From contig JAKQIY010000013.1 of assembly GCA_029561455.1 (NCBI GenBank), positions 310,001 to 374,000 of the forward strand: a stretch of 64,000 nt of DNA. Reading direction: 5' to 3'. The first letter of the stretch is position 1. Each line of letters starts with the position of its first letter. Origin of the DNA: a bacterium (GTDB taxonomy: Bacteria; Zhuqueibacterota; Zhuqueibacteria; Residuimicrobiales; Krinioviventaceae). The position numbers were made by a program, and so were the translations under genes. Below the pieces are notes generated by a model. That model was not told where the DNA came from. It did no database searches and worked only from the letters and a program-made list of their open reading frames with translations. Below, piece after piece: positions 1-64,000 of this stretch.

Positions 1-741
1 TAAACCTTTTTTTAAACCAATATTAATTTCATCTTCAGCAAGTTCACCGGCTTCAAAATATTTTTCCAGCAGAGCGTCATCACTTTCGGCAATCTTTTCA
101 ATCAATTCATTGCGTAAAGTTTTGGCTTTATTGGCCAGGTCGGCAGGAATATCTTCCTGTGTATACTTGCCGCTCAGATCCGTATTAAAAGTAATTTTTT
201 TCATTTTTAACAGATCAATAATACTGTTAAATTTTTCGCCTTCGGTAACAGGGAATTGGAACATGATTACGTTATTACCATACGCTTCTTTAGCCGTTTT
301 TACTACTTTATCAAAATTAGCATGTTCTTTATCCATAAAATTTACATACAGCATTGCCGGAATATTATTTCTTTCCAGAATATCCCACGCGAAATCAGTC
401 CCTACTTCCACGCCGGATACACTGTTTAATAATATTATGGCCAGGTCGCTCACCCGCACGCCGCTGATAACTTCTCCAAAAAAATCCAGGTAGCCGGGAA
501 TATCAATAAGGTTTATTTTTGACTTTTTCCACTCAAAACTTAATAATGAAGCGCTGATAGATATTTTGCGTTCAATTTCATCGGATCGGAAATCAGATGT
601 AGTTGTGCCTTCATCTATCGTCCCTAAACGGGTGATTTCCCCGGCAGAAAATAAAAATGCTTCAGCCAGGGTTGTTTTACCTGCTGATAAATGTGATACA
701 AGTGCAATGTTACGTATCTCTTTAGGACTAAATTCTTTCAC
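1..741 (-). CDS. Elongation factor G paralogue (EF-G2-like), partial
   Basis: This is the N-terminal 247 residues of a translational GTPase of the EF-G family; the gene runs off the left edge. The GTG start is preceded by AGGAGG six bases upstream. The P-loop (G1) is SHLSAGKT at residues 16-23. G3 reads DIPGY at 80-84, where canonical EF-G has DTPGH, so the catalytic histidine is a tyrosine. The guanine-recognition motif reads NFMD at 134-137 instead of NKxD. From family knowledge, the DxPGY form occurs in the second EF-G paralogue (FusA2 type), so this is probably an accessory EF-G and not the housekeeping fusA. Loss of the NKxD lysine is unusual even there. It lies 57 bases downstream of the acyl-CoA ligase on the same strand and may share its transcript. 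Confidence 0.85.
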   Translation of the reverse strand, partial: MKEFSPKEIRNIALVSHLSAGKTTLAEAFLFSAGEITRLGTIDEGTTTSDFRSDEIERKISISASLLSFEWKKSKINLIDIPGYLDFFGEVISGVRVSDLAIILLNSVSGVEVGTDFAWDILERNNIPAMLYVNFMDKEHANFDKVVKTAKEAYGNNVIMFQFPVTEGEKFNSIIDLLKMKKITFNTDLSGKYTQEDIPADLANKAKTLRNELIEKIAESDDALLEKYFEAGELAEDEINIGLKKGL

Positions 742-798
742 TGTTGTCCTCCTGTTTCAAGCTATTTGTTAAAAAAATATGGAATTGCTTATTTAATA

Positions 799-2349
799 CT
801 ATTTTTCCTTATTCCTTTTATCATCATACCCGGATCGATAGCTTATAGAATTTTTTCGCAAGACTCTTTTTAAAACCCTGCCGGTTGGGCTTTTAGGGAT
901 GCTTGAGCAAAATTCTATATATTTGGGGGTTTTGTAGACTGGTAATGTATGCCGGCAAAATTTTATCAATTCGTCCTGGGTTAAATGTTTACCTTCTTTT
1001 AATATTACGTATGCCTTCACTTCTGCACCCTGAACCTCATCCGGTACATCGATCACTGCCGCTTCCTGCACATCCGAATGTTCCATGATCACTTTTTCAA
1101 CTTCATGTGGAAAAATATGAAATCCGCCTTTAACGATAATATTTTCTTTCCGTTCCTGCACGAATAAATAATGATAATCGTCAATGTACCCAACATCACC
1201 GGTAAATAACCACCCATTTTTCAGACGTTTTTTGGTCTCTTCCGGCTTGTTATAATACTCGTTCATCAAATTTTGGCTTTTCGTCCAAATTTCCCCGCTC
1301 TGGAAAGGCCGGAGTTGGTTTCCCAGATCGTCGCGAATCTGGATTTCCACTCCCATTAACGGCAAACCGACAGAATTCGCTTTTCTGTCACTATCCAGAC
1401 GAACCGATGTAACCAACGGTCCCGCTTCGGTCAAGCCATACGCCTGTAATACGATCGCATTATATTTTTCTTCAAACTCGTCAATTATTTCCTGCGGTAG
1501 TTTGCCGCCATAATTCATGCAATATTTTAAAGAGGGTAATGACACATTCTGAGAATTTTCAGTTAAATTTGTAAATATGCCCGGTACAGCGGCCATAAAG
1601 GTAATTTTATAATTATTTATAGCTTGAACAATTTCTTCCGGAGAGTATCTCGGCATCAACGCAACGGTACAGCCCCGTGAAAAAGAACTGTTCATAACCA
1701 GGGTTTGCCCCAGAGGATGAAATAATGGCAGTACTGCCAGCATTTTATCATCCTGAGTAAACCGGAACATTTCACTGCAGGTTGTCGCGTTGGAATATAG
1801 GGAGCTATGGGTTAACTCGGCGCCCAGGGGAACGTCGGCTATGCCGGTTGTATAATTGATAACCGCTATATCTGTATCACTGATTTCAATATCATTTTCG
1901 AGCGGTTTTGATTCTGATATCACCCGTGTCAGCGCCAGAGTTCCTGTGGGGATATTATCGCCAAGGAATAAGATATTTTTACATTCCGGGCACATATCTT
2001 TCATGGCAATTGCCAGGTTTTGAAAACCTGTCCAGGTAATCATTGCCGATGCGCCGCTGTCTTTTAACTGGTGCTGAATTTCATCTTTACTACTCATGAT
2101 GTTGACAGGAACAACAATGCCCCCAATTTCAAGGATCCCAAAGTATGAAATACAGAAATGTGGCACATTGGGCAGCATAAGCGCAACCCGATCTCCTTTC
2201 CGGATTCCAAGCGCTGATAATCCACTGGCAAGCCTTTTTGAGGCTTCAAGCAACAGACCATAATCTACCCTGTTTTCCCCAAAAATCAGAGCGGTATGTT
2301 TTGGTAATTGCATTGCCGTATTTTTTAGTAATTCTACCAGTGTCCCCAA
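799..2349 (-). CDS. AMP-binding acyl-CoA synthetase (long-chain type), altered P-loop
   Basis: This is a 516-residue member of the ANL (acyl-CoA synthetase) superfamily, which activates a carboxylate with ATP and transfers it to CoA. Family motifs are visible: YGLTEAGP (A5), GWLFTGDVGYIDD (A7), a KGGFHIFPHEVE hinge region (A8) and a C-terminal PKSPTGRVLKR with the catalytic lysine (A10). The phosphate-binding A3 motif is strongly altered. Where relatives have YTSGTTGxPKG, this protein has YTTGIADVPLG (residues 166-176), losing the TTG core and the lysine. The start is TTG, supported by AAAGGAAA about seven bases upstream and a good promoter. The substrate is unknown. It could be a true ligase with modified ATP binding or a degenerated paralogue. 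Confidence 0.85.
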   Translation of the reverse strand: MGTLVELLKNTAMQLPKHTALIFGENRVDYGLLLEASKRLASGLSALGIRKGDRVALMLPNVPHFCISYFGILEIGGIVVPVNIMSSKDEIQHQLKDSGASAMITWTGFQNLAIAMKDMCPECKNILFLGDNIPTGTLALTRVISESKPLENDIEISDTDIAVINYTTGIADVPLGAELTHSSLYSNATTCSEMFRFTQDDKMLAVLPLFHPLGQTLVMNSSFSRGCTVALMPRYSPEEIVQAINNYKITFMAAVPGIFTNLTENSQNVSLPSLKYCMNYGGKLPQEIIDEFEEKYNAIVLQAYGLTEAGPLVTSVRLDSDRKANSVGLPLMGVEIQIRDDLGNQLRPFQSGEIWTKSQNLMNEYYNKPEETKKRLKNGWLFTGDVGYIDDYHYLFVQERKENIIVKGGFHIFPHEVEKVIMEHSDVQEAAVIDVPDEVQGAEVKAYVILKEGKHLTQDELIKFCRHTLPVYKTPKYIEFCSSIPKSPTGRVLKRVLRKNSISYRSGYDDKRNKEK

Positions 2350-2413
2350 ATGGTTTCCTTTTATTTTATTGATTGAAATTCAATGCATGCTTATTTAAAA
2401 TTACGCAAAATCT

Positions 2414-2442
2414 AAGATAATTCCAAACATTGAAAATGTCAA
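2414..2442 (-). promoter_or_regulatory. Sigma-70-type promoter for the acyl-CoA ligase
   Basis: On the minus strand the sequence reads TTGACA (2437-2442), a 17-base spacer, then TATCTT (2414-2419). This would give a leader of about 60 bases to the TTG start at 2349. Spacing and -35 box are near consensus; no factor-binding repeats overlap it. Confidence 0.65.
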
Positions 2443-2659
2443 GCATAATTTAAGTTTATCATTGAATGTAACCATTCTTTTCTGGCAGTTTGTATATAAT
2501 CCGTTCATTGCTGATCTAATCAGCTAACTTAACCGGGATATTTAAAATAGTACAAAAAATTTGGGGTTGAATTTTGTTGTTTAAAAGCAGAGTCAGATTT
2601 GATTGAATCAATACTATTTCGTAAGACATAAATATCGGTTCAAATTAGCCCCAATATCG

Positions 2660-2751
2660 CTGGTGTGATTATTGCATTTTTACATCTTAATAATTGCTCT
2701 GGTGAATTGTTGACCAAAACCACAAAATTACACCAGTTAATTTTTTATATT
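2660..2751 (+). promoter_or_regulatory. Repeated CTGGTGnnATT elements and weak promoter upstream of the S41 protease
   Basis: The 422-base gap between the divergent ligase and protease genes contains three related 10-11 base elements: CTGGTGTGATT (2660-2670), CTGGTGAATT (2699-2708) and the inverted copy AATTACACCAG (2726-2736). A plausible -10 box TATATT lies at 2746-2751. The base 17 positions upstream is not a recognisable -35, and the inverted element covers that spot. This arrangement would fit an activator site, but that is inference. I see no RNA gene or reading frame of note elsewhere in the gap. Confidence 0.35.
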
Positions 2752-2771
2752 ACAGGGTATTTTTAGAAGGG

Positions 2772-4334
2772 ATGTGTAGTGTGAAATGTAGTAACTGGTA
2801 TTACAAGTATTTGATTATTTTAGCGATAATCATTTTTATGATTGTGGTAAGACTCCCGCAGCAACTTGCCCATGCAACTCAAAAGGTCTATAATAAATGG
2901 ATGATCCTGACCATGATTCTGGATAACATCGAACGTAATTACATAAATGAAATTGATTCGGACCTTTTATTAAAAAATGCTATCAATGGTATGCTGTCCG
3001 GCCTTGATCAGTATTCTGTGTACCTCACGGCGGAAGAATATAAGGATCGGGAGACCAAAAACCTGGGTTATGTTGGTCTTGGCTTGCGTTTCAAGCAGAT
3101 CAAAGGTCAGTATGTCCTGGTCAGTATATCCGATAACAGCCCGGCATTTCGGGCCGGCTTGCTGGTTGGCGATAATATTATGGAGATTGACGGCCGGCAA
3201 ATCTCGGTTCTCAGGGAAGAACAGATTCAGAGTTTACTTGAGGGTGCTGGCCATGGCAAAGTTACAATCCTTGCCAAACATTCAGGGAGTGAACCCAGGA
3301 AGTATATACTAAACCGGACTTTTATTGCTGTAAAAAGTATACCTGGCTTTTTTATGTTAAACAACACTACCGGTTATATCAAAATCACCCATTTTATGAG
3401 TACTACACCGGATGAGCTTGATATTGCCTATAAATACCTGTTCAGCAGAGGAATGAAACAAATTATTGTAGACTTGCGTGATAATAGCGGTGGCTCGTTG
3501 CTGGCTGGTATACAGGCTGCCGATCGTTTTATTTCCAAAGGTAAGGTCATTGTAACTACCCGCGGCAAAACTCCTCAGGCTAACCAAAAGTATATTGCAA
3601 CAGCCCTGCCGGCATTTGCGGATATTCCCCTTATTGTTATGGTCAATGCCGGAACTGCCAGTGTTGCGGAGATATTTGCCGCCGCCATCCAGGATTGGGA
3701 CCGTGGGTTGTTGTTTGGCGAAGTAACATACGGTAAAGCTTGTGTGCAAACCGAATTCCCTTTTCCGGATGGTTCCGCTTTATTGCTGACTACTGCATAT
3801 TATCATACCCCACTAGGCAGAATGATCGGGAGCGAAGAAAATGCAGCTTATGACGCTAATGCGGATGAATCCGTTTCGGCTAGCTCGGAAATTCAGCGCT
3901 GGCATGAAATTAAAACTCCAAAAGGTCGGATCATTTATGAAGGGAATGGCTTACGACCCGATATTATCTCAACGGTCAAAACTGAAAGTATATCCAAATC
4001 GGTGCGGGAAATGTATGCCCGTAATGTTTTTTTAAATTATGCTGAAAAACTGGTACAAACCAGTCCCAATCTTAAAACTGATATTGATAGATTTTTTCTG
4101 GAATTTTCTATTACAGAAAATATACTGGCAGAGTTTTACCGGTCGGCAAAAATGAATGAGAACATGGCAGAATCTGACCCCGCATTTAATCAACAAATAA
4201 AACAGGCGTTAATGCAGGAAACCGCCTTTATATTATGGGGAATTGAAGGTGCACTCCGGGCGGCGGCAATAAAAGACCAACGCATTCAGGAGAGCCTGGC
4301 CAGTTTTCCCAAAGCTGCGTTATTATTATTATAA
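2772..4334 (+). CDS. C-terminal processing peptidase, S41 family (CtpA/Prc-like)
   Basis: This 520-residue envelope serine protease has an N-terminal membrane anchor (about residues 10-27). A PDZ domain follows (about 97-165, containing GLGLRFK and GDNIMEIDG), and then the S41 catalytic domain. The catalytic set is complete and correctly spaced. The serine is in NAGTASVAEI (S297), the lysine is 25 residues later in VTYGK (K322), and the glutamine is four further on (Q326), as in CtpB/CtpA. S41 proteases cleave C-terminal tails of periplasmic or membrane proteins. The roughly 190 residues after the catalytic core resemble the C-terminal extension of FCB homologues. The ATG start has a weak AGAAGGGATG context. 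It stands alone, with its own upstream region. Confidence 0.88.
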   Translation: MCSVKCSNWYYKYLIILAIIIFMIVVRLPQQLAHATQKVYNKWMILTMILDNIERNYINEIDSDLLLKNAINGMLSGLDQYSVYLTAEEYKDRETKNLGYVGLGLRFKQIKGQYVLVSISDNSPAFRAGLLVGDNIMEIDGRQISVLREEQIQSLLEGAGHGKVTILAKHSGSEPRKYILNRTFIAVKSIPGFFMLNNTTGYIKITHFMSTTPDELDIAYKYLFSRGMKQIIVDLRDNSGGSLLAGIQAADRFISKGKVIVTTRGKTPQANQKYIATALPAFADIPLIVMVNAGTASVAEIFAAAIQDWDRGLLFGEVTYGKACVQTEFPFPDGSALLLTTAYYHTPLGRMIGSEENAAYDANADESVSASSEIQRWHEIKTPKGRIIYEGNGLRPDIISTVKTESISKSVREMYARNVFLNYAEKLVQTSPNLKTDIDRFFLEFSITENILAEFYRSAKMNENMAESDPAFNQQIKQALMQETAFILWGIEGALRAAAIKDQRIQESLASFPKAALLLL

Positions 4335-4376
4335 CGAGGTATTCATGCGAACCTGCAAAATTATCAATAAAATTTC

Positions 4377-4405
4377 TTGACTATCATTACAGTAAATTGT
4401 AATTT
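4377..4405 (+). promoter_or_regulatory. Sigma-70-type promoter for gcvPB
   Basis: TTGACT (4377-4382), a 17-base spacer and TAATTT (4400-4405) lie 49 bases before the gcvPB start. The same hexamers with the same spacing recur at 28237-28265. No glycine-riboswitch-like structure is seen in the short leader. Confidence 0.65.
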
Positions 4406-4453
4406 GATTGTTTAATAAATATACTATGATTTGCTTGTGCGGGAGATAAAATA

Positions 4454-5905
4454 ATGTTCAAAAAACTGATCTTTGAAATGGGTTCAAATGGCCGGTCGGG
4501 TTGTAGTTTACCCAAAATTGATGTACCGGAAGTAAATATCAGTCAGCTAATACCAGAAAAATTTCAGCGAAAAAAAGCGGCGCGGTTACCACAGGTTAGT
4601 GAATTTGATGTTGTAAGACACTTTATTAACCTGTCAACCCTCAACCATCATGTGGATAAAGGATTTTATCCACTTGGTTCCTGCACAATGAAATATAATC
4701 CAAAAATTAATGAGGAAACCCAGGGCCTGAAAGGCTTTTCGGCTCTGCATCCTCACCAGCCAGATGCAACAGTGCAGGGCGCCTTACAATTGTTGTACGA
4801 ATTAGCAGAATATTTATGCCAGGTTTCAGGATTGGCGGCGGTTACATTACAACCTTCGGCCGGCGCTCATGGCGAGTTGACCGGCTTAATGATGATCAAA
4901 GCCTATCATGAAGCGCAGGGTGGTAACCGCAAAATTGTGTTGATCCCTGATTCAGCGCATGGCACCAATCCGGCCAGTGTTACCATTGCCGGTTTGCAGG
5001 CCGTGCAGATAAAATCCAATGCTCAGGGTCTGGTTGATCTTGAGGACCTTAAAGCGCATTTGAATAACGAAACCGCCGCACTGATGTTGACGAATCCCAA
5101 TACTTTGGGAATTTTTGAAACCCAGGTAGCGGAAATCTCCCGCCTGGTTCACAAGGCCGGAGCGTTGCTTTATATGGATGGCGCCAATTTAAATGCCCTG
5201 CTTGGCATCGTCCGTCCCGGAGATTTAGGCTTTGATGTTGTACATTTTAATCTGCATAAAACATTTTCCACGCCTCACGGCGGCGGCGGGCCAGGCGCCG
5301 GCCCAGTCGGTGTTTCAGAACGAATCAGATCGTTTTTGCCTTCTCCCTGTGTTAAAAAAGAAAAGCACGGGTTTACCCGCACTTGTGAATTTTCAGAGAG
5401 TATCGGCAAGGTCAGTGCATTTTATGGTAATTTTAGTATCCTGGTCCGCGCTTATACTTATATTCGTATGTTAGGCGCCACCGGTTTGCGGCAGGTGAGT
5501 GAGGGCGCTCTTATCAATGCCAATTACTTGCTTGCACTGTTACGTGACTTTTATGATTTACCCTATACCAGAACACCAATGCATGAATTTGTTCTATCCG
5601 GTGACCGGCAAAAAAAGTTTGGTGTTAAAACCCTTGATATTGCCAAACGTCTTTTGGATTATGGAGTGCATGCGCCTACGGTCTATTTCCCGTTAATTGT
5701 ATCCGAAGCCCTGATGATTGAACCGACAGAGACGGAAAGTAAAGAGACCCTGGAACAATTTGCCGACTTGCTTATAAAAATTGCGCAGGAAGCCGAGCAA
5801 ACCCCGGAGCTTTTAAAAGAGGCGCCGGTAACCACTCCTGTGTCCCGTCTTAATGAAGCCCTGGCAGCGCGTAATTTAAATGTCCGCTATCTTTTTTCAG
5901 ATTAA
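4454..5905 (+). CDS. gcvPB: Glycine dehydrogenase (decarboxylating) subunit 2, P-protein beta
   Basis: The 483-residue C-terminal half of the split glycine decarboxylase (P-protein) binds pyridoxal phosphate. It decarboxylates glycine and passes the aminomethyl group to lipoyl-GcvH. The PLP-lysine motif [17 protein letters not shown] is intact (about residues 268-284), and the N-terminal [13 protein letters not shown]-like segment typical of this subunit is present. It has a good GGGAGATAAAATA start region. Its partners gcvPA and gcvH lie more than 20 kb downstream, and no gcvT is visible in the window. It is followed after 22 bases by the GGDEF gene, so limited co-transcription with the signalling genes is possible. 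Confidence 0.95.
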
Positions 5906-5927
5906 TTCAAGAGAGTTAACATAATAA

Positions 5928-6893
5928 ATGCCAAAACAAATTGTTAAAAATAACGTTACAAAAAAAGCGCATTTACTGATTGTCGATGATACCCTTGCGA
6001 ATATTTCAGTATTGAGATCATTTTTAGCGACCGATTATGAATTGACTATTGCCAATTCCGGCGCCGCTGCTATTGAATTAATTGAAAAAGAAAAACCGGA
6101 TTTGATATTGCTCGATGTTATGATGCCCGGTATGAACGGATATGATACTTGCCAGATCATCAAAAATAATGTTATTAATTTTTATATTCCTATCATATTG
6201 GTAACCGCCCTGAATGAAGTAGAAGACAAGATCAAAGGTATAGAATCGGGCGCTGATGATTTTATCACCAAACCTGTCAATAAACACGAACTATTGGCCA
6301 GAGTAAAATCGCTTCTGCGTATAAAATATCTGCATGACCAGTTGCAGGAAAAAGTGAAACAACTGGAAGAAACCAAAGAAATACTGCGGGAACTGGCGAC
6401 CAAAGACGGATTGACCGATATATACAATTACCGTTATTTTAAAGATACGCTGAGCAAAGAAATTGAGCGCGCAAGGCGCAACAAGTCGCAATTTACCCTG
6501 ATCATGTTTGATATAGATTTTTTCAAGAATTATAACGATACTTATGGGCATCTGGCCGGCGATGAAGTGTTGCGTACTATTGCCGGTCTGATCAAACGTA
6601 ATATTCGCAGCATCGATACAGCGGCTCGCTATGGGGGAGAAGAATTTGCTCTCATTTTTCCTGAAACGGATAAAATGGCCGGTAAAATTGTTGCCAATAA
6701 ACTTAAAGATCTGGTTGATAATTACCGGTTTAATCTGGATAACGCCCGGCCTAATGGTAAAATATCTATCAGTGTAGGAGTTTCAACTTTTCCACATAAT
6801 GGTACAACCAGCGAGGAGTTGATCGAGTGTGCCGACCGGCGTTTATATATCGCCAAGGCCAATGGAAAAAATCAGGTAATTGATGAAGGATAG
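5928..6893 (+). CDS. Response regulator with GGDEF output (PleD-like diguanylate cyclase)
   Basis: The 321-residue cytosolic protein has a receiver domain (about 14-130, acidic pair D20/D21, phospho-acceptor D63 in LLDVMMPG, K115 in TKP), a coiled-coil linker (about 135-158) and a GGDEF domain (about 160-318). The active-site loop reads GGEEF at 236-240. An RxxD inhibitory site (RSID, 227-230) sits five residues before it, the standard position for product feedback. This predicts phosphorylation-controlled cyclic-di-GMP synthesis. The gene is followed after eight bases by a sensor kinase, the obvious phosphodonor candidate. Confidence 0.92.
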   Translation: MPKQIVKNNVTKKAHLLIVDDTLANISVLRSFLATDYELTIANSGAAAIELIEKEKPDLILLDVMMPGMNGYDTCQIIKNNVINFYIPIILVTALNEVEDKIKGIESGADDFITKPVNKHELLARVKSLLRIKYLHDQLQEKVKQLEETKEILRELATKDGLTDIYNYRYFKDTLSKEIERARRNKSQFTLIMFDIDFFKNYNDTYGHLAGDEVLRTIAGLIKRNIRSIDTAARYGGEEFALIFPETDKMAGKIVANKLKDLVDNYRFNLDNARPNGKISISVGVSTFPHNGTTSEELIECADRRLYIAKANGKNQVIDEG

Positions 6894-6901
6894 CAGAGTT
6901 A

Positions 6902-8356
6902 ATGACAAACTGGTTTAATCAACAAATAAAAAGTAAACTGTTCCGAAAATTATTACTGGCGATCATGAGCGCTACAATGATCCCGGTTGCCACTTTGACT
7001 GTTTTAGCCCTGGTCAATGGTTATTTAAGCGCCGGTAACAGCGCCTGGTCCGTTATTGTTATCATTGTAACCATAATATTATTTGCCCTGGTGCTGGCCG
7101 GAATGGTAGCCTTTTATATTTCTCGTTATATTACAACACCAATTGCAGAATTTACCCGCAGCGCAACTGAAATTGCGCGGGGAAAATTTTCCCATAAAAT
7201 AAACCTTAATTCCGATGATGAGATCGGTAAACTGGCCAAATTATTCAATTACATGACCACAGAAATCCGCCGCCTGCATGAAATGAACCTGGCGCAGATA
7301 ATTGCCGAACGTAATAAAACTCAAACGATCATCAAAAATATTGCTGATGGGGTTATAGTAACCGATCCTCAACTAAAAGTCCTGATTCTCAATTCTACTG
7401 CAGAAAAATGGTTCGGCTTGCAGCAAGGTGAAGCGCTTGATAAAAATATCAATGAATTTATTACCGAACCCAAGTTATTATATTTGATACAGGAAGCTAC
7501 CGAGAACAATTTTACCGAGTTGCCTTCTGCAGAAATCGAAGTAAGAGAAAAGGCTAACTGGAAACCGAGAATACTGCAAGCCAATGCCGCGCGGGTTTTA
7601 CATGAAACGGAAGGTTTGATCGGTATTGCTACTATTCTACGCGATATTACCCAGCAAAAAGAAATTGATCGCATGAAAACCGAACTGGTTTCCATGGTTG
7701 CGCACGAACTGCGGTCTCCTTTAACCAGCATTTGCGGCTTTAGTGAACTGTTGCTTGATCCGGAACTGGATAAGGAACAAGCTAACGAATATGCGACCAT
7801 TATTCTTAATGAATCTACCCGGCTTGGTGAATTGATAAATAAATTCCTGGATATTTCGCGAATTGAATCCGGTCGCATTCAACCGCAAAAAGCCAAGGTA
7901 GATTTAACGGAAACCGTGCAAATGGTAATCGGCAATAATGCTTACCTGGCCGCGCAAAAGGAAATTGTCGTCGATTTTAAAGAACCCGAGGCGCCGGTGT
8001 TGGTATGGGCCGATAACGGTATGATGGAGCAGATTATATTAAATCTGTTTTCCAATGCTATTAAATACAGCCCGGATAGCACGCAAATTGAATTACAGTT
8101 GATACGCGAAAACGATCATGCCATATTTCGCATCAAAGATCAGGGATTTGGAATTGCAGAAAAGGATTTGCAAAATATCTTTAACAAGTTTTACCGTGTA
8201 ACCGATAATGAACAAGTCCGTAATATAAATGGCTCCGGTTTGGGATTAGCGCTGGTCAAGCAGTTGGTTGAAATTCACAACGGCCGCATCGAAGTTAATA
8301 GTACATTGGGCGCCGGTTCAGTTTTTTCAATTTTTTTGCCGGTTTCGGCCGAATAA
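6902..8356 (+). CDS. Membrane sensor histidine kinase (HAMP-PAS-HisKA-HATPase)
   Basis: The 484-residue kinase has two membrane segments (about 17-40 and 49-73). Only about ten residues lie between them, so it has virtually no periplasmic sensor. A HAMP domain (about 74-128), a PAS domain (about 138-250) and HisKA with H268 in MVAHELRSPL follow. The ATPase domain carries N-box, G1 (DQGFGI) and G2 (GSGLGLALV) motifs. It autophosphorylates on H268 and passes phosphate to a receiver. Candidates are the GGDEF regulator just upstream (8-base gap) and the receiver protein 102 bases downstream. The signal is probably sensed by the PAS domain or within the membrane. Confidence 0.93.
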   Translation: MTNWFNQQIKSKLFRKLLLAIMSATMIPVATLTVLALVNGYLSAGNSAWSVIVIIVTIILFALVLAGMVAFYISRYITTPIAEFTRSATEIARGKFSHKINLNSDDEIGKLAKLFNYMTTEIRRLHEMNLAQIIAERNKTQTIIKNIADGVIVTDPQLKVLILNSTAEKWFGLQQGEALDKNINEFITEPKLLYLIQEATENNFTELPSAEIEVREKANWKPRILQANAARVLHETEGLIGIATILRDITQQKEIDRMKTELVSMVAHELRSPLTSICGFSELLLDPELDKEQANEYATIILNESTRLGELINKFLDISRIESGRIQPQKAKVDLTETVQMVIGNNAYLAAQKEIVVDFKEPEAPVLVWADNGMMEQIILNLFSNAIKYSPDSTQIELQLIRENDHAIFRIKDQGFGIAEKDLQNIFNKFYRVTDNEQVRNINGSGLGLALVKQLVEIHNGRIEVNSTLGAGSVFSIFLPVSAE

Positions 8357-8458
8357 TTGTGGGAATTTTTTCGATTTTAATCAAGTATGGTATAGATGTT
8401 GCAATTATTTTTTTGCTAATTTTGTTGCGTCTTACGACCTTAAATCCGGGAATGCATC

Positions 8459-9130
8459 ATGAATAAAAAGAAACTCTTGTTGATCGATGATAATGTTGAT
8501 ATGTTGCTCATCGGTAAAAGAATTTTTAGCCGGGTTGGTTATGATTTTTATACTGCCAGGAATGGACAAGAAGGTCTTGAGACCGCAAAATTCCATAAAC
8601 CCGATATTATTTTGCTTGATTATATTTTACCCGATATTAATGGCAAACAGTTTATAAAAATGCTTGCTGCATCGCCCCAATATGTTTCAATCCGCAATAC
8701 TCCTGTTGTAATGCTTACCGCTAAATCCGATGAGATGGATAATATTGAAGAATATTATCGGCTTGGATTACGGGCGTTCTTGAATAAACCATTCGGCCAT
8801 CGTGAACTGGTAAATATTGTTGATAACATTGTCCGCAGATCCCAGTTGGAAAAAGAACTGCCCCGAAACGGATCACCAGTTGTAATTCCTGAAACCCCGC
8901 CTGTTGTTGAAACCATTCCCCAGGATGAGTGGCTGGAGGATCTGGAATTGGCAAACGCTACAATCTCAAGTCTCTGCAACCAATTGTATAATAATGACTT
9001 GGTGAATCTGACAGAACAGCAAAAGATGGATATTCACGCTATTTATAACAGCAGTAAAAGACTTACCAGGTTAATCCAGGAACGAAAAACCCGTTCCGGT
9101 TCAATGATTGGTAAAAAGATCTCAGCTTAA
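8459..9130 (+). CDS. Receiver-domain protein with a pseudo-HisKA-like C-terminal region
   Basis: The 223-residue protein has an N-terminal receiver (about 4-125). Its acidic residues are D10/D11, the phospho-acceptor is D54 in LLDYILPD, and K110 lies in NKPF. A proline-rich linker (139-155) leads to a helical C-terminal segment (about 158-210). That segment reads like the dimerisation helices of a histidine kinase, with LTEQQ and SSKRLTRLI in the places of the LxxxQ and RLLxLI pattern of HisKA. The phospho-histidine position is a glutamate (E163), and there is no ATPase domain. The output is unknown. Its stop codon overlaps the stop of the convergent gene by four bases. Confidence 0.85.
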   Translation: MNKKKLLLIDDNVDMLLIGKRIFSRVGYDFYTARNGQEGLETAKFHKPDIILLDYILPDINGKQFIKMLAASPQYVSIRNTPVVMLTAKSDEMDNIEEYYRLGLRAFLNKPFGHRELVNIVDNIVRRSQLEKELPRNGSPVVIPETPPVVETIPQDEWLEDLELANATISSLCNQLYNNDLVNLTEQQKMDIHAIYNSSKRLTRLIQERKTRSGSMIGKKISA

Positions 9131-10080
9131 TCCAGTAATAACCGCCCCCGGTCAATTATTTTCTTTCCCTTGACTTCTACAGTTGCTTTATAGACAATAC
9201 CATGCAGAGATGTTTCACTATCGGTATTATCTTCATCTATGGAATTATGCCCCAGAGAGATGAAAATATTACCCAATGCTTTTTCGTCTTCCGCAGGGTT
9301 GCCGTTAATGCGCACAGCATCATTGACGCCCAGGCCAAATTCAATAACCGAACGATTGAGAGCTCCCCGGTGGGCCAGCTTTTGTCGCAATCTTTTAGCA
9401 GAGAGCCCGCCGGTTATCCGCGCCGCCCGTCCGTCTTTAATATGCACGACCAGTTTTTCCGAGTCGTCGCGGTCAAATTCCATGCCGGAATCGACCACCA
9501 ATTGTCCCTCGATTTTTCCATCAGCCGGTGAAATGCAAGCCATACCGGCCGGCAGGTGGGAAAATGTACCGGGTTGATTTAATAGCCCGGTCTCTGCATA
9601 TCCCTGGTGATTATCAATAACTATATCCAGGTGAGTTCCATTTGCCGACGTTATATTCACTTCATTCGAAATGCTGAGAATATCGCTCAGTTTTTTACTA
9701 AGCCGGCTGATCTTTTTAAAATCGGTATTTTCAAAACGAATAAAAGATGATTTGGTAATATTGGGCATACTGGCAATGCGTGCCCCGTTTTGATTGGCTT
9801 TGATGCGGGCTTCCAGAGATGCTATGGAAGGATTGGTCAGAGCAACTATTACATCCATGCTTTGCATAAATCTGGCTATTGAATCATGAATACCATGCTT
9901 GTAAAAGTTATCCGGTAGTACAAGCATGCAGGTATTTTTACTTTTTGTCAAGCATTCTGAAAACAGTAATTGGGCAATATCCTGAAATGACTCATTCATT
10001 AAAATCAATACAGATTCGCCGCGTTTGATCTCCAGGCATTTATTTACAATCGCCCGGGCAGATTTCTCCAGTTTTGTCAT
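9127..10080 (-). CDS. M29 (AmpS)-related aminopeptidase-like protein, probably degenerate
   Basis: This 317-residue protein is related to thermophilic aminopeptidases of family M29 (COG2309). Recognisable parts are the FSHLPAGMACISP stretch (about 173-185), the EFGLGVN segment (247-253), ALGNIFISLGHN (268-279) and the C-terminal SLHGI...VEVKGKKI. It is much shorter than the usual roughly 410 residues. From family knowledge, the glutamate normally found after PAG is a methionine here (M180). The HxD metal site near the C-terminus reads H293-G-I295. Metal binding, and so peptidase activity, is doubtful; it may have a new function. It is followed on the same strand, upstream, by a PqqD-like gene after a 62-base gap. 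Confidence 0.65.
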   Translation of the reverse strand: MTKLEKSARAIVNKCLEIKRGESVLILMNESFQDIAQLLFSECLTKSKNTCMLVLPDNFYKHGIHDSIARFMQSMDVIVALTNPSIASLEARIKANQNGARIASMPNITKSSFIRFENTDFKKISRLSKKLSDILSISNEVNITSANGTHLDIVIDNHQGYAETGLLNQPGTFSHLPAGMACISPADGKIEGQLVVDSGMEFDRDDSEKLVVHIKDGRAARITGGLSAKRLRQKLAHRGALNRSVIEFGLGVNDAVRINGNPAEDEKALGNIFISLGHNSIDEDNTDSETSLHGIVYKATVEVKGKKIIDRGRLLLD

Positions 10081-10142
10081 ATATTAAATTTATGAACCCC
10101 CATATATGGTATAAAGTTATTCATAAAGTCTGTTCGTTATTG

Positions 10143-10481
10143 TCAATGGACGCTTAACAGTTTGCGGTTAAGCATAATATTGATAAAAATACCCAATCGT
10201 TGTTCAACGGGTTCAATTTTTTCACCAAACTCCTGCAGCATGGCGGCGCCAATTTGCCGGATATTTTTTTTCCCATCAATTTGCATCCAGGCAAAGCTGC
10301 CATATTGGTCCAGGGTTATCCTGGTCTCTTTTTTCTTTAACAGCGGCAACAGGTATTTAACCATAAAAGGATGTGTATATTTGGGCGACCACAGGCACAC
10401 TTCACCATTGGCAGTATTTTCCCAGCGTACATTATGTTCCGGAACCAGTTCCAAAAAATCGCTATTCTTGTTGTTCATCAC
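10143..10481 (-). CDS. PqqD-like small protein
   Basis: The 112-residue protein has the pattern LDQYGSFAWMQIDGKKNIRQI (centred on residues 58-78), followed by a helix ending EFGEK. This matches the PqqD-type RiPP-recognition winged-helix fold (LDxxGSxVWxxIDGxxTVxEI). PqqD proteins bind leader peptides for radical-SAM enzymes. No radical-SAM enzyme or precursor peptide is seen next to it, so a RiPP role is not supported locally. Orphan PqqD-like proteins of this size are found in FCB genomes. An N-terminal region with a WSPKYTHPF motif is not explained. It is probably co-transcribed with the M29-like gene downstream. Confidence 0.6.
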   Translation of the reverse strand: MMNNKNSDFLELVPEHNVRWENTANGEVCLWSPKYTHPFMVKYLLPLLKKKETRITLDQYGSFAWMQIDGKKNIRQIGAAMLQEFGEKIEPVEQRLGIFINIMLNRKLLSVH

Positions 10482-10613
10482 CTATTCCCGGCCTGTTTGG
10501 GCCTGTTGGTTTTATGCAGAGAATTGATCCTTGTAATATACTGCATTGAAAGGCGTTGAAATTATCTATGTATATATCGGGTAAAATTGAAAATATCAAC
10601 AAAGCATTAATAA

Positions 10614-10646
10614 AATACCTGGCCGGATTTTAACCGGCCGGGTATT
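10614..10646 (-). terminator. Rho-independent terminator of the OPT transporter gene
   Basis: Arms at 10614-10626 and 10634-10646 form a 13-base-pair GC-rich stem (core GGCCGG/CCGGCC, one G-T pair) with a seven-base loop. On the minus strand it begins 14 bases after the OPT stop codon and is followed by TTTTATT. Confidence 0.75.
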
Positions 10647-10659
10647 ATCGGTAGTGTAA

Positions 10660-12687
10660 TTATTTTTTATCAGTACGTAATTTGTTTAATGGATATTTAA
10701 TCAGGATATAGCCAATGAGTAAAAATACCGCAATACTAAGCCACCACAAGCCATCAAAACTTTCCGGAAGACCAATCAATGTTTTTAAATTCACATTGGC
10801 AACAACCAGGGCGGCTAAAATAATTCCCGTAAGCGCTTCGCCGGCAACTAATCCTGAGGCAAGCAGCAGACCGGTATTTTCAACCTGATTTTTGTCATCT
10901 TCATTCTTGATTTTTTTCTCTGCCCGTTTATCAACGATATATTTAATGATACCGCCAATGAAAATTGCCGAGGTAGTGTTGAAAGGTAAATACATACCGA
11001 CCGAAATAAGCATGGGTGAGGGGGAACCAATCAATATCAGGGCAATACCAAAGAACATGCCGGCAATAACCAACGGCCAGGCCATGTCGCCGCCGACTAT
11101 GCCTTTACTCATCATTGCCATCAAACCGGCTTGCGGCGCCGGCAAGGCATCGCTGCCCAGTCCGTAGGCATTATGCAATAACATTATAGGAATAACCATA
11201 ACCAGGGAGGCGGCAATTACACCCATAATTACACCCAATTGCATCTTCCAGGGAGTACCGCCAAGTAAATATCCTACTTTCAGATCCTGCATCATATCTC
11301 CGGCAACTCCGGCTACACAACAAACCACAGAAGCAACCGCCAGCACTGCCGCCACTCCCGGATCGCCTTTCATGCCAACCAGTACCATGAGTAATGCGGC
11401 AATTAACAATGTTGATAAGGTCAAACCGGAAATTGGGTTGGATGAACTACCGATAATTCCAACCAGATACCCGGCAACTGCGGCAAAAATAAAACCGGCC
11501 AAAGTCATGATGACGGCTGCCAAAACAGCCGAGCCCCAATTGATACTAAACGATTTATAAACAAAGATAATGCAGATTACCAGAATACCGATAGCCAGGA
11601 TCGTCATCCCAAAGGGTAAATCTTTGTCGGTGCGAACCTTTTCCGTTTTATTGCCGCTGGCCTGGCGAATATCTTGTATACCGTGGCTGATCCCGCTGAA
11701 CAGGCTTTTCCGCATTCTGAACAAAGTGTTAAACGCGCCAACCAGCATACCGCCAACGGCAATCGGTTTAACAGTGGAACTGTATGCCGCTTTGGCTACA
11801 GTTATCCAATCCTGCGACAAGGCAAAAGGTTCGAGTTGACTGCTTAATAAAAACAATACGATCGGCATTAGAAATATCCAGCCAAACACACCGCCGGAAA
11901 AAGTAATAGCCGCCAGTCTAAAGCCAATAATGTAACCAACGCCAAGAAATGCAGGGGAAGCAGCTGGACTTTGCAGGAACATGCCGCCTTTATAAGAAAA
12001 TTGCGCCTGGATTTTTTCACCGGTTTCGGACAACCGTTCGATGATTATACTTTTGGAATTGAGCAGGGCAATTTTTGAACTTGAAAAATTAAAAAAGCCG
12101 TTCACCGAATCTTTAACAAAGCGAAAACCATTTTCATTCTTGAAAAGTTCTATTAACGCAGCCAGACCCATCGACCAGAACACATATTTGCCGCCCGATT
12201 GCCCGCTTTGTCCTGCTTTGACGATTTCAGCGCATGCTTTGCTTTCCGGGTAGGGAAGAGATTCGTCTTCTATTAAAGTTCGCCGTAATAAAATGATGAA
12301 CAACACCCCCAAAACGCCTCCCACCAACATGAGCATGGTGCTTTTAAAATAATCAAAATTATCCCACACTCCGGCCAAAATGAATGCCGGAATTGTAAAT
12401 ATAGCTCCAGCTGCCAGGGCTTCACCCACCGCACCGGTGGTTCGGGCCATATTTTCTTCCAGAATTGTGCCTTTGAATGGTTTTAATATAGCCATAGCAA
12501 TAACCGCCGCCGGGAATGTTGCGGCAACTGTCATTCCGGCTTTCAATCCCAGGTAAGCATTGGCTGCCCCCAGAATTATTGCCAGTATCAAACCCAGAAA
12601 AATCGCTTTAAAGGTAAATTCACGCATTTGTGTATTTACCGGAACGTACGGAGTATGTTTGGTGCTTTTACTGTTTTGTGTGCTCAT
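10660..12687 (-). CDS. OPT-family oligopeptide transporter
   Basis: The 675-residue integral membrane protein of the oligopeptide transporter (OPT) family has about 14-16 hydrophobic segments. The N-terminal signature region contains LGAANAYLGLKAGMTVAAT, and the loop YPESKACAEI is typical of bacterial OPT/YSL members. It probably imports small peptides or metal-chelate ligands using the proton gradient; the exact substrate cannot be read from sequence. I chose the ATG at 12687 over an in-frame ATG 21 bases earlier, because GGAGGAAAG lies directly upstream of it. A strong terminator follows. It is divergent from ecfT and appears to be a single-gene unit. Confidence 0.9.
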   Translation of the reverse strand: MSTQNSKSTKHTPYVPVNTQMREFTFKAIFLGLILAIILGAANAYLGLKAGMTVAATFPAAVIAMAILKPFKGTILEENMARTTGAVGEALAAGAIFTIPAFILAGVWDNFDYFKSTMLMLVGGVLGVLFIILLRRTLIEDESLPYPESKACAEIVKAGQSGQSGGKYVFWSMGLAALIELFKNENGFRFVKDSVNGFFNFSSSKIALLNSKSIIIERLSETGEKIQAQFSYKGGMFLQSPAASPAFLGVGYIIGFRLAAITFSGGVFGWIFLMPIVLFLLSSQLEPFALSQDWITVAKAAYSSTVKPIAVGGMLVGAFNTLFRMRKSLFSGISHGIQDIRQASGNKTEKVRTDKDLPFGMTILAIGILVICIIFVYKSFSINWGSAVLAAVIMTLAGFIFAAVAGYLVGIIGSSSNPISGLTLSTLLIAALLMVLVGMKGDPGVAAVLAVASVVCCVAGVAGDMMQDLKVGYLLGGTPWKMQLGVIMGVIAASLVMVIPIMLLHNAYGLGSDALPAPQAGLMAMMSKGIVGGDMAWPLVIAGMFFGIALILIGSPSPMLISVGMYLPFNTTSAIFIGGIIKYIVDKRAEKKIKNEDDKNQVENTGLLLASGLVAGEALTGIILAALVVANVNLKTLIGLPESFDGLWWLSIAVFLLIGYILIKYPLNKLRTDKK

Positions 12688-12928
12688 AAACTTTCCTCCA
12701 CCTGCCATTTTATTAAAGTTTAAGCCAATTTAATGGGATCAGGAATTGTCCCGCAACAGAAATTGTACATAAAACGAACTCCTGTAATATTGAAAAAAAA
12801 ACCTGAAATATCAAGTAAAACTATATCATAACAAATATTTTTTCCACCATTACCATGATTGCATTAATAAAATAGAATCTTTATACTAGTCTTCAATATT
12901 CCATGCTTCGGGTATCTGGTTTATTTTA

Positions 12929-12957
12929 TTGGAATTTAGATTTTTAATCCCTATATT
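12929..12957 (+). promoter_or_regulatory. Sigma-70-type promoter for ecfT-truA
   Basis: TTGGAA (12929-12934), a 17-base spacer and TATATT (12952-12957) end only 18 bases before the ecfT start. The leader would therefore be very short, about a dozen bases, with little room for a Shine-Dalgarno sequence. Confidence 0.55.
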
Positions 12958-12975
12958 ATTCTTTATTAATGAATT

Positions 12976-13782
12976 ATGGCGTTTATGAATGATATAACTT
13001 TAGGACAATATTTTCCCGGAGAATCGTTTATCCACCGGTTGGACCCCAGAACGAAACTGTTTTCTGTTTTTATGCTGATGACCGGTTTGTTGGTTTCCAA
13101 TCGTCCCCTGATCATTGGTATTTTTTTGTGTTTTTTATTGCTGATGTTGTTATTGTCGCGAATTCCTGCCAGCCTAATATTTGGGAATTTACGCCCCTTT
13201 GTTTGGTTATTTATCTTGACCATTATTGTTCATTTATTCTGGACTCCAGGCCGAACGCTGCTGGAACTGCCCATTGCCGGAATGCGGATTACGACTGAAG
13301 GCATTGAACTCGGTTTTAAATATTCGCTGCGGCTGATTGTTTTAATTATTCTGGCCGCCCTGTTAACTTTGACCACTTCGCCTATAGAATTGACCGATGC
13401 GCTCGAGCACATCCTCAAACCCCTGAAGAAATTGCGGGTGCCGACACATGATATTGTTATGATGCTCACCCTGTCGTTACGTTTTATTCCGGCGCTGATC
13501 GAGGAAGCACAAAAAATAAAAAATGCCCAGCTTTCCCGGGGCGCCTCGTTCGATGGTCATATTATTAACCGGATTAAAAGCATTATCCCACTTATTCTAC
13601 CGCTGTTTATATCCGCGTTTCGGCGCGCCGATGAACTTGCCCTGGCTATGGATTCCCGCTGTTATACGGGTGGTGATGGCCGTACCAGTTATAAAATTCT
13701 TAAATATTCCGGTTTTGATTATGGTGTACTGATTTTATGTGTACTTTTAACCGTTATCAGTATTTTTTATCAATTGATCTGA
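12976..13782 (+). CDS. ecfT: Energy-coupling factor transporter transmembrane protein EcfT
   Basis: The 268-residue CbiQ/EcfT-family membrane protein is the component that couples ATPases to substrate-binding S proteins in ECF vitamin and metal transporters. It has about five to six membrane helices. The two cytosolic coupling motifs are QLSRG (185-189) and AMDSR (224-228), corresponding to the Ala-Arg-Gly motifs that dock EcfA. The N-terminus contains HRLDPRTKL, a family hallmark. No EcfA ATPase or S component is in the window, so those must be elsewhere. It ends two bases before the truA start. An ecfT-truA link is common in Gram-positives and rarer here. No clear ribosome-binding site is visible before the ATG. 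Confidence 0.85.
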   Translation: MAFMNDITLGQYFPGESFIHRLDPRTKLFSVFMLMTGLLVSNRPLIIGIFLCFLLLMLLLSRIPASLIFGNLRPFVWLFILTIIVHLFWTPGRTLLELPIAGMRITTEGIELGFKYSLRLIVLIILAALLTLTTSPIELTDALEHILKPLKKLRVPTHDIVMMLTLSLRFIPALIEEAQKIKNAQLSRGASFDGHIINRIKSIIPLILPLFISAFRRADELALAMDSRCYTGGDGRTSYKILKYSGFDYGVLILCVLLTVISIFYQLI

Positions 13783-13783
13783 T

Positions 13784-14524
13784 GTGCCCCGGATGATGCG
13801 AAATTTAAAGCTTGAAATTGAATACGATGGCACCGATTTTTGCGGATGGCAAATTCAACCGGAGGTGAGAACTGTTCAGGCTGAAATGGAAAAGGCCTTA
13901 TTGCAGCTTACTAATGAAATCATTCGGGTAACTGCCGCTGGTCGTACTGATTCCGGCGTCCATGCTACCGGACAGGTGATAAATTTTAAAACTGCCAGCC
14001 ATTTACCGGATCATGTCTTTCGGGCAGCTTTAAATTCAATGCTGCCGCGGGATATACGGGTAGTTAGCGCAGTTGAGGTTGATGAAGAATTCAGCGCCAG
14101 GTTCAGCGCCCGGTCACGCACCTATCGTTATTACATCATTAATAAGCCTGTTGCTATCGGCCGGCAATATACCTGGTATTTTGGTGAAAAATTAAATTTA
14201 TCCCTTATGCAGGAGGCGTGTCGGATCATTATCGACTCGCATGATTTTCAATCATTTTGTCAGGTTGGCGCCGATGTCGATCATTATTTGTGCAATGTGA
14301 GCGACGCATCGTGGCGTCAGGAAAATGATAATCTTTTATTTGAAATTACCGCTAACCGTTTTCTGCATAATATGGTACGGATTCTGGTCGGCACATTAGT
14401 TAAAATTGGCAAAGAATCCATAACCCTGCCGCAGTTCCAGGCTATAATAAACGCTAAAGATCGTACTGTTGCCGGGCCAACTGCGCCGCCGCAAGGTCTG
14501 TTTCTGACCAGGGTTATGTACTGA
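13784..14524 (+). CDS. truA: tRNA pseudouridine(38-40) synthase
   Basis: The 246-residue enzyme converts uridines 38-40 of tRNA anticodon arms to pseudouridine. The catalytic aspartate is D56 in AGRTDSGVHA. Other family segments are the N-terminal EYDGTDFCGWQ, the RSRTYRYYI region and the C-terminal NRFLHNMVRILVGTL. The frame opens with a GTG one base after the ecfT stop, but ATG codons at 13793 and 13796 are equally plausible starts. The conserved region begins only at residue 7, so the exact start is uncertain. It is co-transcribed with ecfT. Confidence 0.93.
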   Translation: MPRMMRNLKLEIEYDGTDFCGWQIQPEVRTVQAEMEKALLQLTNEIIRVTAAGRTDSGVHATGQVINFKTASHLPDHVFRAALNSMLPRDIRVVSAVEVDEEFSARFSARSRTYRYYIINKPVAIGRQYTWYFGEKLNLSLMQEACRIIIDSHDFQSFCQVGADVDHYLCNVSDASWRQENDNLLFEITANRFLHNMVRILVGTLVKIGKESITLPQFQAIINAKDRTVAGPTAPPQGLFLTRVMY

Positions 14525-14737
14525 TAATTGATTAATTTTTATATAAAAAAAGTATAAATTGATTATTGAATTTAGTATATTATAGGTCGTTATATTCCGG
14601 TATTATGTTCCGGTAATAAATTTATATAAATTTTTAAGTTTGTAAAATATCCGGCTCTGTTGTTTCAACAAAAGCACAATCCGGACAGATCAAAATAACA
14701 AAATTTTATACTCGTTCACTAAAAAAATGGAGTAACA

Positions 14738-15382
14738 ATGAAGTTTTTTATCGATTCCGCCAATGTCGAAGAAATTCAAAAGGCCGTCGATCTGGGTCTG
14801 GCCGATGGCGTAACTACCAACCCAACTTTGCTGGCTAAGGAAAAAGGGACTCCCGAAGAAATATATAAAGCGATCTGTCAGATCGTTGACGGCCCGGTAT
14901 GCGCAGAAGCGATCAGCCTGGATGCTGATGAAATCATTGCCGAAAGTATGAACCTGGCAAAAATCCATGATAATATTGTTATTAAAATACCTGCCACCAA
15001 AGATGGGTTGATGGCGGTGAATACCCTGGAAAAAGAAGGTATAAAGACTAATGTTACCCTGATTTTCAGCGCTATGCAGGCGCTCGCAGCCGCCAAAGCC
15101 GGCGCTTCCTACATTTGTCCCTTTGTTGGGCGTTTGGACGATACCGGCCAAAATGGTATGGAACTGGTGGAACAGATTTTGCAAATATATGAAAATTATG
15201 GCTTTACAACTGAAATCGTCGTGGCAAGCATTCGCAGTATCGGGCATGTACAAACCGCTGCTTTGATTGGCGCTCACATTGCTACAATTCCTTATGCTAT
15301 TATTGAGAAATTGATCAAACACCCGTTGACCGATGCCGGCATTCAGAGTTTTCTGAAGGACTGGGAAAAAATATCCAAATAA
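14738..15382 (+). CDS. tal: Transaldolase, small TalC/FSA type
   Basis: The 214-residue single-domain class I aldolase of the TalC/MipB group moves a dihydroxyacetone unit in the non-oxidative pentose phosphate pathway (or cleaves fructose 6-phosphate). The N-terminus MKFFIDSAN and [11 protein letters not shown] are family marks, and the Schiff-base lysine is K83 in [10 protein letters not shown]. Length fits this short form. GGAG lies before the ATG. The 213-base upstream gap is AT-rich with no clear promoter pair. The HtrA-type protease follows after 30 bases, so the two are probably on one transcript. Confidence 0.92.
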
Positions 15383-15412
15383 CTAAAGGTTTTATAATAT
15401 TACAGGTTATCT

Positions 15413-16639
15413 ATGCTCGAAAACGCCAAAAAATATCCCGGTTATTTTTTGACATTATTAATGTTGGGGTTGTTATTTAATACGCTGATACCGGTTACTC
15501 ATAGTATTCCAAATGCTATGGCTGCCCGGCAAAAATATAATTATGCAGCAGGAAATGGTAATATCAATACTTTTACGACTGTTGAAAATTCCCGCCGTAA
15601 TGCTATAACGGAAGCGATAGAAAAGGTTAGCCCGGCAGTTGTCGGTATTAATATAACCCAGGTTCAGCGTTATTATTCCAATAATCCGTTTTTTGATGAC
15701 CCGTTTTTCCGGCATTTTTTTCGTGAATGGCCCACCTTTGAAAAGCAGGTGCAAAGTTTGGGATCGGGTTTTATCTTTTCACCCGAAGGTTATATATTAA
15801 CCAACCAGCATGTTGTGGAAAATGCCACAGAAATAATTGTCACCCGTGTGGGCGGCAAACAGTACAAAGCCCGTAAGATCGGGGAAGATTATGAAACCGA
15901 TGTGGCAGTGCTGAAAATTGAAGATGACATTGGTTTCCCGGCTGCGCCTCTGGGCAATTCCGATGATATGATCATTGGCGAATGGGCCATTGCTATCGGC
16001 AATCCATTTGGTCTGTTCGATATCACGTCCAAACCAACGGTTACGGTTGGCGTTATCAGCGCCAAAGATCAGGATTTTGGCAAGCAAAGCAACGACCGTT
16101 TATTTGAAGATATGCTGCAAACCGATGCCGCGATCAATGGCGGCAACAGCGGCGGGCCGCTGGTCAATTGCATTGGCGAAGTAATTGGTATCAATACCTG
16201 GATCATCTCAGGCAGTGAAACCCGCACTTCAAGTATTGGTTTGGGTTTTGCCGTGCCAATTAATCGGGTAAAAAAGATTCTGGATGATTTAATGACCAAC
16301 GGTTATGTGGAACGCAGTTTTTGGACCGGCGTTCATTACGATGTGGTATCTCCGGCTGTTGCGCAATATTTGGGTTTAAAATCCACTCTGGGCGCCATCA
16401 TCACCGATATTGATAAACGCAGCCCGGCGGAAAAAGCCGGATTAAAAGTCGGTGATGTTATTTTAGCAATAAACGGTACGCCGGTCAATACCGCCGATGA
16501 AATAAGTAACATTATAAACAACCAGGATCTCAAAGTTGGCGAGTACCTTGATTTAAAAATATATCGTGATGGTAATAATTATAATGTTATGGTAATGTTA
16601 GCTACCGACCCTAAAAAACAAAAACAGGGGTACAAATGA
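15413..16639 (+). CDS. HtrA/Deg-type periplasmic serine protease with one PDZ domain
   Basis: The 408-residue envelope protease has an N-terminal membrane anchor or signal (about residues 8-30), a trypsin-like domain and a single C-terminal PDZ domain (about 315-400). The catalytic triad is complete: H133 in LTNQHVV, D163 in ETDVAVLKI and S246 in NGGNSGGPL. One PDZ domain and a retained anchor resemble DegS more than two-PDZ DegP, although it lacks evidence for a sigma-E pathway. It degrades or senses misfolded envelope proteins, which suits a genome with many outer-membrane proteins. Its stop overlaps the purB start by four bases (ATGA). Confidence 0.92.
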   Translation: MLENAKKYPGYFLTLLMLGLLFNTLIPVTHSIPNAMAARQKYNYAAGNGNINTFTTVENSRRNAITEAIEKVSPAVVGINITQVQRYYSNNPFFDDPFFRHFFREWPTFEKQVQSLGSGFIFSPEGYILTNQHVVENATEIIVTRVGGKQYKARKIGEDYETDVAVLKIEDDIGFPAAPLGNSDDMIIGEWAIAIGNPFGLFDITSKPTVTVGVISAKDQDFGKQSNDRLFEDMLQTDAAINGGNSGGPLVNCIGEVIGINTWIISGSETRTSSIGLGFAVPINRVKKILDDLMTNGYVERSFWTGVHYDVVSPAVAQYLGLKSTLGAIITDIDKRSPAEKAGLKVGDVILAINGTPVNTADEISNIINNQDLKVGEYLDLKIYRDGNNYNVMVMLATDPKKQKQGYK

Positions 16640-17934
16640 TAAACCGTTATACTCGCCCGGAAATGGGTGATATTTGGAGTGAAGATAATAAATACCGCGC
16701 CTGGTTAAAAGTTGAAATCGCCGCGTGCCGGGCTCAGGAACAATTAGGCCGAATTCCGCAGGGGACTACCCGGAGCATTGAAGAAAAAGCGAATTTCTCA
16801 GTTGACCGGATTCTGGAAATTGAAGCCCAGGTTAAGCATGATGTTATCGCCTTTTTAACCAATGTTGGTGAATATGTTGGCCCTGAATCACGATTTATTC
16901 ATCTCGGCATGACTTCATCCGACTTGCTGGATACCGCCCTGGCGCTGGTTACCAGGCAAGCCGCTCATTTAATTGAGCAGGATTTGCTGACATTGCTGAC
17001 GGTATTAAAACGACAGGCTTTGACCCATAAACTAACCGTTTGTGTTGGCCGCAGCCATGGCATCCATGCCGAACCCACTTCGTTCGGACTAAAATTTGCC
17101 CTGTGGTATGATGAAATGAACCGTAACCTGGCCCGTTTGCAGGCCGCCATAAATGCCATCTCGGTTGGCATGGTTTCCGGTGTGGTTGGCACCTTTGCAT
17201 TTATTGACCCGCAGGTTGAAGAAATGGTTTGCCGTGAACTGGATTTATCACCGGCGCCGGTTTCTACCCAGGTTATTCAGCGCGACCTCCATGCCCAGTT
17301 CATTAATACCCTGGCTATGATCGGCTGTACTATGGAAAAAATTGCCATAGAAATTCGCCACTTGCAAAGAACCGAGGTGCTGGAAGCGGAAGAACCCTTC
17401 AGTAAAGGACAAAAAGGGTCATCCGCTATGCCGCACAAGCGGAATCCCATTGGCTCTGAAAATATTACCGGCCTGGCCAGGTTATTACGCGCCAATGCAC
17501 TAGCCGCCTATGAAAATATCGCTTTGTGGCATGAACGCGATATCAGTCACTCGTCGGTGGAAAGGGTTATTTTTCCCGATAGTTGTATTTTAACCGATTA
17601 TATGCTTAACCGCCTCACCAAAATACTGGATAACCTGGTTGTGTATCCTGAAAATATGTTAAAAAATCTGCATATCACCAAAGGACTGATATTCTCTCAG
17701 CCATTATTGCTGGCATTAACGGAAAGCGGCATGAGCAGGGAAGAGGCATATAAAATTGTCCAGGAAAACGCTATGAAATGCTGGCAGGAGGGTCTCGATT
17801 TTAAAACTGTGATCGGCGCGGATGAACTTGTTTTAAAATTTCTTACCCTGGCAACTATAGAATCTTGCTTTGATGAAAAACATGCCTTGAAACATGTTGA
17901 TTATATTTTTAATAGATTGAATATTCAGGAATAA
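16636..17934 (+). CDS. purB: Adenylosuccinate lyase
   Basis: The 432-residue enzyme of the fumarase/aspartase superfamily catalyses two steps of purine synthesis: SAICAR to AICAR and adenylosuccinate to AMP. The signature loop GSSAMPHKRNPIGSEN is intact (about residues 261-276), as are the HLGMTSSD region and the GRSHGIHAEPT segment with the catalytic histidine. The start overlaps the protease stop by four bases, and purC follows after 17 bases, so translation is coupled. The neighbouring purC makes this protein's first substrate, which confirms the assignment. Confidence 0.96.
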   Translation: MINRYTRPEMGDIWSEDNKYRAWLKVEIAACRAQEQLGRIPQGTTRSIEEKANFSVDRILEIEAQVKHDVIAFLTNVGEYVGPESRFIHLGMTSSDLLDTALALVTRQAAHLIEQDLLTLLTVLKRQALTHKLTVCVGRSHGIHAEPTSFGLKFALWYDEMNRNLARLQAAINAISVGMVSGVVGTFAFIDPQVEEMVCRELDLSPAPVSTQVIQRDLHAQFINTLAMIGCTMEKIAIEIRHLQRTEVLEAEEPFSKGQKGSSAMPHKRNPIGSENITGLARLLRANALAAYENIALWHERDISHSSVERVIFPDSCILTDYMLNRLTKILDNLVVYPENMLKNLHITKGLIFSQPLLLALTESGMSREEAYKIVQENAMKCWQEGLDFKTVIGADELVLKFLTLATIESCFDEKHALKHVDYIFNRLNIQE

Positions 17935-17951
17935 TTTAGAGGAGAATTGAT

Positions 17952-18650
17952 TTGAAAACAATAATTCTTGAAACCCCGACCAAGATTATTCATCAATCAA
18001 CCAATGAAAATGAATTTGTGCAGGAATTTAAAGATGATTTTTTACCGGGCCCGGCAGCCAAAATAATAAAAATTAAAAGCAAAGGCGAGTTTACCAATCA
18101 ATTTTCTTCACAAATTTTTAAACTGCTTTCCAGTTATCATATTTCCTCACATTTTCTGAAAACCATAGCTGAAAATAAAATGGCGGTCAGAAAAGTAAAT
18201 ATTATTCCCGTAATAGTTTGTATTCGCAATATCGCTACCGGTAGCCTGGTTAAAAATTTTGGTGTGGAAGAAGGCAAAGAACTGGATTGCCCCTTGATTG
18301 AGTTTTATATAAAAAGTAATGATGCCCAGGATCAAATCATTACCGAAGATCACATCATTTCTTTTGGCAACGCCACAGCCGGTGAATTGAAAGAGATGCG
18401 CCGTATTACCAATAAAATTAATGTTATTCTTAAAGATTATTTACGCCGGCGTTCTTACAAGCTGGTTGATTTTAAAGTTGAATTTGCCCGCTATAAGGAA
18501 AACCGCCTGATCATTGCCAGTGAAATTTGCCTTGATACCATGCATATCATGGATGCGGAAACCAATGAAATAATTTTAAATGATAAACAGGTTGCCGATA
18601 AAAAGTATCTGGATTACCTGATTGAATCCTTAACATCAAAATTATTCTAG
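17952..18650 (+). CDS. purC: Phosphoribosylaminoimidazole-succinocarboxamide synthase (SAICAR synthetase)
   Basis: The 232-residue ATP-dependent ligase joins aspartate to CAIR in purine synthesis. Typical segments are VCIRNIATGSLVKNFGVEEGKEL (within about residues 77-100), IEFYIKSNDAQDQI and LVDFKVEFA. The start is TTG with GGAG seven bases upstream; no in-frame ATG gives a full N-terminus. It sits directly after purB, and psd begins three bases after its stop. It is a purine and phospholipid operon with tight spacing. Confidence 0.95.
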   Translation: MKTIILETPTKIIHQSTNENEFVQEFKDDFLPGPAAKIIKIKSKGEFTNQFSSQIFKLLSSYHISSHFLKTIAENKMAVRKVNIIPVIVCIRNIATGSLVKNFGVEEGKELDCPLIEFYIKSNDAQDQIITEDHIISFGNATAGELKEMRRITNKINVILKDYLRRRSYKLVDFKVEFARYKENRLIIASEICLDTMHIMDAETNEIILNDKQVADKKYLDYLIESLTSKLF

Positions 18651-18653
18651 CAG

Positions 18654-19307
18654 GTGACGGTGAATAAAGAAGGTTTGACAACAGTTTTTGGCATATTATT
18701 ATTTGCCCTGATTTTCGGTATTGTTGGATATGTGTATAATAATCAATTATTATATATCCTTGCGGGTCTGGGTTTATTACTGGCGGTATTTTCCGTTTAT
18801 TTTTTCCGTGACCCGCTGAGAACTCCCCCGGTAGATCCCTCGGTGATTCTCGCCCCGGCTGACGGCCAGGTGATAGATATTAGTCAGGTACAGGAGCCCG
18901 TGTTCATTGAAGCTCAAGTTACTCGTGTTACTATTTTTATGACAGTATTCAATGTCCATGTCAACTATGTTCCTTTTAATGGAACAGTAGAGTATTTGAA
19001 ATACAGCGGCTCAAGTTATCATCGCGCCAACCTTGATAATGCGTCGCAGCATAACGTACATTCTTTTATCGGCCTGGAAACTCCTTACGGGAAACTCGCT
19101 TTCAAACAAATAACGGGTATGATCGCCCGACGGGTTGTTTGTAATTTAAAATTTGGTCAGGAAGTAAAAACGGGGCAGAAATTTGGCATAATAAAATTTG
19201 GTTCCAGGGTAGAAGTATTTTTACCAAGCTGGGCTACAGTAACCATTAAACAAGGAGACAGGTTACGCGCCGGTGAGAGCGTAATCGCCAAGATCAATGA
19301 AAAATGA
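18654..19307 (+). CDS. psd: Phosphatidylserine decarboxylase proenzyme, small type
   Basis: The 217-residue membrane-associated decarboxylase turns phosphatidylserine into phosphatidylethanolamine. It has two N-terminal hydrophobic segments (about 8-27 and 32-50). The self-cleavage site, which creates the pyruvoyl group, is G183-S184 in KFGSRVEVFLP. The FGSR form and short length match the PSD-A/archaeal-like family and not the long LGST type. The start is GTG at 18654; a second GTG two codons later is an alternative. It overlaps pssA, the preceding pathway enzyme, by 11 bases. Confidence 0.92.
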   Translation: MTVNKEGLTTVFGILLFALIFGIVGYVYNNQLLYILAGLGLLLAVFSVYFFRDPLRTPPVDPSVILAPADGQVIDISQVQEPVFIEAQVTRVTIFMTVFNVHVNYVPFNGTVEYLKYSGSSYHRANLDNASQHNVHSFIGLETPYGKLAFKQITGMIARRVVCNLKFGQEVKTGQKFGIIKFGSRVEVFLPSWATVTIKQGDRLRAGESVIAKINEK

Positions 19308-20028
19308 TAAATATATTACCGTCCCCAATTTATTTACAACCATAAATTTATTTTGTGGTTACCTGGCAGTTGTTTTAGCAATATCCGGGCATTTTATTAA
19401 TGCGGCATGGCTTATCTTTGTCGCATCTATCTTTGATGCGTTGGATGGTAAAATTGCCCGTGCATCCGGTATCAGCAGCCAGTTTGGATTACAGATAGAT
19501 TCATTAAGCGATTTAATTGCTTCCGGTATGGCGCCTTCGATCCTTTTATACCAGGTTCATCTTTACAACCTGGGAATAACCGGAATTTTTATTGCCTTTT
19601 TGCCATTGCTATTTGCCGCATTTAGACTGGCGCGTTATAATGTGCTGGTTGCAAAAAGCGGCCGTTCCAATAAATATGATGGCCTGCCGGCGCCCATGGG
19701 CGCTGTGACCATTGCCAGTGTAGTTATTCTTTATATGGCTACAAACTGGCATTTTTTATTACGTATGTTGATCATAATCGTACCGGTTGTCAGTCTGTTA
19801 ATGGCCAGTACAATTAAATACGAAGGAGTGCCGCGTTTTTCACTTCGGGAAAAAGGCGCAAACCGTTATAAACTTTTAGCGATGTTTGTAACCATAATTT
19901 TAATGTTCATAATTCCTGAATATGTTCTGCCCCTTTTTATGCTGATTTACCTGCTTTCCGGACTTGTATTATACGCCCGTGAACAACTATTTAATCATAT
20001 AAAAGAAAAGGCGATAGATACAAATTAA
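19297..20028 (+). CDS. pssA: CDP-diacylglycerol-serine O-phosphatidyltransferase
   Basis: The 243-residue multi-pass membrane enzyme makes phosphatidylserine from CDP-diacylglycerol and serine. The CDP-alcohol phosphotransferase signature D-G-x2-A-R-x8-G-x3-D-x3-D is complete, with D50, G51, A54, R55, G64, D68 and D72. About six to eight membrane helices are present. The start lies inside the end of psd, so the two are translationally coupled and together form the phosphatidylethanolamine branch. Confidence 0.95.
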   Translation: MKNDKYITVPNLFTTINLFCGYLAVVLAISGHFINAAWLIFVASIFDALDGKIARASGISSQFGLQIDSLSDLIASGMAPSILLYQVHLYNLGITGIFIAFLPLLFAAFRLARYNVLVAKSGRSNKYDGLPAPMGAVTIASVVILYMATNWHFLLRMLIIIVPVVSLLMASTIKYEGVPRFSLREKGANRYKLLAMFVTIILMFIIPEYVLPLFMLIYLLSGLVLYAREQLFNHIKEKAIDTN

Positions 20029-20159
20029 ATCAAGATATTTACCCCGGAATTTATTAAAGTAATCAATCCCCTGGTATTCATAATAAATAATTCTATTGGA
20101 AATAATAGGATTCCTTATTAGTATTACAACTTTAGCAAGCACAGGGAAAGGAATAAATA

Positions 20160-20426
20160 ATGAGAAATTCTCACACTATCGGTCGAATTATAATTGTTAT
20201 ATTTTTAGGCGCAATAGTCGGTGGAGTATTGGGTGAAGTGATCGCTTTATTAATTCCAGATGGCATAGTCAGGGAGTTTTTTTTACGTTCCGTCAGTTTC
20301 GGCTTTTCACCGGCGACGATCAATCTTATTCTGATTACTTTTACACTAGGCTTTACATTTAAATTGAACATCATAGGAGTTATTGGAATATTTTTGGCAA
20401 CATATATTATGCGCTGGTATTCCTGA
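20160..20426 (+). CDS. Small membrane protein, DUF4321 family
   Basis: The 88-residue protein has three hydrophobic segments (about 8-29, 47-63 and 66-82) and the ARG/GGVLGE pattern of DUF4321 proteins (here FLGAIVGGVLGEVIA at 15-29). The function is unknown; homologues are widespread in Firmicutes and FCB bacteria. AAAGGAATAA precedes the ATG. It lies 131 bases after pssA and 118 bases before tatA, between phospholipid and Tat genes, so an envelope role is likely but not shown. Confidence 0.75.
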   Translation: MRNSHTIGRIIIVIFLGAIVGGVLGEVIALLIPDGIVREFFLRSVSFGFSPATINLILITFTLGFTFKLNIIGVIGIFLATYIMRWYS

Positions 20427-20475
20427 ACATAAACCTGGTAGTTAGCCTTGGCTTATTTTTTAATAAACATAGTAC

Positions 20476-20504
20476 TTGCAATTGATTTAAAACTGCTATA
20501 TATT
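20476..20504 (+). promoter_or_regulatory. Sigma-70-type promoter for the tatA pair
   Basis: TTGCAA (20476-20481), a 17-base spacer and TATATT (20499-20504) lie 40 bases before the first tatA. The transcript probably covers both tatA genes and may continue into gatA. Confidence 0.55.
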
Positions 20505-20544
20505 TTGCCGTAATTTTGGAGTATAATATTTTTGGAGGTATAAC

Positions 20545-20721
20545 ATGTTCCCCGGAGTAGGGATGACCGAAGTAATGGTAATTATGGTAGTTGTGTTACT
20601 ATTATTTGGCTCCAAAAGGCTGCCGGAACTGGCGAGGGGAATAGGTAAAAGCATGCGCGAGTTTAAAAAAGCAGCCGAAGATGTAAAAAAAGAAATAGAT
20701 ATTAGTGATGACCATAGATAA
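20545..20721 (+). CDS. tatA: Twin-arginine translocase subunit TatA/E, first copy
   Basis: The 58-residue protein has a membrane helix (about residues 7-22), the [15 protein letters not shown] hinge (21-35) and an amphipathic helix ending in [10 protein letters not shown]. This is the standard TatA layout: the pore-forming subunit that moves folded proteins across the inner membrane. Usual TatA proteins start with a short periplasmic stretch containing a polar residue in the helix; E9 could fill that role. It has a GGAGG Shine-Dalgarno with five to six bases of spacing. A second tatA follows after 44 bases; no tatC is in the window. Confidence 0.9.
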
Positions 20722-20765
20722 ATCTATGGATAGTATATTGTACAATTCATTTATGTGGAGGTAAT

Positions 20766-20954
20766 ATGGGCTTACCAAGTGGTCCTGAACTGTTAGTCAT
20801 TTTATTTATTGTAATCCTGTTGTTTGGCGCAAAAAAATTGCCGGAATTGGCAAAAGGCCTGGGTAAAGGTATTAATGAATTTAAAAAAGCCTCCAGCGGC
20901 GCCTATGACGATGAAAAACCGGAAAAGAAAGAAAAAACGAACGACGAAGTCTAG
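20766..20954 (+). CDS. tatA: Twin-arginine translocase subunit TatA/E, second copy
   Basis: The 62-residue TatA-like protein has a membrane helix (about 7-21) with E8 near its start, the [16 protein letters not shown] hinge, an amphipathic helix and a charged tail ([13 protein letters not shown]). GGAGG lies before the ATG. It differs from the upstream copy in its tail and is probably a TatA/TatE duplicate; one copy might act as TatB, but neither has the longer TatB tail. Confidence 0.9.
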
Positions 20955-21002
20955 TCTCGTCCTTTAATTAATACTAGCGCACAGCAAACAAAGGAATTTA
21001 TT

Positions 21003-22457
21003 TTGAATATATCAAGTTTGGATTATTCCAGCTTACGCTCATTATTAATTGCTAAAGAAATCAGTTGCCAGGAAGTTACCAGGTTCTATTTGGATAAAAT
21101 AGAACAAAACCGGCAATTGAATGCTTTTATTTCGGTATTTGCCGATAAAGCTCTGGAACGTGCAAGAGAAATTGATTACAAACTGGCCCAGGGAACAGCT
21201 GGTTCCCTGGCCGGTCTTGTTTTAGGGATCAAGGATTTATTGGTCATGCAGAATGCGCGTACAACCTGCGGCTCAAAAATTCTGGAAAATTTTATTCCCC
21301 CTTTCCAGGCAACTGTGTTAAACAAGCTGCAAGCTGAAGATGCAATTTTTATTGGCAAAACCAATCTGGATGAGTTTGGCATGGGTTCTTCAAACGAAAA
21401 TTCTTATTATAAACCAGTAAAAAATCCTCATGATACCACACGGGTTCCCGGCGGTTCCTCGGGCGGGTCGGCTGCTGCTGTGGCTGGCAGTTTATGTACA
21501 GCTGCGCTCGGCACCGATACCGGTGGTTCAATCCGTCAACCAGCTTCTTTTTGTGGCGTTGTGGGTTTAAAGCCTACTTATGGGCGTGTTTCCCGCTTTG
21601 GTATGGTTGCTTATGCCTCGTCACTTGATCAAATTGGGCCGCTGGCAAAATCTGTTGCCGATGCTGCCCTGTTACTGCGTTTTATGGCCGGTTTCGATGA
21701 ACTGGATTCCACATCTGCATCTGTCCCGGTAGCGGATTATTCTGTTATGAATGGTTCTGTAAAGGGCTTGCGGGTTGGTATCCCCAAAGAATATTTTATC
21801 AGCGGACTGGAACCGGATGTCAATTCTGCTATTGAGAATACTATACAATTATTAAAAGACAGCGGCGCTGAAATATGTGAGGTATCGTTACCACATACTG
21901 AATATGCAATTGCTACCTATTACATCATTGCCACCGCAGAAGCTTCGGCCAACCTGGCCCGTTTTGATGGCGTGCGCTATGGCTATCGTGATGAGCATGC
22001 CTCAAATCTGGAAGAAATGTATATCAACAGCCGAACCAATGGTTTTGGCGAAGAAGTTAAAAGAAGGATCATGCTGGGCACCTATGTACTTTCTTCCGGT
22101 TATTATGACGCCTATTACCGTAAAGCACAAAAAGTGCGTACTCTTATAAAAAAAGATTTTGAGGAAGCATTCAAAACGGTTCATTGTATTCTGACGCCTA
22201 CATCGCCAACTACAGCTTTCCGCCTCAATGAAAAAGTGGCTGATCCACTTACTATGTATTTATCCGATGTTTTTACCGTTTCCCTTAATCTGGCCGGTTT
22301 GCCGGGTATTTCATTACCCTGCGGCAAAGACAAACAGGGTTTGCCGATTGGTGTACAATTAATTGGTAAAGCATTTGATGAACAAATGATTTTACGGTTT
22401 GCCGGTTTTATTGAAAAAAATAATCCCATTTTGAATAACAGACAGGTCAGTGTATGA
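21003..22457 (+). CDS. gatA: Aspartyl/glutamyl-tRNA amidotransferase subunit A
   Basis: The 484-residue amidase-signature enzyme releases ammonia from glutamine for transamidation of Glu-tRNA(Gln) or Asp-tRNA(Asn). The Ser-cisSer-Lys triad lies in GIKDLL (K near residue 77) and the glycine/serine-rich [12 protein letters not shown] and [14 protein letters not shown] (about 150-185). The start is TTG with AAAGGAAT upstream. Its last four bases overlap gatB. No gatC is next to it, although the enzyme is normally a GatCAB complex; gatC must lie elsewhere. Confidence 0.95.
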
Positions 22458-23923
22458 TTTATGAGCCGGTAATCGGACTCGAAGTCCATATCCAGCTATT
22501 GACACAATCCAAGATATTTTGTTCATGCAGCGCCAAATTTGGCGCCTCGCCAAATTCACAGGTATGCCCGGTATGTTTGGGAATGCCTGGAGTTCTGCCG
22601 GTGTTGAATAAAAAAGTGATCGAATTTGCCCTGCGCCTGGCGCTGGCTACCAACTGCCAAATTAATCACCGCTCAATTATTGAACGCAAAAATTATTTCT
22701 ATCCGGATTTACCCAAAGGCTATCAAATTTCACAATACGAACTGCCGTTTTGTGAACATGGCTTTGTTGACATATATGTAGAGGGACTGGGAGCGAAAAA
22801 AATTGGCCTCACCCGCATCCACCTTGAAGAAGACGCCGGCAAATCGATGCATTCTGAATCTTATGTTGCGCGCGACGAGTCGCTGGTCGATGTTAACCGC
22901 TGCGGCGTACCGTTACTGGAAATTGTCAGTGACCCAGATTTCCGTTCCCCGCGCGAAGTGAGCGCCTATTTAACCAAACTACGCCAGCTTGTCCGTTACC
23001 TAGGTATATGCGACGGCAATATGGAAGAGGGGAGCCTGCGGTGCGACGCCAACATTTCCCTGCGTCCTGTGGGCCAACAGCAATTAGGGGTCAAAACCGA
23101 GTTAAAGAACATGAACTCGATCAGCGCTGTAGAAAAAGCGCTGGAATATGAAATCCGCCGGCAAACCGCAATTTTACATGACGGTGGGAAAATTAAGCAG
23201 CAAACCCTGTTATGGAATAGTAATAAAAGTGTAGTAGAACCCATGCGCAGCAAGGAATTTGCTCATGATTACCGCTATTTCCCGGAACCGGATCTTTTGC
23301 CGGTGATTATTACCGCAGCCCGGCTGGAACAAGCAAAATCGGCAATGCCTGAACTGCCGCAGGCCAAACGGACGCGTTTTATCGAACAATATAAACTTCC
23401 CGAATATGACGCCCAGGTTCTCACCGAGGACCTGGAGATTGCGGACTTTTTTGAACAAGCCGCAGCCGGTGTTCAGGATAAAAAATCCGCCAGTAACTGG
23501 GTCATGGGAGAAGTGATGCGGGCGTTGAATGAACAAGGTTGTTCTATTAAAAATCTGCGGATTACTCCGCAACATTTAGCCGATATTCTGGTGATGTTGG
23601 AACAGCACAAAATTAACCTGAAAATCGGCAAGGCAGTATTTGAAGAATGTCTGCAAACCGGTGAAAATCCTGCCGAGATTGTAGCTAAAAAGGGATTGCA
23701 CCAAATTTCAGACTCGTCGGCAATCGAAACTCTTATTGATAAAATATTGGATAACAATCCGGCAGAATTAAGTTCCTATCTTGAGGGAAAAGAAAAATTG
23801 TTTGGCTTTTTCATCGGTCAGATAATGAAAGAAACCCAAGGAAAAGCAAATCCCAAAACTGTTAACGAGTTGCTGAAACAAAAGTTGAGGCAAAGGCAAG
23901 AAACCACAATTAACATAAACTGA
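22454..23923 (+). CDS. gatB: Aspartyl/glutamyl-tRNA amidotransferase subunit B
   Basis: The 489-residue GatB binds the misacylated tRNA and phosphorylates and amidates the glutamyl or aspartyl group. Motifs include the N-terminal [10 protein letters not shown] and FCSCSAKFG, the cradle sequence [14 protein letters not shown], and [14 protein letters not shown]. The C-terminal helical YqeY-like tail domain ends near [11 protein letters not shown]. The ATGA overlap with gatA gives coupled translation. The efp gene follows after 33 bases. Confidence 0.96.
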
Positions 23924-23956
23924 ATAATTATTTAACATTTGAAGGATAAATTATAT

Positions 23957-24517
23957 ATGGCATCAACTTCAGATTTTCGTTCCGGTCTTATCATCAAGAT
24001 GGATGGTGAACTGTTCACTATTGTGGAATTTCAACATGTAAAAATGGGCAGAGGCGGCGCTTTTGTCCGTACAAAAATAAAAAACCTGCAAACCGGCAAA
24101 GTATTGGAAAGGACTTTTCGTTCCGGTGAAAAAGTTGAAGATGTGCGCGTGGAACGCCGTCCTATGCAATTCTTATATAGAGAGGGCGATATACTGACTT
24201 GTATGGATAATGAGACTTTTGAGCAATTATCGCTGGATATTAATCTTTTTCAAAGCGGCATCGACTATTTAAAGGATGGAGAAACAATAAGTATTCTTAT
24301 GAATGGCGATACGCCAATCGGCGCTGAAATGCCCAATTTTGTCGTTTTAAAAGTAACCTCAACGGATCCCGGTTTTCGCGGCGATACCGTTTCGGGCGCT
24401 ACCAAACGCGCAGTGCTTGAATCAGGTGGCACTGTGCTGGTACCACTGTTTGTCGAGGAGGGCGATGTTCTGAAAATAGATACACGTACCGGTGTTTATA
24501 TTGAACGTGTCAAGTAA
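23957..24517 (+). CDS. efp: Translation elongation factor P with arginine at the modified-loop tip
   Basis: The 186-residue EF-P rescues ribosomes stalled at proline runs. I chose the ATG giving MASTSDF, not an upstream start that adds six residues, because it fits the family N-terminus and GAAGGA lies upstream. The three-domain length, FVRTKIKNL, and the C-terminal DTRTGVYIERVK fit the family. The loop tip that enters the peptidyl-transferase centre reads KMGRGG, so residue 32 is arginine. Most EF-Ps of this sequence type have lysine (PGKGGA), whereas arginine at this spot is known from the rhamnosylated EarP-dependent group. No earP, epmA or ymfI-like gene is nearby. Confidence 0.94.
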   Translation: MASTSDFRSGLIIKMDGELFTIVEFQHVKMGRGGAFVRTKIKNLQTGKVLERTFRSGEKVEDVRVERRPMQFLYREGDILTCMDNETFEQLSLDINLFQSGIDYLKDGETISILMNGDTPIGAEMPNFVVLKVTSTDPGFRGDTVSGATKRAVLESGGTVLVPLFVEEGDVLKIDTRTGVYIERVK

Positions 24518-24545
24518 ACGCTTTTAACTAATCAAAGGAGAGCGC

Positions 24546-25037
24546 ATGCGGGCTAAAGAGATACGTGAACTTGTCAAAATCATCGAAACGAGTAATGTGG
24601 GAGAATTGGAAATTACCAGATGGTTATGGGGTAAAATACGCATCAGTAAAGCTGCATCACATCCTGCTGCTATTACAGTTTCAGCGCCGGTAGAGGCGCC
24701 GCGACCAGTTGCTGCACATGCGCCGGTCCAGCCTCAACCCGTGGAAAGAATTGTTATCGAATCTGCCCCGGTTGTTCCGGTAAAAGAATCGAATCTTGTA
24801 GAAATAAAATCGCCGATGGTAGGGACGTTTTACCGGTCACCCTCCCCTGAATCTGAAGCCTATGTAAAAGATGGTGATATGATCACTCCCGGCAAGATAT
24901 TATGCATTATCGAAGCAATGAAATTAATGAATGAAATTGAAGCGGAGATCAAGGGAAAAATAGTCAAAATCCTTGTTGATAACGCGCAACCGGTTGAATT
25001 TAATCAGCCCTTATTCCTGGTTGAACCTGTTAAATAG
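24546..25037 (+). CDS. accB: Acetyl-CoA carboxylase biotin carboxyl carrier protein
   Basis: The 163-residue BCCP carries biotin between biotin carboxylase and carboxyltransferase in the first step of fatty-acid synthesis. It has a short N-terminal helical domain (1-35), an alanine/proline/valine-rich linker (about 40-82) and a biotinyl domain (about 84-161) with K126 in EAMKLMNEI. AAAGGAGAGC precedes the ATG. It follows efp by 28 bases and precedes accC by 24, the common efp-accB-accC order. Confidence 0.95.
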   Translation: MRAKEIRELVKIIETSNVGELEITRWLWGKIRISKAASHPAAITVSAPVEAPRPVAAHAPVQPQPVERIVIESAPVVPVKESNLVEIKSPMVGTFYRSPSPESEAYVKDGDMITPGKILCIIEAMKLMNEIEAEIKGKIVKILVDNAQPVEFNQPLFLVEPVK

Positions 25038-25061
25038 CATTCCTAAACGAAAAGGATCAAT

Positions 25062-26408
25062 TTGTTTAAACGAATACTAATAGCCAACAGGGGAGAGATC
25101 GCGTTACGGATCATCCGTGCTTGCAAAGAATTGAATATAGAAACTGTTGCAGTCTATAGCGAAGCGGATGCCGACAGCCTGCATGTTCGTTTTGCAGATA
25201 CGGCAGTTTGCATCGGCCCGGGGCCGAGCAGCGGCAGTTATTTAAATATTCCACATCTCATTAGCGCTGCTGAAATAACCAATTCCGATGCTATTCATCC
25301 GGGATATGGATTTCTGGCTGAAAATGCACATTTTGCCGAAGTGTGTAATTCGTGCAATCTTCGTTTTATCGGGCCCGATCCACAGGTCATTACCAAAATG
25401 GGCGATAAATCGTTTGCCAAAGATACCATGATAAAAGCCGGAGTACCGGTTATTCCCGGTTCGCCCGGTGTGGTCAAAGATGTAGCAACCGGTTTAAAAA
25501 TTGCGACGGAAATTGGATACCCTGTGATCATTAAAGCCACTGCCGGCGGTGGAGGCAGGGGCATGCGCGTGGTTCGCAATGCTGATGAATTTGCCAATGC
25601 TTTTAATGCAGCAGGTGCTGAAGCCCAGTCGGCTTTTAAAAACCCCGGTTTGTATATTGAAAAATATTTTGAAAATCCCCGTCATATTGAAATCCAATTA
25701 CTGGGTGACAATTTTGGTAATGTCATTTCCCTTGGCGAACGCGAGTGTTCAATTCAACGCAAACATCAAAAGCTGATCGAAGAATCGCCTTCACCAGCGG
25801 TATCTCCTGAAATCCGCCGGGCGTTAAACGCTGCTGCGATCAAGGGTGCTGAAAGAGTTGGTTATAACAGCGCCGGTACCATTGAATTTCTGATGGAGGA
25901 AGATGGTCATTTCTATTTTATGGAGATGAATACCAGAATCCAGGTCGAACACCCGGTTTCCGAATCGGTTTTCGGCATCGACCTGATCAAGGAGCAAATC
26001 CGAGTAGCAGCTAATGAAAAGATTGACCCGGAGATGAAAAAATTCAAATTACGTGGTCATGCTATTGAATGTCGTATTAATGCAGAAGACCCAACAAAGG
26101 ATTTTCGCCCCTCTCCAGGTAAAATTACCAGTTTTCATGTTCCCGGTGGTTTAGGTGTGCGGGTTGATACCCATGCTTATGACCAATATATAATTCCACC
26201 TTTTTATGATTCATTGGTAGCAAAGCTGATCACCTTTGGCAAAGACCGTGAAGAAGCAATTGTCAGAATGTTGCGCGCCCTGGATGAATTTATTATAGAA
26301 GGAATTGCGACAACAATACCATTGCACAAAAAAATATTAACTAATAAAGATTTTCGCTCTGGAAATTTCAATACGAAATTTTTAGAAAGTTTTGATTTTA
26401 ATTTTTAA
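25062..26408 (+). CDS. accC: Acetyl-CoA carboxylase, biotin carboxylase subunit
   Basis: The 448-residue ATP-grasp enzyme carboxylates the biotin on AccB. Motifs are the N-terminal [16 protein letters not shown], the glycine-rich ATP lid [14 protein letters not shown], the HIEIQLLGD strand, [16 protein letters not shown] and the [15 protein letters not shown] metal/active-site region. Length is typical. The start is TTG with AAAGGA upstream. It ends ten bases before gcvH, linking fatty-acid and glycine-cleavage genes in one run. Confidence 0.96.
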
Positions 26409-26418
26409 GGAGGATAAC

Positions 26419-26796
26419 ATGCTTGTTCCTGAAATGTTAAAGTATACCGAAGAGCATGAATGGGTTGCTGTTAATGGCGATATTGCTACGGTCGGTATTA
26501 CCGATTATGCCCAGGGTGAACTTGGCGATGTGGTATTTATAGAGTTACCGCAAACCAACACATCCCTGAATCAAATGGATGCATTTGGCACCATCGAAGC
26601 TGTTAAAGCAGTTTCCGATCTGTTTGCCCCGGTTTCCGGTACTGTTATTGAAGTTAATTCCAAACTGAACAATGCCCCGGAATTTGTCAATAAAGATCCG
26701 TATGGCGATGGCTGGATGATAAAAATTAAAATGAATGCTGCTGCAGAATTGAATAATCTGTTAACTGCCGAAGCATACAAGAATAAAATTAAGTAA
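26419..26796 (+). CDS. gcvH: Glycine cleavage system H protein
   Basis: The 125-residue lipoyl carrier shuttles the aminomethyl intermediate between P, T and L proteins. The lipoyl-lysine is K63 in TIEAVKAVSDLFAP. I chose the ATG at 26419 because AAGGAGG lies five bases upstream; an earlier in-frame start overlapping accC adds nine residues absent from the family. gcvPA follows after 22 bases. Confidence 0.96.
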   Translation: MLVPEMLKYTEEHEWVAVNGDIATVGITDYAQGELGDVVFIELPQTNTSLNQMDAFGTIEAVKAVSDLFAPVSGTVIEVNSKLNNAPEFVNKDPYGDGWMIKIKMNAAAELNNLLTAEAYKNKIK

Positions 26797-26818
26797 TTTG
26801 TAAATCAGAGGTTTTTAT

Positions 26819-28168
26819 ATGGGTTTTATTCCCAACACCGACGCTGATCAACAGCAAATGTTGAATAAAATTGGCGTCCGTTCATTTGCTGAATTAATAG
26901 GCAATATTCCCGGAGAGTTGTTATTCAAGGGTGAATTAAAACTGCCGGTCCCGTTATCTGAAATGGAAGTGCTCAAGCATTTAAACGACCTGGCGGGACA
27001 AAATGCCAATTGTGAAGATCATATTTGCTTTTTGGGTGGTGGCGCTTATGACCATTTCATACCCGCGGCGGTAAAGCATATTATCTCCCGGTCTGAATTT
27101 TATACAGCTTATACACCATATCAGCCGGAGGTCAGTCAGGGCACTTTACAGGCTATTTATGAATTCCAGACCATGATCTGTGAACTCACCGGCATGGATG
27201 TCGCAAATGCCTCTGTGTATGACGGCGGTTCTGCTCTGGCGGAAGCCATGTTGCTGGCCTGTGGTTTTACCGGAAGAAAAGAAATCCTGATTGCCGCAAC
27301 TATAAATCCGAGTTATTTGCAGGTGATAAAAACATATTCCCATGGCCGTGGAATAGTAATCCGCACAATCGATTGGCAAAACGGAGCTATGGATTTGCAG
27401 GATTTGGAAAAGCACATTTCCGATCAAACTGCGGCGGTAATTGTTCAGTACCCCAATTATTTCGGGTATCTGGAAGAAGTAGACACCATTGCGCAACTCA
27501 CCCATAAAAATGGCGCGCTATTTATAACCTCCAATGATCCAATATCCCTGGCTCTACTGGAGCCACCGGGTGTGTACGGCGCTGATATTGTAACCGGTGA
27601 AGGTCAGGTCCTCGGCAATCCGATTAGTTTTGGCGGCCCCTACCTGGGTTTATTTGCCGCTAAAAAGGATTTAATCCGCTATATGCCGGGTCGTATTGTC
27701 GGGCAAACGGAAGACAAGAATGGTAAAACCGGTTATGTATTAACGTTGCAAACCCGTGAACAGCATATCCGCAGGGAAAAAGCGACCTCAAATATTTGTA
27801 CCAATCAGGGTCTGAATGCCCTGGCGGCCACTGTGTATATGTCGTTAATGGGGAAGAACGGTTTACCGGCAGTCGCTCATTTATGTCTGCAAAAAAGTCA
27901 TTACCTGGCGCAACGCTTGTCGGCGCTTAAAGGATTAAAGCTGAAATTTGATCGCCCCTGGTTTAAAGAATTTGTAGTCGAACTAGAGTCAAAATATTCC
28001 GTCAATAATATTATTAACAAGATGTTGGAAAAAAAGGTTTTTGCCGGGATTTCTTTGCAGGAAACCGATAAACGGCTCGGAAATTGCATACTAGTTACTG
28101 TTACTGAAAAACGCACCAAAGAAGAGATGGATTATTATATTAAATCCATGCAGGAACTTTTACAGTAA
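26819..28168 (+). CDS. gcvPA: Glycine dehydrogenase (decarboxylating) subunit 1, P-protein alpha
   Basis: The 449-residue N-terminal half of split glycine decarboxylase forms the active enzyme with GcvPB. Typical segments are FIPNTDADQQQMLNKIG, CFLGGGAYDHFIPAAV, YTPYQPEVSQGTLQA and ASVYDGGSALAEA, and the C-terminal domain holds REQHIRREKATSNICTNQGL. It lacks the PLP lysine, as expected for this subunit. It ends the long housekeeping run; a new promoter begins 68 bases after its stop. Its partner gcvPB is 21 kb upstream. Confidence 0.95.
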   Translation: MGFIPNTDADQQQMLNKIGVRSFAELIGNIPGELLFKGELKLPVPLSEMEVLKHLNDLAGQNANCEDHICFLGGGAYDHFIPAAVKHIISRSEFYTAYTPYQPEVSQGTLQAIYEFQTMICELTGMDVANASVYDGGSALAEAMLLACGFTGRKEILIAATINPSYLQVIKTYSHGRGIVIRTIDWQNGAMDLQDLEKHISDQTAAVIVQYPNYFGYLEEVDTIAQLTHKNGALFITSNDPISLALLEPPGVYGADIVTGEGQVLGNPISFGGPYLGLFAAKKDLIRYMPGRIVGQTEDKNGKTGYVLTLQTREQHIRREKATSNICTNQGLNALAATVYMSLMGKNGLPAVAHLCLQKSHYLAQRLSALKGLKLKFDRPWFKEFVVELESKYSVNNIINKMLEKKVFAGISLQETDKRLGNCILVTVTEKRTKEEMDYYIKSMQELLQ

Positions 28169-28236
28169 AAAACAGTATAATTTTTTAGCGCCGGTAAGTA
28201 ACGCTCTTGATGTTTAAATATATTAATAAAAAAGAC

Positions 28237-28265
28237 TTGACTCTTTTTTTATTAATTTGTAATTT
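28237..28265 (+). promoter_or_regulatory. Sigma-70-type promoter for the PorV-like gene and its leader RNA
   Basis: TTGACT (28237-28242), a 17-base spacer and TAATTT (28260-28265) match the gcvPB promoter hexamers exactly. Transcription would start near 28272, giving a leader of about 240 bases before the start codon at 28515. Confidence 0.65.
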
Positions 28266-28271
28266 TGAAGG

Positions 28272-28487
28272 TCATAAATTTATTAGTTAACAGGAGTAAG
28301 CCTATAAAAGTTCGTTAAAGATTTTATTTAGTTTTGTGATTTATATTAAATAAAAATAAGCGGATATTACCCAAATTAATATACGCACTACTTTAACGAA
28401 GTTGAAAGGTTTACCTAATGATATGTCCGAATGTCTAAGGGTAAGTTCCTTGATACAGGAGCAACGCTCACATTCGGATTTTTTTTT
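28272..28487 (+). promoter_or_regulatory. Structured 5' leader with terminator-like hairpin (candidate cis-regulatory RNA)
   Basis: The 346-base gap between gcvPA and the PorV-like gene holds several helices. A perfect 10-base-pair long-range stem joins 28311-28320 and 28391-28400. Inside it is a hairpin with arms near 28356-28364 and 28378-28386 (GCG...CGC, one mismatch). Then comes a nine-base-pair stem, 28426-28434 with 28470-28478 (TCCGAATGT/ACATTCGGA). It encloses an asymmetric internal loop (10 and 7 bases) and a six-base-pair inner hairpin (28445-28450 with 28457-28462), and is followed at once by nine T residues. The terminator ends only 27 bases before the start codon, so no second promoter fits. 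Attenuation or a riboswitch is therefore likely. I recognise no known class. Confidence 0.5.
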
Positions 28488-28514
28488 GAGAGTACTTAAC
28501 AGGAGGCTTTTGTA

Positions 28515-29612
28515 ATGAAAAAGGTAATAATTAGTCTGGTTTGTATATTCATGCTGTTGTTTTCATTTGCGCAGGTTTACGCGGTAAGCGAGGCAGCGGT
28601 ATTGTTTTTAATGATTTCTCCGGGCGCCCGCGCCGCCGGTATGGGTGAAGCATTTGTTGCTCTTGCCGACGACGCAACAGCAGTATTCTGGAACCCCGCC
28701 GGTCTGGCGTTTCAACAGGGAAGAGAGGTTACCCTGATGCATGCCAACTGGCTACCGCAATTCGGGTCCGATTTATTTTATGAATTTGGCGCCTACCGGC
28801 AATCCTTTGAAGGTATTGGTACGGTTGGTTTTAACATCACTTATTTAAATCTCGGTAAACAAAGTGTTACTTTGGAAACCGGGCCTGAAGTAGTTGATGA
28901 ATTTTCCAGTAATGAATTTGCCATATCGGGAACCTTTGGTACAAAACTGAATGAAGACCTGGGTGTCGGTTTGGGTTTGCGTTATATTCGTTCCAACCTG
29001 TCGCCCATCGGCGCCGGCTCTGAAAAAGGCGACGGCCGCGCCAATGCGTTTTCTTTTGATGTTTCCGCATTATACCATACCCCATTTCTGAAAAAATTAA
29101 GCTTTGGCATTAATCTTTCCAACCTTGGTCCCAAAATTACTTATATTGATGCTGCGCAAGCTGATCCGATCCCGACCAACCTCAAAGTCGGTTTTGCCTA
29201 CAGGATCATTGATGATGAATTTAATAAATTAACCGTGGTTGGAGATCTCAATCACCTCATGGTAAAACGTTATTCCGACGGCACTTCCGATGCCTGGTAC
29301 AAGGCATTGTTCACATCACCCTGGACTGTTGTTGAAAAAGAAACCCAGAATATTGGCGGTGATGAAGAGAAGGTGACCGGTGAGAAAAAACTTTTTAACG
29401 GTATATTAAGCGGCGGCGTTGAATACTGGTACAGCAATCTTATTGCTTTACGCGCCGGTTATTATTGGGATGAACCTGGCAAAGTTAACTTTACTTCTTT
29501 TGGCGCCGGCATCCAATATAACCTGTACCGTTTTGATTTTGGCTATGTAAACGCAGCAGAGGGGCACCCCCTGTCTAATACCATGCGTTTTTCTCTGACA
29601 CTGGGCTTTTAA
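28515..29612 (+). CDS. PorV/UPF0164-family outer-membrane beta-barrel protein
   Basis: The 365-residue outer-membrane protein has a signal peptide (cleavage about residue 23, FAQVYA). The family opening follows: SPGARAAGMGEAFVALADDATAVFWNPAGLA (within 35-66). The rest alternates like a FadL-type barrel and ends in an aromatic, FSLTLGF. PorV is the shuttle or attachment component of the type IX secretion system, but many FCB genomes carry several PorV/PorQ paralogues of unknown role. The next gene encodes a protein with a T9SS sorting domain, which favours a secretion-linked role. AGGAGG lies before the ATG. A long structured leader and a downstream hairpin make it a separately regulated unit. 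Confidence 0.88.
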   Translation: MKKVIISLVCIFMLLFSFAQVYAVSEAAVLFLMISPGARAAGMGEAFVALADDATAVFWNPAGLAFQQGREVTLMHANWLPQFGSDLFYEFGAYRQSFEGIGTVGFNITYLNLGKQSVTLETGPEVVDEFSSNEFAISGTFGTKLNEDLGVGLGLRYIRSNLSPIGAGSEKGDGRANAFSFDVSALYHTPFLKKLSFGINLSNLGPKITYIDAAQADPIPTNLKVGFAYRIIDDEFNKLTVVGDLNHLMVKRYSDGTSDAWYKALFTSPWTVVEKETQNIGGDEEKVTGEKKLFNGILSGGVEYWYSNLIALRAGYYWDEPGKVNFTSFGAGIQYNLYRFDFGYVNAAEGHPLSNTMRFSLTLGF

Positions 29613-29624
29613 TGGCAACATGAT

Positions 29625-29663
29625 GAAAAGGTAAAGGAATAAAATTTATTCCTTTGCCTTTTC
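29625..29663 (+). terminator. Long hairpin after the PorV-like gene
   Basis: Arms at 29625-29643 and 29645-29663 are complementary over 19 positions with one G-T pair. The innermost pairs must open to form the loop, leaving about 17. It starts 13 bases after the stop codon. The trailing T-run is part of the arm, so this may be a terminator or an mRNA-stabilising hairpin. The stem is AT-rich and partly symmetric. Confidence 0.55.
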
Positions 29664-29765
29664 AATATCTGTAATTCATTAACCAGGCATATTTTATCCA
29701 TCCGGAAATAAAATTTACACTTTCCGGGATGATGGAATTATTATCATTTTTCTCTGGAAATCGGT

Positions 29766-32700
29766 ATGCGAAAAAACTTGGTCATATTTTTTATTCTCGG
29801 TTTTGTAATTCTGTTTTCAATAGTACAACTAGCCGCCAAACCCTCACGGTTCCATTCTCTTGCCACGAGCACAGATCCATTGCAGGTTGTGCAAAATTAT
29901 CAAACCGGTCCAACACTTCACGCAATATCAGCAACACCGGATACTGTGCGGGTGCTGGCATTACGGGCTGAATTTGTTGAAGACAACCTGGCAACTACAA
30001 CCGGCAACGGTTTATTTGATCTTTCTTCCAGCAGCAGTTATGTTATCGACCGTCCTCCGCATGATCGTTCTTATTTTCAGCAGCATTTACTGGGTTTAAG
30101 CAACTATTTCCGGCAGGTATCGCGCGGCAGATTAATAATTGAAGCCGATGTATTACCAGAAGCGGATTTGCAAGTCTATACCTTGCCGCAGAATATGGTT
30201 TACTACAGCGGCCAGGAAAACGATGAATTGAAAAAACAACGCTGGGCTGAATTACTACGCGATGTGATTACCCTGGCCAAAGAACAGCATCATCCTGATT
30301 TTTCCCGTTATGACGCCGTTATAATTTTTCATGCCGGGGTCGGTAGTGATTTTGCCTTTGATTTCGATACCACGCCCTATGATATACAATCCGTATTTCT
30401 CGATTTTGAAACATTGCTGGAAACGCTCGGTAAAGACCTTGACGGTTACCAGGGCATCGACGCCGGTAATAATGTTTATATTAAAGAAGGGATAATACTG
30501 CCGGAAATGCAAAATCAGGAAGATCAGGTTCTGGGTTTATTCGGCACCATGACCCTGCTGATGGGCAGCCAACTCGGCATGCCCAGCCTGTATAATACTA
30601 TCGACGGCACCGCCGGTATTGGCCGCTGGGGTTTGATGGATCAGGGCTCGTTCAATTTTTACGGCCTTATTTCTGCCGAACCCTGCGCCTGGAATAAGGT
30701 ATATATGGGGTGGGAAGAACCCGTGGTAATCACGAGCGGTGAAAATATCAGGATAGGCGACCCAAAATCCAAATCGGTGCCGCATATTTATAAAATACCG
30801 ATAACCGACCGGGAATATTTTCTGGTTGAAAACCGGCAGCGCGATCATAACCGCGATGGCGTTACCTTTGGTCGTGGTACCGACGGCAGCCGCGCCCAAT
30901 TCGACAGCCTGGGCAGTGTTGTTGCCGACGCCGCGTTGGAAGTGATCACCTCGGTTGATGAATACGATTTTGGCTTACCCGGTTCAGGATTACTGATTTG
31001 GCACATCGATGAAGATGTTATTGCCGAAAACTTGATAACAAATACCGTAAACAAGAATCGCGAACATCGCGGCGTCGACCTCGTGGAATGCGACGGCGCC
31101 CAGGATATTGGCTATTACTATGGTATGTTTGATCCCGGTTCCGGGACCGAATCCGGCGACTATTTTGACCCATACTGGGCCGGAAACATTTCTCATAAAA
31201 TTGTTAACAATGATGTTGATACTGTTGCTTTATCGCCGCGTACCATTCCCAGCAGCAATGCTTATGATGGCGCATTATCTCACATAAATATTTACAATAT
31301 CAGCGCCAATGACTCGGTAATGACCTTTTCATTGCGCTCCGACCTGGTGCAGGCCGGGTTCCCGCAATACGCAGGAACCGGTTTTGCCAGCGGCGCCCTC
31401 AAACCAATTACTTTGAGCGGCAATGAGCAGGGCGTTATTGCTGTGTCCCTGGCCGGACAAGTACTGGGCTGGAAAGCTAATGGAGAAAAAATTATTGCCA
31501 ACGACCAGGTGCGGACTAGATCGACCCTTTATGGAACTGATGTTATAAATAATTATGCCTGGTTTGCTGCTGCGTCCGATTCGGTAATGCTGCCTCCTGC
31601 AATTACCGATATAGACGGCGACGGCAGCGACGAGGTGATCGTTGCCGATAAACGCGGCAGTATTAAAATTTGGAAAACTGTCGACGCCAATCTTGACGGC
31701 AGCGCCGATCTTTACGCAGATATTAACATCAACGCTAAACCGACCGCCGGGCCGATGATCATTCCCGGCAGTAATGCAACACCCAATGTTATTATTGGTA
31801 CTGCCGACGGTAAAGTTATCCGCCTGCAGGTTAGTGGCGAGTTGTTTTCCCAACAACAAATTGATTTGCATGCCGGGGTTGTTGCCGGGTTGGCTTGGCA
31901 ATTACATGGACAATCCAAAATTTCTACAATCAATGTAATTACCGCCAACGGAAACCTTTGTGGTCTGGATACTGATCTGACAATGCTTTGGCAGACGGTT
32001 GTGCCATTTTTCGCTTCCCGCTATTATATCGTTAATGCCGATTTCAATGGCGGCGATGATTATGAAACGGTTGTTCTCAGTGATAAAGGTGATTTTGCCC
32101 TTTACAATTCCAGTGTGCTGCTCAGACAAAAATCTATAACCGACGCAGTTATCGGCTGTCCTCCGGCGATTGGCGATGCCGATGGCGACGACTTGCCGGA
32201 AATACTGTTCACCAGTGGCAAGTACCTGCATGCCCTGAAATATAACGGACTGACCGCAACCAATTTCCCGACAGTGGTTAGCGCTACCGGAGACGAACAA
32301 GCTCATGCAAATTCTTTGTTATCATTAAGCGATCCTGTCATGGGCTCGGTTATTTTAATTCCCGCCACTGATGGCATGATCCGGGCGGTGAACAGTAAAG
32401 CGCGTACAATACCAGGTTTCCCGTTAACTGCCGGATCAGAGATTGCCGCAACGCCCTTGTTGATCGATGTCAATAAGGATAATGACCTGGAGTGTCTTAG
32501 CCTTAGCGATGATGGTTTCCTGTATGCGTGGAATTTAGATCTACGTCCGGTGGGTGAAACTTTATGGTCACAGTATGGCGGTAATTCGGCCAATACTTTT
32601 GCCCTTGCCGGCGAACATACTATGGTTGTACCTGGCTCAGGATTATTACCGGATAAAAAAGCCTATTGTTACCCGAATCCGGTTTATAACGGCGTTTGTA

Positions 32701-32927
32701 ATATCCGTTATTTGTTAACCGAAAATGCCGAATCGGTGTCAATACGGATTTATGATATTGCCGGCGACCTGGTAACGGAGATCAATGCACCCGAAACCAC
32801 CATCGGCGAACATGAAGTTCTGTGGGATGTTGCAACTATACAAAGCGGCTCCTATATTGCCCGCATTGAAGCAAAGCGAAATAATGATAGCGGAATCAAA
32901 TTTATTAAAATTGCAGTGGTGAAATAA
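29766..32927 (+). CDS. Secreted M6-like protein with lost HExxH, beta-propeller region and T9SS sorting domain
   Basis: The 1053-residue secreted protein has a signal peptide (about 1-23) and an M6 (immune-inhibitor-A-like) metalloprotease-related domain (about 55-420). A region of FG-GAP/propeller-like repeats follows (about 520-950, repeated DIDGDGSDEVIVADK, DADGDDLPEILF and DVNKDNDLECLSL motifs). The end is a type A T9SS C-terminal sorting domain (about 965-1053, starting near YCYPNPV and containing SIRIYDIAGDLV). In active M6 enzymes the zinc motif is HExGHxLGLPDLY. Here the aligned segment reads L264-L-M-G-S-Q-L-G-M-P-S-L-Y, with no zinc ligand, so it is probably not a protease. The nearby GRWGLMDQGS segment keeps family character. 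It follows the PorV-like gene. Confidence 0.8.
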   Translation: MRKNLVIFFILGFVILFSIVQLAAKPSRFHSLATSTDPLQVVQNYQTGPTLHAISATPDTVRVLALRAEFVEDNLATTTGNGLFDLSSSSSYVIDRPPHDRSYFQQHLLGLSNYFRQVSRGRLIIEADVLPEADLQVYTLPQNMVYYSGQENDELKKQRWAELLRDVITLAKEQHHPDFSRYDAVIIFHAGVGSDFAFDFDTTPYDIQSVFLDFETLLETLGKDLDGYQGIDAGNNVYIKEGIILPEMQNQEDQVLGLFGTMTLLMGSQLGMPSLYNTIDGTAGIGRWGLMDQGSFNFYGLISAEPCAWNKVYMGWEEPVVITSGENIRIGDPKSKSVPHIYKIPITDREYFLVENRQRDHNRDGVTFGRGTDGSRAQFDSLGSVVADAALEVITSVDEYDFGLPGSGLLIWHIDEDVIAENLITNTVNKNREHRGVDLVECDGAQDIGYYYGMFDPGSGTESGDYFDPYWAGNISHKIVNNDVDTVALSPRTIPSSNAYDGALSHINIYNISANDSVMTFSLRSDLVQAGFPQYAGTGFASGALKPITLSGNEQGVIAVSLAGQVLGWKANGEKIIANDQVRTRSTLYGTDVINNYAWFAAASDSVMLPPAITDIDGDGSDEVIVADKRGSIKIWKTVDANLDGSADLYADININAKPTAGPMIIPGSNATPNVIIGTADGKVIRLQVSGELFSQQQIDLHAGVVAGLAWQLHGQSKISTINVITANGNLCGLDTDLTMLWQTVVPFFASRYYIVNADFNGGDDYETVVLSDKGDFALYNSSVLLRQKSITDAVIGCPPAIGDADGDDLPEILFTSGKYLHALKYNGLTATNFPTVVSATGDEQAHANSLLSLSDPVMGSVILIPATDGMIRAVNSKARTIPGFPLTAGSEIAATPLLIDVNKDNDLECLSLSDDGFLYAWNLDLRPVGETLWSQYGGNSANTFALAGEHTMVVPGSGLLPDKKAYCYPNPVYNGVCNIRYLLTENAESVSIRIYDIAGDLVTEINAPETTIGEHEVLWDVATIQSGSYIARIEAKRNNDSGIKFIKIAVVK

Positions 32928-35900
32928 TTGAAGAATAAAATAATCCGTCTGGTTTTTATTACAATTTGTGTACTATTGTTTCTGGGGAAAACCGGCTTGG
33001 CCCAATATGGCGAATATAGCCACCCGGAACTGGACTGGTTTACAATTGAATCCGAACATTTTAAAGTACATTACCACGAAGGCGCGGAACGAACCGCGCG
33101 TGTGGTTGCAAAAATAGGGGAGGATATATATCAGCCGATAACCGATATGTATGACTGGCGTCCTGACGGCAAAATCCATTTTATCATCAAGGATTTTGAC
33201 GATAATGCCAACGGCGCCGCTTATTATTATGATAATAAAGTAGAAATCTGGGCGCCGCAAATGACCTTTATCCTGCGCGGCACTCATAGCTGGCTGCGCA
33301 ATGTGGTAACGCATGAATTCAGCCACATGATCTCGCTTGGCGCATCACGTAAAATGACCCGTAAAATCCCCTCTTTTTATTTGCAACTGATCGGTTACGA
33401 AAAAGAAAAACGTCCTGATGTGTTGTACGGCTACCCGAACCAGATTGCTTCATACCCGCTGCCAATGACGGTAATCCCCATGTGGCTGGCCGAAGGGATG
33501 GCGCAATATCAGGTTGGCGACCTGGATTATGACCGCTGGGATTCGCACCGCGATATGCTCATCCGTACCGCCGCTATCAATAATGAGTTGCATAGCTTTG
33601 ATGAAATGGGCATTTTCAGCAAAAACAGTCTGGGTAACGAGCGTACCTATAACGCCGGTTATGCTTTAACACGCTACATTGCCGGTACCTGGGGAGAAGA
33701 AGGATTAAAACAGTTAACCCGTGAGTTACGTAAACCGTTCCAGGTTTCTGTTGATAATGCTATAAAGCAAATTACCGGTTTAAACGGCAAAGAATTATAT
33801 GCGCAGTGGCAAACGCATTTGCAGGATTACTATAACCAGCGGTTGGCAATGATCAACCAACACCCGGTTGAAGGTGAAATAATCACCAAAAAGGGGATAG
33901 GTAATATTGCCCCAGCCTGGTCGCCGGACGGCACTAGTATAGCCTGGTGCGGCTCAACTAATTCCGATTATTTAACCTATACCTCACTCAAGTTAATTGA
34001 TGTTGTTGCCGGCAAGGAAAAAATCCTTAAATCCGGCGTTAACGGCCGGGTCGCATGGTCGCCTGACGGAAAGCGTTTGTTATACCCGCGAATGCGCCGC
34101 GTCAAACACCAATCGCATTATTTCGATTTGCACGTTTATGACTTGAAAACCAAAAAAGAAAAACGACTCACTAATGGCCTGCGTGCTACCGATCCGGACT
34201 GGTCAGCCGACGGCAAACAGATTGTTTGTGTTGTACAGAATGATGGCACCGATAATCTGTTGCTTCTTGATGATACCGGCAAGACTACAAAAAATCTGAC
34301 CAGTTATCAAAACGGTGAAGGGGTGTATGCGCCGCATTTTTCTCCTGACGGTAAAAGCATTGTATTTACAAGCAGCCGTAATCATGGCCGTGATTTACGG
34401 ATTATTGAAATTGAATCAGGGCAAATCACTTCTCTTCTGGAAAACCATGGCGATGCCCGTGACCCGGTGTACTCTTCCGATGGGAAATATATCTATTTTT
34501 CATGGGATGTAACCGGCATTTTTAATATTTACCGCATCAACCCGGATGGCTCTGATCCTGTACCGCTTACTAATGTCACCGGCGGCGCTTTTATGCCGTC
34601 TATATCCGCAGACGGCAAACTGGTTTTTTCCAATTTTCAATATGACGGGTACAAACTCGCTGTAATTGACAAGCCTGCACCTGTAGACCGTGAATTTACC
34701 GTCTACATTACCGCTGATGATAAAGCGCCGGAATTGCAAACTAGAATCAATCCGGAACGCTTTCCGCAAGCCCTGAATTATGATGATAAAAATTTACCCG
34801 ATGTTGATGTAACTCCTTACAAAATGAATTACGGGCAAATGGCGTTTCTACCGCGGGTGATGCTGGATTCGAACCGGGTCAAGCTGGGCACCTATTTTTA
34901 CGCCAGCGATATTCTTGATCGTTATTCCGTATTGGGCGGCGCCGCTATGGACGGCCGCACCGACCTGGATGCTTTTGCCATTTTTGAGTTCCGCAAACTG
35001 GGCCCGACCCTGTTCATGGAACTGTACGGTTTTACCCGTAATGTAACCCGCAGTATCGAAGTGATAGAAGATTATCCCAAAAAAGTACCGGTGGATATTC
35101 ATTTTAATATTCTTGAAGCGGACCTTGGCGTACAGCACAAACTGACTGATGACCAGACATTACGATTATCATTTAATCATCAGCGCTATACCTCCAAGAT
35201 CAAGGATTTCTTTTTTCAAAATATCAAATGGGTTTCGCCCAGTAACACTTATTTTATCGGCAATCATTTTGTGGGACAATGGACTATCGATCAGGTGGTT
35301 CCTAACCTCAATTCCAGCATCAATCCTAACGCTGGTTATAAAATGGATGTGCGCTATAGTTATGAACTGAATGATTTTTTTGAAGATTATGCCACCGATA
35401 ATGATTACGGTACACCTCAGGAAATCTATTCCAATTATAATTATCATCGCGTCGAAGCGGACTGGACCGGTTATATGCCGATGCCCTGGTCGCGTAAACA
35501 TGCGTTATCCATGAATGTGCGCGGCGGCTGGATCGACCGGCCGGTGGATAGCTTTTTCAACTTTTTCGCCGGCGGAATGCCGGGTTTGCGCGGTTATCCG
35601 TTTTATAGTATCGAGGGCCGCAAGTTGTTGATCGGGCGTTTTGCCTACCGGTTCCCGGTGTTTAGCCACTGGCAAAAACGTTTCTTTAATATCACCACCG
35701 ATAAATTGTACCTCGGCGCTTTTATGGATTACGGGAATGCCTTTGATGAAAATAAAGTCGATTTTTCTAAATTCAAGCGCGATGCAGGACTGGAAATGCG
35801 TTTTTCTGCGCTTTCATTTTATGGATTCCCGACCGCCATGTCCCTGTCCGCCGCTTATTCGCTGGATAAAGTTGAGAATGAAGGTTATACCTATGGTAAA

Positions 35901-35945
35901 GAATGGCGCTATTATTTTAATTTGCTTTTCGATTATCTGGACTAG
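32928..35945 (+). CDS. Metallopeptidase / WD40-like propeller / outer-membrane barrel fusion
   Basis: The 1005-residue protein has a signal peptide (about 1-25) and a gluzincin (peptidase-MA-like) domain. Its zinc site is complete, with H129, E130 and H133 in THEFSHM and E189 in WLAEGMAQY. Next is a TolB-like propeller (about 315-590, five or more blades with PAWSPDGTSIAW, DPDWSADGKQIV, APHFSPDGKSIVF motifs). The last 350 residues form a BamA/surface-antigen-type barrel (GLRGYPFYSIEGR, YLGAFMDYGNAFD), ending in LLFDYLD. The only start giving a signal peptide is the TTG directly after the upstream stop. It is likely surface- or periplasm-facing outer-membrane machinery. The substrate is unknown, but coupling with the upstream T9SS cargo-like gene is clear. 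Confidence 0.82.
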   Translation: MKNKIIRLVFITICVLLFLGKTGLAQYGEYSHPELDWFTIESEHFKVHYHEGAERTARVVAKIGEDIYQPITDMYDWRPDGKIHFIIKDFDDNANGAAYYYDNKVEIWAPQMTFILRGTHSWLRNVVTHEFSHMISLGASRKMTRKIPSFYLQLIGYEKEKRPDVLYGYPNQIASYPLPMTVIPMWLAEGMAQYQVGDLDYDRWDSHRDMLIRTAAINNELHSFDEMGIFSKNSLGNERTYNAGYALTRYIAGTWGEEGLKQLTRELRKPFQVSVDNAIKQITGLNGKELYAQWQTHLQDYYNQRLAMINQHPVEGEIITKKGIGNIAPAWSPDGTSIAWCGSTNSDYLTYTSLKLIDVVAGKEKILKSGVNGRVAWSPDGKRLLYPRMRRVKHQSHYFDLHVYDLKTKKEKRLTNGLRATDPDWSADGKQIVCVVQNDGTDNLLLLDDTGKTTKNLTSYQNGEGVYAPHFSPDGKSIVFTSSRNHGRDLRIIEIESGQITSLLENHGDARDPVYSSDGKYIYFSWDVTGIFNIYRINPDGSDPVPLTNVTGGAFMPSISADGKLVFSNFQYDGYKLAVIDKPAPVDREFTVYITADDKAPELQTRINPERFPQALNYDDKNLPDVDVTPYKMNYGQMAFLPRVMLDSNRVKLGTYFYASDILDRYSVLGGAAMDGRTDLDAFAIFEFRKLGPTLFMELYGFTRNVTRSIEVIEDYPKKVPVDIHFNILEADLGVQHKLTDDQTLRLSFNHQRYTSKIKDFFFQNIKWVSPSNTYFIGNHFVGQWTIDQVVPNLNSSINPNAGYKMDVRYSYELNDFFEDYATDNDYGTPQEIYSNYNYHRVEADWTGYMPMPWSRKHALSMNVRGGWIDRPVDSFFNFFAGGMPGLRGYPFYSIEGRKLLIGRFAYRFPVFSHWQKRFFNITTDKLYLGAFMDYGNAFDENKVDFSKFKRDAGLEMRFSALSFYGFPTAMSLSAAYSLDKVENEGYTYGKEWRYYFNLLFDYLD

Positions 35946-36006
35946 TTTATTTCTGCAGGATATAGAGACCGGTTGCAAAATTTAATCAAGTGAAGGAGAA
36001 TGTTCC

Positions 36007-36828
36007 GTGAAAAAAATAATGATCATTTTTGTGGGTTTAATGCTTTGTGCAAGTTCCTTTGCCCAAACCACGGACTGGCAACAGTATATGCTGGCAACCA
36101 GCGCCCCGGTTTTGGCTTTGAATGATAATCCGGATAGCACAACGACCACGACTGTTGTGGAGACTGCAAAACTAAAATCTCCTAAAAGGGCTTTCTTTTT
36201 ATCGGCGGCTCTGCCCGGCGCCGGTCAATATTACAATAACTCGTATCTTAAAGCTGCCGGTTTTCTGGCCCTGGAAGCTGCCGGTTGGGCGGCCTATATC
36301 AGCTATAACGGCAAAGGCAACGATATTGAAGATGAATTTGAGGCTTATGCTGATCAGCACTGGAGTGAAGATAAATACTGGGACTGGATTGCACAGCATT
36401 CCGGTAAAGAACGCAACGACCTGACGGCATTACGGGACTGGGAACATTCTCAATTCAGTCATGGCCTGCATGAGCAAAAAGATCAGCAATATTATGAAAT
36501 GATCGGTAAATACTACCAGTTCAACTGGGGTTGGGATGATTTCCGCACTCTTTACAGTATTGGTTTAACCGATAAAGAGATGGTCGATGGCAAACTTATT
36601 TCTCCCAACCGTCTGAATTATGAAGATCGCCGCCACGACAGCAACGATGCTTTTAAAAAAGCAACTACGGCGTCGACTATTGTTATTGTAAATCATCTCC
36701 TGTCCGCAGTTGAAGCCGCCTGGGACGCCTCCCGGCAGAACAAACGGGTACAAACTACCCTGCGCTTTGAACCGAAATTTATGAATAATCAGCAATATAC
36801 TGTTTTAGCTTTGCATTTAAACTGGTGA
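36007..36828 (+). CDS. DUF5683-like envelope protein, first of two paralogues
   Basis: The 273-residue protein has a signal peptide (about 1-20, SSFAQT) and a GTG start with GAAGGAGAAT upstream. The conserved core begins with RAFFLSAALPGAGQYYNNSYLKAAGF (within about 61-86), a short hydrophobic glycine-rich segment, and ends with a second hydrophobic helix around SAVEAAWDAS. This LPGxGQxY pattern is that of DUF5683/P13-type proteins, small predicted inner-membrane or outer-membrane proteins of unknown role. The next gene is a diverged paralogue. It ends within three bases of the next frame's upstream extension. Confidence 0.6.
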   Translation: MKKIMIIFVGLMLCASSFAQTTDWQQYMLATSAPVLALNDNPDSTTTTTVVETAKLKSPKRAFFLSAALPGAGQYYNNSYLKAAGFLALEAAGWAAYISYNGKGNDIEDEFEAYADQHWSEDKYWDWIAQHSGKERNDLTALRDWEHSQFSHGLHEQKDQQYYEMIGKYYQFNWGWDDFRTLYSIGLTDKEMVDGKLISPNRLNYEDRRHDSNDAFKKATTASTIVIVNHLLSAVEAAWDASRQNKRVQTTLRFEPKFMNNQQYTVLALHLNW

Positions 36829-36833
36829 GACCC

Positions 36834-37607
36834 ATGAAGCGGTTATTTCTTCTATTTTTGTTTTTGTTTTTGGCTTTGCAATTTCCTGTGCTGGCTGCCG
36901 ATGAACTGAATTTACAGAAACAGTTGTACCTTAATAATACCAGTCTGGCCCTGAGCCAATATACGCGCGAACCCATTGATGAAGATGACGACGACGAACC
37001 ACAAATTCGGCTGGCCGATGGCAAAAACGCATCGAAATCCCGTGGCAAGGCGTTTCTCTATTCGCTGTTGATACCGGGCTTGGGCGAAAAGTATTTGGGT
37101 AATACCACCCGGGCGCAAATCTTTTTCAGCGCCGAAGTTTCATTGTGGCTTGGTTATTCCGGTCTCATCATGTACCGCGAATGGCGCAAGGAAGATTATA
37201 AAACCTACGCCGCTTCTTTCGCCGGGGTGGAACTGGACGGCAAAACCGACACCTATTTTGTCAACATGGGCAATTATAACAGCATATATGATTATAATGC
37301 CGCCAAACTACGTCAGCGTAACCTGTTGGAATACTATCAGGATGTTGATAAATATTACTGGAACTGGGATACGGTGGAGCATCGCAACAGGTTCGATCAA
37401 TTACGCATTTCTTCGGACAAGGCCGATAACCGCGCCACTTTTGTCATCGGCGCAATCTTTGCTAATCACCTCATCAGCGCAATCGATGCAATATGGGCAT
37501 TCCGCACTTTTAACCGTTCTCAGCACACCGGTCTGGAATGGGATGTGCAATTTGGCGACGGTGTAATCCGTCCACATGTCAATGTCGGCCTTGCCGCCCA
37601 TTTTTAA
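36834..37607 (+). CDS. DUF5683-like envelope protein, second paralogue
   Basis: The 257-residue protein has a signal peptide and a hydrophobic core like its neighbour's: LYSLLIPGLGEKYLGNTTRAQIFF and, near the end, FANHLISAIDAIWAFRTFNR. The pair share the order of both helices and similar spacing but low identity, so they diverged long ago. I start at the ATG (36834), not the GTG three codons earlier, because GGTGAG gives a Shine-Dalgarno at the right distance. A run of acidic residues (EDDDDE) lies before the conserved core. Unknown function. Confidence 0.6.
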   Translation: MKRLFLLFLFLFLALQFPVLAADELNLQKQLYLNNTSLALSQYTREPIDEDDDDEPQIRLADGKNASKSRGKAFLYSLLIPGLGEKYLGNTTRAQIFFSAEVSLWLGYSGLIMYREWRKEDYKTYAASFAGVELDGKTDTYFVNMGNYNSIYDYNAAKLRQRNLLEYYQDVDKYYWNWDTVEHRNRFDQLRISSDKADNRATFVIGAIFANHLISAIDAIWAFRTFNRSQHTGLEWDVQFGDGVIRPHVNVGLAAHF

Positions 37608-37635
37608 TAACGTTTAACCGGTTATCAGGTATTTT

Positions 37636-38439
37636 ATGACTAACCAGGTTATTTTTGTCATCTGCTTTACATTTATCATTCATTTGATAAATACTCTTTC
37701 TTATGCCGTCAGACTTGTCGGAATTAAAACCGGCAGGCTGGCGGTTTCTTTTGCGTTATTCAATATCCTGGTGCTGGTCTCCCGTACAGCCAATTCCCTG
37801 CAAGCGCCTCTGCTGGCGAAAAAAGTAGAACAGGATCTGTTGACCGGCGTTGTTGCCAACAGCGGCGCTGTTTTTCACTGGATTTTACTGGCCGCTGCTA
37901 TTGGAACTCTGGCCGGCGCTTTTCTTATACCATCCTTTCAGGGGATTTTTGCAAAAATTGTGTTACGCTTCAATATGGAACGTTCGATTCCCCGGTTATT
38001 GATACATGGCTTTACCAAAAGCGGTATCCGGCAAATTCGCGATCAGTTCAAGGTTCCATCACCCAAAAATTTATTACACCTTAAAGATTTTCGTAAAATG
38101 CCGGTCAAACTGATCTTGTTGAATGCCCTGGTGGTCTCGATTTTGACAGTCGGTTCGCTGGCGTCTTTGTATGCCGGTTATCTTAATCCGCAGCTGCGCG
38201 GCACCGCTATCAGCCTGGCTTCGGTCATCACCGGCATGTCCACGATTATGCTGGTTATCTTTATCGATCCGTTTTTTTCACTGTTAACCGACGATGTGTT
38301 GGAAGGTAAACTAACCCCGGCCTATTATAATAAATGTGTTGTTCTTATGGTTATCAGCCGCTTTGCCGGAACCTGTCTGGCGCAGGCGCTGCTGGTTCCG
38401 GCGGCTATGCTGATCGCGTTTATTGCGCAAATAATCTGA
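37636..38439 (+). CDS. amj: Amj-family lipid II flippase
   Basis: The 267-residue multi-pass membrane protein has the Amj (DUF2837) N-terminal signature: HLINTLSYAVRLVGIKTGR followed by FNILVLVSRTANSLQAPLL. Amj, found in Bacillus, can replace MurJ and move lipid II across the inner membrane for peptidoglycan synthesis. It is predicted to have about six helices. It is the last plus-strand gene of the envelope island and converges with tonB, whose end is one base away. Presence next to outer-membrane biogenesis genes is unusual. Whether murJ also exists is not visible here. Confidence 0.8.
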   Translation: MTNQVIFVICFTFIIHLINTLSYAVRLVGIKTGRLAVSFALFNILVLVSRTANSLQAPLLAKKVEQDLLTGVVANSGAVFHWILLAAAIGTLAGAFLIPSFQGIFAKIVLRFNMERSIPRLLIHGFTKSGIRQIRDQFKVPSPKNLLHLKDFRKMPVKLILLNALVVSILTVGSLASLYAGYLNPQLRGTAISLASVITGMSTIMLVIFIDPFFSLLTDDVLEGKLTPAYYNKCVVLMVISRFAGTCLAQALLVPAAMLIAFIAQII

Positions 38440-38440
38440 T

Positions 38441-39232
38441 CTAGTGCAATTCATAACGGAAGGTTATAATACCCTGAACCTCTTTTTGCGCCACCCCGGA
38501 CGGCAGGGGATCGAATCGCCATTGCCGTAACGCTTTGATAGTCACTTCTTCCAGGGTAGGATCGCCTTTTTGCACCGGCAATATCGAGCCCATTCGACCA
38601 TCCGGCAATACAGTGAAACGGATTTTAACAATAGCTTCTTTTTGCAAACCTGCCGGATAGCGGGGAATTTCCTGATGCAGAATTCTTCTTTCCGCGGCTT
38701 CGCCTTCTATGGTGAACGGCTGATTTCTATCAATAGCTTGATCGTTTTGCTGGATTGGCGACGGTTTTACCTGGGATGCGCCCTGACCCGGTAATACAAA
38801 GGTTTTTTTCTCACCCTGGGCCGGGGTTTCAGGTAAGGAAATATTGCGGTCGTATTCTTCGCCGGCAATAGCTATTTTTTTAACCGGTTCACCGGCATCC
38901 AGTTTACTATAGTCCCTTTGGATGATCTTTTCCTCGTCTATTTCCGAGTCCCGCAATTTTGGTAATTGCACTGCATCGGCAGGAGGGGAGACAGTCTCCA
39001 TAGCCGGCGAAGTCAGTCGCTCGGCCAGCGGATTCATATCCTCCACCGGATTATCAACCATCATGGGTAAATCCTGCGCTGAAGAAGCAATAAAGGACAT
39101 TTCCGCAAATTCCACAGCTTGCAGATCCAGTGAAGTATGCAGCATATAACAGATCATAGCGATAATTAAATGCACTACTATGGAAATGATAATAGCAATT
39201 CTCATTTCTGCGGTATTTAACGGATGTTCCAT
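38441..39232 (-). CDS. tonB: TonB-family energy transducer
   Basis: The 263-residue protein is anchored by an N-terminal helix (about 10-32), followed by a periplasmic linker with acidic, proline-containing stretches. The C-terminal TonB domain (about 180-263) holds PRYPAGLQKEAIVKIRFTVLPDG and the ending LRQWRFDPLP...ITFRYELH. TonB passes proton-motive energy from ExbB-ExbD to outer-membrane partners. The ATG at 39232 is preferred over a TTG two codons earlier, because AAGGA lies at the right distance. It is the last gene of the operon, ten bases after exbD. Confidence 0.88.
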   Translation of the reverse strand: MEHPLNTAEMRIAIIISIVVHLIIAMICYMLHTSLDLQAVEFAEMSFIASSAQDLPMMVDNPVEDMNPLAERLTSPAMETVSPPADAVQLPKLRDSEIDEEKIIQRDYSKLDAGEPVKKIAIAGEEYDRNISLPETPAQGEKKTFVLPGQGASQVKPSPIQQNDQAIDRNQPFTIEGEAAERRILHQEIPRYPAGLQKEAIVKIRFTVLPDGRMGSILPVQKGDPTLEEVTIKALRQWRFDPLPSGVAQKEVQGIITFRYELH

Positions 39233-39242
39233 GGCCAATCCT

Positions 39243-39644
39243 TTATAATCCCGGTTCGGTGGCTATCATAAAACGCTGGGCGCCGGCCAGCCTGGCGGTA
39301 TCGACGATCTGTATTGCTTTTTCCAGGGACAAATCTTTATCGGCTTTGATCACCACCAGTCTTTCCGGGTTTTCATTCAGCAATTGTCTCACCAGGGTAG
39401 CCAGTTCAGCCCGTGAGATACGGTTTTGATTGACGAATATCTGCTCATCCCTGGTTACGGTTATATATATCTTGCTGGCGTCATCCTGCTGGCCGCTGGC
39501 TGCCTTGGGTAATTTAACCTTGATCCCCGGTTGTACAACAAATGAGGAGGTAAGCAAAAAGAAAATAAGCAGCAACAGCACAATGTCGGTAAGAGAGATG
39601 GTGGAAAACATAACCATTCTTTTACGGGTGGTTTCAATCTTCAT
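39243..39644 (-). CDS. exbD: Biopolymer transport protein ExbD/TolR
   Basis: The 133-residue protein has a single N-terminal membrane helix (about 12-34), with the conserved aspartate in LTDIVLLLLIFFLL (D14), and a periplasmic domain. The latter contains VKLPKA and the VVIKADKD...AIQIVDTARLAG segment typical of ExbD. The aspartate is the proton-translocating residue. A longer frame starts 25 codons earlier, but GGGAG lies before this ATG, and it overlaps the exbB stop by 11 bases, so translation is coupled. Confidence 0.92.
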   Translation of the reverse strand: MKIETTRKRMVMFSTISLTDIVLLLLIFFLLTSSFVVQPGIKVKLPKAASGQQDDASKIYITVTRDEQIFVNQNRISRAELATLVRQLLNENPERLVVIKADKDLSLEKAIQIVDTARLAGAQRFMIATEPGL

Positions 39645-40263
39645 GCCTGGTCTCCCTGTCCAATAATATATCCAATAAATCGTTGGAGCTTTCCTGCATT
39701 TCAAAGACAAAGCGTTCAACCTTTGACTGTATCCAGTTGTAGAAAATCAATGTCGGAATACCTACAATCAATCCGGCTGCGGTTGTGATCAATGCTTCCC
39801 AAATACCGCCGGCGAGCACGCTGGCATCCACATTGCCACCCAGGGTTTGCACCTGCATAAATGCCCTGATCATACCGGTTACTGTGCCGAGAAAACCAAT
39901 GAGCGGCGCAATAGCAGCAATTGTCCCCAGCACGCCCAGGTAACGCTCCAGGAAATAAACCTCGGTTTTTGCCGCGCCTTCGATGGCATCTTTGATCTCT
40001 TCGCGCGAGCGGTTACGTTTTAATAAACCGGCCTGGGTTATACCGGCTATCGGGCCCGGCGTTTCTTTACACAAGCTCATGGCTTCATCGACCTTGTGAC
40101 GCAGCAATAAATTTTTAACCTGTAAAATAAACGTGCGCGAGTTTACCCTGATCTTGCGCAAAGAGATGAGACGTTCGAATAAAATGGCAATCGCAACAAC
40201 CGAACACAATGCCAGCGGGATCATCATAATTCCGCCTTTGACAATGATTTGAATAATGGACAT
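39634..40263 (-). CDS. exbB: MotA/TolQ/ExbB proton-channel protein
   Basis: The 209-residue inner-membrane protein has three helices. Helix 1 lies near residues 10-30; helices 2 and 3 contain LGTIAAIAPLIGFLGTVTGMI and EALITTAAGLIVGIPTLIFYN, the segments shared by ExbB and TolQ. With ExbD it forms the proton-driven stator complex. AGGAG lies 12 bases before the chosen ATG (MSIIQIIVKGG); an upstream frame extension of 30 residues lacks family similarity. In the operon it sits between the barrel gene and exbD. Confidence 0.93.
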   Translation of the reverse strand: MSIIQIIVKGGIMMIPLALCSVVAIAILFERLISLRKIRVNSRTFILQVKNLLLRHKVDEAMSLCKETPGPIAGITQAGLLKRNRSREEIKDAIEGAAKTEVYFLERYLGVLGTIAAIAPLIGFLGTVTGMIRAFMQVQTLGGNVDASVLAGGIWEALITTAAGLIVGIPTLIFYNWIQSKVERFVFEMQESSNDLLDILLDRETRHED

Positions 40264-40292
40264 GCAGACTCTCCTGTATTTTGAATGGTTGA

Positions 40293-42008
40293 TTAAAATC
40301 TCACGCTTAAACCGCCAATGATATGAATGCCGTTGTCGGGATAGTATTGCCACACTGCATAATCGCTATCCAGTAAATTATTAACGGTAACGTGCGCGTA
40401 AAACGGGCCAAATTTTTGCTTTATGCCAATATTAACAAGACTGAAAGCATTCATTTTCTCATTATCTGTCAACGTTGTCGTTCTTGGTCCGTAAATATCG
40501 GTACTGAGCACGAGTATAGTGCCTTTTAATACTTCAAAAGAGGCATTAATTGGAATGCGGTAATTCGGTCGGTATGGTAACCCCTTCATATTGTTCCAGG
40601 CCGGGGTTTGTTCAATTTTATCATAATACCAAATCACACTTCCCTGTATTTGGGTCGCGGCGCTGATATTGGCTGTAAATCCTGCCGTAATATCCATTAA
40701 TTGCAGATCAGGGATAGTATATAAATGCACTAATCTGGTACTATCATCGGTGGCGCCAAAGGTATATTCATCCATCATCCGCCAGTTTACGCCGGTATTG
40801 AGAATGAATTGATCGGTTGGTGTAAAATCGATGCTGACAAGAACCGCATGTTTTTCATAGTCAGTTGGCAGCGGACCTTGTATAGATACGTATGGGATCT
40901 CCGCCAGCCATTCTGAATAGGTTTTGTAGTGCAGTCCGGATTGATATTTAAGCGAAATACCAAGACGACGGGCCGGCATAATGTTGAGTTTAACAAACGG
41001 GGCAAGTTTCTCTTGTTTGTAAATTGAATCTGCTTTGCTTTGCTGATAACTGGCGCCCAGTGAGACGATCCATCCCGGCGATAAGCGGGCAAGGGCTTCG
41101 AGACCAATTTGACCGAACATGTTTTTGGTCTTGCTGCTGTCGTTTCCGACGTCAAAGGTCTCGCGGATAAAACGGCCATTTATCGCCAGTTGTAAAATAT
41201 CAAGATCAAAAGTATAATTACCGTACAAGTTGTACCTGAAATCGTTTCTTTGGGCATATTGTGCGGTTGTGTCATCGGTCATTTCGGTATTGTTTATTTC
41301 AAAACCAAGTACGCTGTAGGCAGCGTCTTGAGCGCCATAAAATAACTCGGAACCCATGCCGGTGGCAATTATTTCACGCCGCAAATTATTGGTAAATAGC
41401 GCATTGTACATGCCCCGGCTGATATATTCGTAACCGCCATTAATAGTAGCGCTAACAGCGGGACTGAAAGCAGCTTTAAGTTTTCCCGTAACGCCCCCGG
41501 TTTTATACCGGCTGTTCAGGTATTCACCATTACTTTTATCAAACCAACCATGCATATTGATATCGCTAAAGCCCAGCTTTTGCCAATGACCGGCTTCAAT
41601 TATTAACGTAGAATAGCCGCCTCCCATTAGCTGCCCCCAGGTTAACCTCTTGTTACCCGGCGGGGCGGACAAGATACCGGGTTTGGTGGCGATCAGTCCA
41701 CCGGCTGAGAGTACAGGATTATTTTCCAGGGCTGGTTTTATTAGTACCGGGCGTTCCTGGATGAAATCCTGTTTTAAAACGATCTCTTTACGGGTTTGAT
41801 CTTCTCCAACCACCAGCACATCCGGTAAATTGAACCGGGAATCCTGAATGGTTACTTTTTTTACCGGTTTTGCAGCTGTGGTTGCCGAATCGCCAGGCAG
41901 ATCGATAGTAGTTGGTGGTGCAATCGCTTTTTGCTGTGCGCCAGCCGGAATGATGTAAAACAGAACCGGAATCAAGCCGGCAATGATCTTGATTGATTTC
42001 ATCGTCAT
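40293..42008 (-). CDS. TonB-dependent-receptor-like outer-membrane barrel lacking a plug
   Basis: The 571-residue protein has a signal peptide (about 1-24, ending AGAQQ). The remaining sequence is rich in alternating aromatic strands. It ends in LLDSDYAVWQYYPDNGIHIIGGLSVRF, typical of TonB-dependent receptors (terminal aromatic). The roughly 120-residue plug domain expected between signal and barrel is missing. Only a short segment (about 50-75, LPDVLVVGE) precedes the barrel, and this resembles a degenerate TonB-box region. It is therefore not a standard gated receptor. It lies between the TPR gene (10-base gap) and exbB. Confidence 0.72.
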   Translation of the reverse strand: MTMKSIKIIAGLIPVLFYIIPAGAQQKAIAPPTTIDLPGDSATTAAKPVKKVTIQDSRFNLPDVLVVGEDQTRKEIVLKQDFIQERPVLIKPALENNPVLSAGGLIATKPGILSAPPGNKRLTWGQLMGGGYSTLIIEAGHWQKLGFSDINMHGWFDKSNGEYLNSRYKTGGVTGKLKAAFSPAVSATINGGYEYISRGMYNALFTNNLRREIIATGMGSELFYGAQDAAYSVLGFEINNTEMTDDTTAQYAQRNDFRYNLYGNYTFDLDILQLAINGRFIRETFDVGNDSSKTKNMFGQIGLEALARLSPGWIVSLGASYQQSKADSIYKQEKLAPFVKLNIMPARRLGISLKYQSGLHYKTYSEWLAEIPYVSIQGPLPTDYEKHAVLVSIDFTPTDQFILNTGVNWRMMDEYTFGATDDSTRLVHLYTIPDLQLMDITAGFTANISAATQIQGSVIWYYDKIEQTPAWNNMKGLPYRPNYRIPINASFEVLKGTILVLSTDIYGPRTTTLTDNEKMNAFSLVNIGIKQKFGPFYAHVTVNNLLDSDYAVWQYYPDNGIHIIGGLSVRF

Positions 42009-42018
42009 TTCTTTATAT

Positions 42019-45000
42019 TTATTTAGCTGCCAGCGCTTTCAGGCGCTCTTGAGCTTTTTCCACATATTCGGTTACATCCGGGTATTCCAGGATGAGTGAA
42101 TTATAGAGACGGCGCGCATCCGCCAGTTTGTTTTGCGCTTCGTTACATAATCCGGCATTATACATGCCGCGGGCAATCCATGCCGTTTCATTTCCATACA
42201 GGTATTTAATTTTTAGATAAGCAACTACGGCATCGGCATGTTGGTTTTGCAGTCTGAGAATCTCGCCAAGCCAGTATTGCGCTTCGGCGCCGGTTTTACT
42301 TTCGGCATTTTTCAAGACACTTGATAATAATTGCTGCGCCTGGGCATATTTTTTCTGTTCGATATAGACCCGTGCTAAACCGGTTTGCGCCAGGCGGGTT
42401 GTCGCCGGTACACGGTTATCGGCTATTGCTTTCTGAAAGGCGCTTTCCGCCTGCGCCAGATCGTTGGCGGCAAAATTGACCACTCCGGCCTGGTAATGGG
42501 CCATGGCAATATTTGCAAAAGCGGGATAATCTATTACCAGTTTTTCAAGTTTTTCGAGACTAGCCGGATTGTTTTTTTGGCTAAATAGTATTTCGGCAGC
42601 CAGCAGCAGGGCATCCGGGGAGCGCAGCGCTTTGGAATAATTCTCCCACTGCTTTTGTAAAATGACCAGGGCTGACTGTTCTTCACCCTGGGCATGCAGG
42701 GTAGCGCCAATTGCGTAATTGATATTTTGTGCGGCAGTCGTTTTGGGGTAATCCCGTAGTATCATATTATATTGGGCAATGGCGCTGTCGTACTGTCGGT
42801 TATTGGCCGAAAATTCGGCTTTTCTGCGCAGCACTTCTGCTGCTTTTTCAGGGTCTTTGATTTTATCGATCAGGTTGTCGATCACTGTCATTGATGTTAA
42901 TGATTCGCCTTTTTGCATCATCGACCATTGAATGCCGTTAACCGCATCGCCGACAAATTCGCTTTCGGGGAATTTATTAACAACCTCGGTATATTGCGCC
43001 ATCGCGCGGTCATATTGGCCCAGATTGTAATAACAATCAGCAATAGCATAGGTGGCGTCATCGACAAAGGCGCTGCCTGGAAATTGAGTTAATAAATCCT
43101 GGTAATCCCGTATTGCAGTTTCAAAGCTGTTAGTGCGGAAAGAACAGCGGCCGGAAAGATACTGCGCTTCCGGGGCAAAGGGTGAACCGGTATAGTCATT
43201 CAATACTACGGTAAATGCCTTCTTTGCGGCATGAAAATTACTGTTCCGGTAAAAACAATAACCAACCTGGAACTGGGCTTCTGCTTTTAACGGATGATTG
43301 CCGGGTATATCCAAAATTTTTTGATATGCGCCCAGGGCATTGATATAGTCCTTATTATTGAAAAGCGCATCACCCTGCCGCATAATGGTGTCATATTTTA
43401 TTGCATCATTATTGGTGCGTGATGCCGCTTGTGCAAATAATTGAGCTGCCGCTTCATTATTATTCATTTTTAACGCAGAATAACCGGCGCCATAATAGGA
43501 CTCGGCGTTATGTTCGGCATCCGGGTATTTGGTGAGGTATTCATTATAAGCATTGAATGCCTGTTCATATTGCTCCAGGCGGAATAAGGTCTCACCCTTC
43601 CAGAACAGGGCGTCGGGGGCGTTTTCATCACTGGGATATTTAACAAGTACCCGATTAAATAATTCCAGGGCAGTTTTATAATCCTGGTTTATATAATAAA
43701 TTTTGCCCTGGTTGTAAATGGCATTTGCCTTTACAGATTCGTCATTGTATTTTGTTTCTGCCTGTTGAAAAGTTTTCAGGGCGTCGGTATTGTTTTTTTC
43801 TGCCAACTGGCACTGTCCCAACATCAAAGCGGCTTTTCCAGTTATTGTTGATTTTGCATAATTATCAATAATAGTGGTAAAATATTGCGAGGCGCTGCGG
43901 TACTTGTTTTCGGCAAAATCCAATGCCCCAAGTTCGAACAAGGCATTGGGAGCGTCGGCAGATTTGGAATAATAGACCTGTACCTGCTTGTAAAGATTTA
44001 TTGCTTTTTCCGTATCACCCTGCAGGGAATAATTTCGACCGGCCTGAAAACATGCCGAAGCCGCAAGTTCATCATCTTTGGTCAAGTTGGCAGATTTGAT
44101 AAAAGCATCGGCTGCCTCTTCATACATTTCTTTTTTAAAGAATACCCAGCCGGTGCTGTAGAGGGCGTTATCGACAAATTCATTTTCCGGCAGCGAGGCA
44201 ACTATATGGTAAGCGGCCAGGGCCTTGTCATAATCATTTTGCCGGTAGTAACATTCACCGATAAAGTATTGCGCTTCAGCGCGGTATTCACTTTGCGGGT
44301 ACCTTGTCAGAGCATTGGTCAGGTAACGTTGCGCTGCGGAATAATCGCCCTTGCTGAATGCAGCAAATCCAAGCCTGAATATGGCTTGCGGAACAAGTTG
44401 ACTGGCCGGGTAGGATTCGATCAGTTTCCGGTATGCCAGCATAGCTTCATCCCATTTTTGCAGTTCTTCATAAATGAACGCAGCGGAATAAAAAGAATAG
44501 TCCGCTAACGGGCCATTGGGATCCATATTATATACGCGCGCATAATTTTCCAGAGCTTTACTTTTGCTGCCGGTATTATAAAGCGCCTCGGCGTACCAGT
44601 AATAGGCATTCTTGAGCAGCGGACTGGAGGAGAATTCGGTAAAAAAATTCTTGAATGTTTTTAGCGCCTGTTCATACTGACCGGCGTTCACCTGGGCCTC
44701 GCCGATACGATAATTGGCCTTGTCGCGAAAACCGATGGCAGGGTAATTGACCAGCAGTTCTTTGTAGGCAGCCAGGGCGCGGTTGTAATCACGGGTATAA
44801 AAATAACATTCAGCCAGTAAAAACTGGGCTTCCTCGGCCCGTGCGCTGGATTTGTTTTTCGCCAGGAATTCCCGCAGTTGTCCGGCAGCCAGGTCGTATA
44901 ATTTATCATTATACATCCCTTTGGCTACCTGGAAATCATTGTCCGTATTGAGGTTGTTATATTGGCTGTTTACCCGAACAGGTAAAATGGCGAGAACAAG

Positions 45001-45033
45001 CATAAAATAAAGAAAGAGAATTGATTTTTTCAT
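42019..45033 (-). CDS. Large TPR-repeat envelope protein, first gene of the TonB operon
   Basis: The 1004-residue protein has a signal peptide (about 1-23) and then almost nothing but tetratricopeptide-type repeats of 34-38 residues. The recurrent pattern is A-x-Y-x-x-G...Y-x-x-A-x-x-x-Y...YP. The first repeats resemble YbgF/CpoB and BamD (LREFLAKNK, YKELLVNYP). Repeats are irregular in length, and about 25 can be counted by eye. It is probably periplasmic or lipid-independent and binds several partners. It starts the operon TPR-barrel-exbB-exbD-tonB and is the largest member, so it is likely the scaffold. Its upstream 218-base gap with sod shows no convincing promoter. Confidence 0.82.
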   Translation of the reverse strand: MKKSILFLYFMLVLAILPVRVNSQYNNLNTDNDFQVAKGMYNDKLYDLAAGQLREFLAKNKSSARAEEAQFLLAECYFYTRDYNRALAAYKELLVNYPAIGFRDKANYRIGEAQVNAGQYEQALKTFKNFFTEFSSSPLLKNAYYWYAEALYNTGSKSKALENYARVYNMDPNGPLADYSFYSAAFIYEELQKWDEAMLAYRKLIESYPASQLVPQAIFRLGFAAFSKGDYSAAQRYLTNALTRYPQSEYRAEAQYFIGECYYRQNDYDKALAAYHIVASLPENEFVDNALYSTGWVFFKKEMYEEAADAFIKSANLTKDDELAASACFQAGRNYSLQGDTEKAINLYKQVQVYYSKSADAPNALFELGALDFAENKYRSASQYFTTIIDNYAKSTITGKAALMLGQCQLAEKNNTDALKTFQQAETKYNDESVKANAIYNQGKIYYINQDYKTALELFNRVLVKYPSDENAPDALFWKGETLFRLEQYEQAFNAYNEYLTKYPDAEHNAESYYGAGYSALKMNNNEAAAQLFAQAASRTNNDAIKYDTIMRQGDALFNNKDYINALGAYQKILDIPGNHPLKAEAQFQVGYCFYRNSNFHAAKKAFTVVLNDYTGSPFAPEAQYLSGRCSFRTNSFETAIRDYQDLLTQFPGSAFVDDATYAIADCYYNLGQYDRAMAQYTEVVNKFPESEFVGDAVNGIQWSMMQKGESLTSMTVIDNLIDKIKDPEKAAEVLRRKAEFSANNRQYDSAIAQYNMILRDYPKTTAAQNINYAIGATLHAQGEEQSALVILQKQWENYSKALRSPDALLLAAEILFSQKNNPASLEKLEKLVIDYPAFANIAMAHYQAGVVNFAANDLAQAESAFQKAIADNRVPATTRLAQTGLARVYIEQKKYAQAQQLLSSVLKNAESKTGAEAQYWLGEILRLQNQHADAVVAYLKIKYLYGNETAWIARGMYNAGLCNEAQNKLADARRLYNSLILEYPDVTEYVEKAQERLKALAAK

Positions 45034-45272
45034 ATTTACTTTCTGTTATTTTTTTATTTCAAGTTATGAGTTTTAGACGTTAATTTCCTGTTTGGGGTTC
45101 CATTACTTTAGCTGCTTTACAATATTTAACAAATCACATAATGGTTATATCTACTATACAATTTTCCCGGCAAAATAGCAAGGATGATTTTCAGGAATAA
45201 ATAACATAATTCTATGGTTTAATGTTCCCTAAACTAAAATGATAATGAATAATGATAATACAGGAGGTTACA

Positions 45273-45899
45273 ATGTTGTACGAATGGAAAGCCGGTTTCC
45301 GGCCCTATAGCGATGAAGAAGCTAAAACATTATTAAACAAAGTTATTAGTCCGGAAACATCGGACTGGCATTATAATAAACATCACAAGGGTTATGTTGC
45401 CGCCCTGAATACAATAGAAAAAGAATTGGAAACTGCCGATCGTTCCAAAGCCAATGGCAATTACAGCCAGGTTGGTGAATTGAAGAGGCGGTTGACCTGG
45501 AATCACTCCGGCGCCTTGTTACACGATATTTACTGGCAGGTCTTGGGCGGTGATGGCGATCCTAAAAAGGGGCCTCAGGTTCTGGCGGCAATTGAAAAAG
45601 AATTCGGCTCTTTTGAAAAATGGAAAGAGGATTTTATTGCCACGGCATTTTCAGCCAAGCTGAGCGGCTGGGGATTGTTGGTCTATGATGCCCTGTACTC
45701 GAAACGTTTGCTGAATGTGCTGGTTGATGAACATCAATATGGCGCTATCTGGGGCGGTGTGCCGCTGATTGCGCTGGATGTTTTTGAGCACGCTTACTAT
45801 CACAAGGACGGCCCCGGACGCATGACATATATTGAAAATTTTGTCAAGTCGCTGCACTGGGGCAGAATTAACGAACGATTTTTGCACTATGTGAAATAA
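45273..45899 (+). CDS. sodA: Superoxide dismutase, Fe/Mn family
   Basis: The 208-residue enzyme converts superoxide to hydrogen peroxide and oxygen. Metal ligands are H33 (DWHYNKHH), H84 (LLHDIYW), D169 and H173 (LDVFEHAYY). The usual DVWEHAYY tryptophan is a phenylalanine here, an allowed variant. There is no signal peptide, so it is cytosolic. I chose the ATG with GGAGG five bases upstream, not a start seven codons earlier. Whether iron or manganese is used cannot be told. Confidence 0.93.
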   Translation: MLYEWKAGFRPYSDEEAKTLLNKVISPETSDWHYNKHHKGYVAALNTIEKELETADRSKANGNYSQVGELKRRLTWNHSGALLHDIYWQVLGGDGDPKKGPQVLAAIEKEFGSFEKWKEDFIATAFSAKLSGWGLLVYDALYSKRLLNVLVDEHQYGAIWGGVPLIALDVFEHAYYHKDGPGRMTYIENFVKSLHWGRINERFLHYVK

Positions 45900-45923
45900 A
45901 GTAAAAATATTACTCTCAAAACA

Positions 45924-45957
45924 AATAAAGCCCGGCAGTTCTATACCGGGCTTTATT
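45924..45957. terminator. Bidirectional terminator between sod and the COG2509 gene
   Basis: A 12-base-pair perfect stem, 45924-45935 with 45946-45957 (AATAAAGCCCGG/CCGGGCTTTATT), has a ten-base loop. AT runs on both sides serve both convergent genes. Confidence 0.85.
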
Positions 45958-45973
45958 ATTTTCAAGATTATGA

Positions 45974-47596
45974 TTAATCTATCTCCCGGCAAATAAATTC
46001 TGCCGCTTTCATCCCATCGATGGCAGAACTGACAATGCCTCCGGCGTAGCCGGAACCTTCACCGGCAGGAAAAAGCCCGCCAATTCCCGGTGATTGCCCG
46101 TCTTCAGTATTCCTTACCATCCGCACCGGACTGGAACTGCGGGTTTCCACGCCATACAGCAGGGCATCCTCGATGGGTACGCCATTCAGTTCGCGCAGCA
46201 TTTTGGGAATGGCGCTGACCAGGGTTTGATTGATAAATTTCGGTAACAGTGTGTGAATATCTGCCGGAATTGAGTTTTGCCAGGATCTGGCTTGCGGTAA
46301 CGTCTTTGGTTTGGAACCTGCCAGAAAATCTGTCAAGCGCGAGGCCGGCAGATAATAATTGCTCCCGCCGGTTAGAAATGCTTTTCTTTCAATACCTGCT
46401 TGAAAGAGATGACCGGCCAGAACATGGTTTTGTGCGCCCGTATTTTCATTATAATCATCAGGAGTGACCGGCACTAAAAAGGCAGCATTGGCAAATAAAC
46501 CGGCCCGGCTTGAGAAACTCATCCCGTTCGTAGTCATTTCACCGTCCGACGAGGCGCAGGGTATAACCACGCCGCCCGGGCACATGCAAAAGCTGTAACA
46601 GGGTCGGGCTTCATTCTCACTCCGCCGGGTCAGCCGAAAACTGGCGGCTTCCAGGCGTGGATGGCCGGCATATTTGCCCCATTGTGCCCGGTCGACCTGT
46701 TCCTGGGGTATTTCCAGGCGCAAACCGACGGCAAATGGCTTGGGTTCCAGTGGCACATGGTTTTGCAGTAATATATGGTACATATCGCGGGCGCTGTGTC
46801 CGGTTGCCAATACACAGTGATTGACGGGTAAAAGCTCGCCATCATTTATATAAATACCGGCGATATGATTTTCAGTTACAAGCAATCCGGTGCACCGGGT
46901 ATTGAAACGAAATTCGCCGCCCAATGCCAGTATTCTGTTCCGTAATTCCGGGATAATTTTTAACAAACTGTCGCTGCCTATATGCGGTTCGGCGTCGATG
47001 AGAATATTTTCCGGGGCGCCGCATTCGACCAGATTTTCAAAAAGCCAGCGGATACGTGGTTTGTCCTTACTGCGGGCGGTCAGTTTACCGTCCGAAAACA
47101 GACCGGCGCCGCCTTCGCCATAAAGCACATTACTTTCGGGATTGAGGATACCGTGACCCCAAAATTGCTGTACATGCCCGGCGCGTTGTTCCACGACGGC
47201 CCCGCGTTCGATAACAATCGGTTTTAATCCCGATTTTGCCAGCGCCAGCGCCGCAAACAGGCCGGCCGGACCTGCGCCTATAACGACCGGGTTTTTAAAT
47301 TGTGTTGTTGCTTTGCGTACGGGGTATAAAGGTTTTGGCTGTTGTTCCGGGATGATTATTTGTACTTCATTTTCCGGGAAAGAGCGGGGCAGTGTGGATA
47401 AATTCACTGTGATATCTATGGTCAGAGAAAATAACGGACCTGCCTGACGCGGTCGAGCGTCAACCGAACGCCTGAGAATCGTTAACTCTGCCAACACGGT
47501 TTGTGCGCAATACAGTTTAGCCGCTGCCGCCGGTAATATATCGCTCTCCCGGTAATCGAGCGGCAGTAACAATTGATGTATACGGCATTTTAACAT
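45974..47596 (-). CDS. FAD-dependent dehydrogenase, COG2509 family
   Basis: The 540-residue flavoprotein has an N-terminal roughly 95-residue domain and then a FAD-binding Rossmann motif GAGPAG (107-112), followed by the family segments SNVLYGEGGAGLFSDGKLTARSKD and PGGVVIPCASS. The C-terminal region has FPAGEGSGYAGGIVSSA, typical of COG2509 (uncharacterised FAD dehydrogenases near tRNA- or quinone-related functions). The substrate is unknown. The sequence is complete and of normal length. It is convergent with sod and separated from it by a terminator. It is 21 bases downstream of the SGNH-like gene on the same strand and probably in its operon. Confidence 0.85.
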   Translation of the reverse strand: MLKCRIHQLLLPLDYRESDILPAAAAKLYCAQTVLAELTILRRSVDARPRQAGPLFSLTIDITVNLSTLPRSFPENEVQIIIPEQQPKPLYPVRKATTQFKNPVVIGAGPAGLFAALALAKSGLKPIVIERGAVVEQRAGHVQQFWGHGILNPESNVLYGEGGAGLFSDGKLTARSKDKPRIRWLFENLVECGAPENILIDAEPHIGSDSLLKIIPELRNRILALGGEFRFNTRCTGLLVTENHIAGIYINDGELLPVNHCVLATGHSARDMYHILLQNHVPLEPKPFAVGLRLEIPQEQVDRAQWGKYAGHPRLEAASFRLTRRSENEARPCYSFCMCPGGVVIPCASSDGEMTTNGMSFSSRAGLFANAAFLVPVTPDDYNENTGAQNHVLAGHLFQAGIERKAFLTGGSNYYLPASRLTDFLAGSKPKTLPQARSWQNSIPADIHTLLPKFINQTLVSAIPKMLRELNGVPIEDALLYGVETRSSSPVRMVRNTEDGQSPGIGGLFPAGEGSGYAGGIVSSAIDGMKAAEFICREID

Positions 47597-47617
47597 AGTG
47601 TTAGATTTTGGAAAAAA

Positions 47618-48676
47618 TTACCTGATGTTCAAAGCCGAATAAGCCTGAGCCAGTTCCACAGTGAACTGCCTGGCAGCCGTTCCAAACAGGTGATAATAAT
47701 CGGAAAAGCACGAATCGGCCGAATAATATGCGGGATTGCCGTTGGTTATATCGATAAAGGGAATGTTGTTATCGCGGCTAAATTTTTGCAGATCGGCCAG
47801 GTACTGTTGGTATTTATCCATCCCGTTCAATTCCGGTGCAAACCGGGTCGGGTGTTCGGGAACATTGACAAGGGTATAAGGAATTCCCGCTTCCCGGCAC
47901 CAGGTTACAATCTCCTGCATTGCCTGGAGATTATAGATATAGCTTTCGCCGCCGGGATCGTTGTGATAACGGTAATCACCTTTTAAATAGCCCAGTTTAA
48001 TCGCCTGATCTATTCTCATTGTCATAGGGCTCCAGCCGCGGCTGTCGATGGGGTGCTTGACCGGCCGGTTCATCGGCCAGCGGGGATAGCGCAGAAATTC
48101 AGTCAGTGAGCCGCTATAGTAAAACAATTTCACATGCTCAATCAAATATGCTTTGGTTTTGTAAAACCAGGTATCTTTTAGCCATACCGGTTCGAGCAGG
48201 CTGTTTTTGAACGGCTGGTAATTTTCTGCGGTAAACGGACTCTGTAATTCTTCATAGCGTATCGTTTGCACAATAGCTTTCGGCTGACATTTGGGTAGCC
48301 AGAAATGCTGAAAATAGAAACTCACCGGATCGGGATCCAGATCGGACAACCCGCCGCCAAAACTGTGAATCGTGTTGCCGGTAATACCGGTATATACACT
48401 GTCGAATAATATAGGGGAGATATTGGAACGCACAATCGAACTACCGATAAATAATATATCCGGTTGCTCGTATTTTTGCATAAACCGTTCCAGGGCAACA
48501 CGCCGCATTTCCACTTCCGAATCGTAATAGGGGATTGGCGAGGGAAGCAGATCGCGAACAGACTCAATATGGAGTAATAATTCAAAACCCAGGAGGATAA
48601 CCATCACCAGGAGTAAGGGTTTTATTAGTGGTTTTATCGTATAGTTTTTGGTTTGCATTTTCGTATGGTTTTTCAT
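47618..48676 (-). CDS. Membrane-anchored SGNH-hydrolase-like protein (AlgJ/DltD-type partner)
   Basis: The 352-residue protein has one N-terminal membrane helix (about 15-35) and a periplasmic SGNH-type fold. The nucleophile is in LFIGSSIVRS (about residue 78), and the C-terminal SDYYHLFGTAA gives the DxxH pair. It lies directly downstream of an MBOAT acyltransferase. From the alginate and teichoic-acid systems (AlgI-AlgJ/X, DltB-DltD), the MBOAT protein passes acetyl groups across the membrane and the SGNH partner transfers them to a polymer. The polymer acetylated here is unknown. Confidence 0.72.
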   Translation of the reverse strand: MKNHTKMQTKNYTIKPLIKPLLLVMVILLGFELLLHIESVRDLLPSPIPYYDSEVEMRRVALERFMQKYEQPDILFIGSSIVRSNISPILFDSVYTGITGNTIHSFGGGLSDLDPDPVSFYFQHFWLPKCQPKAIVQTIRYEELQSPFTAENYQPFKNSLLEPVWLKDTWFYKTKAYLIEHVKLFYYSGSLTEFLRYPRWPMNRPVKHPIDSRGWSPMTMRIDQAIKLGYLKGDYRYHNDPGGESYIYNLQAMQEIVTWCREAGIPYTLVNVPEHPTRFAPELNGMDKYQQYLADLQKFSRDNNIPFIDITNGNPAYYSADSCFSDYYHLFGTAARQFTVELAQAYSALNIR

Positions 48677-48785
48677 ATTTCTGCGCCCGCTTTTTTCAAA
48701 CGGACTGTTTAAGTATTATATCAGTTATCAAGTCCATGAACTGTTTGTAATTATTGATTTACCTGTTATTCATCAAACAGGCTTT

Positions 48786-50207
48786 TTAAAACTGAAAGTA
48801 AATAAATGGCGCGCGGTATCCACCGCAGATAAATAACAACAGCAGGGCTACGCATGCCAGTAATGCTTTCCAAATCCAGTTCAGTTTTAGTACCGCATAT
48901 TCATCATTTTTGATTGCCTGGGGTAGATCAATACTGAGAATTAAAAATGTTAAAAACAGCAACGGCAGCGCGGCCATGGGAATATCCCACTGTAACCTGG
49001 TCAGACCGGCAAGATATGCTTTGGTGGTGGCAACATCTTTGGAACGGAAGAACAGCCAGGTAAAGTTGGCCAGGCAAAGTGTAAATAATAAATTGACGCT
49101 ATATTTTATATAATACGCCCAATTTTTAGTCGCCGGTTTTTTATAGGGGATCAGATTACGGAAAAATTTATGCACCGCCAGATACAAGCCATGTAAAAAT
49201 CCCCAAAATACAAAATTCCAACTGGCGCCATGCCATAAACCGCCCAGCAGCATGGTTAACATGTTGTTCAAATAAGTTCTGGCTTTGCCTTTGCGGTTGC
49301 CGCCCAGAGCTATATACAGGTAATCGCGTAGCCATTGGGAGAGGGACATGTGCCAGCGGCGCCAGAAATCAGTCATATTCACAGCAAAGTAAGGATGGTG
49401 AAAATTTCGCATCAATTCAATACCGAGCAGATAAGAAGAACCCCGTGCTATATCGCTATAGCCGGCAAAGTCGCCGTATATTTGTAGACCATATAAAAAT
49501 AGTCCAATTATCAGTTGTTCGCCGCTGTAATTCGCCGGATTGTTAAAATAATTCTCTACAAGCGAACCGGCCGTATCGGCAATGACTACCTTGCGAACCA
49601 GGCCGACCAGGATCAGGTAGATCCCTTTATAAAAATGATCCTGGTTAACAACCCTCGGCTTTTCGAGTTGTGGCAACAGGTTGGCGGCTCTTTCAATGGG
49701 GCCGGCGACCAGTTGTGGAAAATAGGTAACAAACAGGGCAAAATTGATAAAATTTTTAGTTGGCTTTAAAGTGCCGCGATAAATATCAAAGGTGTAAGAT
49801 AAGGTCTGGAAGGTGTAAAATGAAATTCCCACCGGTAAAATAATATTGAGTATAGGCAGTGAAGTCGATAAACCAAATTTTGCCAGCATGACATCAGCGC
49901 TGCGCACAAAAAAGTCGTAATATTTAAAAAAACCTAATAAAGTAAGATTGGAAAACAAACTGAGCATCAAGCCCAGTTTGCGTTTCTCCGGCTTGCCGGT
50001 ATCGACACACCGTTGAATGTATAAACCCGCCCAGTAATCGATAATAGTTGATATTAATAATAAAGTTAAAAATCTTGGATCCCAGTAGCCATAAAAAAAA
50101 TAGCTTGCCGCCAGCAGCAACAGGTTTTGTTGTTTAAGATTAAACCTGTAATATAATAAAACAACCAGGGGGAGGAATATTGCAAAAGCCAGGGAATTAA
50201 AGGACAT
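48786..50207 (-). CDS. MBOAT-family O-acyltransferase (AlgI-like)
   Basis: The 473-residue membrane protein has about 10-12 helices. Conserved parts are PQLVAGPIERAANLLPQ, GDFAGYSDIARGSSYLLGI, the FWRRWHMSLSQWLRDYLYI motif and LGGLWHGASWNF with the catalytic histidine H326. This is a standard AlgI/DltB-type acyltransferase, transferring acetyl groups to a cell-surface polymer. The SGNH partner is 110 bases further along the same strand. They probably act on an exported glycan, possibly linked to the polysaccharide genes downstream of 52 kb. Confidence 0.93.
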   Translation of the reverse strand: MSFNSLAFAIFLPLVVLLYYRFNLKQQNLLLLAASYFFYGYWDPRFLTLLLISTIIDYWAGLYIQRCVDTGKPEKRKLGLMLSLFSNLTLLGFFKYYDFFVRSADVMLAKFGLSTSLPILNIILPVGISFYTFQTLSYTFDIYRGTLKPTKNFINFALFVTYFPQLVAGPIERAANLLPQLEKPRVVNQDHFYKGIYLILVGLVRKVVIADTAGSLVENYFNNPANYSGEQLIIGLFLYGLQIYGDFAGYSDIARGSSYLLGIELMRNFHHPYFAVNMTDFWRRWHMSLSQWLRDYLYIALGGNRKGKARTYLNNMLTMLLGGLWHGASWNFVFWGFLHGLYLAVHKFFRNLIPYKKPATKNWAYYIKYSVNLLFTLCLANFTWLFFRSKDVATTKAYLAGLTRLQWDIPMAALPLLFLTFLILSIDLPQAIKNDEYAVLKLNWIWKALLACVALLLLFICGGYRAPFIYFQF

Positions 50208-50322
50208 TTATCGTATCCATTAAGAATATTTATTTTATAAAATTTCCATGAATTTAATATATAGGGCAATGATAAACAAGGAAATTATTAATTTTTGCAA
50301 TTACCTGGTGACCAGATTTTAC

Positions 50323-50351
50323 TTGCTTATTTTGCTGCGGTTTTTTATAAT
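50323..50351 (+). promoter_or_regulatory. Sigma-70-type promoter for the FAH-family gene
   Basis: TTGCTT (50323-50328), a 17-base spacer and a perfect TATAAT (50346-50351) lie 127 bases before the start codon. The long leader shows no clear structure. The remainder of the 271-base divergent gap is AT-rich with nothing I recognise. Confidence 0.55.
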
Positions 50352-50478
50352 ACCTGCACGCATTTTGTATTGCTGAAATATGTTTTAACGAAATAATTTT
50401 TAGTCAAGTCGGGTTGAAATTTCCCCCGGCAGATTGCAAGACTTTAACAAAATTTGTATCAAGTAAAGGAGAGAGTGG

Positions 50479-51378
50479 ATGCGGGCTTTTTGTTATTCAA
50501 CCCTTAAAGGAGAACCCCGGGTTGGTATTGAAATGGACGGCAAAAAATATAACTTTACCTATATCTGGCAAATCTATAAAGAATTGAAAAGTTCACCGCA
50601 GACCCCTGATTATTATTTTTTACAGATCATGATCGAAATGGAAAATTTCTCCGCCAGTGTTTTTAATGATGTGCTGGGTGAAATCAAATCTTTCCGGTCG
50701 CTGGACGACCTGGTTATTACCGAAAAATTCCGTTATGAAGTCCCCATTTCCCGGCCCGGCAAAATAATCTGTCTTGGCCGCAATTACCGGGCGCATGCTG
50801 AGGAATGGAAATCGCAGGTGCCGGAAGTCCCAATGTTTTTCAGCAAACTGCCTTCAGCCTTGCTTCCCCATGAAGGTCATATCCGCATTCCCGATGGTAT
50901 TGGCCGGGTTGATCATGAAGTCGAACTGGCGGTAATAATCGGCAAACGGGGAGTGCGCGTCAGCGAAAGCAGCGCTATGGAACATGTGGCCGGATATACA
51001 ATTGTTAATGATGTAACCGCCAGGGCTATGCAGGGCGTTGCCATAAAAAATGGTCAGCCCTGGACTTTAAGCAAAAGTATGGATACTTTTTGTCCGATGG
51101 GTCCCTATCTAATCCCTGCCGATACGGTTCCCGATCCCCACAATTTACCCCTGGAACTGAGCGTGAACGGTGTAACCAAGCAAAAAGCCAATACACGGGA
51201 TATGGTTTTCAAAATTCCACAGCTTGTTGCTTACATTTCAAAGTATATTACCCTCGAAGTCGGCGATATTATCTGTACCGGTACTCCGGAAGGCACTCTA
51301 CCCATCGAGCCCGGTGATGTTATAACCGCACGGGTGGGTGATTTTGGCGAATTGCGTAACACTGTGATCAGAGGGTGA
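50479..51378 (+). CDS. Fumarylacetoacetate hydrolase (FAH) family protein
   Basis: The 299-residue enzyme is of the FAH/MhpD superfamily. A variable N-terminal region (1-95) precedes the fold with CLGRNYRAHAEE, FSKLPSALLPHEGHI and the metal-binding VDHEVELAVIIGKRG (two glutamates) with VNDVTARAMQ (aspartate). The C-terminal CTGTPEGTLPIEPGD also fits. Family reactions include acylpyruvate hydrolysis, oxaloacetate decarboxylation and tautomerisation; the substrate cannot be read. AAAGGAGAGAGTGG precedes the ATG. A nitrilase follows after 161 bases. Confidence 0.9.
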   Translation: MRAFCYSTLKGEPRVGIEMDGKKYNFTYIWQIYKELKSSPQTPDYYFLQIMIEMENFSASVFNDVLGEIKSFRSLDDLVITEKFRYEVPISRPGKIICLGRNYRAHAEEWKSQVPEVPMFFSKLPSALLPHEGHIRIPDGIGRVDHEVELAVIIGKRGVRVSESSAMEHVAGYTIVNDVTARAMQGVAIKNGQPWTLSKSMDTFCPMGPYLIPADTVPDPHNLPLELSVNGVTKQKANTRDMVFKIPQLVAYISKYITLEVGDIICTGTPEGTLPIEPGDVITARVGDFGELRNTVIRG

Positions 51379-51539
51379 TGATTAATATAATCAAGACTCT
51401 GCTCGTTATCACTGCTCACATCGTCAAAATTTTAATTAACGGCAATTATAATAATGGTATTGCTTTTTTAGTCTCGTACCGGTCAACAGGCTCTTTATAA
51501 GTCGCAACCCGACTAGAAGCTCAATGGTGATAAAAAAAC

Positions 51540-52355
51540 ATGAAGATCGCATTTGTACAAATGAACTGTCTTTTCGGCCAGGTCGACCGGAATATCAATC
51601 GCGCCCTGGAACTGCTAACCGGCGTTACCGCCGATCTGTATGTACTACCGGAATTATTCAATACCGGCTACCTGTTCAATGACCGCGCCGAAGCGTCCGG
51701 ATACGCTGAAATATGTCCGGGCGGTAAAACCTTTAACGCACTTGATGAATTTGCCAGTGTCCGCAAATGTTATCTGGTCGCCGGTTTTGTGGAAGAGGAT
51801 GGAGACAAAATTTATAATGCCTCTTTTATCACCGGCCCTGATGGATATATCGCCACTTATCGCAAAATACACCTGTTTAATGAGGAAAAGCTGTGGTTTG
51901 ATGCGGGCAACAAGCCATTTTTTGTTGTCAATGTCGGTTCAGTACGGGTTGGTTTGATGATCTGTTTTGACTGGATTTTTCCGGAGTCCATGCGCACATT
52001 GGCGCTCCTGGGCGCAGACCTGGTTTGCCATTCGGCGAACCTTGTGCTGCCGTTTTGCCAGAACGCCATGCTGACCCGCTGCCTGGAAAACAGCTTGTTT
52101 GCCATTACCGCCAACCGCACCGGTTGCGATGACCGCGGTAATAACCGCCAGCTTGCTTTTACCGGTATGAGTCAGATCACCGGACCGCGCGGCGAGCAAT
52201 TGTGCCGGGCAGACCGGGATAGTGATTGTGTACAGGTTGTCGATATTAATCCTTACCAGGCGCGTAATAAATTCCTGAATCAATATAATGATCTGCTGGC
52301 CGACCGCCGTCCGGATTTTTATAAACTTGTAAATGACCCACTTAACAGGAACTAA
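51540..52355 (+). CDS. Carbon-nitrogen hydrolase (nitrilase superfamily)
   Basis: The 271-residue enzyme has the Glu-Lys-Cys triad: E38 in LPELFN, K109 in YRKIHLF and C142 in MICFDWIFPE. The length and NxGVxIxxD-type ending fit the amidase/omega-amidase branch (hydrolysing small amides such as deaminated glutamine or N-carbamoyl compounds). The exact substrate is uncertain. A glycosylation cluster follows six bases later, but the link may be incidental. Confidence 0.88.
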   Translation: MKIAFVQMNCLFGQVDRNINRALELLTGVTADLYVLPELFNTGYLFNDRAEASGYAEICPGGKTFNALDEFASVRKCYLVAGFVEEDGDKIYNASFITGPDGYIATYRKIHLFNEEKLWFDAGNKPFFVVNVGSVRVGLMICFDWIFPESMRTLALLGADLVCHSANLVLPFCQNAMLTRCLENSLFAITANRTGCDDRGNNRQLAFTGMSQITGPRGEQLCRADRDSDCVQVVDINPYQARNKFLNQYNDLLADRRPDFYKLVNDPLNRN

Positions 52356-52361
52356 TAAAGT

Positions 52362-53858
52362 ATGTCAATATTTAACAGTTTAAAACGGCTGCTCAAACAC
52401 TCTGCTGTATATGGAATGGGTCATATTCTTAACCGCATGATCGTATTTCTTTTATTACCACTGCATACTAATGTTTTTAATGAAGCGGAAATGGGGGTGG
52501 CCGGAGTGATGTTTTCCTGGCTGGCTATATTTACCGTCGTATATACTTATGGACTGGATACGGCTTTTTTTCGTTTTTATATTCTCGAAGATAGCCCGGA
52601 AGGAAAAAAACGAGTCCTGTCCACCGCTTTTCTGACAATATTAGGCACCTCAGTACTTATTACCTGTGTTTTTTATTTACTAGCCAATCCATTGGTTTCG
52701 GTATTATTTGATCCGGCAACCCGCGCTCTCTCCATTGATTTGCCATATCTGATCAAGTTGCTATGCGCCATATTATTCTTTGACGCTCTGACTTTTATGC
52801 CGTTTCTGGCCATGCGGGCTGAGGAAAAGTCTGTTTTGTTCATTTTCTTCAAGTTTTTAAACGTGATCATTACTGTTGCTTTTAATGCCTTGTACATTCT
52901 GGTTCTTAAAAGCGGGATAGAAGGGATTTTTCTGGCCAACCTGTGGGCCTCTCTGTTAACTTTTGTATTGTTGCTGCCAATCATTGTCAAACGGTTTTCA
53001 TTGACATTTTCCAAATCCATCTTGAAGGAACTTTTGTGGTTTGGATTACCCTATTTGCCTTCAACATTATCCGTCTCGATTCTGGATACGATCGACCGGG
53101 TCTTCCTGGAGCGCCTGGCCGGCGTGGAACAGGTGGGTATTTATAGCCAGGGTGCCAAATTGGGAATGTTTATGGCTTTATTCGTTACCGCGTTTCGATT
53201 TGCCTGGCACCCCTATTTTTTATCCACTTCCAAATTAGAGAATGCAAAAATTATTTTTTCCAAAATATTTACTTATGTCATGCTGGCGTGTTTTTCTGTT
53301 TTCATCATATTATGTCTGTTCATCGACAATATTGTCCGCTTAAAGATCGGCGGTTTTACTATCCTGGGCCCTGATTTCTGGAGCGCTACGGTAGTGGTGC
53401 CGCCTATATTCCTGGCGTATATTTTTTATGCCGCTTATGTAAACTTTATCATCGGCATCTATCTGTACAAAAAAACCAAATATCTGCCTCTGATAACTCT
53501 TGCCGGTATGGTAGGAAACCTTGCCGCCCTGTACTTGCTCATTCCGGTTTTGGGTATACTGGGCGCGGGAATTGCGCGGGTAGTCGCCTATATTATTATG
53601 GCGGTTTACCTTTATGTAATTGCTAACAAACTTTATCCAATCAGGTATGAATGGGGAAGAGTGTTAAAAATGTCCGGGATCGTTTTAATCATTTTTCTGC
53701 TTGGTTTGCATCCCCTGGCTGGCAGGTATATACTGGTAAAATTTGCTCTCATGCTGGCTTTTCCGATCCTGTTATATGTTACCGGTTTTTTTGACAAGGC
53801 AGAATTAATGAAAATTAAACAACTGGCAACAAAATTACCAATTCCCGGAAGACGTTAA
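52362..53858 (+). CDS. Polysaccharide flippase (MATE/Wzx-like)
   Basis: The 498-residue membrane protein has 12-14 hydrophobic segments and the pattern of Wzx/oligosaccharide flippases: a first amphipathic segment followed by ILNRMIVFLLLPL, and DRVFLERLAGVEQVGIYS in the middle. It probably moves lipid-linked glycan units across the inner membrane. It is followed after one base by a methyltransferase, so it is in an operon with glycan-related genes. The start codon has little Shine-Dalgarno support (AATAAAGT), suggesting translation coupled to the nitrilase gene. Confidence 0.85.
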   Translation: MSIFNSLKRLLKHSAVYGMGHILNRMIVFLLLPLHTNVFNEAEMGVAGVMFSWLAIFTVVYTYGLDTAFFRFYILEDSPEGKKRVLSTAFLTILGTSVLITCVFYLLANPLVSVLFDPATRALSIDLPYLIKLLCAILFFDALTFMPFLAMRAEEKSVLFIFFKFLNVIITVAFNALYILVLKSGIEGIFLANLWASLLTFVLLLPIIVKRFSLTFSKSILKELLWFGLPYLPSTLSVSILDTIDRVFLERLAGVEQVGIYSQGAKLGMFMALFVTAFRFAWHPYFLSTSKLENAKIIFSKIFTYVMLACFSVFIILCLFIDNIVRLKIGGFTILGPDFWSATVVVPPIFLAYIFYAAYVNFIIGIYLYKKTKYLPLITLAGMVGNLAALYLLIPVLGILGAGIARVVAYIIMAVYLYVIANKLYPIRYEWGRVLKMSGIVLIIFLLGLHPLAGRYILVKFALMLAFPILLYVTGFFDKAELMKIKQLATKLPIPGRR

Positions 53859-53859
53859 C

Positions 53860-54669
53860 ATGAATGAAAAAGCGGCGTTAAAAAATTTTTATGAACAATG
53901 CGGTGAAAAATACCCGGAAGAAGAGTTGGTCTATAAAACCTTGCGCGGCCGGCTGCGCAAGAAATTTGTTATCGCATACCTGCAACGGATGCACGGTTCG
54001 CTATTGGAAATTGGTTGTAATCGCGGTATGTATTTGCAAAATTATCATGGCGGTGAACGGTTCGGTATTGATCTGAGTTTCAATGTATTGCGCCATGCCC
54101 ATACTGAAAACCCAATGTCTCTTGCCGTATCCGATGCGGAACGATTGTGTTTTCGCGGTGAAAGTTTTGATAATATCCTGTGCAGCGAAGTATTGGAACA
54201 TTGCCTGCATCCGCAGGATATTTTTAAAGAGATTGCAGCTGCTTTAAAACCCCAGGGCCATGCCTTGCTGACAACCCCCAATTATACCGGGGCCCGGCCT
54301 CAGTATATCGCAATGGATATACTAAATGATTATGCCATAGATTGCGAATGCGGCGATCATTATTTCCATACCGCCTATAAACCTGAAGAACTGGTTGTGT
54401 TTGCAAAAAATGCTGGCTTGACAGTCCTTGAAACCGGCACTTTTGAAAAAGATGTCAAGTATGCTACTAAAATTCCGGTTCTGTTTTTGTTGTTGGGCCG
54501 CTTGCTCAACCGGCCATTCCGTTCCCGTAAATTTGATGCTGCCAATGAAGCTTTTTTTCAGCATTTTTCCAATGCAATTTATAATGTCTGTCATTTCACC
54601 GGGCTGGACAAGTTATTGTTAAAACTGGTGCCGCTGGGAGTCCGCTCTTTTATCTATATGCAAAAATAA
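53860..54669 (+). CDS. SAM-dependent methyltransferase (class I)
   Basis: The 269-residue protein has a Rossmann-type methyltransferase core. Motif I is LLEIGCNRGMYLQ (about 46-58) with FGIDLS following, and post-motif segments are DAERLCFRGESFDNILCSEVLEH and PQGHALLTTPN. It is typical of methyltransferases acting on lipids or sugars within polysaccharide clusters. The substrate is unknown. It directly follows the flippase, so an exported glycan or its carrier is a good candidate. Confidence 0.85.
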   Translation: MNEKAALKNFYEQCGEKYPEEELVYKTLRGRLRKKFVIAYLQRMHGSLLEIGCNRGMYLQNYHGGERFGIDLSFNVLRHAHTENPMSLAVSDAERLCFRGESFDNILCSEVLEHCLHPQDIFKEIAAALKPQGHALLTTPNYTGARPQYIAMDILNDYAIDCECGDHYFHTAYKPEELVVFAKNAGLTVLETGTFEKDVKYATKIPVLFLLLGRLLNRPFRSRKFDAANEAFFQHFSNAIYNVCHFTGLDKLLLKLVPLGVRSFIYMQK

Positions 54670-54721
54670 ACCCGGTATCAAGTCAGAAATTTTACCTGGC
54701 GCCGGGCACAATTATTTATTC

Positions 54722-54750
54722 TTGATTTTTAATATTTATTGGAACATATT
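54722..54750 (+). promoter_or_regulatory. Possible promoter for dinB
   Basis: TTGATT (54722-54727), a 17-base spacer and CATATT (54745-54750) lie 50 bases before the chosen dinB start. The -10 box is imperfect. No LexA-type palindrome was recognised nearby. Confidence 0.3.
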
Positions 54751-54799
54751 ACAACAGTGGTATGCGGACTGATAATCATTTACCTGTTTGTACAATAAT

Positions 54800-55993
54800 A
54801 TGCAACAAATAATACTACATCTTGACATGGACGCTTTTTTTGCGGCTATCGAGCAGCATGATCACCCCGAATATCGCGGCAAGCCGGTGATCGTTGGCGC
54901 CGATCCCAAAGCCGGCAAAGGGCGGGGAGTTGTTTCAACTTGCAGCTATGAGGCCCGCAAATATGGTATTCATTCTGCAATGCCCATTTCTCATGCCTGG
55001 AAAAAATGTCCACAAGGGATATATGTATTCCCGCGCGGACAGCGATACGGCCAGGTTTCGCGCCAGATCATGAAAATTTTAAACGAATATTCACCGGATG
55101 TGGAACAACTCAGCATCGATGAAGCGTTCCTGGATATATCATCAACTTATAAATTCTATGGCACGCCGCGCCAAACCGGGGAAAAGATCAAAGCGCATAT
55201 CAAGGCTGAAACCTGTCTTACCGCATCGGTAGGAATTGCCCCTAGCAAATTTATTGCAAAAATAGCTTCTGATCTTGAAAAGCCCGACGGCCTGGTTATA
55301 GTGGAGCCTGATAATGTAATAGATTTTTTATCTCCCCTGGATATTTCCCGTATGTGGGGAGTTGGTGAAAAAACTCTGGTTCACATGAACAACCTGGGTA
55401 TTAAAACAATTGGCGATTTGGCCAGCCGCTCGGAAAAAGATGCCTGCGATTTGTTTGGCAAGTCCGGTTTGCATTTTTGGCAATTGGCGCGCGGTATAGA
55501 TAAACGCACTATTGGCGGTCATGTTGCCGCCAAATCGATTAGTAAAGAAATAACCTTTGAGACCGATAAAGACAGTGACCCGGAACTCATTAACATATTA
55601 TTATACTTGTGTAACGAATTGACGAGGGAGATGCGCAAAAAGACTTATAGAGGAAAATGTGTTACCCTCAAGATCAGATTAGCCGATTTTTCTACATTTA
55701 CCCGCTCGCGTAGTTTTACCGACTGGGTCAATTCCTCAACACAAATTTTTGCCCAGGTGCAGGAAATGTTCACACAATTTGACCGTAACCGGCAAAAGGT
55801 GAGACTGCTGGGAGTTTCCGTATCGAATCTTGAAAAGGGCGAGAGCCAGCTTGATTTATTCGCCCATGAAATACATCAACGGGATAAAATTGATGTTGTG
55901 TTGGACAAAATCCGGGAAAGATTTGGAGAAAAATCTATCACCCGCGCCAGTATACTGCAAACCGACTATGATTCGGACTGGATACGGGATTAA
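54800..55993 (+). CDS. dinB: DNA polymerase IV (Y-family)
   Basis: The 397-residue translesion polymerase has catalytic acids D9 (LHLDMDAFF) and D107-E108 (LSIDEAFLD), and a little-finger domain follows. Near the C-terminus is QLDLF, matching the sliding-clamp-binding pentapeptide QLxLF, although about 40 residues remain after it. I start at the ATG giving MQQIILHLDMD; an in-frame TTG 12 bases earlier is possible. No clear Shine-Dalgarno sequence is seen for either. It stands alone between the methyltransferase and the TPR gene. Confidence 0.93.
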   Translation: MQQIILHLDMDAFFAAIEQHDHPEYRGKPVIVGADPKAGKGRGVVSTCSYEARKYGIHSAMPISHAWKKCPQGIYVFPRGQRYGQVSRQIMKILNEYSPDVEQLSIDEAFLDISSTYKFYGTPRQTGEKIKAHIKAETCLTASVGIAPSKFIAKIASDLEKPDGLVIVEPDNVIDFLSPLDISRMWGVGEKTLVHMNNLGIKTIGDLASRSEKDACDLFGKSGLHFWQLARGIDKRTIGGHVAAKSISKEITFETDKDSDPELINILLYLCNELTREMRKKTYRGKCVTLKIRLADFSTFTRSRSFTDWVNSSTQIFAQVQEMFTQFDRNRQKVRLLGVSVSNLEKGESQLDLFAHEIHQRDKIDVVLDKIRERFGEKSITRASILQTDYDSDWIRD

Positions 55994-56103
55994 AAGCATG
56001 GTTTTTGCTGCTCATTTACACGACTGTTTGTCTTTATATTTTCATGTAATTATTAACAGTTTAAACCGGATGTCCTTGATTATAAAATTAAAAGGAGTTT
56101 ATA

Positions 56104-58167
56104 ATGCGTAATTGGCCAGTTTTACTGATTTTCGGCATTTTATTCTTTTCCACATTACCAATCCATGCTGCTCAGCGGCGGATCACTTTTGTTAAAGAAT
56201 GGGAGCACGGTCAGGTTAATCCGGTTTTTGAAAAAATCTATGATACAGTTGTTAAAGAAGTCACATTGAATGATTCTTTTATTGTAATTGATGATAACGA
56301 CTTGCAGACAAAAAGCTCACTAGTATTAACTTCAGTTTTTGCGGATGTCCTCGATCCTTTATTATTAGCCGATTTAAATCAAACTTTAAAACTTGATATT
56401 GTCATGCTTTTATCTGAGCAACAGGGAGCATTGGTAATAAATACCCTAGAATTTCCCTCCGGTGTAACAATTGATAAGTATACCATTTCCAGAAATGAAC
56501 TTGATACCGCCACCCCGGAAACTGTGATCAAATTATATCTGGGCAGTTTAATAGAAACGCTGGCTAATAGTTTTACTCAGTTTGGCTATCCCTTTAATAA
56601 CAATGAATGCGGTGTCATAATAATAACTAGTGATTTCAACAGTACGCTTGTTCGCGATAATGTGACCCGCCTGAACCGGTATTATACACAGACTGTGATG
56701 CCAACCCTGCCCAGACCATTACGGTTTAAAATTATTAAAACATTGGCTTGTGAGCAAGCCAGCAGTATGTGCACGCTCACCGGCGCCAAATTTGCCCTGG
56801 CTTTTGCCCCGGATTCCCTAGGCCTGATGGATTATCGTTTAACGCTGATTTTCCCATATATGGGAAATAATAAACCGGCAATTACTGTAGAATATCCTTA
56901 TCTGACAAATACCGAGCAACTTGTATGTTATGAATTCGCCGGTGAAAATCCCACAATGGAGCAATTAGGTGAATTATTATTCAATGAACGGATCGATTAT
57001 AAGCAAATTGAACTAGTACCGATCTTTTTGCAAAAATTACTTTATCTTCATAAAGAATGGGCAACCAAGAAAGCAGATGCAAAACTGGATCCCGAACAAA
57101 TTAATAATTACTACATCCTGCTTTATAATCAACTGCCGGCAAATTCCCTGGCCAGCGCCTGGGTAGGGCTCAATTATGCGGGGTATTATTTGCAGACCGG
57201 TCAATATGTTATGGCTGGACCATTATTTAACAAAGTTTATACAATTTTTGCCGCACAGTCGGTTGCCCCGGGCATGATCCTCAGCTTGCTCGGCGCTGCC
57301 CAAACCGCGAGTATATTAAAAAATTATCCTGCCGCCAAAAGGGCGTTTGAAAATGTATTAAAAGTTTATACAATTAAAGATGATAGTGTAACCACTGCCG
57401 CTGTAAATTATAACCTCGGTTTAATTGCGGAATTATCCAATACCCCGCAAAGCGCTGTTAATTATTATGAAAGCAGCGCCTACCTTTATAATAAAGTGAA
57501 TGAAAAATTCAAGGCAATGCAAATTTACTCCCGGATTGCCCGATTACTTGACGAGACAGGCGAAACGGAAAAATCTGTTGATTATTATAACCTGTACCTT
57601 GCCCGCGCCGAAGAGTTATTCAGCGAACCTGATATTGCCCAGGCGCAGTTTGCCCTGGGGTTGGCTGCTGTTAACGACAATAATAATTCCGAAGCGCAAC
57701 ACTATTTACAAAACGCCAGGAATTATTATGAAATGCTGGGCGATGCGCAGGATAAACTGTTGGTTATTGATTTAAAACTGGGCATAATCCATTTTAAAAA
57801 CCATAACTTGCCGGAAGCGCAAAAATATCTGTATGTTACTCTGGAAAACGCCGCCAAAATTAAAGATGTTGAAGATTTTTATGATTTGTATCGCTACCTC
57901 GGAGACCTGGAGACGGTTAATAAAAACTGGAATGACGCTCAAAAATGTTATGACGTCGGGTTAAACCGGGCAGCACTGGCAAAATCACAACCGAAAATAG
58001 CCGAATTTATTTATCGCAAAGGGTTGGCTCACCTGAAAGAAGGAAAGGTTGAATTGGGCTATACTGAAGTTAAACGAGGCATCGATATGTCCGATGGGGC
58101 CGTGCATGGCGGACGGAAAAACGCCAATGAATTTTTAAAGAAACTCGATGTTGCCATTAAAAAGTAA
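56104..58167 (+). CDS. Secreted TPR-repeat protein
   Basis: The 687-residue protein has a signal peptide (about 1-22, ending IHAAQ) and an N-terminal roughly 310-residue domain with no recognised family. A TPR region follows (about 330-680), in which the repeats (A-x-Y-x-x-A...Y) are spaced about 40 residues apart. A good AAAAGGAGTTTATA context precedes the ATG. It is probably a periplasmic or outer-membrane-associated adaptor. Unlike the 1004-residue TPR protein, it is not in an operon with TonB genes and has a large extra N-terminal domain. I do not know its partner. Confidence 0.7.
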   Translation: MRNWPVLLIFGILFFSTLPIHAAQRRITFVKEWEHGQVNPVFEKIYDTVVKEVTLNDSFIVIDDNDLQTKSSLVLTSVFADVLDPLLLADLNQTLKLDIVMLLSEQQGALVINTLEFPSGVTIDKYTISRNELDTATPETVIKLYLGSLIETLANSFTQFGYPFNNNECGVIIITSDFNSTLVRDNVTRLNRYYTQTVMPTLPRPLRFKIIKTLACEQASSMCTLTGAKFALAFAPDSLGLMDYRLTLIFPYMGNNKPAITVEYPYLTNTEQLVCYEFAGENPTMEQLGELLFNERIDYKQIELVPIFLQKLLYLHKEWATKKADAKLDPEQINNYYILLYNQLPANSLASAWVGLNYAGYYLQTGQYVMAGPLFNKVYTIFAAQSVAPGMILSLLGAAQTASILKNYPAAKRAFENVLKVYTIKDDSVTTAAVNYNLGLIAELSNTPQSAVNYYESSAYLYNKVNEKFKAMQIYSRIARLLDETGETEKSVDYYNLYLARAEELFSEPDIAQAQFALGLAAVNDNNNSEAQHYLQNARNYYEMLGDAQDKLLVIDLKLGIIHFKNHNLPEAQKYLYVTLENAAKIKDVEDFYDLYRYLGDLETVNKNWNDAQKCYDVGLNRAALAKSQPKIAEFIYRKGLAHLKEGKVELGYTEVKRGIDMSDGAVHGGRKNANEFLKKLDVAIKK

Positions 58168-58214
58168 TTATTTTTTTGTTATGTTGATGACGTGGATTTT
58201 TCAGGAGCCGAAAA

Positions 58215-58964
58215 ATGAAGAGTAACCAACTCACCGCTCCGCTCCTGGAAAAACAGCTCTTGTCCCGGCTGGATAAAGCAATCTGGGAATACAAAATGTT
58301 TGCTAAAGGGGATCGGATTCTGGTTTGTGTTTCCGGTGGCGCCGATTCCATGCTGTTGTTGAATTTGCTTAGCCGGCGTTACACAATTTACGCCGGTGAC
58401 CTGCATTTGTTTGCCTTGTATGTTGATATGGGCTTTGCCGATGGAGCCGACCGGCGCTGTGAACTGATCCAAATTTATTTTGATACACTGGGAGTCAACG
58501 GAAAGATTGTCCGCACCGGGATCGGACCTTATGCGCATAGCCCGGAAAACCTGGAAAATCCCTGTTTTCTCTGTTCCCGGATTCGCCGTAAACATATTTT
58601 TGCAACTGCCGAAGAACTGAACTGTAACAAGATCGTTTTTGCCCATCATAAAGATGATATCGTCGAAACCTTGTTATTGAATATGATTTTCGGCCGGGAG
58701 ATCAGCACTATGACGCCTTTTTTACCGGTGCATCAGGGCAAATATGTTATTATTCGTCCCCTGGTTTTTGTGGACGAACAGATGATCAAAAAATTAGCCG
58801 GGTTAACGGCGCTTCCCGTCTTTGATCAGCAATGTCCTTCAAATGGAAACTCTAAACGCCAATATATCAAAGACTTGCTGAACAAGCTTGAAGATGATTA
58901 TTATGGCGCGCGTGATAATATCTTTAACAGTATGAAGCGTGTTAAAAACGACTACTTGTTATAA
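58215..58964 (+). CDS. ttcA: TtcA-family tRNA sulfurtransferase (PP-loop ATPase)
   Basis: The 249-residue PP-loop protein has SGGADS (40-45) for ATP pyrophosphate binding and the CFLC pair (C117, C120). A third cysteine, C207 (QQCPSNGNSKRQ), could complete the 4Fe-4S cluster seen in TtcA. The TtcA enzyme puts sulfur on cytidine 32 of tRNA. The C207 region differs from the NLCGSQ-type segment of E. coli TtcA, so the exact target base is less certain (other PP-loop proteins are alternatives). GGAG lies upstream of the ATG. Confidence 0.82.
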   Translation: MKSNQLTAPLLEKQLLSRLDKAIWEYKMFAKGDRILVCVSGGADSMLLLNLLSRRYTIYAGDLHLFALYVDMGFADGADRRCELIQIYFDTLGVNGKIVRTGIGPYAHSPENLENPCFLCSRIRRKHIFATAEELNCNKIVFAHHKDDIVETLLLNMIFGREISTMTPFLPVHQGKYVIIRPLVFVDEQMIKKLAGLTALPVFDQQCPSNGNSKRQYIKDLLNKLEDDYYGARDNIFNSMKRVKNDYLL

Positions 58965-59063
58965 TTTTCTCCTGTCTGCTCGTATCCTTGCTTTACTCGG
59001 TTTTTTTACTTACCTTGTATTATTCAATTTTGTATGTATAGTTTTGCCAGTTTGGAAGTTGTG

Positions 59064-60350
59064 TTGAAAAAATTATTGATTTTATCTTATTATTTCCCCC
59101 CTTTAGGTTTGGGGGGCACCCAGCGGATGGCTAAATTTGCCAAGTATTTACCTGAATTTGGCTGGCAGCCGACGGTTTTTACAGTGCAGCCGATTGTTTA
59201 CTGGGCGCAGGATGAATCGCTCTTAAACGAGTTGGATAATGTTCGAATTATCCGAACCGATTCGTGGGACCCGCAACGGCTGTTAAAAAAAATTCGCCGG
59301 CATGATAAATCTGTTGCTTCCCTAGCCTCGGTAAAACCGGGACAAGTGATGCAGTTCTTGAATCAAAAAGTGTTGGCGTTTTTTCTGACGCCCGACAGTA
59401 AAATACTATGGAACCCGGTATTATACAAATCAATAACCAACCTGCTGCATGAAGAACATTTTGATGCGATATTAACCACTTCGCCGCCACATTCAACCCA
59501 CCTGGTGGGGAAAAAACTGGCTTCCGCTTTCGGGCTTGTGTGGATTGCCGATTTCCGCGATGACTGGGCCGGCGGCCATGTGGTTTATGAACCCACACCC
59601 TTGCATCGTTGGTATAACAAACGTTTACAAAATGCAGTAATCTCGGAAGCCGATGCGGTAATTTCAGCATCCCCTGGGATCAAAGCCGCTTTTCTGGAAA
59701 GCAACCGTAATTGTAATGCCGGTAAATTTCACATTATTACTAATGGATTTGATCCCGCCGATTATCCGCCAATCACCAGGAAACGGAATGACAACCAGTT
59801 TGTGTTATGTTATTGCGGCGTCATCTCCCGGTTCAGCGATCCTTCCCAGCTGTTTATGGCATTATTATTGTTAAAAGAACAGTATCCGGCAAGCTGGAAG
59901 CGGCTGAATATGCAATTTGTCGGACATGATGCTTCCGGTCAACTGGCGGAACTGATCCGCAGGAATGAACTGGGCGATAAAATCGAAACGGTTGGTTTTA
60001 TGCCCCATGACCGGGCGCTGCAATATGTAGTAAATGCCGATGCGCTGTTGTTGCTGGCCACCGGAAATAAACAAGATACTTTTATACCGGGCAAGACTTT
60101 TGAATATTTTGGTGCGCAAAAACCGGTTTTTGGTATTAGTAATGTTAAAGACACTAGCGAATTGTTACAACAGTACCGAATGAGTATGGTAGTAGCAAAT
60201 GATAACCCGCAAACAATTGCCGGCGCTCTTGATAAATTTATGCACATAAACTGGCAGATACAGAACACCGATCTGGCTTTTATTGAACAATTTAACCGCA
60301 AAACGCAAACTGAACAGTTGACGAAAATTTTGAATGGATTGGTATTATGA
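59064..60350 (+). CDS. Glycosyltransferase, family 4 type
   Basis: The 428-residue GT-B-fold protein begins MKKLLILSYYFPPLGLGGTQRM, the usual N-terminal strand and glycine-rich loop of family 4, and contains a C-terminal domain with CGVISRF..PSQLF and VGFMPHDRALQYV, ending in the E-rich FEYFGAQKPVF donor-binding region. It transfers a nucleotide-activated sugar to an unknown acceptor. I prefer the TTG start at 59064 (GGAAG five bases upstream) over an ATG 30 bases earlier. It overlaps the M23 gene by four bases. Confidence 0.85.
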   Translation: MKKLLILSYYFPPLGLGGTQRMAKFAKYLPEFGWQPTVFTVQPIVYWAQDESLLNELDNVRIIRTDSWDPQRLLKKIRRHDKSVASLASVKPGQVMQFLNQKVLAFFLTPDSKILWNPVLYKSITNLLHEEHFDAILTTSPPHSTHLVGKKLASAFGLVWIADFRDDWAGGHVVYEPTPLHRWYNKRLQNAVISEADAVISASPGIKAAFLESNRNCNAGKFHIITNGFDPADYPPITRKRNDNQFVLCYCGVISRFSDPSQLFMALLLLKEQYPASWKRLNMQFVGHDASGQLAELIRRNELGDKIETVGFMPHDRALQYVVNADALLLLATGNKQDTFIPGKTFEYFGAQKPVFGISNVKDTSELLQQYRMSMVVANDNPQTIAGALDKFMHINWQIQNTDLAFIEQFNRKTQTEQLTKILNGLVL

Positions 60351-62458
60351 GTTTTAACAGGTATTTTTTATTTCCACATATAATTGGTGCATTGTTCTCA
60401 ATCATATTATTTTCAGCAAGCGTCTTAAAGGCGCAGGATTATATCTGGCCAACAGACGCCAGCCGGGCGCTGACCTCGACCTTTGCCGAATATCGCCCCG
60501 GGCGGTTTCACGCCGGTATTGATATTAAAACCTGGGGTAAAACCGGTTACAAAATTTTTGCTGTTGGCAATGGCTATATATCGCGGCTGCGTATTTCCCC
60601 CTTTGGTTATGGAAAATCGCTTTACCTGACATTGGACAGCGGCGAAACAGTCGTTTATGCTCACCTGGATGGCTTTAATAGCGAGCTGGAAGACTATATA
60701 TGGGCGGAACAGCAAAAACGCGGTTGTTACAGTGTACAACTGTTTTTTTCCTCCAACCAGTTTCGCTTCAGGCAAGGTGATTTCCTCGGCTATACCGGGC
60801 AAACCGGGATCGGTTACCCGCATTTGCATTTCGAAGTCCGTGATGCTAATGAAAATCCGATCAATCCCTTTCTGCTTGGTTATGTAGTAACCGATAATGC
60901 AGCGCCGGTCATTACACGAATATCGGTAACCCCGCTTAATGCCGCTTCTACTGTTAATAACGACTGGAAACCGGTGGTCATTTCGGCTTATAATGTCGGC
61001 CGGGGTCGGTATGTTATAGAGCAGCCGCTTTCTGTTAACGGTTTGATCGGATTTGGTTTGTCCGCTTTTGATACTATGGAAAACATTACCAACAAGTTCG
61101 GCACTTATCAAAATCAACTTTATATTGATGAAGAATTGATCTTTTCATCAACTTATGACAAGTTTTCCTATGATGATAACAACCTGGCGGTGCTGGATCG
61201 GGAATTCCGGCTGGCACAAACCGGCAGGGGCAACTATTATAAATTATACCTCGATGACGGCAATTCTTTACCATTCTATGCCGGAAAAAGCAGTGATTAC
61301 GGCACTGTTTTCTTTCAAACCCGGTCCGACAGCGCTTTATCAAGCCTTCCTGTCGGTACAAAATTAGTATCCGGCAAGGATCATTCTTTTCGCATTGTTG
61401 CCCACGATTACTGGGGTAACACCTCCGAAATAAGCGGGAAATTAATTGCTGCTTTACCGATTTTTTTAGAACCCCCTTCAGAATCTAAAACCGATAGTAA
61501 CTATTTACTCTTTGATTTACCGGCATCTAACGATACGGCATTATTCACCATAAATCATGAGTATTATGATAATTATATCCGCTTTGAATTGAGTTCCGCC
61601 AAACGACTTGATGGCCAGGTTACAGCATTTTATCATTTTGCCGGGGCGCCGGAAATGGCGCTGCCTCTGGTTCGGAAAAATGGTAAACTGCTGGGCAGTG
61701 TACCGCTCGATGATAACAGCGCATCGCCGCTATTGTTAAATATCCGGTACGATAATGGCAAAGGCCCGGCATTGCAGCAAACCGGACAATTATTCTTTCA
61801 ACCGGTTATAAAAAAACAATCCCGGACACTTTTTAGTGACGACAATCTGTGCCGGCTCGAATTTTCAGCCAATTCCTTGTTCAAAACGATCTTTGTGCGT
61901 ATCACCGAACAAGCCGGCGCCGACAGGACTGCCTGGAAAATTGCCAGCAAAATCTACCGTGTCGATCCCGGCGATGTGCCGCTTAATAAAGGCGCGGTAA
62001 TCCGGATAGCTTATGACGGGACGGTAGCCGATCCCCGCAAACTGGGCGTCTATTATCTCAATTCCGGTAACCGCTGGGTTTATTTCGGCAATATTCTGGA
62101 TGAGGTTAACAAAACTGTGGGCGGCTATGTTGGCACTTTGGGTACCCATGCTTTGTTGATTGACGATGTACCGCCGGAAATTATTTCATTATATCCGCAA
62201 AACAATTCTCATGTACAAACTGCTTATCCACAGTTACGGGCGGTTTATAAAGATACTCTCTCCGGCATAACCGGCGAAGACAACATGCAGCTCTTGCTCG
62301 ATGGCATACGGGTAATAGCCGAATATGACCCGGAACGGTTGTCGTTAACTTATAAAGTGCGGGCTCCCTTGTCAAAGGGCCAACATACCCTGGAACTGAT
62401 GCTGAAAGATAATAACGGCAATACGTCGACCCGAAAAAATGTATTCTGGATAGATTAA
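60347..62458 (+). CDS. M23 family metallopeptidase with long C-terminal extension
   Basis: The 703-residue protein has a signal sequence (about 10-30) and a LytM domain. Zinc ligands are H55 and D59 (HAGIDIK), and H159 and H161 (PHLHFEV), with the intervening H106 in YAHLDG. M23 enzymes cut peptidoglycan cross-bridges or act as divisome activators. The roughly 500 residues after the LytM domain have no recognised family; they contain beta-rich segments (Ig-like), for instance DNNGNTST near the end. It is translationally coupled to the preceding glycosyltransferase (ATGA), which is unexpected. Confidence 0.85.
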   Translation: MSFNRYFLFPHIIGALFSIILFSASVLKAQDYIWPTDASRALTSTFAEYRPGRFHAGIDIKTWGKTGYKIFAVGNGYISRLRISPFGYGKSLYLTLDSGETVVYAHLDGFNSELEDYIWAEQQKRGCYSVQLFFSSNQFRFRQGDFLGYTGQTGIGYPHLHFEVRDANENPINPFLLGYVVTDNAAPVITRISVTPLNAASTVNNDWKPVVISAYNVGRGRYVIEQPLSVNGLIGFGLSAFDTMENITNKFGTYQNQLYIDEELIFSSTYDKFSYDDNNLAVLDREFRLAQTGRGNYYKLYLDDGNSLPFYAGKSSDYGTVFFQTRSDSALSSLPVGTKLVSGKDHSFRIVAHDYWGNTSEISGKLIAALPIFLEPPSESKTDSNYLLFDLPASNDTALFTINHEYYDNYIRFELSSAKRLDGQVTAFYHFAGAPEMALPLVRKNGKLLGSVPLDDNSASPLLLNIRYDNGKGPALQQTGQLFFQPVIKKQSRTLFSDDNLCRLEFSANSLFKTIFVRITEQAGADRTAWKIASKIYRVDPGDVPLNKGAVIRIAYDGTVADPRKLGVYYLNSGNRWVYFGNILDEVNKTVGGYVGTLGTHALLIDDVPPEIISLYPQNNSHVQTAYPQLRAVYKDTLSGITGEDNMQLLLDGIRVIAEYDPERLSLTYKVRAPLSKGQHTLELMLKDNNGNTSTRKNVFWID

Positions 62459-62513
62459 TGATCCGTCGTTTATAACGGTTGGAGTATAACAATTTTGTAT
62501 ACAAGGAGCAATC

Positions 62514-62753
62514 ATGCAGTATAAATCTCTGCCGGACTGGCAGAAATACTGGGCAAAAATTATAGATATTCAACACCTGCAAAATAAATCCCGGCAGATC
62601 GATGAGACTTTGAAAGCTATTGAAAAAGAATTCAACTGTAAATTAATGTCGGGCGACCAGTTGATGATCATCGAAGCGCTGGAAGAGAGAATTGAACAAC
62701 TGAAAAATGACAAGAATATCAAGCCCGGATTGCAGGGGGAACTGTTTGAATAA
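62514..62753 (+). CDS. Small coiled-coil protein, unknown
   Basis: The 79-residue charged protein is predicted to be mostly helical with possible coiled coil (about 22-70: KSRQIDETLKAIEKEF and IIEALEERIEQLKND). AAGGAGCAATC precedes the ATG. It has no signal peptide and no recognised family. It lies between the M23 peptidase (55 bases) and valS, and may be a partner of one of its neighbours. Coding potential is supported by Shine-Dalgarno, good frame and codon use. Confidence 0.5.
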   Translation: MQYKSLPDWQKYWAKIIDIQHLQNKSRQIDETLKAIEKEFNCKLMSGDQLMIIEALEERIEQLKNDKNIKPGLQGELFE

Positions 62754-62821
62754 CTCTCTTACCGGATTAATATGACCTCTCCTTTATATCCCTGAAACTA
62801 TTGTTAGTAATTACTATTTCA

Positions 62822-62850
62822 TTGACTATTTTCCGATGTTTTGCTATATT
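62822..62850 (+). promoter_or_regulatory. Sigma-70-type promoter for valS
   Basis: TTGACT (62822-62827), a 17-base spacer and TATATT (62845-62850) lie 95 bases before the ATG. No T-box leader structure was recognised. Confidence 0.65.
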
Positions 62851-62945
62851 TATAAACTATAATGATTTACAGTTAAAAAACATCAAATTTTTTATCATTA
62901 ACTCGCCTGCTACAGGTTATTGATTCTTTTGGAGAACATTCTTTA

Positions 62946-64000
62946 ATGAGTTTACGCGAATTGGATAAAGTGTATGATCCGGTCAAGGTCGAAAACAAGT
63001 GGTATAAATATTGGGAAGATAATAAATTATTCCATGCGGATGTCGCTAATTCGCGTCCGCATTATACAATAGTAATACCCCCGCCAAATGTCACCGGTAT
63101 GTTGACGATGGGGCATATTCTGAATAATACAATTCAGGATATGCTGATCCGCTGGAAAAAAATGCAGGGTTTTGAAACCTTATGGATGCCGGGCACCGAC
63201 CATGCCGGCATTGCCACGCAAAATAAAGTGGAAGCCGCGATAGCCCTTGAGGGTACAGACCGACATCAACTGGGACGTGAAAAATTTTTAGAGCGGGTGT
63301 GGGACTGGCGGGACAAGTATGGCGGTATTATTTTTCAACAATTACGTAAACTGGGCGCCGCCTGCGACTGGGATCGTGAATGTTTTACTATGGATGAAGA
63401 ACTTAGCCGGGCTGTGCGTGAAGTATTTGTTCGGTTGTATCATAAAGGCTATATATATAAAGGCCGGCGCCTTATCAATTGGTGCCCGCGCTGCCATACC
63501 GCCCTTGCCGATGAAGAAGTTAACAATGTGGAAGAAGAGGGTATGTTTTGGGATATTGCTTATCCCTTTAAAGATGGCAGCGGTGAAATTATAGTGGTAA
63601 CAACCCGCCCTGAAACCATGCTGGGCGATACCGCGGTTGCTGTTCACCCCGAAGATGACCGTTACCGGGCATTGATCGGCAAAACAGTCGTTATTCCCCT
63701 GATCAACCGGGAAATACCCATTATTGCCGATGAACATGCCAATCCGGAACTCGGCAGCGGCGCAGTGAAAATTACCCCAGCGCATGATTTTAACGACTTT
63801 GCCGTCGGCCAGCGCCATAACCTGGAACAAATTTCCGTGATCGCCGCTGATGGAAAAATGAATGAAAATGCCGGCAAGTATGCAGGGCTGGATCGTTTTG
63901 CCGCACGTAAAAAGATACTACTGGATTTACAGGGGCTGGAATTATTACGCGGTGAACGTAAAAAGATCATCGCCGTGCCGCGCTGTTACCGTTCTGATGA
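62946..64000 (+). CDS. valS: Valyl-tRNA synthetase, partial (N-terminal 351 residues)
   Basis: This is a class Ia aminoacyl-tRNA synthetase that charges tRNA(Val). PPPNVTGMLTMGH (residues about 46-58) holds the HIGH-type motif, here TMGH with threonine for the first histidine. WMPGTDHAGIATQNKVE and the zinc-like NWCPRCHTALADEEV segments fit ValRS. The editing domain begins near VTTRPETMLGDTAVAVHPEDDRY. The gene runs off the right edge; the KMSKS signature is not in the window. ATG at 62946 is preceded by TTGGAGAACATTC. Confidence 0.95.
   Translation, partial: MSLRELDKVYDPVKVENKWYKYWEDNKLFHADVANSRPHYTIVIPPPNVTGMLTMGHILNNTIQDMLIRWKKMQGFETLWMPGTDHAGIATQNKVEAAIALEGTDRHQLGREKFLERVWDWRDKYGGIIFQQLRKLGAACDWDRECFTMDEELSRAVREVFVRLYHKGYIYKGRRLINWCPRCHTALADEEVNNVEEEGMFWDIAYPFKDGSGEIIVVTTRPETMLGDTAVAVHPEDDRYRALIGKTVVIPLINREIPIIADEHANPELGSGAVKITPAHDFNDFAVGQRHNLEQISVIAADGKMNENAGKYAGLDRFAARKKILLDLQGLELLRGERKKIIAVPRCYRSD

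Follow-up and report, generated by a model that had tools for sequence, protein, structure and literature searches.

A putative RNA switch upstream of T9SS surface-attachment genes in candidate division KSB1 and other phyla

In the window, the 64,000-nt stretch of DNA analyzed here, porV, which encodes a component of surface-protein export by type IX secretion (T9SS), is preceded by a promoter, a folded leader of approximately 210 nt and an intrinsic terminator located 27 nt before the start codon. How, then, is porV transcribed? The window lies on contig 29 of a 5.85-Mb genome of an uncultured bacterium, assembled in 85 contigs; among named genomes, MAGs of candidate division KSB1 are closest to it. 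The leader was found once in this genome by a genome search. The upstream gene, gcvP, ends at 28168, approximately 0.1 kb 5′ of the leader. The features of the locus are as follows (window positions, all on the + strand).

28237..28267, +, promoter: TTGACT (28237-28242), 17-nt spacer, TAATTTTG (28260-28267); from sequence
28292..28296, +, conserved AGGAG at the 5′ end of the motif; alignments A1 and A3; inside the P1 pairing in some lineages
28296..28303, +, strand A, 5′ half of P1 (GTAAGCCT); fold, covariation
28311..28320, +, 5′ half of P2 (TTCGTTAAAG); alignment, covariation
28321..28390, +, variable apical region with internal hairpins; fold, alignment
28391..28400, +, 3′ half of P2 (CTTTAACGAA); alignment, covariation
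28407..28416, +, strand B: 3′ half of P1 (AGGTTTAC, 28407-28414); alternative partner of strand C via GGTTTACCT (28408-28416)
28426..28434, +, terminator 5′ arm (TCCGAATGT); sequence, covariation
28439..28447, +, strand C, terminator loop region (GGGTAAGTT); complementarity to strand B
28470..28487, +, terminator 3′ arm (ACATTCGGA, 28470-28478) and nine T (28479-28487); sequence, covariation
28501..28506, +, Shine-Dalgarno sequence of porV, AGGAGG; from sequence
28515..29612, +, porV homologue, the controlled gene; Pfam PorV E=1e-30; NCBIfam PorV_fam 297.7 bits (cutoff 90)
29766..32927, +, T9SS-dependent M6-like metalloprotease homologue with Por_Secre_tail; next gene 3′ of porV

Signals and fold of the leader

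An original prediction, made from the letters alone, had placed a promoter 5′ of the leader, and the TTGACT/TAATTTTG pair was located there; the leader transcript would start near 28272-28275. Of 51 relatives, 29 had TTGAC in the 100 nt preceding the motif, whereas 4.3 would be expected from shuffles. A generic pattern scanner listed neither the promoter nor the terminator of the leader, because the promoter is of the FCB type and the terminator loop exceeds the scanner limit. Two other features of the promoter region were observed. GGAACTT, an ECF/sigma-E-like −35 element, preceded the motif by at most 160 nt in 15 of 51 KSB1 leaders (0.19 expected), upstream of the porV leaders of L077, L079, L082, L084, L087, L099, L017, L018 and L020 among others, and mostly where the TTGACA promoter was absent, as in a swap of promoter class before the same leader. 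In the window, a 12-bp perfect inverted repeat (ATTAATAAAAAA/TTTTTTATTAAT, 28222-28256) extends across the −35 region of the leader promoter and may be an operator or a terminator of gcvP.

The predicted terminator was present as described, with a nine-bp stem, a 10/7 internal loop, an apical hairpin and nine T residues followed, after 27 nt, by the ATG at 28515. The claim that no promoter fits after it also held, since this gap is commonly 14–36 nt in relatives, many genomes having such a spacing. Because 27 nt past the T run is too short for a promoter, read-through into porV must occur. The locus thus has the arrangement of a transcription attenuator, namely a promoter, then an intrinsic terminator, and no further promoter before the start codon.

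Upstream of the terminator, both the predicted 10-bp long-range stem (here P2) and the internal hairpin (TTTTATTTA/TAAATAAAA at 28322-28330/28347-28355) were recovered, and P2 is enclosed by an outer helix, P1, which the original prediction had overlooked. The folding energy of the leader was −66.9 kcal/mol, as compared with −51.6 ± 4.9 kcal/mol for dinucleotide shuffles (z −3.1, 0/200). By contrast, the internal loop of the terminator, which had been proposed to be a ligand or protein site, found no support as such: GGGTAAGTT, overlapping its first strand, is the complement of the P1 3′ strand and the proposed switching strand, and the second strand, AACGCTC, is not conserved among relatives. 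Repeated copies of TTAACAGGAG (28284-28296 and 28493-28505) and of AACGCTC (28197 and 28460) in the window were suggestive but absent from relatives.

Occurrence and conservation of the leader

Nearly all of 60 related genomes, in addition to the named loci, yielded an orthologue in a PorV search, and the regions upstream of these orthologues contained the same leader in almost every KSB1 family. The leader was not detected upstream of porV in families f12 (L025, L027 and L028) and f13 (L078 and L085); the f12 upstream regions keep a promoter-like GGAACTTTT. The covariance model R1, built from 18 leaders, matched 51 of 82 KSB1 genomes, and R2, built from a broader set, matched 57 of 82. Where the contig allowed the gene 3′ of the leader to be identified, at 24 further loci, it was nearly always porV. 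Weak model matches on the opposite strand (E 1e-5 to 0.1) were discarded as artefacts, because the helices are self-complementary.

The leader carries a conserved core at its 5′ end, consisting of GGAG, GCCUAU and GUUAAAGG; the last of these, in the 5′ half of P2, is the most conserved among relatives and reads GUUAAAGA in the window. The order in relatives is AGGAG, 3 nt, GCCUAU, a few nt, UUCGUUAAAG and a variable stretch, followed by CUUUAACGAA, AUAGGC, a linker, CCGAAUG...CAUUCGG and the T run. Spacing between the helix arms differs by tens of bases among relatives, which argues for an RNA and against a DNA-binding site for a dimer. At L052:739-849, a degenerate leader was observed in which the P2 3′ strand (CCUUUAACGAGC) is followed at once by the T run, so that the sensor helix itself would seem to take the place of the terminator.

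Beyond KSB1, two of the 39 genomes in the phylum of G083 matched R2 with E values of 1e-11 and 1e-9; as both leaders were in the R2 training set, the unbiased values are those of R1, 3e-8 and 2e-6. Five of 132 Zixibacteriota genomes matched R2, which was built without Zixibacteriota sequences, at individually modest E values of 3.5e-6 to 6.8e-5. A PorU-like gene lay downstream of every match outside KSB1, at both loci in the G083 phylum and, as an open frame of PorU-like appearance, immediately 3′ of all five Zixibacteriota matches; the three of these frames tested by profile matched the PorU sortase (E 7e-23 to 8e-38). Model R3 found no match in two further phyla (0/80 and 0/64 genomes), which bounds the false-positive rate.

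The helices were then evaluated by covariation. In alignment A4 (32 sequences, three phyla), which was fitted to the structure, 11 of 23 pairs had two-sided changes; three helices covaried, with 38 two-sided cells, whereas shuffles had 10.3 ± 2.6 and slid controls no more than 8. A plain MAFFT alignment, A1, pointed in the same direction (6 cells, 1.4 expected, 0/500), and RNAalifold on A1 independently recovered part of P2 and the terminator. In Zixibacteriota, CGUAUAG/CUAUACG replaces GCCUAU/AUAGGC in P1, and AUAGUUAAAGG/CCUUUAACUAU replaces UUCGUUAAAGG/CCUUUAACGAA in P2. The alignment proposed as a check on the original prediction has therefore yielded compensatory changes in the helices, across phyla. 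The other proposed check, against Rfam, returned no known class: the window had no match in Rfam 15 at the gathering threshold, the leader alone had none up to E=10 at a permissive threshold, and the leaders of ten relatives gave only sub-threshold chance matches. A structured sensor domain conserved across distant species, as in riboswitches, is thus present in a leader that Rfam does not describe.

Second copies of the leader are rare in KSB1, and five precede genes other than porV. In three genomes, the copy is followed by a lipoprotein gene and then by a gene for a beta-propeller protein with a FlgD-like C-terminus, whose match to the PorZ tail is weak and below cutoff. The copy in G074 lies approximately 0.3 kb upstream of a C25 peptidase with a Por_Secre_tail, and that in G068 has a nucleotide-sugar dehydrogenase gene and a polysaccharide export gene downstream. 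In Porphyromonas gingivalis, the attachment complex consists of PorU, PorV, PorQ and PorZ (PMC8545088), and the sugar that links cargo to the surface is a product of the Wbp pathway, to which WbpA belongs (PMC7468200); the G068 dehydrogenase may belong to a similar cargo-linking sugar pathway. As to the genes around porV, the M6-like metalloprotease homologue in the window scored 552 bits, below the cutoff of 600, with the sorting tail present, and at many other KSB1 loci porV is followed by a long frame of similar start. A second PorV-family frame with one TAG stop inside was observed at G013:C247:3938-4933.

Alternative pairing and readings of the leader

Strand B, the 3′ strand of P1, is also complementary to strand C of the terminator loop. 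Across 50 leaders, the best leader-to-loop complementarity was 19.06, as compared with 16.00 in dinucleotide shuffles (z 8.1); sequence just 5′ of the leader, used as a control, gave z 0.6, and the excess was lost (15.6) when terminator loops were exchanged between genomes. In the window's order, B:C scored 18.7 versus 13.8 ± 0.6, at mostly constant positions, and at least four positions had two-sided changes, the partners changing together as GGCUUACCU:GGGUAAGUU, GCUUCUU:AAGAAGC, GGCUCACUUG:CAAGUGAGCU and UUACCCUUU:AAAGGGUAA. P1 (A:B) and B:C share strand B and, as pairings, are thus mutually exclusive and compensated, as expected of an attenuator. The window's own B:C is weak (nine pairs, four of them G-U; single-sequence p 0.32-0.40). 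Its energies were −57.6 kcal/mol for P1, P2 and the terminator versus −37.2 kcal/mol for B:C without the terminator, and the energy model placed P1 ahead of B:C by approximately 10 kcal/mol when the terminator 3′ arm was not yet made.

Elsewhere, pairings onto the terminator base were identified by eye: GGGC:GCCC in family f10, GGUUUGGU:ACCAAACC and GGUCUGGU:ACCAGACC in other KSB1 classes, and CGGCC:GGCCG in Zixibacteriota. These differences among lineages indicate that there is no single fixed design for the switching strand. The theme common to them, as read from sequence, is an upstream strand predicted to be able to capture part of the terminator, as an attenuator needs. B:C and the terminator could also coexist as a pseudoknot, instead of one replacing the other.

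Lack of an Rfam match, conservation and compensation across phyla, and the lack of space for a promoter give good support to the original proposal of a riboswitch or attenuator of unknown class. Given its absence from Rfam and its position before T9SS genes in at least three phyla, the leader very probably represents a T9SS RNA switch that has gone unrecognised, and we consider it probable that it is a cis-acting transcription attenuator for T9SS surface-attachment genes. The sensor domain would be closed by P1 and P2 and contain the conserved 5′ core. In the default state, P1, P2 and the terminator would form and transcription would end near 28487; this default is suggested by the predicted lead of P1 over B:C at the stage without a terminator 3′ arm. 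A signal, either a small molecule or a protein, would act on the sensor to keep A off B, whereupon the freed B may capture C, the terminator would be hindered or remodelled, and RNA polymerase could read into porV.

What the sensor would bind is a matter of more tentative readings. A metabolite-binding riboswitch, in which P1 and P2 with GGAG, GCCUAU and GUUAAAGG form a putative aptamer for a small molecule, is a credible reading that falls somewhat short of an even chance; the ligand might, with similar reservation, be a second messenger or a nucleotide sugar involved in cargo attachment. The 5′ core kept in three phyla, with covarying helices around it, points this way, as do the few, functionally linked genes behind the leader, the nucleotide-sugar dehydrogenase among them. 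The top-conserved positions, however, are mostly within P2 and not in loops, which is unusual for an aptamer, and the apical region varies in length and sequence. A slightly more doubtful reading is that a putative RNA-binding protein acts on GGAG/GUUAAAGG and prevents or stabilises P1. Sequence identity is kept within the helix GUUAAAGG/CCUUUAAC and GGAG is nearly invariant, suggesting that the strand is read by sequence.

Promoter, folded body and terminator also make up a complete unit, such as an independent gene for a trans-acting small RNA that ends by chance just before porV. This is improbable, because the leader precedes porV or porU in differing phyla and contexts, and because the 14–36 nt between terminator and start codon in many genomes admit no second promoter; a terminated product of the attenuator may additionally be active in trans. 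That the structure is an ordinary gcvP terminator with chance folding, a reading favoured by the nearby gcvP end, is scarcely conceivable given the intervening promoter, the constancy of the motif before porV or porU despite different upstream genes, and covariation far above controls, the alignments already contradicting it.

Leader-peptide attenuation was rejected, as a start codon after a Shine-Dalgarno-like site occurred in just 5 of 51 leaders and none was shared. A 31-codon frame runs from approximately 28423 to porV, where it ends, but the frame is interrupted in L003, the nearest relative.

Relation to known systems

Riboswitches and attenuators that end in intrinsic terminators were surveyed by Naville and Gautheret in 2010 (PMC2965389). 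Like these, the leader combines a sensor domain, mutually exclusive pairings and a terminator between promoter and gene, and is kept before one gene family in many species; unlike them, it matches no Rfam family and its genes are those of T9SS surface attachment. It also resembles orphan riboswitch candidates (e.g., PMC2864571), for which covariation and gene association are the evidence and no ligand is assigned, but it comes from uncultured FCB-type phyla and is linked to T9SS. Attenuators and orphan riboswitch candidates are known kinds of element, and the leader family and its gene set appear to be new.

In P. gingivalis, T9SS genes are controlled by PorXY-SigP (PMC4800418). The leader would likewise control T9SS component genes at the level of transcription, through RNA where that system uses a two-component system and an ECF sigma factor; some KSB1 porV leaders do have an ECF-like GGAACTT promoter 5′ of them. 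The literature searched, with most subscription papers and all preprints outside its scope, contained no RNA control of T9SS genes and no riboswitch from KSB1.

The published control of T9SS genes that we found consists of proteins (PorXY and SigP) in Bacteroidota. It is conceivable, if doubtful, that the leader represents a new riboswitch class for the T9SS attachment machinery in at least three phyla, gating porV and porU by small-molecule sensing; the molecule might then be linked to cargo attachment (e.g., the activated linking sugar) or might report the state of the cell envelope. An RNA switch before porV or porU in KSB1, Zixibacteriota and a third phylum would point to an old, conserved signal for assembly of the surface-attachment machinery, and the signal that times this machinery would be directly testable in vitro on a 200-nt RNA, with no culturing.
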